Shown one piece after another: positions 1-64,000 of a DNA stretch of 64,000 nucleotides. The number at the start of each line of letters is the position of its first letter. The stretch's first letter is position 1. The translations under genes and the position numbers were made by a program. Below the pieces are notes generated by a model that was not told the DNA's origin, did no database searches, and saw only the letters and a program-made list of their open reading frames with translations. The stretch comes from Nannobrachium achirus. Taxonomy: Eukaryota > Chordata > Actinopteri > Myctophiformes > Myctophidae. The stretch lies in contig OY997640.1 of the NCBI GenBank assembly GCA_963921795.1, forward strand, positions 7,141,091 through 7,205,090. Reading direction: 5' to 3'.

Positions 1-222
1 AATTCTATGGAAATTACAACCCAACAGCTAATAACACCATACCCAACAGAAATAACTCAGCGAATTGGGTTATCAGAATACCCATTTGCATGAAAACAAC
101 CAAATTAAATAACCCAATAGGCTTAACCCAGCCAAAACAACCCATCATTTTTTAGTGTGTTGGGTTCCCATACATCAGGGGTGCCCACAAGGTAGATTGT
201 GATCTACCAGTAGATCACAAAG

Positions 223-699
223 CAGTGGCGTCAGTTCAGCAAAAGCTAGGGTATGGCAAAGATGTAAAATACATTTTGGATAACACGGTTCTATTGTGAA
301 AATAGCAGATCTACATGCTCACAACGCCTCGCGCTGCGAGGCGTTGTGAGCATGTAGATCGGCTATTTTCACAATGTTGGAAAAATGTTAGTAAACGTGC
401 CACAATTAACAATAATGCATTGCACCTGTGCAGTTGACCTGCGGAACCTGGGAATATACCATTTTGTCAAGCTGGGGAGAATACAAGTGTGGAGAATATA
501 GTTATAATACCTCGTTAAAGTGACCATTATGTAAAATTCTGCATTTGTAGTTATTTTACTGTAATTTAACAACATAATAACCAGCGCAGATAGACAAAGA
601 GACATTCCTGGATTTATATTTAAAAGTAGCTTTTATTTTCCCCCCTGGACCCAGGGTATGGCAGCTGCATACCCCTGCCATACCCAATTGACACCCCTG
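223..699. mobile_element. Non-autonomous hAT-like MITE, perfect 8-bp TSD
   Basis: The element begins CAGTGGCGTCAGTTCAG and ends CAATTGACACCCCTG, which are imperfect inverted termini. It is flanked by TCACAAAG at 215-222 and again at 700-707, a perfect 8-bp duplication as hAT elements produce. It carries an internal palindrome at 294-374 and no transposase. Close relatives with their own duplications lie at 19619-19793 and 39846-40039. Confidence 0.85.
294..374. repeat. Palindromic GATCTACA module (type copy)
   Basis: Near-perfect inverted repeat of about 80 bp. The outer arms read TTGTGAAAATAGC and mirror GCTATTTTCACAA; the inner arms read GATCTACATGCTCACAACGCC. The same module recurs many times in the window inside different repeats, with the inner sequence varying while both arms vary together. 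Confidence 0.85.
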
Positions 700-776
700 T
701 CACAAAGGCTGTGAAGGTAGACCACGATATATAATTAAAAACAAATCACAAAACCCCTCTTTTTTGGCATCTGCCA

Positions 777-1140
777 CTTAAAGCTATACTATGTAACTTT
801 TTTAATAAAACAAATCTTAAAATGGTCCTAACTATTAAATCGCTAAAGTTTTAGAACATCCACTCCGTTAATTTCAGCCCCAAAAGCCTTTTCTTTATAT
901 GTTTTCTACTGAGCCGGCCAAATTACGTCATTTGCATCATTCCGTATACGTGTCTCCCAGATCATACACTACCGGCCAATCACAGCGCGGATCATACACT
1001 GCCGGCCAATCACAGCGCGTCTTGCTGTCATCTCAGGAAGTAGCTTGCCTCAACATAACAACAGCATTTACACTGGTGAAGGAATCCGTAACTTGCCGCT
1101 ATTGCAAAGTCCCCTCAGGTATTTTTTGGGGTGGGAAGAT
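777..1140 (+). repeat. Unclassified MITE (GCTATACTATGTAACTT family), copy 1
   Basis: Starts TTAAAGCTATACTATGTAACTT and shares about 350 bp with copies at 3675-4182 and 13902-14412, including the tandem CCGGCCAATCACAGCGC units. The 3' terminus is diverged or replaced after about 1140. No coding capacity is seen. Confidence 0.7.
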
Positions 1141-2063
1141 CATGTTGAGCTGTTCATTTTAAAAGTAGCTCTCAAGTCAAACACGTGTGCGACACGTTGT
1201 GAGCTTGTAGATCTGCTATTTTCACTAGTTTGGATCCCGGGGCAAACATATAGTTTCTCTTTTGGGTCACAAGCTAAAAGGTTTTGGGAACCACTGCTCT
1301 ACACCAGTGTTACTCAAACCGTTCCATGTCAAGGACCCCCAAAATGATATGTGTTTGGCTGCGGACCCCCCACATCATCTCCACGGGACCCCTCCCCCCA
1401 GAAGCAGCGATTTAGCACACAAAGAAACGAAACTTGACTTTGGTCCATTATATATCCCGCTACCCACACGTTTGGCTGTGTTGCTCATTCCACGAATGCC
1501 AGATCCTTACAATCTGTACCTCGTTGTAAAGGTGACAAATAAACGATAAAAATGATATAAAACACAATACAAATTGGTATTATTAAAGGGGATATATAAT
1601 GGACCGAAGTCAAGTTCCCTTTCTTTTCATGCTTAGTTTTTATGTTTATATAAGGCCCTGCAACTTAAAATGAAGCATAGCGTTAGTTTATGTAGGACAA
1701 GTAAGTCTTGCCCGCCGCAGATGTCTGGCATAGGCTCAAATACTTGCAATATTACACCTGCTGATTCATGCTAATATGTCAATGTATTACTATTGTATCC
1801 CTATGGGGGGTTTGGCTAAAAGTTCCCCGATTTTGCTTTAGCATGCGTGTACACAATTCAGGGAACATCTCTCTAACTGTATTCTATTTGTTGCAACACA
1901 TGGTTAAATCTATTTGACGTGAGTGTTCCTGACTAAAATGAAATCATAAAGAAAATCATGCATGGACACAAAAATCAAGATCAAAAGGAATTAACACAAA
2001 GCCAGCTATAATAGAAAATAAATTAGCAGTCTGTCAGCATGACACGTGCACCCATGTATGCAT
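1141..2063. other. Repeat debris, no gene seen
   Basis: A hAT-like piece with a degenerate TGTTACTCAAACC end and GGACCCCC blocks lies near 1300-1400. A half palindrome module lies near 1185-1228. The rest is AT-rich sequence without a supported ORF. Confidence 0.5.
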
Positions 2064-2411
2064 CACTGCGTGAAAAACATTGAATATGGGAAGGCTTTTC
2101 TAGGGTAAATCCCCTCATACTTATCCCGTATACCCATGATTATAGATACCATCTCTGAGAGGATCATTTGCATATATACCCCCGGCCAGCCAGCCCCCCC
2201 TTCCAGATTTGCCCACCATCAGTCCTTGCAGTCCTATTCCCCCCTCCCCACAACAAAGAGAGGAGGGGGGTTGAAGGGGGGCTGGCTGGCCGGGGGAATA
2301 TATGCAAATGATCCTTTCAGAGAGGGTATCTATAAACATGGGTATGTGGGATAAGTATGAGGGGATTTACCCTAGAAAAACCTTCCCATATTCAATGTTT
2401 TTCACGCAGTG
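2064..2411. mobile_element. Foldback (long inverted repeat) element
   Basis: A 348-bp palindrome with arms of about 145 bp that are almost identical. It starts CACTGCGTGAAAAACATTG and ends with the reverse complement. The centre is C/G-rich around 2200-2280. Each arm carries an octamer-like ATTTGCAT (2165-2172, and 2302-2309 on the minus strand). No protein is encoded. It is a foldback or MITE-type element by structure; the superfamily is unknown. Confidence 0.8.
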
Positions 2412-2505
2412 CATGTTTTATATTGTTTTAATCTGATTTCATTAAAGCCCTCTCCACCCTCTGCTACTTATGTGGCATGCACAGCGGCACGCTCACGCTC
2501 ATGCA

Positions 2506-2507
<2 letters not shown>

Positions 2508-2596
<89 letters not shown>
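2508..2596. repeat. (AC)n microsatellite
   Basis: Uninterrupted AC dinucleotide array of about 90 bp. Confidence 0.98.
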
Positions 2597-2600
<4 letters not shown>

Positions 2601-2791
2601 GTGCCCACGCGCAGGTATACCCACCCACCTGCACACTATGGTGGTTCAACCTGGGTCACAGCATTAGTGCATGCACAGCGTTTTCATGTCGGGTTTGATT
2701 CGGGTCACTCCACGTCCTTACTTTACCCTTCACGGGGCTCCCTGCTGTACCGGCTGTCTATTAAAGTAGAAATGATTACAGTTATCTTTTC

Positions 2792-2793
<2 letters not shown>

Positions 2794-2860
<67 letters not shown>
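2794..2860. repeat. (AG)n microsatellite
   Basis: Uninterrupted AG array of about 66 bp. Confidence 0.98.
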
Positions 2861-2863
<3 letters not shown>

Positions 2864-2867
2864 TCGC

Positions 2868-3062
2868 ACCAGATTCTGGGCCCTGGGTACAAGGATTCAC
2901 TCACATTTTGTGCTTAAACTATTGAAAAATAGCAGATATAAAAGAGTGCCGCGCTGCGAGCTTGTAGATCTGCTATTTTTTAAGACATCGTGAAAATGAA
3001 AAAGTCTTTGAATATTTCAAATCCTTGTAAGGTTTTTTGAAAAAAAAAACTATGTTTCTATG
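2868..3062. repeat. hAT-like composite repeat (uninterrupted paralogue of the 46.8/53.7-kb target)
   Basis: Begins GCGTCGCACCAGATTCTGGG and holds a palindrome module near 2925-2985. Its 3000-3062 segment, read on the minus strand, matches the sequence on both sides of the large hAT at 46810-53662. It therefore acts as an empty-site comparison for that insertion. Confidence 0.65.
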
Positions 3063-3240
3063 TCAGTGGTGCTCAAACTTTTTCACGTGAAGAACCCCCA
3101 AAATGATATGTATTTGGCCACGGACCCCCATCTCAAAATATTTAGTTCCAGGGACCCCCCAGAAGCAAAATCTGAGTTACAAATGTTTGCTTAAAAAAAT
3201 ACACATATTCAAAGATTTGCACACATTTTCACGACTTTTC

Positions 3241-3314
3241 AAAAATAGCAGATCTACAAGCTCGCAGCGCGGCACTCGGTGCCGCGCTGTGAGCTTGTAG
3301 ATCTGCTATTTTTC
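3241..3314. repeat. Palindromic GATCTACA module
   Basis: Arms AAAAATAGCAGATCTACAAG and its complement flank a GCGCGGCAC/GTGCCGCGC core. It sits in a repeat that continues into a block resembling 4490-4535 and 44110-44155. Confidence 0.8.
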
Positions 3315-3674
3315 AATAGCTAAATAATTAAGGCCCCTCCACCTTGGGCCCTAGTAACTCAGTCCCACTTTCCCCCCCAGTGTGATGCCCCTGGGTGAGA
3401 AAGAGAGAGAGGGAGGGAGAGAACGTGGACAGCCCTTCCCTTTGCATTTCTTCTTTTATCAAAGGAGACAGGGCAGCCTCTGCCGCAGGAGCGGCTCAGT
3501 CCGACACCGGTAAGGACGGGGCTGTTGTGTGGCATCAGGAGACCCAACAACCCAATTGCCGGATAAGAAGCACTTCTACAAACCCGCTGGTATAGGCTGC
3601 ATCGTTTCAAAGCAGGCTTAAGCCCCAAGTTGTATACTGATGCACAGAATAGTAACCAATGCAATACTTTGAAG

Positions 3675-4182
3675 TTAAAGTTGTACCATGTAACTTTTTT
3701 TCTAAAACAAATCTTAAAATGGTCCTAGCTGTTAAATCGCTAAAGTTTTAGAACCCCCACTCCGTTATTTTCAGCTTCTAAAGCCTTCTCTTTATATGTT
3801 TTCTATGATCCCTGCCCGGGACCGGTTTTCGCGGAAAAATTGCGTCATCACACTACCGGCCAATCACAGCGAGGGTTATACACTGCCGGCCAATCACAGC
3901 GCAGAACATACACTGCCGGGCTCTCTGGTGGGTTTAGGAAACACGCCTTCAGGAAGTACACTGCAGTGTTTACACTGGAGGAGTCTAGCATGTAACTCTC
4001 CAACCACTGCTCGTAGAAGGACACGGGAGACCTCATTGAAAGCGTCTCGGCGAGGCGAGGCGGACGCGGTGGTCTGACGGCCCGGTCCGCGAGCGAAAAA
4101 CGGACGAAAAAAGCAAACGCGACCGCGGTTTGCTATACCGCTACAGACCACCAGTTGAGCAACTTACACAGTATAGCTTTAA
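3675..4182 (+). repeat. Unclassified MITE (GCTATACTATGTAACTT family), copy 2
   Basis: About 508 bp, with termini TTAAAGTTGTACCATGTAAC and the reverse complement of AAAGCTATACTGTGTAAGTT. Internal CCGGCCAATCACAGCG units are present. It abuts a second, inverted partial copy at its 3' end. Confidence 0.75.
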
Positions 4183-4283
4183 AGCTATACTGTGTAAGTT
4201 GCTCAACTAGTGGTCAGTAGCGGTATAGCAAACCGCGGTCGCGTCTGCTTTTTTCGGCCGTTTTTCACCGCGGACCGGGCCTC
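4081..4283. repeat. Loop-less inverted junction of two MITE ends
   Basis: Two arms of about 100 bp meet tail to tail at AGCTTTAAAGCT (4176-4187). The right arm is a partial inverted copy of the MITE ending at 4182, giving a nearly perfect 200-bp hairpin. Confidence 0.8.
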
Positions 4284-4289
4284 ATACCA

Positions 4290-4536
4290 CCGTGTCCGAG
4301 TCTTTTCCCCCTTTACACCAAAGCTCTTTGCTAAAAATAGCCGATCTACAAGCTCACGTTTGAGTTACAAATGTTCGCTTAAAAAAATACATATATTCAA
4401 AGATTTGCACACATTTTCAAGACTTTTCAAAAATAGCAGATCTACAAGCATGTACTGTATATCTGCTATTTTTCAATAGCTAAAGTATAAAGTAATTAAG
4501 GCCCCTCCACCTTGGGCCCTAGAGCTCAGTCCCACT

Positions 4537-4621
<85 letters not shown>

Positions 4622-5708
4622 CACGTGCGTGTGTGTGTGTGTGTGTTCGGGCATTAACAATAAAGTCGACTGAGTCGACTTCAATACACAAGTCGACTCC
4701 CACCAGAGAAAGTCGAAAGTCGAAGTTGAAAATATATATGCCTCGCGTTGCGAGCATGATCTGCTATTTTCACAATTTCTGCCTCTATATATTTGACAAT
4801 TTGGCAAATGTTTAATTTGTCATTTTAGAGGCATTAAAACGTCCTTAAATTGTGACTAGAAATGTGCATACATCCACTATACACTTAAACGTTATGCTCA
4901 TTTGTTTACTGTTGAGTGAGAAAACAATGTTGCACGTTAAGTTAATCATCTAAAGACCCCCCCCCCCCCCCCCCCCAAACATTTGGAGAACCACTGCCCT
5001 AGACGCACGGGTTGCACGCGCACACGTTTGACTTGCGTTGTGGCGCTGTCAAAAACAATTCATCGTTAATTCGTACATTACTACTTAACCTTCTGGGGCC
5101 AGCTTTAGCCTGTAGAGGCCCAGCTGGATTGTTGCATATCGTCACTGTCGGGCAGAAACCTCGTATCTCCAAGTTTCACATTTTTACATTCTTTTCCTGC
5201 AAAGTAAAGCACTGCTTCATACAAGGCCATCACACAAAAGTAGTGAAAACAGCTGATCTACAGTTGATCTACAAGCACACAATCGGCTGTAGATCTACAA
5301 GCTCGCAGTGTGGCACTCGGTGGCGCGCAGTGAGCTTGTATATTTGCTATTTTCCAATAGTGAAAGCATAAAATAATGGGTTCCCAGTCTAATGAAATAC
5401 ATTCATGGGGAATGTAGTGAAACCTTGTACCCAGGCCCAGAATGTGGTGCGACACCCCTGAACGGATGCATATGGTATGCATTCACACACGCGCAAATGC
5501 ACATGCAGAACACAGCATTGTGTGGGTACTTTGACATGAAGTGGGAGACTGAGGCTGCATACCAGAGTAGACACCAGACAGACACTCGTGCAGGGCCGGA
5601 TCTAAGCTTTAGTAGGTGGGGCAGGAAGAAATGCCAGAGGGGCGACCTCTTGCCCGCGCCGCTGCGATTTTAGGTTAGGGTTAGGGTTAGGGCATTTTGG
5701 CACTCTTA
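4290..5708. other. Repeat debris and microsatellite; no gene seen
   Basis: Contains palindrome modules (around 4430-4470 and 5245-5355), a (GT)n array at 4538-4614, poly-C at 4957-4976, and a hAT-like end near 5370-5460 reading toward GACACCCCTG. A short run of three to four TTAGGG-like units lies at 5672-5692. No supported ORF. Confidence 0.6.
4538..4614. repeat. (GT)n microsatellite
   Basis: GT dinucleotide array that becomes GC-interrupted after 4614. Confidence 0.97.
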
Positions 5709-6140
5709 TCTATCTATAAATGCGACAAATCTCTGTGTGTATGTAATCCGCGTATCTCGAGAACCGTTCGTCCCACCGGCTTCAGATTCGGCACGCGCGT
5801 TCCCCGCCGCGGCGCGGAGTGCAGTGCCGGGCCTCGGCCCGACTCGGCATGCGGTTTTCCCGAAGCGGCGCGAAACGTTCGGAATCTCCTTACGCGGAGC
5901 TGATTGTTGGCTGTCATCAGGCTGAGCTGACATCAGGCTGTTCCTGAGGAAATCGGCACAATCGCTGACTCATTGTGACATCACTTCATAAAACATCACG
6001 TACGCCGCATGAGTCAACAAAAAATCTCTGTGAATGTGTATGTATGTATGTGAATCTCGAGAACCGTTCTTCCCACCGGCACGCGCGTTCTCCAGATATG
6101 GGCATAAAATGAATCCCCGAATGGGGAGCTGATGTCTGAC

Positions 6141-7384
6141 ATCAGAGTTTTCCGCAACCGGTACTGTGTGTGCAGAGATCTCCATATATGGGCATAAGGG
6201 GACAAAGGCAAACAGATGGTCAAAACGGGTCCTATGACAACAGGTATATTGGGGTTTGCATTAAAGAGTGGGGACAAAGGCTAACAGATGGTCAAAACGG
6301 GTCCTATGACAACAGGTATATTGGGGTTTGCATTAAAGGGTGGGGCATTCATGGGGTCCGCTCCAAAAAAGAAAATAAAAGAGACAAAGACAAACATAAG
6401 ACAAGCGACAAAGCGTGGGACTGGGAGGATGACTTGAATGATGCAGATTTAAGCAGGCTGTGTATTCTGCTTAAAGAAGAAACAAACAAAAAGCGACAGA
6501 GATCTCATATATGGGCATAAAATGGACGCAGATAAACAGATATCTCCATATACGGGCATAAAGGGACACAGACAGACAGATACAGAGATCTCCATATATG
6601 GGCATAAATAAGCAGGCTGTGTATTCTGCTTAAAGAAGAAACAAACAAAAAGCGACAGAGATCTCATATATGGGCATAAAATGGACGCAGATAAACAGAT
6701 ATCTCCATATACGGGCATAAAGGGACACAGACAGACAGATACAGAGATCTCCATATATGGGCATCAGAGTTTTCCGCAACCGGTACTGTGTGTGCAGAGA
6801 TCTCCATATATGGGCATAAGGGGACAAAGGCAAACAGATGGTCAAAACGGGTCCTATGACAACAGGTATATTGGGGTTTGCATTAAAGAGTGGGGACAAA
6901 GGCTAACAGATGGTCAAAACGGGTCCTATGACAACAGGTATATTGGGGTTTGCATTAAAGGGTGGGGCATTCATGGGGTCTGCTCCAAAAAAGAAAATAA
7001 AAGAGACAAAGACAAACATAAGACAAGCGACAAAGCGTGGGACTGGGAGGATGACTTGAATGATGCAGATTTAAGCAGGCTGTGTATTCTGCTTAAAGAA
7101 GAAACAAACAAAAAGCGACAGAGATCTCATATATGGGCATAAAATGGACGCAGATAAACAGATATCTCCATATACGGGCATAAAGGGACACAGACAGACA
7201 GATACAGAGATCTCCATATATGGGCATAAATAAGCAGGCTGTGTATTCTGCTTAAAGAAGAAACAAACAAAAAGCGACAGAGATCTCATATATGGGCATA
7301 AAATGGACGCAGATAAACAGATATCTCCATATACGGGCATAAAGGGACACAGACAGACAGATACAGAGATCTCCATATATGGGC
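6141..7384 (+). repeat. 622-bp tandem duplication inside Helitron copy 1
   Basis: 6141-6762 and 6763-7384 are almost identical, for example one C/T difference at the GGGGTCYGCTCC site. Each unit contains a further 159-bp internal duplication (AAGCAGGCTGTGTATTCTGC at 6451 and again at 6610), several CCATATATGG boxes and a segment of about 145 bp not present in the other Helitrons of the window. Confidence 0.85.
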
Positions 7385-7515
7385 ATAAAATGGACGCAAA
7401 TAGACAGATATCTCCATATATGGGCATATGGGCATAAAATGGACCCAGAACTATATCTGCAGTGATCTCCATATATGGACATAAAATGGACGCCGACACT
7501 TCACCGGACATCACC

Positions 7516-8160
7516 ATGGCAGGACGTGTTTTTCGCTCACGCTCCGGAACCAAAACACCAAAGGCTTGGTTCATCCCACATTTTCTCCTATTTCTACTAT
7601 GGATCACGGATTTATGCTATAAATCACCACAGATCCTAACACCAATGGAATACGAGAATCTTTTATGGGAAATGGACAAAACGGACGAAAAACACAGTGA
7701 GTTATATCTTCTTGCCAAAACGGTAGCTAAGCACCCGAGCTTTGGATCTCATGTTATTCAATCTTTGCTGGCTGCTAACCGGAACAAAAGAGACAAACCC
7801 CTGAATGGTTGTATGAGTCGATCTTTGATCTTCTTATTATTACTGCAATCAGGAGATATAGAATCGAATCCAGGGCCTGTAGCTACCAGACAGATGACCC
7901 GAAGACTAGCTGCTCTCGCTACTGCAGCTGGATTGACGACGGCAGATCCTTCTTTGTCTGTGATCAGCGAAGCTAACGATGCTAACTTAGCTAGCTCCTC
8001 ACTGATGAATCCTGAGGGACTAACAACGGGCTACTCCAGATGTCCTGACCAGCCGACCTCCGACGATCACACGGCAGTCGCCTCCGCGGACTCACGGATC
8101 GTCGAAGGACCCCCTGGCTCACGGACCCCCGGTGAACCCTCGGCGATCGCCCCCGCATGA
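7516..8160 (+). CDS. LINE upstream ORF with 2A-like ribosome-skipping motif
   Basis: Codes 214 aa from the ATG at 7516, which has a good initiation context (TCACCATGG). The in-frame ATG further upstream at 7462 lies in Helitron sequence, so it is not the LINE's own start. A hydrophobic stretch (AWFIPHFLLFLLW) lies at about residues 18-30. Residues 103-121 read SLIFLLLLQSGDIESNPGP, matching the D-[VI]-E-x-N-P-G-P signature of 2A peptides, with separation predicted between G120 and P121 (codons 7873-7878). The remaining 93 residues are Ala/Ser/Pro-rich. The frame closes with UGA at 8158-8160 followed by CUAG. It stays open for 35 more codons into ORF2, in the same phase. Function other than 2A is unknown; no RNA-binding zinc knuckle is seen. 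Confidence 0.85.
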   Translation: MAGRVFRSRSGTKTPKAWFIPHFLLFLLWITDLCYKSPQILTPMEYENLLWEMDKTDEKHSELYLLAKTVAKHPSFGSHVIQSLLAANRNKRDKPLNGCMSRSLIFLLLLQSGDIESNPGPVATRQMTRRLAALATAAGLTTADPSLSVISEANDANLASSSLMNPEGLTTGYSRCPDQPTSDDHTAVASADSRIVEGPPGSRTPGEPSAIAPA

Positions 8161-8164
8161 CTAG
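8158..8164 (+). promoter_or_regulatory. Candidate stop-codon readthrough site (UGA CUAG)
   Basis: The only stop between the 2A-bearing frame and ORF2 is TGA followed by CTAGC. UGA-CUAG is the best known context for efficient readthrough in metazoan genes and some RNA viruses. No stop occurs between 8161 and the ORF2 ATG at 8266 in this phase. A simple nonsense mutation (CGA to TGA at a former CpG) would look the same, so this is a candidate only. Confidence 0.45.
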
Positions 8165-8265
8165 CTCAGCACGAGACCAGCATCATCAACGCAAGTCACG
8201 CAACACCGGACCCCGGCGGCCCCACCGACCCACCCGACCTGCAGACGCACCCGGCGGACCCCTTC

Positions 8266-11200
8266 ATGGACCCAGCACCCCAGAACAGAGTCTACATTAA
8301 CTCTGCTCCACGCTGGCTAACGGAGAAGGCCAGAGCGCTGTTTTCAACCTGGGTTAAATCGGTGACCACGGGCCCCCACCACCCCATCCCCCAACTTTTC
8401 ATGGAGACCCCTTTGTCCCTTTGTCCCCCTCTGAAGCCCCCAGAGACTGCAACCAACCCCCCCTCCCCCACCGACGCCGATGCGAACACTTCCATAGACC
8501 TCGCCATGGACTTTGCCAGCCGCTTTGTGAAAAGAGGTATTCATATTATGCACTTAAACATTAACAGTTTGTTTGCTAAATTTGAACAAATCAAGCATAT
8601 GGTTCACGAAGGTAAGGTCCATTTTCTAACCTTCTCAGAGACCAAACTTGATGACTCTATCACTGACTCTCAGATCGAAATTGACAACTACTCGGTCATC
8701 CGAAATGATAGAAACAGATTTGGTGGTGGTGTATGCATGTATGTTCATAACTGTATTAAGTATATCCCCCGCCCTGACCTACAACACAGCTCTTTAGAAA
8801 CTGTATGGGTGGAAGTGATTCTTAAGAAAGCTAAAAACATACTAATCGGTGCCATCTATAGACCGCCCGACCAAAATGATTTCTGTGAGTTACTGGAGGA
8901 GAGCCTTGCACCGGTGGACAATGTTGAAAAATACATTATTGGCGATTGGAACATAGACATGCTTCGTAAAGAAGCTCCTCTATTCAAAAAGTTCAATAAG
9001 CTATGTAATCAACAGGGTCTCACTCAGCTCATCACCAAGCCAACTAGGGTTACAGATAACTCTCAAACCACCATAGATCTCATTGTAACCACAGACAAAT
9101 CTAAAGTCTCCGCGAGTGGGACTATTGAATGTGGTGGTCTAAGCGACCATGATATCATTTACTGCACCCGCAAAATACATAAGTCCAAAGCTGACGGCCA
9201 CAAAACAGTTGAAGCTAGAAACCTCAAAACCTACTCTAGCGAAGCCTTTAACCACAAACTGGAGAAATCTGACTGGTCCCCAGTACTAGCTAGCACTCAG
9301 GTCGATGAAGCCTGGCTAGGCTTTAAATCCATTTTCAACACTACCCTAGACGAAGTGGCTCCTTTGCGTAGGGTCAGGGTTAAAGCCCGCTCACAGCCAT
9401 GGTGGAATTCGGAAATCTGTGAATCAATGAAACTCAGAGACAAAAAATACTCTGAGAAACGCAAATATAATCACAAACTCAAAAAAGGCCCCAATAAACA
9501 CCTTAAAGCCAAATTAGAAATAGTCAGTTTAGAGGCTAATAAACTGAGAAATCGGACAACCTCCTTAATCCTTTCTGCCAAAAAAAACTACTTGGATGAG
9601 AAAGTTGAGGAAAACATCCACAAACCACGAGACCTATGGAAGCTATTTAAAACCCAGCTAGGCTGTGGTGCTAAACTCAGATCCATAGCCAGCAACATAT
9701 CCATCCAAACTCCCATAACCCTCCTCACTGATAGTCTTGATGTAGCCAAAAATCTCAACATCTACTTCACCTCCATGGCCAAAAATCTGGTCAATAAACT
9801 GCCCGCTCCATCTGGGCTGTTTGGTGTTAGGCACATCTTGAAATTCTACAGGAACCTTGGGGTATGCAAAGACAACTTTAAACTTGCCACGGTGTCAACT
9901 GATGAAGTGTTTAAAAAACTGCGCACCCTACCTCAATTCAAGGCCGCTGGCCATGATAAAATTGCCCCCAAATTTCTCATAGACTCAGCTGCCACCATTG
10001 CCCCAATCATTAACCATATTATTAATCTATCTATCAAGCAGGGTTATGTCCCCCAGGACTTCAAATTAGCCAAGGTAACCCCCCTGCACAAAAAAGGCAG
10101 TAAACTTGACCCTGGCAACTACAGGCCAATCTCAATCCTTAGTTCCATCTCTAAGGTAATGGAAAAAATTGTCTATGAACAGGTGGCTAAATATCTTGAA
10201 GAGAATAAACTGATCTACGAGTTCCAGTCTGGCTTCAGAGAGTCCCATTCCACAGATACATGCCTCATCTATTTGAATGATTACATCAAACGTGAAATTC
10301 ACGATGGCAAATATTGCGGCATGGTCATGCTGGACCTCCAGAAGGCATTTGACACCGTCGATCATTCTATTCTGATTGAAAAACTCAAAGCTATTGGTCT
10401 TGATAGCACAGCAGTGAGATGGATGCACTCTTACTTGGTGGGAAGGGAACAGATGGTGGAAGTCAACGGAACCCTGTCCCCCCCCCTCCCAGTAAACTGT
10501 GGAGTACCTCAAGGGAGTATACTAGGACCACTGTTGTTCTTAATATACGTAAACGACATGTCATCTGCTTGTGACTGCAATCTGTTTCTGTTCGCGGATG
10601 ACTCGGCTCTCCTAGTCTCAGGCAGAGACATTTTGCAGGTTGAAAAGGCCCTTAACTGTGAACTTAACAAGATCTGCACCTGGCTCAATGACAACAGACT
10701 CTCAATTCACCTAGGCAAAACTGAATGTATCCTCTTTGGATCTAGTCAGAAACTTAGCCTAGTTGAGAACTTCACAATTAAAGTAGGTGACACTGTGATA
10801 GAAAGAAAAAACCACATCTGCTACCTGGGTTGCATCCTGGAGGCTAACCTATCCAGTGAAAAAATGACCACCAAGGTAATCAATAAAGTCAATCAACGAA
10901 TTCGCTTCTTGCAAAGAGTTGCCCCACTGATCAATATTAAATCCCGAAAGACACTAGGAGGTGCTCTTATTGGGCCCCTCATTGATTACGGAGTCCTTGT
11001 CTGGTATCGCGACGCCCCAGCTGCCTTAAAGCTAAAGCTCCAAACAGCCCAAAACAAACTAATTAGGGTTGTGCTTGGTCTCCCTCCTCTGACCCACCTT
11101 ACCGAGCATCACCACGAAAGCGTGGGGTGGCTCAAAGTAGCTGACAGAGTACAGCATCTTGCAATGGGCCTGGTGTACAAGATACACTACACCTCCAAGA

Positions 11201-11445
11201 TTCCCATGTACCTGACAAACTACTTCTTAAAGGTCAAGGATGTTCACGATCATAACACCAGAGGCAGCTCCACTAATCATCATCAGCGTAGATTTAACAC
11301 TAAACAAGGCGCTAACTCGTTCTCCTGCTATACCATCAACATGTGGAACGCCCTTCCACAAGCCCTAAAGGAGAGCAAATCCCTAGCCTCCTTCAAAATT
11401 GGTATGAAAAGTCACCTTCAGACAGCAGCTACCCGTGACTTGTAA
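8266..11445 (+). CDS. LINE ORF2: AP endonuclease + reverse transcriptase
   Basis: A 1059-aa ORF with no frameshift. The AP-like endonuclease lies at about residues 91-302: LNINSL near 97-102, SETK with E125, IGAIYRPP at 194-201, GDWN at 226-229 and SDHD at 293-296. The reverse transcriptase lies at about 560-850: NYRPIS near 618, FQSGFRES, motif A LDLQKAFD (D690, D696), motif B GVPQGSILGPLLF (746-758), and the catalytic FADD at 776-779. The C-terminal HNTR...NMWNALP region is typical of the CR1/L2/Rex group. The protein would nick target DNA and prime reverse transcription on the LINE RNA. All visible catalytic residues are kept, so the copy may be recent or active. Translation could start at the ATG at 8266 or follow readthrough of the UGA at 8158. 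Confidence 0.93.
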   Translation: MDPAPQNRVYINSAPRWLTEKARALFSTWVKSVTTGPHHPIPQLFMETPLSLCPPLKPPETATNPPSPTDADANTSIDLAMDFASRFVKRGIHIMHLNINSLFAKFEQIKHMVHEGKVHFLTFSETKLDDSITDSQIEIDNYSVIRNDRNRFGGGVCMYVHNCIKYIPRPDLQHSSLETVWVEVILKKAKNILIGAIYRPPDQNDFCELLEESLAPVDNVEKYIIGDWNIDMLRKEAPLFKKFNKLCNQQGLTQLITKPTRVTDNSQTTIDLIVTTDKSKVSASGTIECGGLSDHDIIYCTRKIHKSKADGHKTVEARNLKTYSSEAFNHKLEKSDWSPVLASTQVDEAWLGFKSIFNTTLDEVAPLRRVRVKARSQPWWNSEICESMKLRDKKYSEKRKYNHKLKKGPNKHLKAKLEIVSLEANKLRNRTTSLILSAKKNYLDEKVEENIHKPRDLWKLFKTQLGCGAKLRSIASNISIQTPITLLTDSLDVAKNLNIYFTSMAKNLVNKLPAPSGLFGVRHILKFYRNLGVCKDNFKLATVSTDEVFKKLRTLPQFKAAGHDKIAPKFLIDSAATIAPIINHIINLSIKQGYVPQDFKLAKVTPLHKKGSKLDPGNYRPISILSSISKVMEKIVYEQVAKYLEENKLIYEFQSGFRESHSTDTCLIYLNDYIKREIHDGKYCGMVMLDLQKAFDTVDHSILIEKLKAIGLDSTAVRWMHSYLVGREQMVEVNGTLSPPLPVNCGVPQGSILGPLLFLIYVNDMSSACDCNLFLFADDSALLVSGRDILQVEKALNCELNKICTWLNDNRLSIHLGKTECILFGSSQKLSLVENFTIKVGDTVIERKNHICYLGCILEANLSSEKMTTKVINKVNQRIRFLQRVAPLINIKSRKTLGGALIGPLIDYGVLVWYRDAPAALKLKLQTAQNKLIRVVLGLPPLTHLTEHHHESVGWLKVADRVQHLAMGLVYKIHYTSKIPMYLTNYFLKVKDVHDHNTRGSSTNHHQRRFNTKQGANSFSCYTINMWNALPQALKESKSLASFKIGMKSHLQTAATRDL

Positions 11446-11894
11446 ACAGACTAAGCCCCCATGCTCCCCCCCTTTTTCTTTGTATTCTGCCTTTTGTATT
11501 TGATGTTATGCTTTTGAAACTGATATTATCCTAGATAAAGTACTATGTTCTATCCGTCTGTCTTTCAATGTTATATGAGATACTTAAAGTGTGGTTCCTG
11601 TGGAAATAAGCCTCGGCTTTCTAGGATCTCCTTTTAGTTGACCTTGTACCAGTGATTTGTACTGTCATGAAACTGTACTTTTTTCTATTGCAAACTTCTA
11701 ATAAATTCTTCAATCAATCAATCAAACAGACAGACAGATACAGATATCTCCATATATGGGCATAAATGGTCACAGGCAAACAGATGGTCAAAACGGGTCC
11801 TATGACAACAGGTATAATGGGGTTTGCATTAAAGGGCGGGGCATTCATTCCCTATTTACATCGTTCCCGAGTTGGCCAGGTCGCCGACTAGACG

Positions 11895-11919
11895 CTGGGC
11901 CGCCCGAAGGGCGGCCCAG
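11895..11919 (+). repeat. Helitron 3' hairpin, copy 1
   Basis: An 11-bp stem CTGGGCCGCCC with loop GAA, seven bases before the CTAG end. In copy 3 the same stem carries loop TTC, that is, the reverse complement. Confidence 0.9.
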
Positions 11920-11926
11920 CTTCTAG

Positions 11927-13018
11927 TACCTATAATACACAATACAAACAGAGAGGACCAGGTGTTGCCTTTTGTCTGTCCTCTACCCTGAGACAAAGCA
12001 AAGCAGCATGTATCTATTCTGCATGGGGCAAGACCCAAATGAACAAACATTTTTGCTTCTGGGGGTCCCTGGACCAAAATATTTTGAGATGGGGTCTGCG
12101 GCCAAATACGGGGGTCCTCGACATGACAGTTTGAGAACCACTGATTGAGGCAACATTTAGCTTGTCAGGGTGGTTGGAGCGCCTCAGTGCGGCTGCAGTG
12201 TTCATGTATAAACTCTCTTCCAGAGTAGAGAGAGACACTAGAAACTCTGCTGGAGAGACAAAACAAACTGCTGAATGAAATGAATTATGAATTTTAACTT
12301 TTGGAAGAAAAAAAAAAGGGACTCATGTCCCTTTCAACTCGAAGGGACTAGGCCTATATGGCATTATTTCTGCAAGTGGTAAATACACACACTTCTGTGC
12401 TGAGTCTCTCTTAGATACATGCCTCTTGCTTGCTTGCATGCATTCATTTCATCTCATGTTGTGAAGAAAGCCTCTGCACAGCTGTGCGTGTATTTACCAC
12501 TTGCAGAAGTAATGCCATATAGTCTTAATTTAAAGGTAAAGTTAAAATTCATATTTCATTTCATTCATCAGTTTGTTTTGTCTCTGGATCATAATGATCA
12601 TAAATGATTAATCGATTATTCAATTAATTGATTCATGCATATCAATAGGATATAGATCACAGCAGGGCATGTAGGTATTAATGTAGGTATAAGGACATCA
12701 TTCAAATCGCGTCCCCCCAAACATTGAATCACCAATGCAACACTGCCCATCCCTAACTACTAGGAAGTAGAGCACCCCCTCCTCAAAATGTCTGTGCACG
12801 CCCATGCATATTGTGGGATGTGTTTGTTAATTTCATTAAATGTGGGGTCCTTTGCCAGAGTGTATTCAACCATTTTTAAGAAGAGTCCTGCAGAGAATTC
12901 CTGTTCATCATGTGAGCTTTCCAGAGTGCCACGAAGTGGGAGTTCATTAACTACAAGAAACTGAACTACTTCTCCTATGGGTTTAATGTAGTACCTATTT
13001 TTTCTATTTTTGTGGGCC
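11927..13018. other. Repeat debris; no gene seen
   Basis: A minus-strand hAT-like piece (GGGGTCC blocks ending TTTGAGAACCACTG) lies at about 12000-12148. A weak inverted pair around 12300-12560 shares CATTTCATTCA and TGGCATTA-type blocks. The rest is AT-rich with no supported ORF. Confidence 0.5.
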
Positions 13019-13330
13019 CTAGGAGATTTTCGTAGCTTCCCTTTGTATCATTTCAGACCATGTGCTGGCATTTTTCACATGACATAGACTGGATTCGTGT
13101 TTTGTGAATCCCTTGTCTTTCTCCAATGCAGTTTTCCAATGATTAAAACCTTGTTTGGTGAAAAACAAATATCTGTCATTATTTCCGCCAAATTTGCGAC
13201 AAGGGAAACAAAAACATGCATCTAGCTTTACAGAATATTTTAGCCATTCTCCTTTTGCACAAAGTAGTGCAATGCAAGATAGAGGGCGCCACTTTGAGTC
13301 ACACCCTACCACTACTTCCTGTTCATCCAC
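13019..13330 (-). pseudogene. hAT transposase fragment (TTF-type zinc finger, ZMYM1-like)
   Basis: About 100 codons read on the minus strand contain CFCFPC followed by NHWKTALEKDKGF and HESSLCH. This is the C..C / H....H pattern of the TTF-type zinc finger found at the N-terminus of ZMYM1-like hAT transposases. No DUF4371-like or catalytic core follows. It is a stranded N-terminal exon, not a gene. Its 5' half lies in the left arm of a large inverted repeat (13243-13594). Confidence 0.7.
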
Positions 13331-13594
13331 AGAGCATTGATTCTAGTCATTTTCTCGATTAGATTTCTTTTCACTTTTTTCAACTTTTATTACTTGGGAT
13401 GATAAAAAAGATGAGGCAGTATTTTGACAAGTAATAAAAGTTGAAAAAAGTGAAAAGAAAGCACTTTAATCTAATGGAGAAAACAACTAGAATTAATGCT
13501 CTGTGGATGAACAGGAAGTAGTGGTAGGGTGTGACTCAAAGGGATCTGGCGCCCTCTATCTTGCATTGCACTACTTTGTGCAAAAGGAGAATGG
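13243..13594. repeat. Large inverted repeat containing part of a hAT exon
   Basis: Arms of about 155 bp: CCATTCTCCTTTTGCAC at the left end and its complement at the right end. They meet around 13400-13435 through a short AT-rich spacer. Arm identity is high, apart from a small change near GGCGCCA/GGATCTGGCGCC. Confidence 0.85.
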
Positions 13595-13901
13595 TCTTCC
13601 ATGGTACCAGCCCAGGCTCAATGCGCGTGCTGTCTTGCCAAAATTACGCTTTGGAAAAACAAGATTAGCGGGCTGTGATGGTGCTGTGGCGCTTAAACCA
13701 GTACTGTTATCAGCGGCCACTACTGTGTCGTGCACGGCAGCGCTTTCAGCCGGTGTTGCGGTGCTTGTGGATCTTAATTGGGGGTTAGGGTTTGGGTCGG
13801 GTCGAGGAGCAGCTGTACTCCGAGTCTGACTGGAGCCGCTGCGAGGTTTAGAAACCAGAAATCAACGCATATTGACCGAAAGAGCCAGAGAGAGAGAAGA
13901 G

Positions 13902-14412
13902 AAGCTATACTATGTAACTTTTACAATAAAACGAAACTTAAAATTGTCCTAACTATTAAATCGCTAAAGTTTTAGAACACCCACTCTATTAATTAATTTC
14001 AGCCCCGAAAGCCTTTTCTTTATTTGTTTTTTACTGAGCCAGTGAGCCGTGACAGGGGCTGCATTTCGCGGCAAAATTACGTCATCTGTATACGTTGTCT
14101 CCAGATCATACACTACCGGCCAATCACAGCGCGGATCATACACTACCAGCCAATCACAGTGCGTCTTGTCGTCTCTTCAGGAAGTAGCTTGCTTCAACAG
14201 CAGTGTTTACGCTGGTGTAGGAGTCTTGCCTGTTACTCCCCAACGTAGGAACGTGAGACCACTCTACGGATGCGTATCGGCGAGCTGCAGGCGGTCGCGG
14301 TGGTTTTGTGGCCCCGCTCCGGTGGTCCGTGGCAACCCCGGGCGAAAAACTGCCGAAAAAAGCAATACCGCTACTGACCAGTAGTTGAGCAACTTCCATA
14401 GTATAGCTTTAA
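13902..14412 (+). repeat. Unclassified MITE (GCTATACTATGTAACTT family), copy 3
   Basis: About 510 bp with both termini present: AAGCTATACTATGTAACTT at the left and CCATAGTATAGCTTTAAA at the right. Tandem CCAATCACAG units occur near 14118-14160. Confidence 0.8.
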
Positions 14413-14705
14413 AGTGAAGCAAGCAGCACTAAAAACAAACTGTTCCTTCTCTCGATTAGTTCCTTTCTTAATGCGCTGAACAAAGATTGAATTTAGTTGG
14501 CAACCAGAAGTGGTGCGTGTGTCTGTGCTCTGTGGAGACGAGAGAGACTGACTGCTATTTGCTCCTCGTCGCTACTCGTCGCTACGCATCAACGCAAATC
14601 AGGGCGGAGCTGCCGGAGCATTATTTTGACGTATTTTTTGAGGTGCAGAGAGCGACAGAGATGGCGATCGGACTTTTTTTTTTAATGTATACCTATATAT
14701 ACCAG

Positions 14706-14753
14706 TAAGACTCCCTAATCGGGAGATAAGCGACCGTTGGTCGCTTATCTCCA
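14706..14753. repeat. Short hairpin repeat end
   Basis: AGTAAGACTCCCTAATCGGG is followed by a 14-bp stem, GGAGATAAGCGACC / GGTCGCTTATCTCC. The same end sequence recurs at 36620-36660 and 37525-37545. Confidence 0.65.
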
Positions 14754-14814
14754 CAAATATCACAGCCTCCACCTCTCACGTCATACGGGCAGCCATAGTT
14801 ACACCTGGAATGTT

Positions 14815-15470
14815 GAATCTCCATATATGGAGATAACCTACCCATCACACAAAGTCTGACCTCACCAGCCCATACCTGGGCATGGACGACTTATATCTCC
14901 ATATACGGAGATGGCCATATATGGAGATACGATGACATCACAGAGTCCACAGCTGATGATGTGGCGTGATGTCATACAATACACAAACAAGCCCTATATA
15001 AAGGGGCAATTCTCACCAGGGAAGAGAGCATTCCCCACTAGCTGAGTATCTTAAGATGGTTGGATGTGATGATAAGCCACAAATAGGCCAAAAGTTTGTT
15101 TTACCAATTATCAAGACATACGGGCAGTTGACAGTTTGCCATTGTTACTCATTGAAGTTGAATCTCCATCTGAATCCCTTTTATGCCCATATATGGAGAT
15201 CCCTGCTCTGAGTATCTGACATCACTAATCCCTTTTATGCCCATATATGGAGATCCCTGCTCTGATTATCTGACATCACTAATCCCTTTTATGCCCATAT
15301 ACAGTATGGAGATCCCTAACAGAATCCATTTTATGCCCATATATGGAGATACCTGCTCTGAGTATCTGACATCACTGTGATGTCACCTGTTTATGCCTAA
15401 ATATGGAGATCCCTGCTCTGAGTATCTGACATCACTGCGATCTCACCTGTGATGTCACAGTGACACATCA
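14815..15470. repeat. CArG-box minisatellite region
   Basis: Repeated palindrome ATCTCCATATATGGAGAT, then about five tandem units of roughly 55 bp each (15173-15440) containing TTTATGCCCATATATGGAGA and CTGACATCACT. The unit is the reverse complement of the Helitron body motif, so the array is probably Helitron-derived. Confidence 0.85.
14995..15003 (+). promoter_or_regulatory. TATA-like box
   Basis: CCCTATATAAAGGGG lies downstream of a TGATGTCAT CRE-like site and several CCATATATGG boxes. It could be a transposon-internal promoter; no ORF of note follows within 500 bp. Confidence 0.25.
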
Positions 15471-15559
15471 CCTCAGTATCTGTGATGTCACAGTGACACA
15501 TCACCTCAGTATCAGGCGTTACACGTATACATTGAGCAGGGCAAAGGTGTGACGTGTGT

Positions 15560-15592
15560 GACGGACGGACGGACGGACGGACGGACGGACGG
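15560..15592. repeat. (GGAC)n microsatellite
   Basis: Eight or so ACGG/GGAC units. Confidence 0.95.
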
Positions 15593-15950
15593 CCGGTGGA
15601 GGTTTTCATACTAAACTGCGACCTTACGGTCGCAATAATGAAATGGTGTTGGTTTTGGTGGTGCGACAGCTGTAGCACACTATTTAAAATAGTTTTAAAT
15701 ATATTTGATATATTCTTTTCCCCATGCCATCTTGTTTGGTGGGGCAGTCAGGGCATTTAGGGGGGCATTGCCTCCCCTTGCCTATGCAGGGATCCGGGCC
15801 TGCCATATTTGGACCTAGAACGATCTACAGCTCCATATATGTCTAGTGCTGACATCAGTCTGATGGTCTCCGATGTCACAAGCACACAGCCAAGTACTAT
15901 ATGGGTGGCCATTAACCTTGAGCTCAGGAGGCAAGAAGAATACTCTAGTC

Positions 15951-16384
15951 CAGTGTTTCTCAAAAGGGGGTATGTGTACCCCTAGGGTACACGGCGGTAC
16001 TGAAGGTGGTACTAGAGAAAATGCCCCCAAAAAAGAAAAATAGAAGTAGGCCTATAAATCACTGTTATGTTTAATGATGACACTTGGAGAAACATGTTGT
16101 GAGCCTGATAGTTGCTCACCCAAATTATGGTACCAGGCAACTGGGATGTGTTTGTTTTGATGTTTGAATGTAAGTTATTGACAAGAAAACTGGATGAAAT
16201 GTTATGGCCAGGGTGTTGAAAATAAATCTGTTCAGGAGGCACCGTTTGAAACTCTCACTCCCCTTCTTATTTGTGGTAGTTTTATGGTTTTATAAGGAAA
16301 CGTTTTTTGTCGGGTAAAGGGGGTACTTGGATTCAAAAATCTGGGAAAGGGGGTACTCAAGCCAAAACAGATTGAGAAACACTG
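15951..16384. mobile_element. Non-autonomous hAT MITE, perfect TSD
   Basis: Termini are CAGTGTTTCTCAA and TTGAGAAACACTG. They are flanked by CTCTAGTC at 15943-15950 and 16385-16392, a perfect 8-bp duplication. The 434-bp body is rich in GGGGGTAC blocks and has no transposase. Confidence 0.92.
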
Positions 16385-16392
16385 CTCTAGTC

Positions 16393-16898
16393 TACTCTTT
16401 GCCTGTCTCCCCGACATGACCCACTGAAGATTGTTACTCCATATGGAGCTACCCGACAATCATAGGCGATTTTATAGGGGGTGCAGAGGGTGCACTTGCA
16501 CCCCCTGGCCACCAGGGAGTAAAAAAAACTCATAAAGTCAATGCAAGCTTCCACAAAGGCAACAAATTTCCACTTTTCCAGTGGTGGAAAAAGTACTCGT
16601 TTAAGTATGGTTTTGCATGTTTTATAATATTATAATTTATATCTGCAAAGTAAGTAATAAGATAAATAGTTTAGTAATAATACAATATTTGGATCCGAGA
16701 TGTAATGGAGTAGGTAGGCCTAGTAAAGTACTGGAAATTGGACATAAGCTTCTCAAATAAAGTGCAGTCAATACTCAAGTAAGTAAATGTATTTTACACA
16801 CAAGTTGTTGCAAAATAAGTAAATAAATCATAGGCCTATAGACATATGCTCATGGTGTCTAGAAAAAAGCACCTGTTTTTGTTTATATTGTGTTACAA
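16393..16898. other. AT-rich sequence, nothing recognised
   Basis: Short GGTGCAGAGGGTGCACTTGC repeat-like end near 16478-16500. Otherwise no ORF or repeat end is supported. Confidence 0.4.
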
Positions 16899-17776
16899 TT
16901 AACTCTTTTACTGCCACAGAATTGAACAAAAAGCTCAATCCACTGCCAGCTAAATTGAGAATTGTCGCTCATCTTTGAAGGCCTACTGGAGAAATTTGGT
17001 TTCGACTATAAAGACAACAATTATATGGCAACGAAGAATAGAATGTCTACTTTGCAACAGAAAAAGATTTCGAGTTTTTATCTTGTTCTGTTCATTAGCT
17101 AGAAGCTGCAGAATGTGGCCTAAAAACAGCTCTTTGAGAACATAAAGCTGAGAAAAATGCATTTTTGTGAAGAATACATTTTCAGGCAGAAATCTCTCTT
17201 TAGCCTTTTATTGTTGGCTTCAGTAACATCACACCTATGATCAGTGGTTGTTTACAAACAAATTCAAAAAAATAAAAACAAGAAAAAGTGTCTTTTTACA
17301 CACTTTTAGTGTGTAAGAGAAGTAAGAGCAGTAGTAAGAGCAGTGCAGAACATTGACACAGTGACATGAGCTTCAGCCTGAATCCTGCTTCAGCTTTCAG
17401 GGTTCTCTTTATCTCACTGTGACACTACATGTCTACAGAGTGTATATGTGTGTGTGCGTGCGTGCGTGCGTGCGTGCGTGCGTGTGTGTCATTCAGCCTG
17501 CACAGGGCCTGGGGCTCCATTCTGTTTCACTCCAGCCAGGCTCCTCCGGAAGGGCTCCACCGGGTCTGCTGAACTCGTACACGAGCCCATGGTCGATCTG
17601 TAAATTATACAAATACATAATTACTATAAAATACATGAAAAATAGTACACCTTCAAGCTCACAACGCGTCACAGCAGAATGCGTGGAGGTTGGGGGCCTA
17701 CTATTTTCATCAAAAGGCCGTTTTAGAAATGTCAACCCCTGCCTCTCTAACATTCTATGCACTTCCTGCTTACCAC

Positions 17777-17779
<3 letters not shown>

Positions 17780-17827
<48 letters not shown>
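17780..17827. repeat. (TA)n microsatellite
   Basis: About 46 bp of TA repeats at a place where copy B has only a short AT-rich stretch. Confidence 0.97.
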
Positions 17828-17830
<3 letters not shown>

Positions 17831-18139
17831 ATTATGTAAAAACAGCATTCATGGTCTGGAGAGGGCACTTTTTACAGATGGATAAAAGGGCAGGGGCTCA
17901 AGCCCCCTTTGATGTCTATGTGAGCATGTGCATGGTGCTAAGTCTGATTTACAGAAAAAAGTTTGTTTTTTCTTTACCTATCCTTGTCCTTGGACGACCG
18001 TGATGTGGAAATGAAGAAGTAGGCTCATCATCATCGTCGACTCATCATCTAAAATCATAGCCAGGAAAATATCAAAGTTTATATCTAAACAAATCAATTT
18101 ACAATTTTGACATTTAGCAAATGACTTACAATAAGTTCA

Positions 18140-18382
18140 TATATAACATAAAATGCAGTTATAGTAAATAGTTACCATGCATTTACTGTCACAGTGAAAT
18201 TCCCTTTATACCCTGTATACCTATATAAAATGTCACAATGCAACATAGCTCTGTTTACACAAAGCTGTACTCCCTCCAACTGTATATATGTTCCCCATTT
18301 TCAACAGTTTTTATTTGTAACACTTGCTTTGGCAATGTAAACGTATGTTTTCTCATGCCAATAAAGCTCCTTTGAATTGAAC
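18140..18382 (+). repeat. LINE 3' tail nested in piggyBac-like copy A
   Basis: Ends CCAATAAAGCTCCTTTGAAT with a GAATT-type tail, as in fish L2-like LINE 3' ends. The same tail is at the matching site of copy B (60150-60421), so it was present before the two copies separated. Confidence 0.6.
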
Positions 18383-18929
18383 TGAAAAGCTACATCATCA
18401 GCTACTGATGATGATGATGATGATGATGATGACGATAAAAAGAAACCTCTCCCTCTCTCTCACACACACACGCATCGTACGCACGCACACACAAACTAAG
18501 CCAATAAATCCTAAATTCCCATCAAATAATCCTAGTAGGCTGTGCAGTGCACGTACACTACACGCGGTACGTGCACGCGCGTGATAGGAACTCCACGTGT
18601 GTCCTGAGTAGCGACAAAAACAAACCAAGCACGTGGATCCTAACTGCTTGGATCAAGTTACTGATCCGGTCCGGATACGGAAACATTTCTTGCATGTATG
18701 TGTACGTGTAAATAGCCGGATGCAGTAGGCGGGCTCTAGACCGGATCCCAATGTCGGAGTGGCAACACGTCGCAATGGAAAACCGTTACCCTATCTCACT
18801 GATCACTGACCATCCCCCCATCCCAGGCTTCCAGTTCCACACGGATGCTCTGTTATCACACAGTATACAACTATATACAGTATACAACTATACAATACAT
18901 ACATGCACTGGATTGGAAGTCTTACTTTG

Positions 18930-19202
18930 GACAGTAGAATCGTGGCCTCTGTTCTCCGAGGGGTCTCTACGCGGAAGCCATTCTTCATTGGCCAAATCGC
19001 CCAGTTCGTCCGTCTTTTCGCGGCGGTACATGGGTCTCTGCTGCTGCGGCGATGTGAGCCCCCGGGCGGGGGGATCCATCCTACACGGGGGTCGAGCTCC
19101 GTCGGGATCGGTTTCCACAATATCACGAGGCTCTTGATCCATTTTTGGACCCCGGTTCTTCGCGACTGGCACCATCTTCAATCTTTTTATCTTCAATAAC
19201 AA
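18930..19202 (-). pseudogene. N-terminal exon of piggyBac-like transposase (copy A)
   Basis: Minus-strand frame starting MDQEPRDIVETDPDG near 19140 and running to a GTAAGA donor-like site near 18930. It is acidic, low in hydrophobic residues, and has no catalytic motif. The homologous block in copy B (60985-61400) is similar but carries a 127-bp tandem duplication. The assignment to the transposase is by position and strand only. Confidence 0.45.
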
Positions 19203-19618
19203 TGGCTACAGTGATCTTTTTCTCTTCTTCATCATCATTATCATCATGATCATCATCATCACGACCACCACCACCATGGGCGCTGGTCCTGGGTCACCAA
19301 CACGGGTAGGTTGTGTAATCCTAATTCTAACAAAGTTTATTTCTATCGGTGGATCTGCTCTGCTGCTCCTCGGCCAGGGGGGGTTGGGTCGCACTTCGGC
19401 GGAATGATACCAGCAAGTTGAGGCTGAGTTGGCCTAATACATCTCAATATTCTAGTACTGCTAAATACTACTACCTACTACAATTACTATACTACTAATA
19501 CTATAAAACAACTGATTTCCGACAAAATGATCGCTTTTACCAACGTTTCTCTCTCTCTTTCTCTACTAACAGCCCGATGCATAAAACAATATAGTCCCTC
19601 AAGGCTGCTAGCAGCTAG

Positions 19619-19793
19619 CAGTGGCGTCAGTTCAGAACAAGCTAAGGTATGGCAACATGACTGGTGTCTGGTGAAGACACCAGTCATGTTGCCATACCTT
19701 AGCAACAGGCACGATGAAAAGTACATTTTTATTATTTCCCCCTGTCAAGGTATGGCAGCTGCATACCCCTGCCATACCCAATTGACGCCCCTG
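19619..19793. mobile_element. Non-autonomous hAT MITE, perfect TSD
   Basis: CAGTGGCGTCAGTTCAG...CAATTGACGCCCCTG, flanked by GCAGCTAG at 19611-19618 and 19794-19801. Its interior holds a hairpin around ATGACTGGTGTC. Copy B of the host piggyBac-like element lacks it, confirming insertion. Confidence 0.93.
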
Positions 19794-19859
19794 GCAGCTA
19801 GGCAGGCGCAGAGTCGCTCTGGGCAGGCGGAGCCAGGACAGTCTGTTTACTTTTTTTTA

Positions 19860-21205
19860 GGGCTGTCAAATGATTAAAATTTTTAATCAGATTAATCACA
19901 GCTCAAAAATTAATTAATCATGATTAATCACGAATCGAACTATGTCCAAAATATGCCATTTCTTTATGTATATTGTTGAGGTAATGGCAAGCTAAAGATA
20001 GATTTATCATACAATATGTAGGCCTATATATATGTTTATTATCATTATTGTTATTATTATTACCCTTTATGCATTTTTTTACCTTACCATTTATTGTGTA
20101 GCAATAGCAAATTTTTATACAATAGGCCCATGGCTACGTCTAAAACACTGGCTTACACATGACTTTTCAGGCTGTGACCCCCCAAAATAATCATATTTGA
20201 ACTGGGGACCCCCCTCCCCCCACACCACACACCCTGACGAGCACTTGGAATTGTAGGAGTTGGCATTACATTCGTTTTGACTGTTTGCTTGTGAAAATAG
20301 CAGATCTAGATCCACAAGCATGTAGATCTGCTATTTTCAGAATATCTGCCTCTAATATTTGATAATTTGACTAATGTTTGACCAGAGGTATGGTATAGGC
20401 CTAGTAAAAAGCCCTTAATTTGTCAGTTTAGAAATGTGCAGATGCCACACCTATACTGTATGTTGGTCTGTTTATTGTTGAGTGAGAAAACAATGTTAAC
20501 ATTAAGCTTAACATCTGGGGACCCCCCGAAATAAAATTGGGGATCCCCCTAGGATTCCCAACCCATAGGTTGAGAACCACTGCAATACAACACAGAATTA
20601 TTTGACATCTAGGTTACAGATAAAACAGCTGACACACGTGCACAAGACAGAGAAAACAAGCGTTTGTAACAGCTGCCATTAATGTTGTGCTGTTGATTGC
20701 CTGGGTCAAATGCGCATTTTCAACGAAAACGAGGCGATCGATCGTTAAGCTAATGTCATGCCTGGCAGTGCCGTGCGTCTTCCATCTGATCCAAGTAAGT
20801 TTGGAGCACCCAGGCCAGCAGCCCAGCACCCTAACAACATCGCGGATTTTAGGAACAGAGGTAGAAGTAGGCTAGAATATATATTTTTCAGATGTATTGT
20901 ATGATGATGATCAGGTATTATTCCAGTGAACGATCTAAATCCTGTTTCACTTTGAAACCGCAGCTCTGAGCTCTCCTCCGTCTCTCGCTGCTGCAGTCAG
21001 AGTGACATGCTTGTGTGTAGAAAGGGAAGGGGGGGTGGAGGAGGAGCAGTGGCAGCGCTATAGGCTACAGTAAGACAGTGTTCCACCGCAGACAGTGTTC
21101 CACTGCAGGTCGTTCTGCTCTTGGATTAATTGCGCTAAAAATTTTAACGCAATTAATAAAAATTATTAATTACCGCAGTTAACGCGATAATTTTCACACC
21201 TTTAC
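19860..21205. mobile_element. Insertion in piggyBac-like copy A, class uncertain
   Basis: Absent from copy B, where poly-T runs straight into ATGAACGG. It starts AGGGCTGTCAAATGATT and ends near GATAATTTTCACACCTTT, with ATTAATCA-rich subterminal blocks that are roughly inverted. It contains a minor hAT-like repeat with a palindrome module (20291-20340) that ends TTGAGAACCACTG near 20581. No transposase is seen. Confidence 0.6.
20291..20340. repeat. Palindromic GATCTACA module
   Basis: GTGAAAATAGCAGATCTA and complement, with a short AGATCCACAAGCATG centre. Confidence 0.75.
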
Positions 21206-21631
21206 TTTTTTTTTTTATGAACGGTTTCCGGCTGTCCTCAAAACGACACCGACGACCAATTATGCATTCAAAAGTTGCGCAAGGACGTCTTTTATCATAA
21301 TCCATAAAAAACATCAAACGAACGAACGGCCGTATTGGCCCTACTCGACCTCAAGAATTGGGGCGAACAGGAACGTTCAAAGCAGTATAAGAGTTAAGTA
21401 AAAAATAAACCTTAGAAACCCATTAAAACAACAGGATAAACTGTACAAAACACACAAAAAAAACAGCATGTCTTGCACTCCCTGCTAGAAGAGGCTAGAA
21501 TCGCCTATCTTGCTAACTTATCTGGATCACCTAATAAACTCCATCGTCCTAGTTCCAAATATGGATGTAAAATCCAATATGTTTAAGGACTCATGGGCCA
21601 GGCACTTACATTAATATTTTTTGTCAATTGT

Positions 21632-21960
21632 AACACAACTTAAGTGGTATACAGGTTGGAGTGCGAATATGGATGGTTCTATGTAGGTCGAACCAAACGA
21701 AGACTGAGGGGCACGGTGTCTGAACATGTTTATGCCATCAGGACGGGTAATGATAAGTATCCTATGGCAAAACATTACAGACAGGCTGGTCATGGCAGCC
21801 CAAATGCCCTAAAGGTGATGGCTATTGAGGTGGTCCCCAATTCCCGGAGGGGTGGTGATAGACTAAAACACAAAGGGAAACCTTTTGGATTTTTAAACTC
21901 AAAGCTATGGAGTTTCCAGGCCTCAATGAGGAAATAGATTATTCACCTTTCTTTTTTATA
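21632..21960 (+). pseudogene. Penelope-type GIY-YIG endonuclease, frameshifted
   Basis: The frame reads VVYRLECEYGWFYVGRTKRR and continues SEHVYAIRTGN...MAKHYRQAGH. This fits a GIY-YIG domain (here the second motif is FYVGRT). At about 21888 the frame must shift to continue with FWIFKLKAMEFPGLNEEIDY, the usual C-terminal block of Penelope-like proteins. The nuclease would have made the target nick for the retroelement. With the shift and no RT it is inactive. Confidence 0.7.
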
Positions 21961-21991
21961 ATTGTTTGGTCTCCTAAGGGGTTTGGAGTTA

Positions 21992-22203
21992 AGCTGGTTG
22001 CACACTGCTGCGTTTTTCGGGCCGAATATCGGAGTGAATTTCGGAGCACGCAAATAAAAAATCAACCTCACGTTATGTCAGTCACGTTTGCACACTGCCG
22101 CCCGTTTCGCGCACCACTCGGTACCTTGCTCTCTCTATCTCTCTCTCTCTCCTTGCCCTGAAAAACGCATTTCGCAACGAAAAACAGCAGTGTGCAACCA
22201 CCT
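21992..22203. mobile_element. PIF/Harbinger-like MITE (TTA target)
   Basis: Termini AGCTGGTTGCACACTGCTG and, inverted, AGGTGGTTGCACACTGCTG. Flanked by TTA at 21989-21991 and 22204-22206, the 3-bp duplication typical of PIF/Harbinger. 212 bp, with no ORF of its own. Confidence 0.8.
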
Positions 22204-22700
22204 TTAGTGTATACTCTTATCTGTAGGATGCTGTGCTTTTCAAAATAATTCTGTATTGGAGATTCTATTGTGGTATTTTGTTGCTTGAGTCTTCAGGTCA
22301 CTTGTTGAAACTATGGTGTAATTTCCTACTCAGTGTGGTTTGTGAAATTCATAGCCTTTTCTGGTTTTCCTATAAACAGTTTTTCTTTTTGTTTCATTTT
22401 ATGTGTGTTTTAAATAAAAGTGGTAGCTAGAGGCTATGGTAGGTTTTCATGCTGTTTTTTATAAGTCTCTACATTTTGTCTTGGTGTTGTTTTTAGCCTC
22501 CCAGTCAACCTGTACAATTATGATAACGAGCTTGTGATGTCATGTCCTGTTCCTATAAAAGCCATGTTTGTTCTGCATTTTTGCTTAGTCACCCTGAAGA
22601 AGGCATAATGTGCCACAACGCGTAGGTGCAGTTTTTTTTAATGTTATTGCTATGCATTAGCCTTGAAATAAAAGCTTTTTAACTTTCCCTCAAGAGTGCC

Positions 22701-23399
22701 TTGGTCTAAACCTTTTTTTTTTTTTTTTTTCGCAATTAATGAAAGTTTGTTGACCACATGCACACCACACAAATAGTTAAGTTATTAACCCAAATAATGA
22801 ATGAAACTGGTTGAGCAGATCAACACAAATAGTTACAATTCGGTCTTACCATCAGATATAGATGCAGCCTGGATGATAATACATTGGGAATTAAAACATA
22901 ACATTAATAACAGTCAATGAATCCAATGTTTAAATTCAGCCAATAATGTTTGTTATCAATAAATCATAAAATTAGCTAATTAAATCTTGTGTCACACAGT
23001 ACTCAATGTAAGATATCCATCTCAGCAAAGACATTAATTACCAAATAAATATTGTCAATGCAATTTTGTTTATAATAGTAAAGGAGCAGATCAGTAAAAT
23101 AGATAGATAAAATAGATTATATATCATGTGTGCATATATCAAAGCTGATAAATATGGTAATGAGCAATCAAGAATGAATGCAAATGTAAAGTTATGGAGA
23201 ATAGAGCCTCAGTGAGAGGTATTCAGGAGAACATTTGAACCAATCAATTGTATCTGCTCTCACCAGCCTCTATTACCAGTATTGTATAATTGTAACTCCT
23301 TTTTTAATTGTACATGATCCCAGCTAAATAAACAATGCATGAAATGAAAGGGAACTACATTAAACTAGAAGCAGTGCTCTTCCTAGCACAGGTCTCCAC
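22701..23399. other. AT-rich intergenic sequence, nothing recognised
   Basis: Poly-T at about 22713-22730, then AT-rich sequence without ORF, repeat end or hairpin that I could support. Confidence 0.4.
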
Positions 23400-24334
23400 C
23401 AGGTAGCTATTTTGTTCTAAAAATGTGTTATGCAAAAGTTGACCTACTGGTGGTGCTATAACAGGCCAATGTGAAAAGGGTGGCATTTTGTTCTTTGACC
23501 TAGTGGGAATGTGTGTGCAAAGTTTCACACAAATTCCACACTGCGTTCATGATTTGAGGCATTTTGTTGAAAACGGACCAATCCTTCAAACTTTGGAAGG
23601 CAATCTTAGCCAGTCAGGATGGAATATGAACAAGCAAAGATATCCGTCTTGATGACATGACTATAGAGATCATGTGTAGCAAGTTGCGAGAAATTTTGAT
23701 AACATCTGAAGGAGTCATATAAAAAAATGGTTTTACATAAGTCGGCCTCCTGGTGGCGAAATGCAAATTTGAGAAATGCAGGGCAAAGGTTTATCTTTAG
23801 CCTGTAGGGAGTGTGCATACAATGTTTTACAGTGATCGGTTGAGTTATAGAAAAAGAAAAACACACATCAGGCTGGTGTAGCGTCACCATGAGGCTGATT
23901 TTACCACTTTTAAGAAGTCTTCTTCGGCCTAGTGGGAATATGCATGCAAAATTTGACGGAAATCGCATTCTGTGTTCAGGATTTGAGGCATTTTGTACAA
24001 AACGGAGAAAAAAAAACGGGACAGTTCTGCAAACTTTGGAAGGCAATCTTAGCCAATCAGGATGGAATATGACAAATCGAAAATATCCATTTTGTTTAAT
24101 GACTATCAGAGACTGTGTACCGATTTGCGTGATTTTTGGACAATCTGCGTAGCGGTACTATCCAGAAATATGTTTTGCCTCCTGGTGGCGCTATAACAGG
24201 CCGATGTGAATAATTTGTGGCAGAGGTTTGGCTCTGGCACCCAGGGAGTGTGCGTGCCCAGTTTCGCTGCCATCATGGCAACGGCGCCGGAGATTAGCTG
24301 TACACAGACAGAAGGAGAGGACACACGGACACAA

Positions 24335-24369
<35 letters not shown>

Positions 24370-24440
24370 CGGACGGACGGACGGACGGACGGACGGACGG
24401 ACAGGGTGCAAAAAATAGTCTCCCCATGCCTTTCGGCTGG
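23400..24440. repeat. Tandem degenerate repeat (TGGTGGCGCTATAACAGGCC family)
   Basis: Three or more diverged units of 230-480 bp share CTGGTGGCGCTATAACAGGCC, CAAACTTTGGAAGGCAATCT and GGATTTGAGGCATTTTGT. It ends with (AC)n at 24341-24366 and (CGGA)n at 24367-24401. Related blocks occur at 36170-36650 and 37525-37860. No coding function is seen. Confidence 0.7.
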
Positions 24441-24774
24441 TGTAGACAATTAAATTAAAAGTACAACAAAATGATCAAATCCGGTCGAATATAAATTGAA
24501 TTACAAACTATGATAATTAGATTTCCAATTAGAATAATCAAAACAGGGTTCAGAATAAAAAAAAGAGGTGAGTCTTACGAAGCACTTTAAAGTTCATATT
24601 GAATACAAAATACAAGCAGGTAACAGCTAACAACACTACTGGCTGTTAATGTTAACAGCAAAAATAAAAGAAACAAACACTCCCCCATCCCGACAGGACG
24701 ATTTTCCCCTTAGAAATCAATTAAGATTCCCCACCAGATTCCCCTTTCGTTCCCATTCACCGTAACATAATGTA

Positions 24775-27700
24775 TTATTCATTCAAAGCCAGGTCAGTGT
24801 GAGGTGTGTCCAGAGCTCTGCGGAGGTTCTGCCAGAACAGTCCAGGGTGCTGTCTAGCCTGGGACCAGCTCAGGTAGGTGTGACTCTTCATCAGCCTCCT
24901 CATGTGATAGTGGGGAGACAACTGGTGGGCTGGAATGTCCTCCAGAAACACCAGGATCAACACGTCCTTCTGTTCATCAAACAGACGGTAGCTGCACACA
25001 GGAGACCAGAGGACAGTTACACTCAAGTTGTATGGACAGTTTTTGATAGAAAGAAAGTCATTTTGGGGGTGAACTATCGCTGTAACCCCTTACCCTAACT
25101 GCTGCTGTATAACCACAATGAACTCCTACTAATAGTAAATGGTAATGCCGGGGAATGTCACGTATGAGCAAATGTACAATGACAAATACCTCCAAAATAC
25201 AAGGGGGACTAATTATATTTATTTAAACCAATCGATTAAATTAATATATAATGCTGCAACTATGTGCCAAGAAAGGGGTGTCCAAACTTTTTTCAAAGGG
25301 TGCCGACTATATCTCCTTACAAAATGTACTTTCAGACAGACCATAGCAATGTCACATACATATGCATCGCAATTACAATATTTTATTTAACTATCATCAT
25401 CAATATTGTATATCAGTGGTCAGGTGTGTGCTCTGAACAAAACACAAATAACTCACATTACCAAATGTAAAATATAGCCTTTCTTTGACCCCTTCAGAAT
25501 GAGACAAAATATAGCCTTTCTTTGACCCCTTCAGAATGAGACAACAGGGAACAAGGAATCCTGACAAATTATACAATCAAATATTCTTGCAAAAATGTGT
25601 CATCAAGTCGCATTTGGCTCCAGGACGCACTTTGGACACCCCTGTGCTAAGAGCTGCCACTGTAGGGCCCCATAACAGCTGCAATACTGCCCCCACCTGG
25701 CCATCTGGATCTCTCTAGAGCACCATTCACTCTCCAGGTAATGATGGCTGATCACACAGATGGTCTTTCTGCTGCCATAAATGGCATCTGCAATGTTCTC
25801 TACAATGGGTTTACCTGGAAACATACCAACATTATTCACATCCCATTCAAAACTAGTTCACTTCTTGAGAGATAGACAGATACTGTAGATAGACATATTT
25901 AGATAAATACAGTATTACTTTGAGACACAGAGAGAGGTTTGCACCTGGTAGGAAGTCTCGGTGGTGCAGACAGAGTCTCCAGCCCTGCTCTCCCTCCAGC
26001 ACTGGAAGCATTTCTCTGACAACCCAGAGCTCATCGTGAACGTTGTAGGAGATGAAGGCATCGTAGCGCTCAGGAGACCCCCTCTTTCTTTGCTTAGCAT
26101 CATAAAGGAAGGCCAGGAAGAGGTAGTAGGCATAGAGAAGATGCAACCTCAGGAAGTGGTAGGTGAAGGATGTGAGCAGAGTTATCACAATCACACAAGT
26201 GGAGGAAATGAAGCAGATGAAGCTATTGTCAAGAAAACAGGAATGATAGTCAAAGTCCAGAAACCTGGTTCCCTTTTTAGCCAGAGGATATGCACACGTG
26301 TAGCGGTAAGCACCAACTACATGTGTTTGGTTGTTGTTCTGCATCCACTGCTGAAAGTCAGCATTAGAACAATCACAAGCTAAAGGGTTTTCAGCCATGT
26401 AAATATACCTGAGAGCAGGAAGAAAACTGAACACAGAGACATTGATCACCGTCAAATCATTCTGCCTCAGGTCCAGCCAAGAGAGTTGAGTCAGATTGGC
26501 TTGTGCCAGGAAATCCAGGGAAGTCAGATGACTGCTCCCTATGGAAAGAGTCTTCAGCTGTGGTAGGTATTTTAATGAGTCTGAAATTTGTAGAAAACAA
26601 TAAACATGCAAATGTTCCAAATGTTTCATATCATTGTCTAATAGAATAAATGGAATATTGACTTCTATTGAACTACATTCTATTGTTAAGCTCTTCAGGC
26701 TCCTCATTAAGGTGGGAGGTGAAGGTGACATTTCTAAGATTGTCCTATGAAGATTAAGTTTAAGTGTTTCAAGTTCATCTAGTCCTTCCAAATAGTTGTT
26801 GTCCCATGGCCTTGCAAAAAATAACTTGTCACAAAACTCCAGGTCAAACTCTTTGAGCGATTTCAGACCGTTGAATTCCCCTTTGCGGAGCCGGCCAATG
26901 TTATTATTATTTAAATCCAATAATTCTAGTTTGTGTAGGCCAGTCTTAAACATGTCACCAAATGTCGCAATGAAATTGTGATTCAGAGTTAGAACCTTTA
27001 ACTCATGGAGATGTTGAAAAACACACTGTTTGAGTTCAGAGATGTAGTTGTAATCTACATGAAGGTGTGTGAGGCTGGTTAAATTGAGGAAGTCTGAGCA
27101 GCTTAAATCAACAATATGATTGGAACGTAAGTTTAGAATTTGAAGCATGGAGAGATTCTTAACATCATCTGGCACTTTGGATAGGTGGTTGGAGGCTAGG
27201 CTCAAGCGACTCAGTTGATGCATTTGTTTAATTGAATCCTTGGACAGTTCAGTAAGGTCATTATATGATAGATCCAGGTTGGTAAGCTGAGTACAAGGTG
27301 GCAATGTTTTATTTAGATTGGCTTTGATGCAACCTTGCAGGTTTAGTGTTCTCAGTGTGGCTATCTCACAGACAATGTGTAAGAAATCTCTGTCTATTCT
27401 CACATCTAACAAAGACAACACATGCAGGTACTCCAGTGAATCAAGGCTCTGTAGAGCTTTTCTGATGCTGTTAAACGTTGTAATAGAACAAACCAAATGA
27501 GTTATATACCTTAGAAAATATTTGTCTGGTACGTCCCACTCCCATCCAGTATCATTACAACAGTCGACCAGTTCAATTGTCTTAAGATTTGGAAATACAG
27601 CTGTTGTGATGCTAAACCTTTTTATGGACCTTGACCTTACACTTAACTTCCTGAGCTCAGAGGACATGTTTAATGGCAGATCTTTTGACTGAAAAGACTC

Positions 27701-28273
27701 TAGCTCATAAATCTTGATGTTCAGCACCTGTAAGCTTGGTAGTTGTAAGACGTGGATAATATATGTCATTTGATTGGATGCCAGATTAAATTCCTGTAAG
27801 CTGGTGAGGGACTGGAATGCAGCAGGGTTGATGAATGTGATATTGTTATAAAACAAGCTCAGTATCAAGAGGTTAGACAGTCCCTGAAACATATTGTCTG
27901 TCAGCGTTGTTAGTTTGTTATTGTCCATATGGAGCGTTTTAAGTTGCACCAAAGGGACAAAAGCCCCACCTTCTACATGAGTTATTAAATTAGAACTCAG
28001 GTCCAAATCCGTGAGATTTGACAGATGGTAAAAATCTGACCTGTTTATCTTTTGGATGTTATTGACTGCTAGTGATAATGATATAACGTCTCTGGGAATG
28101 TCCTCTGGTACACTAACAAGTAAACCATTCCCACAGTGCACTGAAACACCAGCTGTGACATTGTCAGAGTAAACAATAGTGCAGTCTTTCAGGAAGTAAG
28201 CCAGAATGGGACAAAGATGAAGTGAGAACAGAAAAAAGAAGGGGAAATGCCAGCTTCCTGTCTGTAGCATCAT
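24775..28273 (-). CDS. Toll-like receptor, TLR11 group (TLR22/TLR23-like), three exons
   Basis: Exons by GT-AG and frame: 28273-25945, 25814-25697, 24991-24775, with split codons Gly and Ser, giving 887 aa. The ATG at 28273 is chosen because the codon opening the longer frame is TTG. Signal peptide about 1-25; leucine-rich repeats about 60-640 with many LxxLxLxxN units; LRR C-cap PLACDCSNADFQQWM; one membrane segment near residues 685-708; TIR domain from about 737. TIR box 1 YDAFISYN, box 2 RDFLPG, then GSRKTICVIS, SEWCSREIQ and box 3 FW are all present. It is a type I receptor expected to sense microbial ligands and recruit TIR adaptors. TLR11-group identity rests on the TIR sequence; TLR22 versus TLR23 cannot be decided here. 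A hAT MITE lies in the second intron. Confidence 0.9.
25273..25644. mobile_element. hAT MITE inside TLR intron 2
   Basis: Termini AAGGGGTGTCCAAACTTT and, inverted, CAGGGGTGTCCAAA. Flanks TGCCAAGA (25265-25272) and TGCTAAGA (25645-25652) match at 7 of 8 bases. The element is 372 bp and ends 52 bp from exon 2. Confidence 0.88.
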
Positions 28274-29373
28274 GGCTGTATTCACGGTCAACTGTCAGGT
28301 GCTTTTGGTGGAGTAATTCTGCTGTGGACACTGGCTGATGACAACACTGTTCAGCATTGATGATCTAAAGAAGATACAACAGTAAAACAGTTACAGAACA
28401 CATGTAACCTTCTATTATATCTTTCTTTTTTCTTTTTCCTGCTTGGCCCCAAATGACTCTGGGCCAGCAGACTCTGGGTTGCGTCCCCCACGGAGGTTAG
28501 CATTTCACCAGGTTAGCTTTCACCAGCGTCGGCAGGTTAACATTTCACCAGCGTCCTCCCGTGGGGACGAGAGGGCGCATCCTTGTGGGGGGACGGAGCG
28601 TCTTCAGGTTAGCTTTTCACCAGCATAGTTTTACTCAGGTTAGGGTTAGTGTTAAGGTTGGGTTCAGGTGGTTCTCCCTCCTCCCGCGAGTCGCGTCCCC
28701 ACCGCTAACCTGTAGCACGCTCAATTTAGGTTAGGGGGAATGAAGCATGTGGAAGGAACACGTTATTCCAGCCTTTTCCTTTCCCTTCCATCAGGCACTC
28801 TAATCACAAGGCCACTGAGCTTGTACTTGGTGTAAAAAGGTTGAGAACCACTGGTTGGCATTAGCATTTCACCAGGTTTGCTTTCGGGGACGCAAGAAGA
28901 GATCGCCCTCCCTCCTCTGGGCCCCAACGCAACTGCGTTGTCTGTCTCAAGGTAGTGATGCCCCTGATAGATTATTACTGTATTCCGCAAAGAAACTTTA
29001 ACAATAAATTGAGCCTGCGTGAGTTATTTTATAAGGCAGGATGTGTTTTTGTTGCTATCTTCCCCGGATCCCCCCTTCATTCATTCGATAACAAGTTACT
29101 GTAATTCATTCACTCCCATACATCATTTCGATAACGGAGCGTCGGCAGGTATCACTACTCACCCCACGGAAGTTAGGGTTAGGGTTAGGTTTGGTTGTCG
29201 AAAAGATAAACAATCAACATAACAGGCATAATATCATAATAACAATAAACTCATTCATGATTGCAATAAACCAATTCATGGTTCCTACAGGTCAAACACT
29301 GCATCAACTTTACCATTTAGCTTGTACTTATTCACAGTCATCAAGTTAGTGATTCATCATCATAATAATAATT
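28274..29373. other. TLR upstream region and GGTTAGCATTTCACC repeat family
   Basis: 28274-28440 probably holds the TLR 5' leader and promoter; no TATA box is evident. 28460-28740 and 29130-29195 contain GGTTAGC(A/T)TTTCACCAG units mixed with short GGTTAGGGTTAGG runs. The same family is at 36900-37060 and 44400-44590. No gene is seen. Confidence 0.5.
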
Positions 29374-29383
29374 ATTATATATA

Positions 29384-29450
<67 letters not shown>
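29374..29450. repeat. (TA)n microsatellite split by transposon
   Basis: AT array ending exactly where the element at 29451 begins. The array resumes at 31885-31916, beyond the element's other end. Confidence 0.9.
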
Positions 29451-29452
<2 letters not shown>

Positions 29453-30512
29453 GTGGGTGACGTGACATAGCGTTTTTGCTGTCCTCAGTGTCAAACATGT
29501 ATAAATAAAAGATATACTTGTCAAAAACCTTCTGAATATTGTGCAGGACATTAAGCTTCATGTGAACTTACTCAAGATTAAAACATTTCATTCCTCATTT
29601 CTTCAGAATTTTCAACCAAACATGGCAAAACACATATGGTGTGACTGTCCCGACCTTGTTTCTCAAAGTGGGAACTTGAATAAAACTAAGAAAAAGAATT
29701 GCTAAAATTCATTTTAAAAAATCCATAACTATAATATAGATGTCTATTTGTGAGCCTATATGTTTTCAAAGTCCAAGCATAATATTTTCAGTCATTTCTG
29801 ATCAAAAAGATTTTGTCCCCCAAACCAAAATCATTTGGTGTGACACTAGTTTGGAAAAATTAAATAGGCAATTATTTGGACACCTATTGGGCTAGAGAGG
29901 TCCTTCTTCTGTAAGGCTATTCAGCACTCCCAGCACAACTGCAAGACAGGTGTCTGAGGTGAGTTATGATTTTAACATTTTCATGAAATGCCATCTTGTT
30001 GAAACTTTGACAAGTGTGGCACTTCTGGATGTCTGTTGGTGTGACACCTTTTCATTAAAAAAGCTAAAGTTATTTGAAGTTTTGGTCATAATTGCATGTA
30101 AATCTAGGTTGCTTTGTTATAGCTAGCATGTTGTTAGCATGCTAATGTGTACCTAGTAGTCTCAAGGTAAACCTAAATGCAGAAAACGTAATATGATGTG
30201 ACACTTCATCATAATGGTGTGACATGTCTGCTTGTCACGCCATATGACTTGATTGTCACACCATATGATATATACTGTATTTAACTACAGATATAACAAT
30301 AAATAACAAAGTCCCATGTTTCTTTTGTACATTTAAACATTTGTTTTAAACATTTTTACATAAAATCTAATTTTGCTTCATTCAGTGATACTTCAAATTC
30401 ATCAGACAGAGCAGAAACCCCTTCACAGAAACCTTAACATATTGTTTCAATCTAAACAATATTTTCTCTTTGTCTTAAACTATACATTCCATTATCTTTT
30501 GTCAGCTGGAAA

Positions 30513-30707
30513 ATGACAAGTGCTGAGAGAACGAGAAAGTACAGGGAGAAACTAAACAATGACCCAGCAAGGAGAGAGGAGCCAAAGGGGCGAGACTGCA
30601 TTTTCTACGAAGAGCAGGAGGTTGTCTGTGGCATAGCAGAACCGCAACAAGGCAGCCGGTTTGCTACCCTCACCAAATACGACTGGCTGATGTACAATAC
30701 AGTCTAA
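30513..30707 (+). pseudogene. Short fused ORF, internal-deletion remnant
   Basis: 64 aa starting MTSAERTRKYREKLNNDPAR, a basic helical start resembling N-termini of transposon-encoded fish proteins of unknown function. It ends EPQQGSRFATLTKYDWLMYN, which resembles the C-terminal part of the same kind of protein. The join around residue 25 looks like an in-frame internal deletion. Function unknown; the family resemblance is from memory of the pattern and needs a search. Confidence 0.4.
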
Positions 30708-30799
30708 ATGTATAATCTAATCTAATCTAATACTTTTGTACTTTCACTCACTGGACTGGACAGTGGACAGTGTTAAGGTAGGACCCCAGACGAAAATTG

Positions 30800-30866
30800 C
30801 GAAAATAGCTGATCTACAAGCTCTCAACGCGTCGTGCTGCGAGAGCTTGTAGATCAGCTATTTTCG
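30800..30866. repeat. Palindromic GATCTACA module
   Basis: CGAAAATAGCTGATCTACAA and complement around a CAACGCGTCGTGCTGC centre, within the transposon at 29451-31884. Confidence 0.8.
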
Positions 30867-31882
30867 GAGTTGCGCAACCCAGCACTCTTTATCTAGTAGA
30901 GATGTGGTGTACCGTCATGATTCCTAAATACATTTGTTCAACACAAAATGCTGTGTTCAAGTTCAGGAGACTTCGGAAAAAAGCAATTCACCTGAATGCT
31001 GAGTTCTGTTTCCACTAATTGGTGTTAATAAAATGTTGCCTTGGCTCCCAGTGTGTCTCTTTAAGATCCTTCTGCCGTGGGCCGGCAGAAGACTTAGGTG
31101 TGCGTAGCATTCCTGTGCACATCCTCATCATCCATCTACTACTACAATTCTTTCTTATCACATGTTAAAGCCCTACAATAATATCCTGTTCAGAAATATT
31201 AAGGCCATGTTATTTAATGTTAAAGCAATTTTACTGTTGCTGTTTTTCCTGGGTAATTGTTTAATCAATCAGTAAAGTTCAGTACTCACTAATAGGTAGG
31301 TTAAAACAAAGTTTGTTTTGACACATGAAGTTATGATCATACGGTGTGACACTAAATCATTTGGTGTGACATTCCAAATAGTGAAAAATCATACCTTTAT
31401 TAATGATGAAACCAAAAAAGTATTTATGGATTACATAGAAAATAGTATCAGGAAGAGTCACAAATATTTGTGTAATTTTAGAGAAAGTTTTGTCAGAATA
31501 AATTTAAAATATGTTGAAAGATCGACAACATGGGCCTCACACAGAGTGTTGATTATGAAAAGAATATACAGATTTAATTAATTTTCACAAAACTATAGTG
31601 GATCACAGGTTAGTTATGATAAAGGACTTTGATAAAGTGAGTAACTTAAGAAAGATGTACTCCATTTTCATTTTATGAACAATTATTTTCATGTAACACC
31701 ATATGACGATTTTAGGCACAAGTACAACAAACTGCTGAATAAAGTCTGATTCCAATAAAATATCTAAAAACAAAATGTGTTTCCATAAAGTTGAGAGTGA
31801 GTAGAACAAAAGTAAATCATTTTTATGCCTGCTATTTAAAGTTTTTTTAAAAACACATTTTCTGGGGCGTCACGTCACTGAC

Positions 31883-31884
<2 letters not shown>

Positions 31885-31920
<36 letters not shown>

Positions 31921-33068
31921 TATATATGCAGGCTACATAATTTCAATACTATTCACACTTTATTCCTAATCCCTGTGTGATACTACCTGTTTACTCATTT
32001 TATCATTATTACCCTTATTATTATTACCCATATTATTATTATTATTTTAAACTAACAACACGGTAGCCTATACAAAACAGAATAGTCACAATTAGTTTCC
32101 AGTAAGAAGGAATTGAAACATTTAATCCTACCTGAACTCCTAAAACTCAGTGACAATCATCCTTAGTGTGTTAATCAGAGGAGAATGAAGGATCATTTGA
32201 GAGTTCATCTGACATGGAAATACATTTGACCACAGCTCAGCCGGTATCTCAGATGACAATAGTGGAGAGAAGTGCAAAACAAAACAAAACAAAACACTTT
32301 ACAAATGCAGAAGTACTTCACTTCAATGGCAATAGAACAGTGGTTCTCAACCTGTGGTACTTGTACCACTGGTGGTAGCCTATACTTGAGCCCCCCTCTG
32401 ATGGTACAGCAGGTACGTAGAGGGTTCTCCCAAAAAACAAAAAAAAAAACAAAAACAAGAAATCTTACACTACAGGTAGTTCCTCTGACCTAGCAACAGG
32501 TTGAAATAGGCTCTCCAGCCAATGCTGAAATGAGCATGACAGCACACCTAGCCGTTAATAGAAGATTAGAACGGATTTATCACATTAGAAATATCATCAG
32601 TTGTGCAGCTGATTAGACGGACTGACGGAGTCTCTGCAGCAGCAGCGCTGAACAGCTATGCTAGTGCAGTTTGCACGGGAAGTTCAAAGACGTAGTAGCT
32701 AAATCTGGCTGATGACCCGGTCATCAAATTATTGTCTTATTTAAATACAAAAACATATATATAAAACATTTCCGTAAATTCAAGGAATACATTTGCCTTG
32801 TTGCTTTCGACCGAAGGTCGCAGTTTACTATGAGAAATGTCGCAGCTTGTCTCCGTCTGTCTGTCTGTCTGTGTCAGTCAGTCAGTCGTTACACATTTTT
32901 AGTCTATGGGTTGGTTCCCTTGTCACTGTGACATCACAGGTGATATCACAGGTGGCATCAACTATGTAAAAGTCCATATATGGGTATTCCCACAGAATCC
33001 CTTTCATGTGTCTGGTTCAGATATGTAGCCTATGGGCATAAAATATATTGTATGTAAATGGATACATA
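31885..33068. other. Microsatellite and hAT/Helitron-like debris; no gene seen
   Basis: (AT)n at 31886-31916. A hAT-like end GTGGTTCTCAACCTGTGGTAC lies near 32340. Tandem GTCT units (about 32855-32875) and TGACATCACAGGTGATATCA blocks lie near 32930-32960, similar to the flank of the 15-kb CArG array on the other strand. Confidence 0.5.
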
Positions 33069-34195
33069 TCTATCTATAAATGCGACAAATCTCTGTCTGT
33101 CTGTTTGTTTGTTTGTTTGTAATCCGCGTATCTCGAGAACCGTTCGTCCCACCGGCTTCAGATTCGGCACGCGCGTTCCCCGCCGCCGCGCGGAGTGCAG
33201 TGCCAGGCCTGGACCCGACCCGACTCGCGGTTTTCCGAAACCGGCGCGAAACGTTCGGAATCTCCTTATACGGAGCTGATTGTTGACATCAGGCTGTTCC
33301 GGAGGAAATCGGCGCAAGCGCTGAGTCATTGTGACATCACTTCATAAAAGGCTCTGACATCACGTACGCCACATGAGTCAACACAAAATCTCTGTGAATG
33401 TGTATGTATGTATGTAATCCGCGTATCTCGAGAACCCTTCTTCCCACCGGCACGCGCGTTCTCCAGATATGGGCATAAAGTCTGACATCAGAGTTTTCCG
33501 CAACCGGTACTGTGTGTGCAGAGATCTTCATATATGGGCATAAGTGGACAAAGACAAACAGATGGTCAAAACGGGTCCTATGACAACAGGTATATTGGGG
33601 TTTGCATTAAAGGGTGGGGCATTCATGGGGTTTGCATTAAAGGGTGGGGCATTCATTCCCTATTTCAAATTCGGCACGTGCGTTCCCCACCGCAGCAGGT
33701 AGTGCAGTGCTCGGCCTCAACCCGACCCGACCCACGATTGTTTGAAAAAGCGACAGAAATCTCATATATGGGCATAAAATGGACGCAGATAAACAGATAT
33801 CTCCATATATGGCATATATGGGCATACAATGGATGCAGAATCACAAAGATCTCCATATACGGGCATAAAAGGGACACAGACAGACAGATACAGAGATCTC
33901 CATATATGGGCATAAAATGGATGCAGATAGACAGATATCTCCATATATGGGCATATATGGGCATAAAATGGACCCAGAACTATAACTGCAGTGATCTCCA
34001 TATATGGACATAAAATGGACACCGACAGACAGATACAGATATCTCCATATATGGGCAAAAATGGACACAGGCAGACAAATGGTCAAAACGGGTCCTATGA
34101 AAACAGGTATAATGGGGTTTGCATTAAAGGGCGGGGCATTCATTCCCTATTTACATTGTTCCGAGTTGGCCAGGTCGCCGACTAGACGCTTCTAG
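33069..34195 (+). mobile_element. Helitron copy 2 (3' hairpin lost)
   Basis: Starts TCTATCTATAAATGCGAC after host A (33068) and ends GACGCTTCTAG. The 25-nt hairpin block present in copies 1 and 3 is cleanly missing. The body contains several CCATATATGG boxes with GGGCATAAAATGGAC spacers. The next Helitron starts at the very next base. Confidence 0.88.
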
Positions 34196-35131
34196 TCTAT
34201 CTATAAATGCGACAAATCTCTGTCTGTTTGTTTGTTTGTAATCCGCGTATCTCGAGAACCGTTCGTCCCACCGGCTTCAGATTCGGCACGCGCGTTCCCC
34301 GCCGCCGCGCGGAGTGCAGTGCCGGGCCTCGACCCGACCCGACTCGCGGTTTTCCGAAACCGGCGCGAAACGTTCGGAATCTCCTTATGCGGAGCTGATT
34401 GTTGACATCAGGCTGTTCCGGAGGAAGCGCTGACTCATTGTGACATCACTTCATAAAAGGCTCTGACATCACGTACGCCACATGAGTCAACAAAAAATCT
34501 CTGTGAATGTGTATGTATGTATGTAATCCGAGTATCTCTAAACCATTCTTCCCACGTTCTCCATATATGGGCATAAAATGAATGCCCGTATGCGGAACTG
34601 ATGTCTGACATCAGAGTTTTCCGCAACCGGTACTGTGTGTGCAGAGATCTCCATATATGGGCATAAGGGGACAATGGCAAACAGATGGTCAAAACGGGTC
34701 CTATGACAACAGGTATATTGGGGTTTGCATTAAAGGGTGGGGACAAAGGCTAACAGATGGTCAAAACGGGTCCTATGACAACAGGTATATTGGGGTTTGC
34801 ATTAAAGGGTGGGGCAGGCATAAAATGGACGCAAATAGACAGATATCTCCATATATGGGCATATGGGCATAAAATGGACCCAGAACTATATCTGCAGTGA
34901 TCTCCATATATGGACATAAAATGGACGCCGACAGACAGACAGATACAGATATCTCCATATATGGGCATAAATGGACACAGGCAAACAGATGGTCAAAACG
35001 GGTCCTATGACAACAGGTATAATGGGGTTTGCATTAAAGGGCGGGGCATTCATTCTCTATTTACATCGTTCCCGAGTTGGCCAGGTCGCCGACTAGACGC
35101 TGGGCCGCCCTTCGGGCGGCCCAGCTTCTAG
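34196..35131 (+). mobile_element. Helitron copy 3 (head-to-tail with copy 2)
   Basis: Begins TCTATCTATAAATGCGAC directly after the CTAG of copy 2. Ends with the hairpin at 35100-35124 and TTCTAG, then host T (35132). 936 bp with no helicase. It holds the uninterrupted version of the site where the LINE entered copy 1 (34925-34945). Confidence 0.9.
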
Positions 35132-36179
35132 TGTATATATAATAAATATATATATGTATTATATGTATATATAATAAAGGATAAAATAAATAAAATGTCC
35201 ATATACAGTATGGGCATTCCCAGATGATGCCTTGTTAGGGTACCCCCTTATGCTCATATATGGAGATCCCCAGGCATCAAACCCAGGCCCTGGGAATTCT
35301 AGAAAGGCCCTGCTTGGCTTTTAACATACGTTATACCCATATATGATCCCTGTCCCAATGTCATCAATATTAAGGACATATCTGGGAATGCCCATATTTG
35401 GTAATGTCCATAATATATAGGCATGTTTTGACATAACATTGTTGACTATCATGCAGGGGTCTCCATATATGGGTAACTGGTCCATACATCACTGGCCAGA
35501 TGGCCAAGAATGGCACGACCGCGAGGTCGCATGTCGCCCTGAGGTGTCTTACTAATGTGTTAACCGTGCATAATTGAATAGGATTGGGTAGATCTGCGCA
35601 CCTCTACTAATGTGTTAACCGTGCATAACTGAATAGGATTGGGTACTGCGCACCGGTATTAAAACATCAGTTATTATGGTGGTACTTGGAGAGACAGATA
35701 TTTTCTGAGTTAGTATGTAAGTAAGCCTTGTCGATTACTTGCGCGCTCTGCTGGCGCAAGTAAATAAAGTATCTCTTAGCAAAATGCAATTCTCGATGAA
35801 GCCGCATGATTTGACACATGGCTTGAGTGAGTGCCGCAAAAATTATGGGAGGAGTAGCGCTGCAAAATAAAGTGGAAAGAATAAAGTCAGACAAGTGCTA
35901 TAGTGTAGTTGCCCTGTTAGGGCAAACGCACTAAAAAGGTTGAGAACCACTGCAATAGAACACAATTACTGTGTACAGTATAAACAACAGTGGAAGCAAT
36001 GTGTGATGAGTTTAAGATAGGGTGGCCATTCGTAGTTTTAAGCCGGACAGTCCGGATTTTGACCAGCCTGTCCTCCGCCATGCAGCGCCACCTCTGACCG
36101 GACACATTATTGTCCGGCATTTGTGACAATGATTGCAGTAAATGTGTTATACCCCTCATTTCTCACATGGCCCTCTTCT
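35132..36179. other. CArG-like motifs and short tandem repeat; no gene seen
   Basis: CCATATATGG-type boxes continue at 35190-35480 outside the Helitron ends. A two-unit direct repeat containing TGTGTTAACCGTGCATAA lies at about 35550-35658. A hAT-like terminus GTTGAGAACCACTG lies near 35940. Confidence 0.55.
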
Positions 36180-37880
36180 AGCGCCACCATGAGGCCGATT
36201 CTTGCTAAACACATTTATGGACACTGCTCCTACAGATTTTGCCCTAAAATCAAGTAAAGCGGTACACTGGTACTAGTTGTCTAGAGTCATGTCATCAACA
36301 TGGATCTGTCCCCTTTAGCGCAGCCACCATCAGGCCAATTTTTGAAAACTGCTCCTACAGATTTTGGCCTAAAATCACACAAACTGGATGGCAAATCACA
36401 ACCTCTGTCCCTGATTTCTCACATGCCCCTCTTCTAGCGCCACCATCAGGCCGATTTTTTCAAACACATTTTTGAACAGATTTTGCCCTAAAATCACGCA
36501 AAGCGGTACACAGTATCTCTAAAGTCATGTCATCAACATGGATCTGTCCCGTTTCCCATATTCCCACCTGATTGGCTACCATTGCCTTCTAAATGTTGTG
36601 TATGCGACCTGTCACCTGATGGTCGCTTATCTCCCGATTAGGGAGTCTTACTGGTTGGTTACATCTCAGCAAATATCCTGTTTCATTGGTATAGAATATC
36701 AGCTGGCAGGCAGCAAGCTTATTGCCGTGAGCATGCATTTGGTTTTGTGCTTGCTCCCAACTGTCACTCACACTGAACACTGCTTTCACGCTTATTTACA
36801 TGTGTGCCATGTCCCGGTACACATGTAAACAAGCGTGAAAGCAGTGTTCAGTGTGAGTGACAGGGGCGCGTAGTGACGTTTCGATGTGCTTTTGTTTCGA
36901 GTGGCCAGTAGTCCGAATCGCGGGTGAACGCTAACCTGCCGTCGTGGGTGAACGCTAACCTACCAACGCTGGTGAATGCTAACCTGGTGAATAAGTCTAA
37001 ACCTTAACCTTAACCCTAAACCTAACCCTTACCCTAAGCCTAACCAGCCTACTGGGGATTCGAAACAGTGGGACATCGACATATTGAGATTTTGCCAAGT
37101 AGGCTACTGTAGTTGTAACGCACTGAACTGCAGCAGATCTGCCCAAAGATGCCGAAACAGAAAACTTCATTTAGCCAACAACAGAGCAAGGAAAATTAGT
37201 TTATAAAGAATGAATTGACGAGTATTGTGCACTTTGCACTGTGTTATAGTGTTACATGGTTGATGTCAGCAACAAAGGAAAGGAACATGGAATATAATGG
37301 CATGCTTTGACTGACAGGCAATGACTCAATGTGAGAACTGCAGGTTTTCAGTCTTCTTTCCCCCCCATTGGATCCCCAGTTGTGAACAAAATAACAGCAG
37401 CTGAGCTATACAGTACCCATACAGTATGTCCACAATACAAGTCTCCCCTTGTCTTATACTGTCTGTCTGGCTGTCTGTCTGTCTGTCTATCTATCCTGTA
37501 TCTATATCATAGAATATTACAAACCAGTAAGACTCCCTAAACCGTCAGGTCGCATACACAAACTTTTGAAGGCAATGGTAGCCAATCAGGAGGGAATATG
37601 GGATACGGGAAAGATCCATGTTGATGACATGACAGATACTGTGTACCGCTTTGCGTGATTTTAGGGCTAAAAAAAATGTGTTTTGCAAAAATCGGCCTGA
37701 TGGTGGCGCTAGAAGAGGGGCATGTGAGACATCAGGGGCGGAGGTTGTGATTTGCCATCCAATTTGCGTGATTTTAGGCCAAAATCTGTAGGAGCAGTGT
37801 TCAAAAATGTGTTTGAAAAAATCGGCCTGATGGTGATGGTGCTAAAGGGGAAAGATCCATGTTGATGTGTTTCCTAAACC
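36180..37880. repeat. Inverted pair of GCGCCACCATCAGGCCGATTTTT repeats around a 0.87-kb core
   Basis: 36180-36654 and 37526-37880 are reverse complements over several hundred bases and both end at GGGAGTCTTACTGG. The core between holds a perfect-arm hairpin (36760-36862) and a segment of CTAACC-type repeats (about 36920-37040). Confidence 0.7.
36760..36862. repeat. 103-nt hairpin
   Basis: Arms of about 45 bp starting CTGTCACTCACACTGAACAC, mirrored at the right end, with a loop GCCATGTCCCGGT. This could be a small MITE core; a hairpin RNA is possible but not supported by more than shape. Confidence 0.7.
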
Positions 37881-39048
37881 CACCAGGATTGAGTTAAGAC
37901 CCGCCTCGCGGAAACGCGAGAACTTCCAGGAGTGGCTGAAATCCTTGCCGGACACATGGAGGGTGGATAAAGTCAGACCTAGTAAAGGCATGAAGACAAT
38001 CTTGTACTGAGAAAAGCCCGCATTTGCACAATGCACAGCTATTAATTTGTCACTACAGTGCTCAAAATAAACTGTGCTAAAAAAAATACTTTGTACTATG
38101 CTTAAAAAAGGGAAAACTTTGTAACTTTGCTAAAGAGAAAAACGTACTGAGAAAGCTATTAATTTGTCACTACTGTGCTCAACATAAAAACTCTTATCAG
38201 TTAAATTGTTATAGTTTGGATATGGCTTTGGGCATATTATGCTGCGTGTATCATTGTAATGGATCAGTAGGTAGTAGGGGTGTGTATCCATCCCTTACAA
38301 GGCGATTCGATACGTATCCGATACATGGGCTACGATTCGATTCAGAGACGATACATCTTACATACAGAACGATTCGATACGATTCGATACGGTGCAATTT
38401 CGATACGATTTCGATACGATTTTGTGGAATTGTATGCGATTCGATTCGATTCGATTCGATACGATTCGATGCGATACGCTAGATTCGGTTTTCAGGTGGT
38501 GGCCAGCCAGTCCTCGACCAATCATAGGGTAGAGTATGGCCGTAGTTATGTTATGATGTTTAGTTATGATAGTCAAAATAAAAGTTTTGAGTACCACAGT
38601 CGCTCTGAATTAAGAACGTCTGCTAAATGAGATTGTAAACTACTGAACTCATAAAATGTCTCGTAGTAAATCAGTATCATACATATCCTGAAGCTGGAGA
38701 CGTAGGCCTACCGATATTCAGTGATTGGGTCTAATGATCAAAACGAGAACATTATAATGGTGTGAAAAATCTATAAAAAACTAAACATTTCCACGCTGTA
38801 AGGCCAGTAAGAGACAAGATGACCCCCGGCCACTTTCATTATCACTGAATACACCTTTAACACTATATTTGAAAATAGCTGATCTATTTTTTTTTTTTTT
38901 TCAAAAAGTGTAAAAATCTGGAATGATCTTGCTGCGTTGCCTGTCTCTGTGGGTTGTTCCAGGGACCCCCGTGTCGCCTCCTGTGTACCCGACCACCAGA
39001 CCTTGTCCCTGGCTGGCACAAAATATTTTGAGAAGGGTGTCCGTGACT
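37881..39048. other. CGATTCGATA-rich repeat; no gene seen
   Basis: 38275-38480 is a degenerate array of CGATTCGATA units beginning GGGGTGTGTATCCATCCC, a diverged hAT-like repeat related in style to 43017-43592. A LINE-like tail GTCGCTCTGAATTAAGAACG with CTGCTAAATGA lies at about 38600-38632. Confidence 0.5.
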
Positions 39049-39212
39049 AAGGCCTGATTTACACTGCAGCCACATCCAGCCTGAATCAGATCAGATTGGA
39101 ATCTGATTGGTTTCCTATGACCATGTGACCATTTTAACCAATCAGATTCCAATCTGGATGTGACACGGATTTGATTCAGGCTGGATTTGGCTGCAGTGTA
39201 AATAAGGCCTTA
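39049..39212. mobile_element. Small palindromic MITE
   Basis: AAGGCCTGATTTACACTGCAG at the left and its near-complement at the right, with a second inner inverted pair around GAATCAGATCAGATTGGAATC. 164 bp. Confidence 0.7.
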
Positions 39213-39845
39213 TATCAAGTTTAACACTTTGACCGCCACGGAGGTCATATGACGTCACGTTTTTACCCCCCCCGCGCTGCCACCGGCGTCAGTTGACGCC
39301 GGAATGTCTTTTTTTTAATTAACACAAGATTAGGAGCATATGTATCACTGACGCTTGGATTCAGCCGTCCTGGGCCCTGGAATGACTAAAATCACCATGG
39401 TTACCATTGTGTGGCCAATCAGCTTGTGTTACCTTGTGTTACCATGGTGATTTGGTACATGACCGTCCTCCCCAGGCCTGGGATTGCTGGATGGACGGCA
39501 TTCACGGCAAGGAGCAGCAGCCATGTGTTTGGGGGGGGGTTTAGTTTAGTGCTTTACTATACTACTGAGGACTACTTCTACAGCCGTTACATGTGATCTG
39601 AAAAGTTTTACTGGATCGTCATGGTTCATCGACCAGGCCACCAGGGACCACCGAGCCGCGGCGTCGCAGCGAAAAGAACTGCTATATAAAGTAAGTGGTT
39701 GTTGCTAGATTGATTGATTGATACATACAGTGGTGTATTGGCGTGTTTGGGGGGTCGCCGACGTCGCTCCGAGAGCAAGCATGAGATGAGAGATGATTAT
39801 GCTCATCTCGGATCACAACAGGTGGTCCGAGCAGGGCGTTTAGCT

Positions 39846-40039
39846 CAGCGGCGTCAGTTCAGAAAAAGCTAAGTTATGGCAACATGACTGGTGTCTTTCA
39901 CGCGCGCGAGGCTCGCGTGCAAGACACCAGTTATGTTACCATACCTTTACAACAGGCACGATTACAGTACATTTTATTATATTCCCCCTGTAGCCAAGGT
40001 ATGGCAGCTGCCATAGCTTGCCATACCCAATTGACGCCT
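39846..40039. mobile_element. Non-autonomous hAT MITE
   Basis: CAGCGGCGTCAGTTCAG at the left and a diverged CAATTGACGCC end at the right. Flanks GTTTAGCT (39838-39845) and CTTTAGCT (40040-40047) match at 7 of 8 bases. Same family as 223-699 and 19619-19793. Confidence 0.8.
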
Positions 40040-40293
40040 CTTTAGCTTAGCTTGGTGAGAAAGGAGGACAGATGCTCCATTTAGTGCAAAACAAACACAT
40101 CCCAGCAAAACAACCACTATAAGTCACTCGCAAACGTCGCAGTCTGACCAATCCAGCGAGATGGAGATCGAAAAAGAATCCCAGTGGTAATCCTCATTGT
40201 AGTTTTATAGTTTTATCGTGTTTTATTCTAAAAGTAACCAATCGATGTGGTGACAACGTTGTTTGCTAAGCCTGCTCAGATTTCCTCTCTCTC

Positions 40294-40335
<42 letters not shown>
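40294..40335. repeat. (CT)n microsatellite
   Basis: CT array next to a T-run. Confidence 0.95.
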
Positions 40336-40344
<9 letters not shown>

Positions 40345-40400
40345 TTCGCTAGAGAACCAACCTTACAGCCATGATACAAGAGAGAAAGTTGGGGAGAGAG

Positions 40401-40401
40401 A

Positions 40402-40436
<35 letters not shown>

Positions 40437-40690
40437 GACTTTATTAGAAGTTTGCATAGGAAAAGGTACAGTTTCATGACGGTACAGTTCACTGGTACAA
40501 GGTCTACTAAAAGGAGATCATGAGATCCATGAAAAGACTAGGCTTATTTCCATAGTAAACCATTGCAGTATCTCATATAACATTGAATGACAGACGGATA
40601 GAACACAGTACTATGCAGTAGATCATAGTCAGGAAAAAAGGGGGAAATAAAAAACAGTATAAAAACATACAGTAGGTAAATACAAAGAAG
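40401..40690 (-). mobile_element. 5'-truncated copy of the 7.5-kb LINE family (3' end only)
   Basis: Reverse complement of the LINE 3' UTR at about 11460-11725: (GATT)n, then GAAGACTTTATTAGAAGTTTG, GTACAGTTTCATGACGGTAC and GACAGACGGATAGAACA. The (GATT)n tail marks the 3' end, so this is a typical 5'-truncated insertion on the minus strand. Confidence 0.85.
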
Positions 40691-40811
40691 GGATTGATTG
40701 ATTGATTGATTGAAGACTTTATTAGAAGTTTGCATAGGAAAAGGTACAGTTTCATGACGGTACAGTTCACTGGTACAAGGTCTACTAAAAGGAGAGCCAT
40801 GAAAATACTAA
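40691..40811 (-). mobile_element. Second 5'-truncated copy of the same LINE, adjacent
   Basis: Repeats the (GATT)n tail and GAAGACTTTATTAGAAGTTTG through CTACTAAAAGGAGA, then stops. It is shorter than the copy it abuts and in the same orientation. Confidence 0.85.
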
Positions 40812-40872
40812 GCTCATAGTGCCTTGCTGGGCTATGAGCTTGTAGATCGGCTATTAGGCATCATATGTAAAT

Positions 40873-40930
40873 GGCAGATCTACAAGCTCATAGCGCGGTG
40901 CCGGGCTATGAGCTTGTAGATCTGCTATTT
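40873..40930. repeat. Palindromic GATCTACA module
   Basis: GGCAGATCTACAAGCTCATAG and complement. A half-copy precedes it at 40812-40856. Confidence 0.78.
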
Positions 40931-41842
40931 TGGAAATATATGTACCTGTGTATATAAAATGTATAGCAAATAATTATATATACCTTATGGTAATTATGTT
41001 TTTTTTTTTCATAATTACTCTTACTTGCAGTTGCCTGGTCTGGATTCTAACATGGTGAAGTTTGTCGCAGTTGGCTTGACTTTGTCAATACAAACATTTC
41101 CATATGAATGTACATCAATTTTTATTGAATTTTATGTATTATGACTTTGAATTGCTCAGGGTAGTTTGACCGTTTTAGTTTGAAGTGACTAAAATGATGA
41201 TTGCAATGGAACACATCTACAACTATACTGAAGTGAAACAGCAATGTAAAGTTTTTTTTTAATCTTTATCAGAGTTTTTATCTTTATTTTTGAGATGTCT
41301 GATGTCTAACTGAAGGCTTGAATAAAAAATCCCAGGTCAAAACACAGTGGATTCTACTCTGTCTCTCCTTCATCCTGGGAAGATGAAAAAAGAGCCTCTG
41401 TCAGTCTCCTGGCTTCTTCCACTTTCCTGCCTTATAACTAGACCACGGTACAACTTTTTTTTAACTTTTTACAGCATTATGGCCGGCACCCTGTTCTTCA
41501 TTTAGAGGTACTGTGTGTTCTTGTACCATTTACCAATTTGTTTCTAGGGCTTCTGAAAGTTTTTTTCCTTTGACCTCAATTATCTCAGAAAGTAAATTTC
41601 TGATGCTCCTTTTTCATCTGTACAGCTTTCGCTCTCCCTCAGGTTTCTCCACAGCAGAACACCACAGCAGGACGAAATTTTCATGGTGAAAGCTAAGGTT
41701 CCGACTCTATATTCTCTGAAATTTTTGTCAATTTTCGTACATCCTACCATTTTCAATTTATTCCGTCAAAAATGAATGGCCGTCTATGGTGGCAAGGGTT
41801 TTACCCTTAAAACCCTTAACATTGTGGCAGTCAAAGTGTTAA

Positions 41843-43016
41843 GAGCAAAGACAAGAGACAAGAGGCGTTGCGAGGCGTTGTGAGCATGTAGATCGGCTAT
41901 TTTCACAATTTGACAATGTGGCCTATGTTTAATTTGCTATTTTAGAGGTATTAAAAAGTCTTAAATTGTCACTTTAGAAATGTGCAGACCTTCTATACAA
42001 TTAAACTTTATGTTGTTGTTTTTTTTTTTTTTTTTTTTTTTACTGTTAAGAGATAAAACAATGTTGCACATTAAGTTAATCATCTGGGGACCCCCCAAAA
42101 TAATTTGGGGACCCCCCTGGTGGTCCCGACCCACAGTTTGAGAACCACTGGTATAACAGTGGAAGCAACGTGTAATGGGTTTAAGAGGAAAGACAAGCCA
42201 CAACAGTTCAGTTACCGTTGCTAGGAACAAAACGATCAATTACTGTGTACCATATGAAAGGAAGAAGTGGCCGGGTATTGGTTGTGTTGTTTTGTTAACA
42301 TGGCCATTTATTACAGAAGAGTTTATATTACAGGTTTATAGAGAGAAGTATAGACAGGAAGTTCCTGCAGAGGTATCATTGCTTACAGATGGGGGTTTTC
42401 TCTCCTGTGTTATCAGCCGATGTGACGGTACTCCCCTGCATGAGTTAAAGGGATATTTCACTTAAAAAAAAACGTTTGGTCATTTTATCGTCTAATCAGG
42501 CTTTTATGAACACCCTGAACAGTTTTTAATTTGCCTGATTCAATATTTAGATATTTGATGTAAATGTTATCAGTCCTCCTTCTCCATTAGGAGAGCACGT
42601 CGTGCGTGCACACACTCACACATGAATTGGCAGCTTGTCAGAACACTTAAAACTCCTATCTAATTTTGCAGAAAACTAAATGGTTGAGTTTCAGATGTTG
42701 CATATAATTTGTCATGGTTTAGCAGATGTGGAAAACGCAGAGCAAACTCTGTAATACAAAATAAAATTAAAAGTTCACCCTGAGTTTGCCATAAAGTTAA
42801 CTTGCATACATTTGCATGTGAATGACTTCAAGGGTTGCTGAAAAGATGAGAATTGCCAGAACTTTACTAGAAGATTTTTTTTTTGTTAAAGACACTCACA
42901 TGCACGCATACGCGCACAAACAGGCACGTGGGCACATGAATCACACAAACACATGAATACACACATGCTCTCTCACTCACACAGACATGCACACGTGCTC
43001 ACACATACGCGCATAC
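41843..43016. other. hAT-like repeat fragment and unrecognised sequence
   Basis: 41870-42149 is a hAT-like copy with half a palindrome module, poly-T at 42018-42041, GGGGACCCCC blocks and the end TTTGAGAACCACTGG. 42150-43016 has no supported gene. Confidence 0.5.
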
Positions 43017-43592
43017 TAGGGGTGTAACGATATAGTAACTGAATCGAAAAATCGATTTGAAATTTGCAATGATTTACTATATCGTTTGCAAAAGCTAAAT
43101 ATCGTACTGTTTTGGCTTTGTATCGTATCATATTCGTTTTAAAATGCAGATAATCGGTATCGAATTGTTTCGCAATGCAAATAATTGATTGTATGGAAAC
43201 AAAGTATTTGTGCCTTGTATTTTGCAATTTTAAGAGGGAAAATGAAAAAAGAGGGGTCTAATTACTTTTCCATTCCATATAGCTACTCTTGGTCTATCGA
43301 TAAATGTGTGTTATCTCTGTGTTCATGTCAAGGTGGGTTTGTCCATATGTGTTGAAATATAACGTCCATGTATTTGCTAGCTAGATAATCACAGCATTTA
43401 CTTCCATAATAATAGATTTTGTACACGTTTTACACATGTAATTTCTTTGCTAAATAGTTACTATATCGATTTTAAATAAATCGAATTGTATCGTATCGCC
43501 ATGAATGAACCAATATCGTCCATGTATCATATCGTCAACCATGTATTGTGATGCGTATCGTATCGCTGTTAAAATGTATCGTTACACCCCTA
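43017..43592. mobile_element. hAT-like MITE (TAGGGGTGTAACGAT termini)
   Basis: Starts TAGGGGTGTAACGATATAG and ends ATCGTTACACCCCTA, with ATCGTAT-rich subterminal sequence. I could not identify an 8-bp duplication, so the superfamily call rests on the termini. Confidence 0.65.
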
Positions 43593-44169
43593 ATAATGCG
43601 CACCCACACTTGCACAGCTCAGTGGATTGCTCCATGGAAACTGACAAAACCCAAAGAGCTCCACTCAACCAGTGGTGGAGTAAAACTATCTACTTGTACT
43701 TACAATGTTGAGGTACTTTTACTTACTGTAAGTTCCAAATCTGAGTCTTCCATCACTGAGCACCAGTGTATGTGTGGAAAGCAGAAGATGACACAGGTGT
43801 TGGTTACATATCAGTGCAGTTCATCCACTGTCTGCAGCATGTCAGCACAACGCTACTTTGTTCTCAGTCTGCCTCTGTCTGAGAACGGCTGTTTCTCCCT
43901 GTCCAACGCACGCACACAATCAGGGGTGTCGCACCAAATTCTGGGCCCTGGGTCCAAGGATTCACTGCGGGCCCCCCATGAATGTTCTTCATAGGGGAGG
44001 GGGTTTAACCCATTTAGACTGGGAACACATTATCACAAAAGATTTGCACACATTTTCACGACCTTTCAAAAAAAAAATATCTGCTATTTTCCAATAGCTC
44101 AAGTATCAAATAATTAAGGCCCCTCCACCTTGGGCTCTATTAACTCAGTCCCACTTCCACAGAGATTGT

Positions 44170-44346
44170 GCATTACATTCACACGCACATATACACAGAT
44201 GGTGGAGGAAACCATGCAAGGCACCAACCTGCTCAGCAACTAGGGGTTCAGAGTCTTGCTCAAGGACTCTTCGACACTAACTCTGGGGGAGCCCGGGATC
44301 GAACTGGGAACCTTCCGGTTGCCAAACTGCCACTCTACCCCTAGTC
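44170..44346 (-). repeat. tRNA-derived SINE-like sequence
   Basis: On the minus strand an A-box-like GGTAGAGTGGC is followed by a B-box-like AGTTCGATCCC and a body reaching ACCATGCAAG-complement sequence. This is the promoter layout of tRNA-derived SINEs. No complete cloverleaf is claimed. Confidence 0.55.
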
Positions 44347-44637
44347 ACTGCCAGGAGCGTGTCGATATTTCGACATAACATTTGTACTGCGTCCCAGTAT
44401 TTCGACGCGGGTGAATGTTAATCTGGTGAAATGCTAACCTGCAGCTAACGCTGTTGAATGTTGACCTCTATGCCTAAACCTAAACCTAACCCTAACCCTA
44501 ACCTCAGTAGCCCTGACGCTGGTGAGTAGCTAACCTGCCGACGCCCGTATAGTCAAAACAATGGGACGTAGAAATAGCGAGATTTCCCCGTCACTGCCGC
44601 CCCCCATTAAAGCTGCAGTCCATGAGATGTTATGTCC

Positions 44638-44712
44638 TTCCCACGGCTGGGATTCAAACGTTGGCCTCCAGTGTGGGAGACATACGTTCCAACCAGTGAA
44701 CTAAAAGACAGA
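44638..44712 (-). pseudogene. tRNA-like pseudogene or SINE head
   Basis: Minus-strand TAGTTCACTGGTTGGAAC (A-box-like) and GTTTGAATCC (B-box-like) lie 30-40 bp apart with a CTCCCACAC anticodon-loop-like stretch. Stem pairing is poor, so it is not called as a functional tRNA. Confidence 0.4.
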
Positions 44713-45047
44713 TCACCCAACTCTGCCAGGGGAAATAGGCCTATTGTATGTTGAGCCCTGTGTTGTTTTTGACAGCAAATTTTGATTTAGTTTTAGTCAT
44801 AGTCTTTTGAATAAAATGTCATTTAGTTGTATTCATAATTACCTTAAAAGTATTAGTTTTAGTCTAATTTTAGTCGACTAAATATACAGTTGATTAAAAT
44901 GTCATTTAGTTGTATTCATAATTACCTTAGAAGTATTAGTTTTAGTCTAATTTTAGTCGACTAAATATACAGTTGATTTAGTCAACTGAAATGCATTTGG
45001 CAGGCCTTGATGGCATCGTAATGACAGATTTTACACTTGGTTGTGTG

Positions 45048-45120
45048 CTGAAAATAACAGATCTACTAGTTCACAACGTGTCGCAGCGTGACGCATTGTG
45101 AGCTTGTAGATCTATTTTCA
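45048..45120. repeat. Palindromic GATCTACA module
   Basis: GCTGAAAATAACAGATCTAC and complement. Inner arms are diverged but still pair. Confidence 0.72.
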
Positions 45121-45224
45121 GCATGCAACTCTTGAGAGCAACCAACATAAAATTCCTCTCTTCTCCACTAGTCCCTCCCTAACATTTTAGTCTAGTTTTT
45201 ATTTTGTTGACGAAATTGTCTATA

Positions 45225-45891
45225 TAGTCGGGGGCCTTAGGGAGATAGAATGGTAATTTTGTGCTAATCAGTCTAAAAGTGACAAATTTTGCACAGATGT
45301 AGCTCAGGGCATGCTCTAATGATTTAACTAGGGTGCCTGAGTCGTCGACTTTCTGGGTCGCCACAGTGGCCAAATCAATTTGGGCTCCCATCGACTTTTT
45401 ATACAGGAGGAAAATACCCAGAAAAGCAGGGATCTAACTAGGGGTTTGTCAAGATGCTGAATCCATTGCAAGCATTTGTTTTGCACAAAAAAAAACATTC
45501 CTTGGGCTACAAATGGCCCCAGAAAATGATGGTTTAGTGATGAAAATTGATGAGTCATCACTTTTCATCAGTTTTGTGGGCGTTTTCTGGGGCCATTTGT
45601 AGCCCAAGGAATGTTTTTTTGTGCAAAACAAATGCTTGCAATGGATTCAGCATCATGACAAACCTCTAGTTAGACCCCTCACATCCTAAATACCCAGAAC
45701 AAAAACTGCTTTTCTGGGTATTTTCCTCCTGTATAGAAAGTCATTTGATTTGGCTGCTGTGGCGACCCCGAAGGTTGCCGACTCGGGCGCCCTAGCTAAA
45801 TCATCAGAGCAAGCCCTGGGCTACATCTGTGCCAAATTTGGCGCTTTTAGACTGATTAGCATACTGATAATCCCTAAGGCCTCCGACTAAT
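45225..45891. repeat. 667-bp inverted repeat (foldback core)
   Basis: Arms of about 310 bp. Near the centre they are almost identical (GGGCTACAAATGGCCCCAGA and complement); farther out they have diverged, with small indels. Confidence 0.85.
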
Positions 45892-46390
45892 ATATTTAGT
45901 CTTATAGTTTTAGTCATCACGGCGTAGTTTTTATTTAGTTTTTGTCAGTGAAAAAAACGCAGTCGACAAAAAAAATTGTTATAGTTTTAGTCGACAAAAT
46001 CAACACTGGTTGAGCCTCAGGCAACACCAATTGTCAATCGGGCCTACATTTCTCAATGGAATTTGCAGGGAGCACAAATACAACCACCGCAGATGTACTA
46101 GTTGTATTGCATTACTCTGCCATTCAAATTGATCAAAAATAACATTCAATTCACTAATAAAGGTCCTGGGTTGCTGCTTAAAGAAACACATTATATAAGG
46201 ACACGTGTATAAAATGTATAGTTATTAGAGCGTTAAGAGAAAATTAATAGAAAAATGAGAATAAACTTTAATAAGACAGATTAAAATATGAGAATAACAT
46301 TTCAGTGCAGCATATAAGTAGTGAATCAGAAACCTCGGTAAAAGACGGCGGAACTTCAGAAACATCTTCAGCTTTGACATAAAAGAACAG

Positions 46391-46446
46391 AGAGCCGTAG
46401 TAGCAGACCTGCTGCTCTTTGTTCCAGATATGTGACGCATTCAGAC
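46391..46446 (+). repeat. Direct repeat flanking the composite hAT region (left)
   Basis: GCAGACCTGCTGCTCTTTGT...CGCATTCAGA here and a closely similar 50-bp stretch at 53838-53893, on the two sides of the composite of old repeat plus large hAT. Confidence 0.7.
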
Positions 46447-46863
46447 AGGTGCGTCACAAGGGGGGAAAAGTGAGACTGAGGGGCCCAAGGTGGAGGGGCC
46501 TTAATTATTTAATGCTTTAACTACTGAAAAATAGCAGATATACAAGCTAATTATTTAATGCTTTAACTACTGAAAAATAGCAGATATACAAGCTCACTGC
46601 GAGCTTGTAGATCTGCTATTTTTTAAAAGCCGTGAAAATGTGCGCAAATCTTTGAATTTATGTATTTTTTAAGCGAACATGTGTAACTCAAATATTGCTT
46701 CTGGAGGGGTCCCTGTAACTAAATGTTTTGAGATGGGGGTCCGCGGCCACATTGAGCACCACTGACATAGAAACATAGTAAAAAAAAAAGAAAAAAAAAA
46801 CCTTAGAAGCAGGGGGGTATCTAATGGGGGGGACGGGGGGGACAAGTCCCCCCCGGGCCGCCG

Positions 46864-46900
46864 CCCCCCCCCCCCCCCCCCCCCCCCAAATTTTTTTTTT

Positions 46901-46931
<31 letters not shown>

Positions 46932-46932
46932 G
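46864..46932. repeat. poly-C / poly-T / poly-G block
   Basis: Three homopolymer runs in series near the left end of the hAT. Assembly or sequencing error is possible. Confidence 0.9.
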
Positions 46933-47106
46933 TGGCAAAAGGGTCCGCGGGGGTCCGCGGGGGTCCGTGGACCCCTGGGGGTTATTATATATCCAAGGGT
47001 TTATGGATAGAAATGAGACCAGTGAGTCCAGAGTTTCAGTTAGAGCACTGTAAAGTGTGTGTGTCTCAAATGCTAGTTCATGCTAGTCAGTGGCTGATTT
47101 ATAACA

Positions 47107-47600
47107 GGGCTAGGGTGGGCTGCAACCCAGGGTGCTGGGCTGCAGCCCAGGGGGGGCTGCGCTAGGGTGGGCTGCAGCCCAGAGTGGGCTGCGCTAGGGT
47201 GGGCTGCGCTAGGGTGGGCTGCAGCCCAGAGTGGGCTGCGCTAGGGTGGGCTGCGCTAGGGTGGGCTGCAGCCCAAGGTGGGCTGCGCTAGGGTGGGCTG
47301 CGCTAGGGTGGGCTGCAGCCCAAGGTGGGCTGCGCTAGGGTGGGCTGCAGCCCAGGGTGGGCTGCGCTAGGGTGGGCTGCAGCCCAGAGTGGGCTGCGCT
47401 AGGGTGGGCTGCAGCCTGCAGCCCAAGGTGGGCTGCGGCCCAAGGTGGGCTGCGGGCCCGCGGCCCAGGGAGGGCTGCAGCCCAGGGTGGGCAGCCCAGG
47501 GAGGGCTGCAGCCCAGGGTGGGCAGCCCAGGGTGGGCTGCAGCCCAGGGTGGGCAGCCCAGGGTGGGCTGCAGCCCAGGGTGGGCTGCCCAGGCTGGGGG
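47107..47600 (+). repeat. GGGCTGCAGCCC minisatellite in hAT 5' region
   Basis: About 16 or more units built from GTGGGCTGCGCTAGG and the palindromic GGGCTGCAGCCCA. Unit lengths alternate between about 15 and 32 bp. It lies between the left terminus and exon 1 of the transposase. Confidence 0.92.
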
Positions 47601-47862
47601 GGGAAGTGGGCCGGTGCAGTGGAGAGAGGGCCGTTGCTGACTGGCAGCAGCCAATCACATTCATTGGGCCATCAGTTGCTCCAGCTCACTCACTCAGTAC
47701 TGACAAGGAAGAGGCCTCCTCTCCCCTCCCCCATACCTGTGTCCCGTGTGTTAATAAATCAGCTATCAGCAGCATTGAACACAGGTGGTTCATCATCACT
47801 CCTTCACTCAAACAAACCAACTGTTGAATGCAGAGAGAATTCTGAGGGTTTTGAGGAGGAAA

Positions 47863-50800
47863 ATGCGGGGGGTAAAAAGAAAGGGGGGTGCTGAGAAGGA
47901 GAGAGAGAGAAAAAAGCAAAAAAGAATAGAAGTTGCTGCAAAATGTAAAAACATTAAGGATATGTTTGGTGCTGCTACTGCTGCTGGGAGCAGCTGCAGC
48001 AGCAGCAGGGCTGCTGCTTCTCTCCCCCAAAATGCTCACGAGACAGGGGGATCATCCACACCCCATCCCCGGCCCCATTCATCAACATGTCTGCCGCTGA
48101 GCAGTGTTGAATCGGTAAGCAAGCTACATGCATTCATTTTAATTATTGTGATTGTTTTTGTCATGTGTACGTATGTATATTCATACTTTGAAGGGCAGCA
48201 CCTGGTATTGTTGCTATTTACTTAAGTAAAAACATCAGGACACAGGGAGGAGATGGCGGGTGTTTTTGTCAGAATTGGTTCTCAACCTTTTCAGGCTGTG
48301 ACCCCATAATCACATATTTAAACTGTTTAGCCTATGACCTATGCATTTCATGTATTATCCTGTGTTATGTTGCTTATGTATGCTTATTGTAAGTCACTCT
48401 GGATTAAGAGCCTCTGCTAAATGCCTAAATTGTCAATTCTAAGCCCACATTGCTGAGTGTTTTGTCTGTCTGTCTGCAGGCAGCATCAGCTTTTCACAGT
48501 GACCAGGGCCAGGCAGACAGTGATGACTGTGAAACAGTTCCACAGGTACTGTAGGCATTATTCAGTCAGTGGTGTAAACTTACAGTAGTAGGACTATATT
48601 CTAATGAAAATACTTCTGTACTTTTTCTCTAAGAATTTCTACACTGATTCTACTTTTACTAAGGGGGGGGGGGAGCTTATTTTGTCTGTTTGCTAAACCC
48701 ACATTGCTGACTGTCTGTCTGTCTGTCTGCCTGCCTGCAGAAACAGTCATCCCGTGAAGCCTCAGACTCGGAGGACGATCACAGTGACCAGGAAGGCTCT
48801 GGACAAGTAGTTGCACAGGTAGGCATTATGCAGCCAGTCAGTGGTATGTTTCAGTGGTCTGCAGTCTCACTCCAATCTTCCACCATAACCTGAAGACCCA
48901 CCTGTTCAGACTCCACCTCAGCCCGTAGAGCTTCCTCAGCACCTGCCCTAGCCTACACTTAGATACTGTAGCATGTTAGGTAGTGATGTTAGTCTCTAGT
49001 AGGGTTACTTATGTTTTAGCCTATGACCTATGCATTTCATGTATTATCCTGTGTTATGTTGCTTATGTATGCTTATTGTAAGTCACTCTGGATAAAGAGC
49101 CTCTGCTAAATGCCTAAATTGTCAATTCTAAGCCCACATTGCTGTTTGGTCTGTCTGTCTATGGCAATACTCTGTATTTTTTCTCTAAGAATTTCTACAC
49201 TGATGCTACTTTTACTAAGGGGGGGGCAGCGTATTTTGTCTGTTTGCTAAACCCACATTGCTGAGTGTCTGTCTGTCTGCCTGCAGGAACAGCCATCCAA
49301 TGAAGCCTCAGAGTCAGAAGACGATCACAGTGACAGTGACATAGTGAACGCTGAAGACTCTGAGAATGACGTGCAAGTAGTTGCACAGGTAGGCATTATG
49401 CAGTCAGTGATATATTTTGATGAAGCATTTCTGTCCTTTTTCTCTAGTAGTGGCAAGAGAATTGCCACACTGACACAACATGACAGGGAGGGGGGAGAAA
49501 GTTATTTTGTGCTGGCTAGGCTTTGGAATGAACTCCCCAGACCCCATTGCACTTAGAACTGCAGACTCACTCTCACTCCAATCTTCCACTTTAACCGTGA
49601 CGCCCCAAAATAATATTTGAACAGGGTACCCCCCAATTCTTTTGACTGCATTCCACGGTTACAAATTGTGAAAACAGCCGATCTGCGTTGAGAGGTGTTG
49701 TGAGCCTGTAGATCTGCTGTTTTCACAACCTGGGGGTCTAGATGACTAACTCCAGTATACAGTATAAGTGAAGTTATACACAACTTCAAATTTCACATCA
49801 TTTTACTGAAGTGCTACTTTTTGTTATTTTTCATTTTAGATGGAGCAGGCGGGGGCCAGTGGCACACCTGAGCCATCTGAATTGACGCTGATGGAGCCTT
49901 ACCAACCAAAAGCACAGTATATATCAGCTCAAAAACTCAGAAACAAAACACTCCAGTTCCAAGAGAAATGGTTTAAGGACTTCCCCTGGCTCCACTACAG
50001 CCCAACCTTGAAGGGGGTCTTGTGTTTTAATTGTTTAAAGACCTTCAAAAGTGAGAAGACGAATCCTATGGCAAAACATGTTGAGCTAGCATTTGTTTCT
50101 GCAGGATTCAGTAATTGGCGAAAAGCAGGGGAAAAGTTTGCTCAACATGAAGCTAGCAGGGGTCATCGGCTTGCTATTGAACAACATCTTCAAGAAGATA
50201 ACCCGATCGCATCTCAACTTTCTACTGCTTTGGCAGCGTCGCAGGAGAAGGCAAGGTCCTGCTTGAGAAAGATCGTGACCTCTCTGCAATTCTTGGCCAG
50301 ACAAGGCCTTGCCTTCAGAGGTCATGAGGCAGATGGAGGGAATTTTGTTGAACTTCTTAGGCTGAGATCACAAGATGACGCTGTGTTTGCTGGTTGGTTT
50401 CAAACACGCAATTACACAAGCCCCCTCATTCAGAATGAGTTGCTGGGCATTTTGGCAAACTCCATCGTCCGAAACATAGCAGATGACATCAGAAAACAAA
50501 CTGACTTGCAGTACTGCCTCATAATAGATGGGACGCAGGACATCACGGGGACTGAACAGGAATCAGTCTGTCTTCGTTATGTTGACCAAGATCTGGTTCC
50601 TCATGAGGAGTTCGTTGGCCTATATGAAGTGGAAAGCACAACAGGAGAAAACCTAGCCAAAATGGCCAAAGATGTGCTGCTTCGTTTGAATTTGCCACTT
50701 GATGGACTTAGAGGACAGACCTACGACGGAGCAGCAAATATGTCGGGAAAGTATGCTGGTGCGCAGGCCTATCTTGCAAAGGAGCAACCACTGGCACTGT

Positions 50801-52077
50801 ACGTCCACTGTGGTCCTCACTGTGTTAATCTGATCACACAAGCAGCCTGTGCAGCTTCTTATGTTGTCCGTGATGCACTGCAGTGGGTCCATGAACTGGG
50901 GCGTCTGTTTGGACTGTCAGGGAAGTTCAAGAACATCTTCAAGTCCATTGCAACATTGGAAACTGAGTCCTTTACTACACTGAAGCCACTGTGTCCTACT
51001 CGATGGACTGTGCGGGTTGCAGCAATTCGTTCGGTTCTCAGTCAGTATGAGGCAGTGTTGCGCAGTTTGGAAGAAATGGCTTCAACTCCTGGCTCTGAAA
51101 GTGCCACCAAGGCAAACGGTCTAAAGGACCGTTTCGAAAAGGGCAACACAGTCCTCGGGCTCCGTCTTGCATTAGAGGTTCTGGAGGAGATGGAATGCCT
51201 CAGCAAATCACTGCAAGAGAGGAGTGGCACAATTGCTGGCATGCAGGCTGCAGTAGACACGGTCAGGAAAAATATGCAACATAAAAGAAGTGAGGGAAAA
51301 TTCCTACTTATGTTTAACAGTGCAACAGAGCTGGTCACCTCATTAAACATCTGTCCAATTGAGATGCCTCGTATCCGCAACCCACCAAAACGCCTGAGTG
51401 GTAACTCTGCAGCACATGTGCCAACATCTTCCACACAGCACTTCAGAGGAGAGTTTTTCAAGGTGCTTGACACAGTAGATGTCCAATTCCAGCAACGATT
51501 TCAGCAAGAGAGCCTTGAAATAATTGAACAGTTGGAGAATGTGTTGTTAAGTGGAGAAAGTAGTGTTGTTGTCGAGCAGTATCCAGAGATCAACAGAGGG
51601 GAGCTAGATGTGCAGTTGGCCGCATTCAAGAGAGACTACACCTACAAATCCAGCACGGAAGCTGCACAGATCCTGAGTGTCATGAAGCCTCGACTCAGAG
51701 CGTATTTTTCGCAGGTAGAAGTTCTTGTGAGGCTGCTGTTGGTAGTTCCAGTGTCTTCTGCAGAAGCTGAGAGGAGCTTCAGTGCACTGCGAAGGCTGAA
51801 AACCTGGCTCCGAAATGCTATGACGCAGAAACGCCTCAACAGTGTGGCAGTTTGTCACATCCACCAGAAAAGGTTGGACCGCTTGGATGTAACAACGCTT
51901 TGCAAGGAATTCGCATCGGCTAATGACAAAAGGAAACGTGTGTTTGGAGGGTTTAACCTCTCACGCCAGCGACACTGCCTAGTTCCTCTAGTGTCTATTC
52001 TGTTTTTTTTCTTTTACTCTTTTTCTTTCTTTTTTGCTGAAAACAGCCAATCAAAATCCTGCATAGTTCTTTTATGA
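47863..52077 (+). CDS. hAT transposase (ZMYM1-like), five exons
   Basis: Exons 47863-48114, 48480-48545, 48741-48818, 49287-49388 and 49840-52077. All have GT/AG borders and phase 0, giving 911 codons. Exon 1 is Lys/Arg-rich (KRKGGAEKERERKKQKR), probably nuclear localisation and DNA contact. Exons 2-4 encode an acidic Ser/Asp linker. Within the exon-5 protein (745 aa): TTF-type zinc finger with C62, C65, H103 and H109; DDE/RNase H-like core with D230 (CLIID) and D296 (TYDGAANMSG); HCGPHC near 323-328; CPTRW at 385-389; C-terminal dimerisation block with E644 (AEAERSFSALRR). The enzyme would cut and reinsert hAT ends with 8-bp duplications. The last 35 residues (Phe-rich) may be read-out past the ancestral stop. 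No internal stop or frameshift is seen. Confidence 0.82.
48895..49125 (+). repeat. LINE-derived 3' tail in hAT intron
   Basis: Ends TTGTAAGTCACTCTGGATAA with CTGCTAAATGCC, the form of a common fish LINE 3' end. A shorter duplicate is at 48330-48435, before exon 2. Both belong to the segment that was duplicated with exons 3 and 4. Confidence 0.55.
49666..49729. repeat. Palindromic GATCTACA module in hAT intron 4
   Basis: TTGTGAAAACAGCCGATCT and diverged complement. Confidence 0.7.
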
Positions 52078-53670
52078 TTCATAGTTTTCAATTTCCTGAC
52101 AGTGTCTACTGCAGCAGTAGTTTTGACCTTCATTTTTCAAATGGCCGCATGAGGTCTTGGAAGTTGGAGTGGCCGAATGAGGTCTTGGAGATTTTACTTC
52201 TAACAGTATTATTGTGGCTGCTATTTCCTCACAATACAGATGCTGGGGTTTAAGTGCAAGTAGAACCTAGCACATTTGAATGTATTTTAATTTATTTTGA
52301 TCAATACTTTTAAGTTTTGCAAATATAATCAAGCAACATTTTGAATTTAGCACTGTAGTTGCACACTGTCAGAGTTACAGACTTGTGTTAAGGGTTCATT
52401 TTGAGAAACACTATTAATCCTTATTTTCATTTATTTTGATATCAATCCTTTAGTTTTGCACTATCAATCAAGCAACATTTTGAATTCAATCACTTGAAAC
52501 ATTTTATATCAATCCAATCAACAGTACATACTGTTTAGAGGGTTTAATTATAACCTAGCAATTTAATTTGATGTCTTGTCAATACTTATTTTACACTTTT
52601 AATGTAGCCAAATGTTGAATACAGGCACTTAAAAAGGTATTTTTATTGTGGTATTGCTATTTTTATTTAAGTAAAATGTTCTTTTTGTTGCCTAGCACCA
52701 TTTAAATACAAGCATTTGACTTGTAAAATCCCTTATTTTTTTATTATTGTACTTGTAACAGTATTGCTATGGCACGCACTGTATTCCTACGCACTGAAGT
52801 GTTACTTGTCTTGATACCAATATTTTACTACTTTGAAAGAAGTAAATATTTGTGTTCACCACACAATTGACTGTACCTTTGTCTTTCTCCATTATATATA
52901 TTCCAAAGTTTCCTGGTTTGTCATAGCAAAACTTATGGAGCGTATGAAAATGAGAATGACTTAACTGAAAAGATTAACTGAAAACTATTTCAAAAAGTTG
53001 CAGGCAAGCTTTAAAATGCCAATTGAGTATAATGTTATAATCTATAAAAGTTGAGCTTTGACTCTGGTGTGTCTAGACATATTTTGGAATTTTGATTTCC
53101 ATAGGGTTTGATAAAGTTTAAATTGGATGTTCATCAGTTCATACCATCATGGCCATGGCCCATATAAAGAAGATGGCGTTATTTGATGCTATTTTCCCAT
53201 TTCACATCTTGCCTGTAGGCAAAACGGGTGATGTAGCGACCCCCTGTGGACATTTCAGTGTCTTTTTTTCCCCCATGGGGAACATTGCTGCCTGCTGGGG
53301 TTATATTGGCCAATCACAGCCTTGTTCAGGGAGGCTCTAGACTCAAAATGCTAGTGCTCTGTGCACACAGGGAATCAGGAAATGGGATTACTCTAGGCTC
53401 CAAGACTGAAGAGTTTGATGATGAAGCCAAGTAAGTTCATGCTAGTAGTGTGTGTCTGATGGTGATCTGATATCTATTGATCTAATAGATTACCTCTAAG
53501 TTGAAGAACCAGCAGTAAATCAACCCAAAATATCCAAAGGCAAAAAATAACCGATTTATAACCGTTTTTGAACATAAAATAACCGATTTTTTTTTGGCCG
53601 CGCGCAATGTGGGCTGGTCAAAATATGTCCCCCCCAACTGTGGAGTGCTGGATACGCCACTGCTTAGAAG

Positions 53671-53893
53671 GATTTGAAATATTCAAAGACTTGCACAAAT
53701 GTTCACGATTTTTCGAAAAATAGAAGATCCACATGCGCCCAGTCTAAATGGGTTAAAACCCCTCCCCCTATGAAGAACATTCATGGGGGCCCCGCAGTGA
53801 GTCCTTGTACCCAGGGCCCAGAATGTGGTGTGACACCCCTGGCTGTAGCAGACCTGCAGCTCTTTGTTCCAGATGATGTGATGCATTCAGATG
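53671..53893 (-). repeat. Right part of the hAT-interrupted old repeat
   Basis: Continues the repeat broken at 46809. It runs through TTCATGGGGGCCCCGCAGTG to a GACACCCCTG end near 53843, then the direct repeat shared with 46391-46446. Confidence 0.65.
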
Positions 53894-54109
53894 GAATGTA
53901 TTGCTCCTCCACGTTTTAATTGTGATTCTAGGGACAGAAAGCAGAGCTGTCCCAGATGACCTGCAGAACTCTGCTAGGTTCATTACGTAGCCGAAAGATC
54001 AGAAACACATCTTGGCCCCGAAACCATTCGGCAACCAGCAGACACCAAAGGAGCTGACCTCGGGTCAGCTGTAGTCTTACTGTTTTCCTTTCAAACTGCT
54101 TCAACGCTA

Positions 54110-54115
<6 letters not shown>

Positions 54116-54152
<37 letters not shown>
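54116..54152. repeat. (GT)n microsatellite
   Basis: GT array with GC variants after 54152. Confidence 0.95.
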
Positions 54153-54159
<7 letters not shown>

Positions 54160-54373
54160 GCGTGCGCGTGCGTGCGTCTTTTTCAAATGGTGCGCAGCTC
54201 ATTTTGGAATACATTTCTCAATACAAGGTCAGTTAAACTGATATCACATCTGACAAGGATTTAGGTTCTCCTGCAAAACTCGCTTTTGTTCTTACTTCAT
54301 AGTGTCAATCACGTTTTAAGTATGTGGCTGTTTTGTTTTACTGCAGACATCTTAGTTCTGGAGGCAACTTGAA

Positions 54374-54751
54374 CCTCTGGTTCTCAACCTTTTCAGGCCA
54401 CGAACTCCAAAAATAATATTTGAACTGACGAATACTAAGAGTTTGTATAACATGGTTCTAGTGTGAAAATAGCAGATCTACATGCTCCCAACGCCTCGCA
54501 GTGAGCATGTAGATTGGCTATTTTCACAATTTCTTTGTTTGTTTATTTGACAATTTGGGCAATGTTTAATTTGTAATTTTAGAGGTATTAAAAAGTCCAT
54601 AAATTGTAACTTTAGAAATGTGTAGGTACCCGGTTTGTTTACTGTTGTGTGAGAAAACAGTGTTGCACATTGAGTTAATCATCTGGGGACCCCCCAAAAT
54701 TATCCGGGGACCCCCCCTGGGGGTCCCGACCCATAGGTTGAGAACCACCGC
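54374..54751. mobile_element. hAT-Charlie-like MITE with palindrome module
   Basis: Ends CTCTGGTTCTCAACC and, inverted, CGGTGGTTCTCAACC. Carries GGGGACCCCCC blocks and the palindrome at 54462-54528. No clear 8-bp duplication, so probably old. Confidence 0.65.
54462..54528. repeat. Palindromic GATCTACA module
   Basis: GTGAAAATAGCAGATCTACA and complement around CTCCCAACGCCTCGCAGTG. Confidence 0.75.
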
Positions 54752-57700
54752 TCTAGTCTATATTTTCGTTTTCCAACCTTTCCAGTAATTTTACCTCAAT
54801 AGTTGTGAGTCATGTAGATCCACTATTTTTAGTCATTGTGCCGTAAAACGATTCAGTCAGGATCTAAATCTCGTCTCGTGAGACTTCTGAGACCTACTGA
54901 GACCAATAGGAATAGGATTCTGCAGTCTCGTCAGACGAGAGTAACTTCTGCATGTTAGCTCATCTTTATTAACAGCAGAGAAGTACCAAAAAACACTCAG
55001 GATTCTATGGGGTCCTCTCTATGTTCCCCAGGTTCTATGTTCCCCTCGCTATGTTCCCCACCTCATAGCATTAGTTTTTAGTGAGGTTAGGGTTAGGATT
55101 AGGATTAGGGGTAGGTTAGGTGGTAAGAAAGTGTTGAACATAGAACCTGGGGAACATAAAACCTGGGGAACATAGAACCTGGGGAACATACCGGTAGGTA
55201 CGGTCTCGATTCTATAATACAGCCCCTGAATGTAAATCACTGTGATTGAATGCTCCCCTCTCCCGCACTTCAAAGTTTTAACAGTAAAATAGATTTTCTC
55301 ATGAATATACATTACCCTTAGCACCCTCTGAGCCCCTGTGTCCACTCAGTGTCTTCACAGACACAAGGCGGCATATACCAGTATTCTTTTGCGTGCCAGA
55401 GTCACATCAACAGGATGTGCCTGGTAGAAAATACCAACTCTTAAACTTAATACAAAAAAGATTATGTAGTCAATTGTATAGAATGTCTTTAATAAAAAAA
55501 ACATATTGTGCCAGTTCTCTGAAAAATAAATGAAGAAAAGCATGAAAGCAATGCAATGTCCTGAGTTTATGCTACAACCTTATCTTATCTGCACCCAGAA
55601 TGTGAGTGCGTACATCACATATAGATCACTGGTTCTCAAAGTGCAGTTCGGGGGACCCTCTGGGTTCCTTGAGTGGGTTCCAAATGAACCTTTCCAGGTC
55701 CGTATGTCTGGGAGTGTACACAATGAAACCATTTGTACACTCTCAGAGTTTTGGGGGTCCTTGAAATGTATGCATAATAATGTGCAAAAGAACACATTTG
55801 AGGTTAAATGCAATCGCTAGGGGTTGGCAACCACTGGCCGGCACACTTTCACGATTAAAATAAATAAATAAATACATAAAAAACACATGCTGTATACACA
55901 TTTTCCTTCTGCAAACATTCATGAATCACTTTAAAAACTGGCCTCCCTATTTTGGGCATACAATTACGGGTGAAGTTTTCTTTTTTCAAAAATATAGCTG
56001 AGTAATGCGATGTGTCGTGAGCTTGTAGATCGGCTATTTTGTTTGGCGTTCAGTTTTTTTTTAATGAAATGGCGGCTCTGGCTTTCGCCACCCATAGCTA
56101 TGCAGTATGTCTGTGTGTGTGTGTCTGTCTGTGGTTTATTTACTCTATGCATCGTGTTTATTTGTGCAAAATCACTGTGCACAGCATTTTCAGCTGACTT
56201 TCCCCACCAGACAGACAGACAGTGTCTGCTGTACAGTTTGGTCTTGGCTTCTGTGGAGTTTTGACTTTCCATTGAAATTCATCACAGTAAAAACCAGCAG
56301 CCATGAGCAAAGTGCAACACTCAAAAAGTGAAAAAAACAACTACAACAGACAAACAAAAACTTTCCAGTGCTGCATTGTTTCGAAATACTGCCGCCTGTG
56401 TCTGCAATGCATTCTAATAGTGGAAATACACAGTATTTATTACTTAACCACAACCAAACCCATACTTAGTAAAACGGACCTGAGTTGAAGTGGTGTAATG
56501 TAACTAATAGTCCTTGGGCCAAGAGCCAAAATTTCTCATATGGGTACCCCCTGGGATGGCAAATTCTAGTTGTGATTTTTTTTATTCCAGTACATCCCTA
56601 GATTACGTTTTGATATGATAGACCTTGCTGACTGGTAACTAAATTGTTGTTATCAGCTGCTATAGTTACCGTCACATTTTAGACACGGGTGCATACCTTG
56701 GCATTCCTGAGGGAAGTAGGAGTGCTGGGGGGGCGGCCGCACTGTCTCCCCCAGTTCCCACCGCACCCCCCCCCCCCCCCTCCCCTATTTCCAGTACAAT
56801 TTCAAAATAAACATGTGTTGAATGATCGATTGTATAGACATTTGAAATGTGCTTCTGGGCACTGTTTAGAGAGGAAATGGCTTTCAAAGGACGCCCCTTT
56901 TAACTTGTCTGTGCGTCTATCTCCCCATGCGTACGGTGTGTCTTGGACTCGGTGAAATATAACAACACGGGCATAAAGGAATATAAAAAGAACACCAAGA
57001 CAACACAACCTAGGCTATAAAGGCATTAAACATCGCCCTCAGCTCCTCTCGTCCTCACTGGTGAGTCGTGGCTATATAGACTTAGAGTAATGATGAATGC
57101 TATGCTATGCTGCAGTGCTGGCTAACACTGTTTGGGCTAGTGGCTAATGGCTATGGTGAACCAGAACCAGCTGTTTCCTAACACTGGGGTCGGGACCGAT
57201 GCGTGGGTCGTGTAGCGGACACATCGTATGGGTCTTTAAAATAGCCAATCTAGAAGTTCACAACGCAGTGCGAAGCGACTCGTTGTGAGCTTGTAGATCT
57301 GTTATTTTCACTACTACTTGTTTGGGTACCCTAACGTTTAATTTCTCTTGGTTCACGGGCTAAAACGTTTGGGAACCATCATGCTTGCTGTTGTAGACAG
57401 TGTTGTAAAGTAACTAAGTAGATTAACTGAAAAGCTCTGGGAACTGAATGATTATATGAAACTGGCACATGTTGTCTGTCTGTTGGTACCAAGAAATCCA
57501 TCTAATATATAGACTATATCTTGCTGGCTGGTGCATGTGGAGAGGCAAAGGGAAAGCCGTTCCCGATTGTGTTACATTTAGCTAAAAAATAGACTGCGGA
57601 AACCCGAATAAAACACGATCAAAACCGCATGAGGAGCGCGTGACAGCCCCTCCTACTGTAAATTAGTTCCCGCGGCTATGTACCTTGGTATTGACTCATG

Positions 57701-57993
57701 TTCAGGACATAGGCCTATTGCAAAGTTTTATATTATGTGTTTGTTATCATTTTTAAGGGGATACTTTGAGCTTTCATTCAAGCCGGCCCTTTTGTGAATA
57801 TGTATGTACAGAGGTCACTGGAGCTCTTCAAACCTTTAATAACATTTTTTTTTCTCCCACAATTTCCGTCTAAACCATATATTTTCTTCTGTTCTGTGGC
57901 ATCAAGAAACATCAGAGACACAAAAAACAACAACTGGAATACTGACATGACCCTAAGGAATGGATTCAAGAAATGTATATCTTCAGCCTCATC
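54752..57993. other. Repeat debris; no gene seen
   Basis: Direct and inverted GGTTCTATGTTCCCC units with TTAGGATTAGG runs at 55010-55190. hAT-like end CACTGGTTCTCAAAG near 55628 and a partner near 55835. Half palindrome near 56005-56040, poly-C at about 56765-56780, and a full palindrome module at 57237-57310 within a hAT-like piece (57180-57380). Short ORFs here have no recognisable features. Confidence 0.5.
57237..57310. repeat. Palindromic GATCTACA module
   Basis: AAAATAGCCAATCTAGAAGTT and diverged complement TTGTAGATCTGTTATTTT. Confidence 0.72.
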
Positions 57994-58685
57994 TTAACTC
58001 TCTTACTGCCACAGAATTTAACAAAAAGCTCCATCCACTGCCAGCTAAATTTGAGAATTGTCGCTCATCTTTGAAGGCCTACTGGAGAAAATTGGCTTTG
58101 ACTATAAAGACAACAATTATATGGCAACGAAGAATAGAATGTCTACTTTGCAACAGAAAAAGATTTCGTGTTTTTATCATGTTCTATTCATTAGCTAGAA
58201 GCTGCTGAATATGGCCTAAAAAACAGCTCTTTGAGAACATAAAGCTGAGAAAAATGCATTTTTGTGAAGGAGACATTTTCAGGCAGAAATCTCTCTTTAT
58301 CCTTTAGTGTTGGCAGTAACATCACACAGTAACATCACACCTATGCTCAGTGGTTGTTTACAAACAAATTCAAAAAAATAAAAACAAGTGCTTTTTACAC
58401 ACTTTTAGTGTGTAAGAGAAGTAAGAGCAGTAGTAAGGAGCAGTGCAGAACATTGACACAGTGACATGAGATTCAGCCTGAATCCTGCTTCTGCTTTCAG
58501 GGTTCTTTTTAGGTTGAAGTACAGTACAAATGATTGATGAAAATGAAAATAAAATATAAAACAACATTTTAGACACTAGAACTCAATTGTAATACTGCAA
58601 ATGGAAAAAGGTTGTGGCCTACCTGCACTTACACAGGCCTCAACCACTACATGTCTACAGAGTGTATATGTGTGCGTGCGTGCGT

Positions 58686-58726
58686 GCGTGCGGGTGTGTG
58701 TGTGTGTGCGTGCGTGGGTGTGTGTG

Positions 58727-58806
<80 letters not shown>
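58686..58806. repeat. (GT)n microsatellite
   Basis: Interrupted, then pure GT array. Copy A has a short (GTGC)n at the same place. Confidence 0.95.
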
Positions 58807-58807
<1 letters not shown>

Positions 58808-58811
58808 TACA

Positions 58812-59012
58812 ATTATCCATAAATAATCGATATCCATAACCTGCTAGCCCATCAAGGAGGAATTCAACCGTCTCAAGCAGGGAAACAGATTCTCCACAGT
58901 AGGGTTTCATATTGAAACAGTAACCTGTACCTGAATCACAGAGAATATAAGATTTTATCCCATATTTCACACCCGCTTCTAATGCTATCATGCTGGTGCT
59001 CTCAAGTTCCAA
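58812..59012 (-). pseudogene. piggyBac transposase DDE-domain fragment
   Basis: About 67 residues with KYGIKSYILCDSGTGYCFNM and later YGYRLFMDN. This fits the piggyBac core, where GIK...L.D..TGY precedes the second catalytic Asp in MDN. The reading frame is lost at the GT array beyond. Confidence 0.78.
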
Positions 59013-59018
59013 GATCCA

Positions 59019-59162
59019 GTGGACTACCTGGAACTGTTAGATAACACAGGTCCAGATGCAAAGAGTGGTGACAGGATGTTCAAAATACGCCCAGTTCTAG
59101 ATTATCTTGTCTCCAAATTCCGTGAACTGTACAAACCAAACCAAGATATTTCCATTGATAGG
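59019..59162 (+). pseudogene. Inverted piggyBac transposase fragment
   Basis: Reads DRMFKIRPVLDYLVSKFREL and then NQDISID, the block that precedes the DDE fragment in an intact piggyBac protein and contains the first catalytic Asp (SID). It lies on the opposite strand to its neighbours, so the segment has been inverted in place. Confidence 0.75.
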
Positions 59163-59689
59163 TACACTTTTATTCAAAGGGCGCCTACAAAGTGCAGCAG
59201 GTCCAGGGACTGCAGTGGGGCTCCATTCTGTTTCACTCCAGCCAGGCTCCTCCGGAAGGGCTCCCCCGGGTCTGCTGAACTCTGCACCCCTACCCCTACA
59301 CGAGCCCATGGTCGATCTGTAAATTATACAAATACATAATTACTACGAGTAAGCAGTGTTGTTTTTGACAGCAAATTTTGATTTTGTTTCAGTCGTAGTC
59401 TTTTGAATAAAAGACTATGACTGAAACGACTGAAACCTAGCGGTCGCAATAAAATACATGAAAAATAGTACACCTCCAAGCTCACAACGCGTCACAGCAG
59501 AATGCGTGGAGGTTGGGGGCCTACTATTTTCATCAAAAGGCTGTTTTAGACATTTCAGCCCCTGCCTCTCTAACATTCTATACAGTATATACTAGTAATT
59601 ATGTAAAAACAGAATTCATGGTCTGGAGAGGGCACTTTTTACAGATGGATAAAGGGCATGGGCTCAAGCCCCCTTTGATGTCTAAGTCT

Positions 59690-59805
59690 GATTTACAGAA
59701 AAAAGGTTTTTGTTCTTTACCTATCCTTGTCCTTGGACGACCACGATGTGGCAATGAAGAAGTAGGCTGTGCCGCACTTGACTCTTCTGAAATCACAGTA
59801 GTAAA
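59690..59805 (-). pseudogene. piggyBac-like N-terminal exon with RGRPR motif
   Basis: Minus-strand ESSAAQPTSSLPHRGRPRTR ending at a GTAAAG donor-like site, with an acceptor-like CAG upstream. An AT-hook-like GRP core after a Ser/Glu-rich stretch. The copy A version (about 17985-18040) is broken by a deletion that joins it to the next exon. Confidence 0.5.
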
Positions 59806-60149
59806 ATATAAACTAGTAAACATGATGTTCACAAAATGAAATCAATTATTTACACACCCAGCATGTCTCAGACAGGTCCATGACATTATGATGTAAATGA
59901 TAAAAGCATTGAACAAACAGATAGCTGTATCTACTCTAAAATGCTATAGAATTATACAAAATGCATCAGTTTTTGTTTTCTCCTTACCTCTATTACCTCC
60001 AAACGGTATAGACCTAAGAACACAAGGAGTCCCCGGCACCTCTCCAGTCCATCCGACTCATCATCTAAAATCATAGCCAGGAAAATATCAAATAGTTTAT
60101 ATGTAAACAAATCAATTTACAATTTTGACATTAGCAAATATGAGTGACT

Positions 60150-60421
60150 TACAATAAGTTCATAATGTAATACATAAAATGCAGATATAGTAAATAGTTA
60201 CCATGCATTTACTGTCACAGTGAAATGCCCTTTATATCCTGTATGTATATATAAAATGTCACAATGCAACATAGCTCTGTTTACACAAAGCTGTACTTCC
60301 TCCAACTGTATATAGGCTATCTTCCCCATTTTCAACTGTTTTTATTTATAACACTTGCTTTGGCAATGTAAACTATATTTTCTCATGCCAATAAAGCTCC
60401 TTTGAATTGAATTGAATTGAA
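60150..60421 (+). repeat. LINE 3' tail nested in piggyBac-like copy B
   Basis: Same tail as 18140-18382, ending GCTCCTTTGAATTGAATTG. Shared position in both copies. Confidence 0.6.
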
Positions 60422-61044
60422 AGGCTACGGGTGTGCGGGTGTGCACAGTACGATCACGCGCGTGCAACGCACACCGTACGTGCACACGCGTGCACCGCAC
60501 GTGCACCACACGTAAAAAGAAACCTCTCTCTCTCTCTCTCTCTCACGCATCGTACGCACGCACACACAAACTAAGCCACTAAATCCTAAAATCCCATCAA
60601 ATAATCATAGTAGCTGGCTAAATGCTAACCTGTGCCGTGCACCGTACACTACATGCGGTACGTGCACGCGCGTAATAGGAAATCCACGTGTGTCCTGTGT
60701 AGCAAAAACAAACGCATATGCACTTGGATCCTAACTCTATGCTTGGATCAAGTTGCTGATCCGGTCCGGATACGGAAACGTTTCTTGCATGTAGTCTATG
60801 TGTGCGTGTAAATAACCGGATGCAGTAGGCGGGCTCTAGACCGGATCCCACTGGTGTATTCGCAATAGAGATCACGTCTGACCAGACCAGACTTTAGGCT
60901 TGTCAATCAAACCAAGCTTCCTCACGGATGCAGTGGAAAGCCTGAAGCGATTCACATAGAGTATACTATACATACATGCAGATGCACTGGATTTAAGTCT
61001 AAGTCTTACCACTCTGGACAGTAGAATCATGGCCATCGTCCAGT

Positions 61045-61298
61045 GAGTCTCTGCCTCTGTACGTCTGGCTGTTGAATGGGTGGCGGCGGTCTCTACTGCG
61101 CCCGAGATGTGTATCCACTGTGCCGTGCCGATCCATCCAGCGCGGGGGTCTCACTCTCAGGAACGAACGGCGAGTCTCTGCCTCTGTACGTCTGGCTGTT
61201 GAATGGGTGGCGGCGGTCTCTACTGCGCCCGAGATGTGTATCCACTGTGCCGTGCCGATCCATCCAGCGCGGGGGTCTCACTCTCAGGAACGAACGGC
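61045..61298. repeat. 127-bp tandem duplication in copy B
   Basis: 61045-61171 and 61172-61298 are nearly identical (GAGTCTCTGCCTCTGTACG start). 127 is not a multiple of three, so any coding exon here is shifted. Copy A has one unit. Confidence 0.88.
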
Positions 61299-61459
61299 GG
61301 GGGTGTCAGGTATGGCGGGGCTCTCCGAGTCCATATCGGGATATCAGGAGGCTCTTGATGCACTTTTTGACCCGGTTCTTCGCGACCAACGGCACCAAGA
61401 AATGGAATGTTTCTCTTCAAAGCCAACGGCTACACTACAGGAATCTTTTTCTCTTCTTC

Positions 61460-61490
<31 letters not shown>

Positions 61491-62096
61491 CGACCACCAC
61501 CACCATTCGTGGTGGGCGCTGCCTGGTCCTGGGTCACCAACGCGGGTAGGTTTGTAATCCTAATTCTAACAAAGTTTGTTGTCGAAACTTTCCTTCCGTG
61601 GACCTCGGCCGTGGGGTGGTGGGGGATGGTCGCTTTGCTTCAGCGGATTGATACTGAGCAGGGCCTAGTACTTGGCCTAATACATCTCAATATTCTAGTA
61701 GGTCTACTGCTAAATACTACTACCTACTACAATTACTATACTACTAATACTATAAAACAACTGATTTCCGACAAAATGATCGCTTTTACCAACGTTTCTC
61801 TCTCTCTTTCTCTACTAACAGCCCGATGCATAAAACAATATAGTCCCTCAAGGCTAGGCAGGCGCAGAGTCGCTCTGGGCAAGCGGAGCCAGGACAGTCT
61901 GTTTACTTTTTTTTTTATGAACGGTTTCCGGCTGTCCTCAAAAGACCCCGACGACCAATTATAGATTCACAAGTTGCGCAAGGACCGCTTTTATCATAAT
62001 CCATAAAAAACATCAAACGAACGAACGGCCGTATTGGCGCAGAGGTCTCTGGAGGATTGGGGCGAACAGGAACGTTCAAAGCAGTATAAGAGTTAA

Positions 62097-62445
62097 ACAA
62101 GCACGTTTTAGGAGAAATAGACAGGTCAATAGGCCTATATGAAATACCACTAAAACCTCCCTAAACATTGATACAAAAGGGTTTTCAATCGATTCTGGTA
62201 CCTTTAGGCATGCTTGGGGACATCCCCAAAATCCAGGAAAATATACTTACCACATTTTCAAGATGGCACCCAAGATGGCTGGGAGCTTTAAAATGGCTTG
62301 ATTTGAACTAAAAATCAAAACTAACAATGCTGATAACGTGTCTGTCTGTCTGTCTGTCTGTCTGTCAGCCAACCAGAAACATGTTTTGAACGTTGGTGAA
62401 ATGTATTTTGTCGTAGAGCCTGCCTACTCTATCTGTACATTTGTG

Positions 62446-62511
<66 letters not shown>

Positions 62512-63057
62512 CATGGACAAATGCCATATCCGTATCCGCTCTATACCGGATCTCCAAACTGCAAAGTGAAATGATCCCCACTTCATTTAAGCATGTGGAC
62601 ATTGATGCGACTCATCGGATTTTGACAGCTGCCTTCTCCTCCGTTCCGGTCCGTTCCGGCCCACTTTCACCCCTACCTATATACCAACCACACTAATTAC
62701 TGAATTAAAACAATTAATAAACTGGGTCTAATAAAGGCGTGGCATCTACCTGGATCTCGTCCATCATGGTAGTGATGTCAAATTCATGACATCACTCTTG
62801 CCCAAATATGGAGGGGCAGCAGCCTGCGCACATTGGTGTTGTCAGGCATGCACGGCAACCGGTTGTGTTGTGACAGAGGTCAGACCAGAGCTCTGCTCAG
62901 CATGTATAAGATTTGAAAGTACTTTTGAATTCCACTTCATTCCACAGAGCCCAGAGCATTCAGTTATCTTGCTCAGTGTCGTGAGAGTAGGAGATAGATT
63001 AAGTTATCTATCAGAAAGGGGATAAATAAATTGTCCATTACCCAACAGAACCTATAA
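62097..63057. other. Intergenic, microsatellite; upstream of zinc-finger gene
   Basis: (TGTC)n at 62341-62366 and (AC)n at 62451-62508. A CATGACATCACTCTTGCCC-like short repeat lies near 62780. No ORF is supported. Upstream exons of the zinc-finger gene may be here but cannot be placed. Confidence 0.45.
62451..62508. repeat. (AC)n microsatellite
   Basis: Uninterrupted AC array. Confidence 0.97.
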
Positions 63058-63096
63058 CTCTGTTCCTGTAACAGTCTATGTATAGATTCAGATTTG

Positions 63097-64000
63097 ATGA
63101 TGAACCGCCACTTCAGGAAGGAGTGTGGTCACAGTCCTCCCAGACTAAGTTCTGATTGTACCTACTCCAGATCTAAGTCGAGCCATGGCAACCTCTATTG
63201 CCAAATGCCCATAAATGGACAGATCCCCTCAGAATCGTGCCAGCAAATCACCAGAATTGTAACCAGCCAGGAACAAGGAGACACAGATGAACCAAAATCT
63301 TCCAGTCATCAAAGGTTTACCAAGACTTTAACTCAACCAGGAGAAGTGAAGACACATCAGCTGACTTGTACAGGGAAGAAAACTCACATCTGTAAACAGT
63401 GTGACAAGAGTTTCAGTAAGTTGGTTCACCTGAAGAGTCATCAGTGTATCCACACTGGAGAAAGACCTTTTCACTGCAACAAGTGTTACAAGGCTTTTTG
63501 TCGGTCAGATGAACTCAATATTCACCAGCGTATCCACACTGGAGAAACACCTTTCCACTGTAAGCAGTGTGGCAAGAACTTTAGTGTGTTATGTAATCTG
63601 AAGGCACACCAGCGTATCCACACTGGAGGAAAACCTTTCCACTGTAAAGAGTGTGACAAGAGTTTCAGTGAGTTAGGACAACTGAAGATTCACCAGCGTA
63701 TCCACACTGGAGAAATACCTTTCCACTGTAAAGAGTGTGACAAGAGTTTCAGTGTGTTAGGACAACTGAAGATTCACCAGCGTATCCACACAGGAGAAAA
63801 ACCTTTTCACTGTAAAGAGTGTGACAAGAGTTTCAGTGTGTTAGAACAACTGAAGATTCACCAGCGTATCCACACAGGAGAAAAACCTTTCTATTGTAAA
63901 CAGTGTGACAAAGCTTTTTATCGGTTAAATGAACTGAAGATACACCAGCGTATCCACACAGGAGAAAAACCTTTCCACTGTAAGCAGTGTGGCAAGAACT
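63097..64000 (+). CDS. C2H2 zinc-finger protein, partial (runs off window)
   Basis: The frame is open from 63058 (stop at 63055-63057) to the window end. The first in-frame ATG is 63097, but an acceptor-like TTCCTGTAACAG ends at 63074, so this may be the last exon of a spliced gene. About 98 residues of non-finger sequence precede eight C2H2 fingers spaced 84 bp apart, with first cysteines at 63391, 63475, 63559, 63643, 63727, 63811, 63895 and 63979 (the last is cut). Linkers are TGE(K/R/T/I)PF; all seven complete fingers keep C2H2 ligands. It is probably a nuclear DNA-binding protein; no BTB, SCAN or KRAB domain is visible. Fingers 4-6 are near copies of one another, suggesting recent internal duplication. 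Confidence 0.85.
   Translation, partial: MMNRHFRKECGHSPPRLSSDCTYSRSKSSHGNLYCQMPINGQIPSESCQQITRIVTSQEQGDTDEPKSSSHQRFTKTLTQPGEVKTHQLTCTGKKTHICKQCDKSFSKLVHLKSHQCIHTGERPFHCNKCYKAFCRSDELNIHQRIHTGETPFHCKQCGKNFSVLCNLKAHQRIHTGGKPFHCKECDKSFSELGQLKIHQRIHTGEIPFHCKECDKSFSVLGQLKIHQRIHTGEKPFHCKECDKSFSVLEQLKIHQRIHTGEKPFYCKQCDKAFYRLNELKIHQRIHTGEKPFHCKQCGKN

Follow-up and report, generated by a model that had tools for sequence, protein, structure and literature searches.

Keeping reverse transcriptase scarce relative to the other protein is an old question for LINEs, and readthrough is said to have been proposed for the Zorro elements of Candida. Several described systems come close to the locus reported here. 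In OPRL1, OPRK1, MAPK10 and AQP4 the stop codon UGA is followed by CUAG and an in-phase extension, and this sequence has been reported as an efficient readthrough context. In HEK-293T cells readthrough reached about 31% for OPRL1, 13% for OPRK1, 14% for MAPK10 and 7% for AQP4, and UGA-CUA alone gave 1.5%; 12 nt after the stop suffice in these genes, and in OPRL1, the most efficient of the four, GCA predominates as the last codon (accessible part of PMC4132726). Certain APE-type non-LTR retrotransposons bear a 2A motif of the form D[VI]ExNPGP, preceded by a hydrophobic run (Odon et al. 2013, as cited in other papers). Two-ORF LINEs consist of an upstream ORF, a stop, a nearby ATG and an APE-RT ORF, and termination followed by reinitiation has been described in SART1, while for L1 it has been proposed with a spacer of 63 nt (accessible part of PMC5972666). 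In some retroviruses gag-pol is expressed by readthrough of an in-phase stop before the product bearing the reverse transcriptase, with UAG and a pseudoknot as signals (accessible part of PMC5009743). A sequence-only reading made before this analysis had pointed to 2A sequences in non-LTR retrotransposons, in agreement with the literature (PMC4981915, as far as accessible); it had also called UGA-CUAG the strongest such context known in metazoans, for which PMC4132726 speaks of efficient readthrough. Each of the two features is known by itself, 2A from non-LTR elements and UGA-CUAG readthrough from genes. A literature search, which reached the key 2A papers only via citations, led to no paper that we recognised as dealing with 2A plus stop-codon readthrough in a LINE.

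The LINE described here lies in the window, by which we mean the whole stretch of 64,000 nucleotides that was analysed. Like the four genes it has UGA, CUAG and an in-phase continuation, and it shares the order GCA-UGA-CUAG with OPRL1. In contrast to them, as far as the accessible text of that source goes, it is a mobile element, its extension is a whole APE-RT protein paired with a 2A motif, and synonymous-biased change just after the stop was not seen. It resembles the known 2A-bearing elements in the motif, in the hydrophobic run and in its APE-RT part, but an in-phase UGA-CUAG stands between 2A and APE-RT; this is lacking at that place even in the 2A-bearing relatives P0001 and L077. The order of parts is that of SART1 and L1, whereas the two ORFs are in the same phase, probably derive from a single-ORF ancestor and have a stop and a start that do not overlap. 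With the retroviral case it has in common the in-phase stop before a product bearing reverse transcriptase; it differs in being a non-LTR element with UGA-CUAG instead of UAG plus pseudoknot, and in having no detected downstream structure. Judged from its sequence, 2A skipping combined with programmed UGA-CUAG readthrough is the best reading of this arrangement, and we place it slightly on the probable side.

Anatomy of the element and its insertion site

The features of the locus are compiled in Table 1. A leader of about 12-15 nt separates the start of the element from its first ATG, which stands in ACCATGG within a frame open over 7438-8157. Pfam gave no match to the upstream part up to an E of 1, and in a protein search that used the 300 N-terminal residues as query none of 5239 candidates reached an E of 0.001 or better. 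Its 2A-like motif is preceded by the hydrophobic sequence LIFLLLLQ and thereby fits D[VI]ExNPGP plus upstream context. The succession of SGDIESNPGP and UGA-CUAG in one frame, from which the sequence-only reading had started, is present in the window as it described, and so is the absence of any further stop before the ORF2 ATG in the same phase: the phase of the upstream frame continues without a stop over 8161-11442. ORF2 unites the APE domains (PF03372, PF14529) and the reverse transcriptase domain (PF00078) in one ORF; these were the only three Pfam families matched at E up to 1, and RNase H was not among them.

Table 1 Features of the LINE and of the related repeat in the window
Feature	Position	Strand	Remarks
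Whole LINE insertion	7504..11725	+	about 4.2 kb; ends common to many copies, flanks different
Upstream coding part	7516..8157	+	214 codons; hydrophobic N-terminal part, 2A, proline-rich linker; open frame
2A-like motif SGDIESNPGP	7849..7878	+	skip predicted after Gly (7873-7875) and before Pro (7876-7878)
TGA stop with CTAG	8158..8164	+	TGA at 8158-8160; GCA codon just before
In-phase stretch from stop to first downstream ATG	8161..8265	+	open in the window
First ATG after the stop	8266..8268	+	same phase; candidate reinitiation start, read from the sequence
ORF2, APE endonuclease and reverse transcriptase	8266..11445	+	PF03372, PF14529, PF00078
Paralogous repeat without the LINE insertion	34836..35144	+	same window; flank matches

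With the local base composition, CTAG is expected after a given stop with a chance of 0.0033 and a run of 35 stop-free codons with a chance of 0.39. Openness after the stop is therefore unremarkable by itself; the CTAG is the notable part, and the sharing of the site across copies is a stronger point.

The 3′ end consists of short tandem repeats and not of poly(A), with a (TCAA)n-type tail in many copies. Such ends are typical of the L2/CR1-like clade, to which the element presumably belongs. No long target-site duplication was seen around 7504-11725. The copies lie on different contigs and their flanks differ, so they represent separate insertions. The paralogous repeat matches the 5′ flank of the LINE by 100% over 98 bp and the 3′ flank by 95.8% over 214 columns. 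Related short-repeat arrays (around CATATATGG) occupy 6140-7500 and 33500-35500 of the window, and one of them has the LINE at its end. Elsewhere in the window, at 13019-13829, two opposite open frames have the peptide VDEQEVVVGCDSK in common and resemble a transposase-derived protein.

The stop site in copies, relatives and single-ORF kin

A total of 56 copies were fetched, 36 via the 2A pattern and 20 via protein search, and were aligned as a BLAST pile that includes the window's own copy (L014). The stop site is covered by all of them except L009, and the 55 copies comprise 52 with TGACTAG, two with TGTCTAG (L049, L061) and one with TGACTAA (L010). In 19 of the 56 both halves are open, free of deletions and with no insertions other than in-frame ones, and 17 of these 19 have TGA. 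In addition, the genome was scanned for the stop site with a pattern that left 14 letters free over the site and allowed up to 3 mismatches, its anchors favouring close copies. It gave 126 matches, compared with 16 for the reversed control; 100 were listed, among them 88, 5 and 3 rows at 0, 1 and 2 mismatches. From these 96 rows 95 were taken as genuine, including the window's own copy; one two-mismatch row appears to be unrelated, as do the four rows listed at three mismatches, and the 26 matches beyond the listing are three-mismatch ones too.

By hand count, 90 of the 95 genuine matches listed have TGA, four TGT and one GGA; CGA, TAA or TAG was found in none of them. The sequence-only reading had named a sense codon such as CGA in most copies as evidence against itself, which is the reverse of this distribution. 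Its expectation of a conserved CTAG was likewise borne out among the matches listed, since the 90 TGA rows divide into 84 TGACTAG, 5 TGACTAA and 1 TGACTGG; TGACTA is thus common to 89 of the 90. Nevertheless the copies are young, with a median ORF2 distance of 0.47% among 47 copies, so the conservation is mostly that of recent descent and the sharing of the site among these close kin mostly reflects it. Two observations concern single places in the genome: relatives 67 kb apart at G000 C4:8057354 and C4:8124947 have identical scores and are probably one segmental duplication, and in row C7:70484262 the open frame measures 1822 aa, even though the corresponding copy, L024, carries TGA; that copy adjoins an N run.

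The 2A pattern, scanned over 1.66 Gb of genome, yielded 36 matches and none for the reversed control. SGD[IL]E[SLT]NPGP is kept in 54 of the 56 fetched copies, a count that is biased because 36 of them were picked by the 2A pattern; the remaining two have a stop inside the motif and SRD, respectively. Leu replaces Ile in 10 of the 56, and the shared nonsynonymous changes hit only this position (Ile to Leu) and the free x of ExNPGP.

Eight divergent relatives were chosen from the protein-search list and fetched as 300-nt pieces. Six (L067-L072), with upstream parts 82-87% identical to that of the window, keep TGACTAG, the phase and ATG 8266; the other two (L065, L066; upstream 70% identical) have no stop at the site. 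The downstream codons, whose conservation the sequence-only reading had also made a test, are kept in phase in all six stop-bearing relatives and the frame after the stop is open in five, but L067 has a further in-frame TAG shortly after it. The TGACTAA rows include upstream parts only 74-76% identical to the window's. As TGA occurs in relatives with upstream identities of 74-87%, it has lasted through several subfamilies. Between L069 and L071 about 180 nt after the stop are nearly identical, while the sequences on both sides differ more; this may reflect recombination or a conserved element, and it was not counted for readthrough because much of the stretch also occurs in the stopless L078.

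At the position of the stop codon the stopless relatives read GTA (L065), GGA (L066) and GGA (L078), followed by ACA, ACA and CCA, respectively. For this reason UGA and CUA both look derived and would have arisen in the lineage of the window; as the aligned codons belong to a variable linker, this polarity is no more than probable. The G that completes CTAG is the first letter of a GCT codon common to stop-bearing and stopless relatives. A private CpG lesion turning CGA into TGA was rejected in view of these codons (GTA, GGA, GGA) and of the 95 listed rows, none of which has CGA.

A sister family in the same genome emerged from the protein search, in which 150 of 394 candidates were scored. 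It has at least 27 rows with 48% identity over residues 15-157, and its open frames measure 1157-1332 aa in 21 of 27 rows and are shorter in six. Five pieces (L073-L077) were inspected for TGACTAG and none contains it; L077 has a continuous frame from the linker into APE, the 360 nt of L074 are open throughout, and the frame is broken in L073, L075 and L076. P0001, from another dataset, is a single ORF of 1226 aa with the 2A sequence SGDIEVNPGP, 33% identical to the upstream part of the window over 209 aa and 68% identical to its ORF2 over 1016 aa; upstream of about 8410 there is a stretch of ORF2 with no alignment to it. D[VI]ExNPGP occurs in 6 of 120 listed APE-RT relatives (the best 120 of 1421). 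Since both the sister family and P0001 are single-ORF 2A polyproteins, the ancestor was most likely one 2A polyprotein, as far as can be read from sequence.

The two fetched TGT copies, L049 and L061, are mutually nearest (0.19% apart) and have variants in common that are seen in few or no other copies. The four TGT copies among the matches listed lie on four contigs, with G000 C16:15253616 and C24:4629458 among them, and their open frames measure 1322, 1333, 1306 and 1211 aa. According to the shared variants and the four contigs, the stopless version has gone through at least one round of copying. The stop is hence not essential, and an in-phase continuous product is compatible with mobility.

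Variation on both sides of the stop codon

Variants were counted in 53 copies (L010, L026 and L032 left out), those found in two or more copies being called shared. By a simple calculation about 2.2-2.6 nonsynonymous changes should accompany each synonymous one, and about 2.35 in 8161-8265. Purifying selection seems to act on the upstream protein and on APE-RT, but not on the linker or on what follows the stop (Table 2). The synonymous-biased change that the sequence-only reading had expected after the stop was not seen in 8161-8265. Its interpretation of the element is, as a whole, partly borne out.

Table 2 Synonymous (S) and nonsynonymous (N) variants by region
Region	Shared S:N	Private S:N
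7516-7848	5:0	16:20
2A	3:2	2:2
Linker	4:6	6:14
8161-8265	1:5	3:18
8266-8535	7:7	6:15
8536-11442	27:17	60:81

Between stop and ATG, L068 differs by +9 and L071 by -9 among the divergent relatives. Of 10 indel events that this stretch shows in young copies, 6 are multiples of three, compared with 3 of 26 in 8536-11442, and the net changes are +12 in L010 and L044, -3 in L038 and -5 in L027. A 21-bp in-phase repeat unit at 8252-8274 is present or absent among copies, the window being without one unit. Slippage in proline-codon repeats could be an alternative cause of the in-phase indels. ATG 8266 is changed to GTG in L010, L027 and L060, which may be an alignment effect of the 21-bp repeat; these changes were left out of account. 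No stable RNA fold was found in 8150-8270 (z 0.09; equally good folds in 108 of 200 shuffles), and a downstream RNA structure as stimulator of readthrough was rejected on this ground.

Readings of the interrupted frame

The anatomy, the site common to the family, the single-ORF relatives and the TGT copies are observed; 2A skipping, readthrough, its efficiency and its purpose we infer along the following lines. The ancestor would have made one polyprotein, in which skipping at 2A set a short upstream protein apart from linker-APE-RT. One linker codon, probably GGA, would have turned into UGA and the next codon into CUA, with the phase unchanged. Most ribosomes would release a 120-aa protein ending in 2A, make a 94-aa proline-linker peptide and halt at UGA, and a minority would pass UGA and make linker-APE-RT. 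The presumed purpose is to lower the ratio of reverse transcriptase to upstream protein.

Several observations argue for readthrough. In the listed rows the stop is TGA and never TAA or TAG, with TGACTA in 89 of 90; the +9, -9 and 21-bp indels are multiples of three; and six divergent relatives keep TGACTAG and the frame after it. To these come the 52 of 55 fetched copies with TGACTAG, the derived look of both UGA and CUA, the single-ORF relatives, the TGT copies as a stopless version that still multiplied, and the readthrough of about 7-31% in the four mammalian genes, with GCA before UGA as in OPRL1. Against it stand the missing synonymous bias in 8161-8265, the net change of -5 nt in the stop-to-ATG stretch of the young copy L027, the retention of ATG 8266 in six of six stop-bearing relatives, the TGT copies, in which the stop is dispensable, and the lack of alignment with P0001 upstream of about 8410. 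Furthermore, phase and openness could persist for a while without readthrough because they were inherited from a single-ORF ancestor. The lack of a downstream RNA fold is a weak point against it, since 12 nt suffice in the genes studied in the accessible part of PMC4132726.

The conserved ATG can also be read differently: ribosomes may terminate at UGA and some of them resume at ATG 8266, 105 nt on, which would give a free-standing ORF2p and make the CTAG incidental. We regard this as unlikely, though as the main rival. The ATG is the first after the stop and lies in phase, the nonsynonymous-rich change in 8161-8265 fits a non-coding spacer, and SART1 and, as proposed, L1 provide precedents. 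However, restarting leaves unexplained the TGACTA of the listed TGA rows, for which recent descent may nevertheless account, and a probably derived CTA beside a derived TGA. The ATG has T at -3, which is a weak start context, and restarting needs no frame constraint before it, yet the +9 and -9 indels keep the phase.

The youth of the family and the existence of four listed TGT copies and a single-ORF sister family in the same genome would also suit a stop that source copies carry along as a neutral or mildly harmful passenger and that spread by hitchhiking, with ORF2p coming from stopless copies or by other routes. We think this improbable in view of the TGA in relatives with upstream parts only 74-87% identical and in 17 of 19 fetched copies with both halves open, and of the preference of LINEs for their own RNA. 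The alternation of TGA and TGT at one codon could finally recall selenocysteine with a cysteine counterpart. As no Rfam match of any family was obtained in 7300-12000 at E up to 1, this decoding was rejected; the site moreover lies in a proline-rich linker and the stopless relatives have Val or Gly, so that selenocysteine has next to no chance of being the explanation.

Returning to 2A with readthrough, the wider proposition drawn from these comparisons is one to which we give an even chance. Two recoding events, 2A skipping and UGA-CUAG readthrough, would be stacked on one frame, the second having evolved from a single 2A polyprotein through two adjacent codons, and copies in the same genome would have lost the stop again, forming a natural series for the tuning of protein ratios. 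One genome holds three natural versions, namely a single ORF with 2A, 2A with UGA-CUAG, and 2A with UGU. These natural sequences allow a direct test of how a readthrough stop affects protein ratio and mobility, and the stop may be an acquired dial for the amount of reverse transcriptase made.
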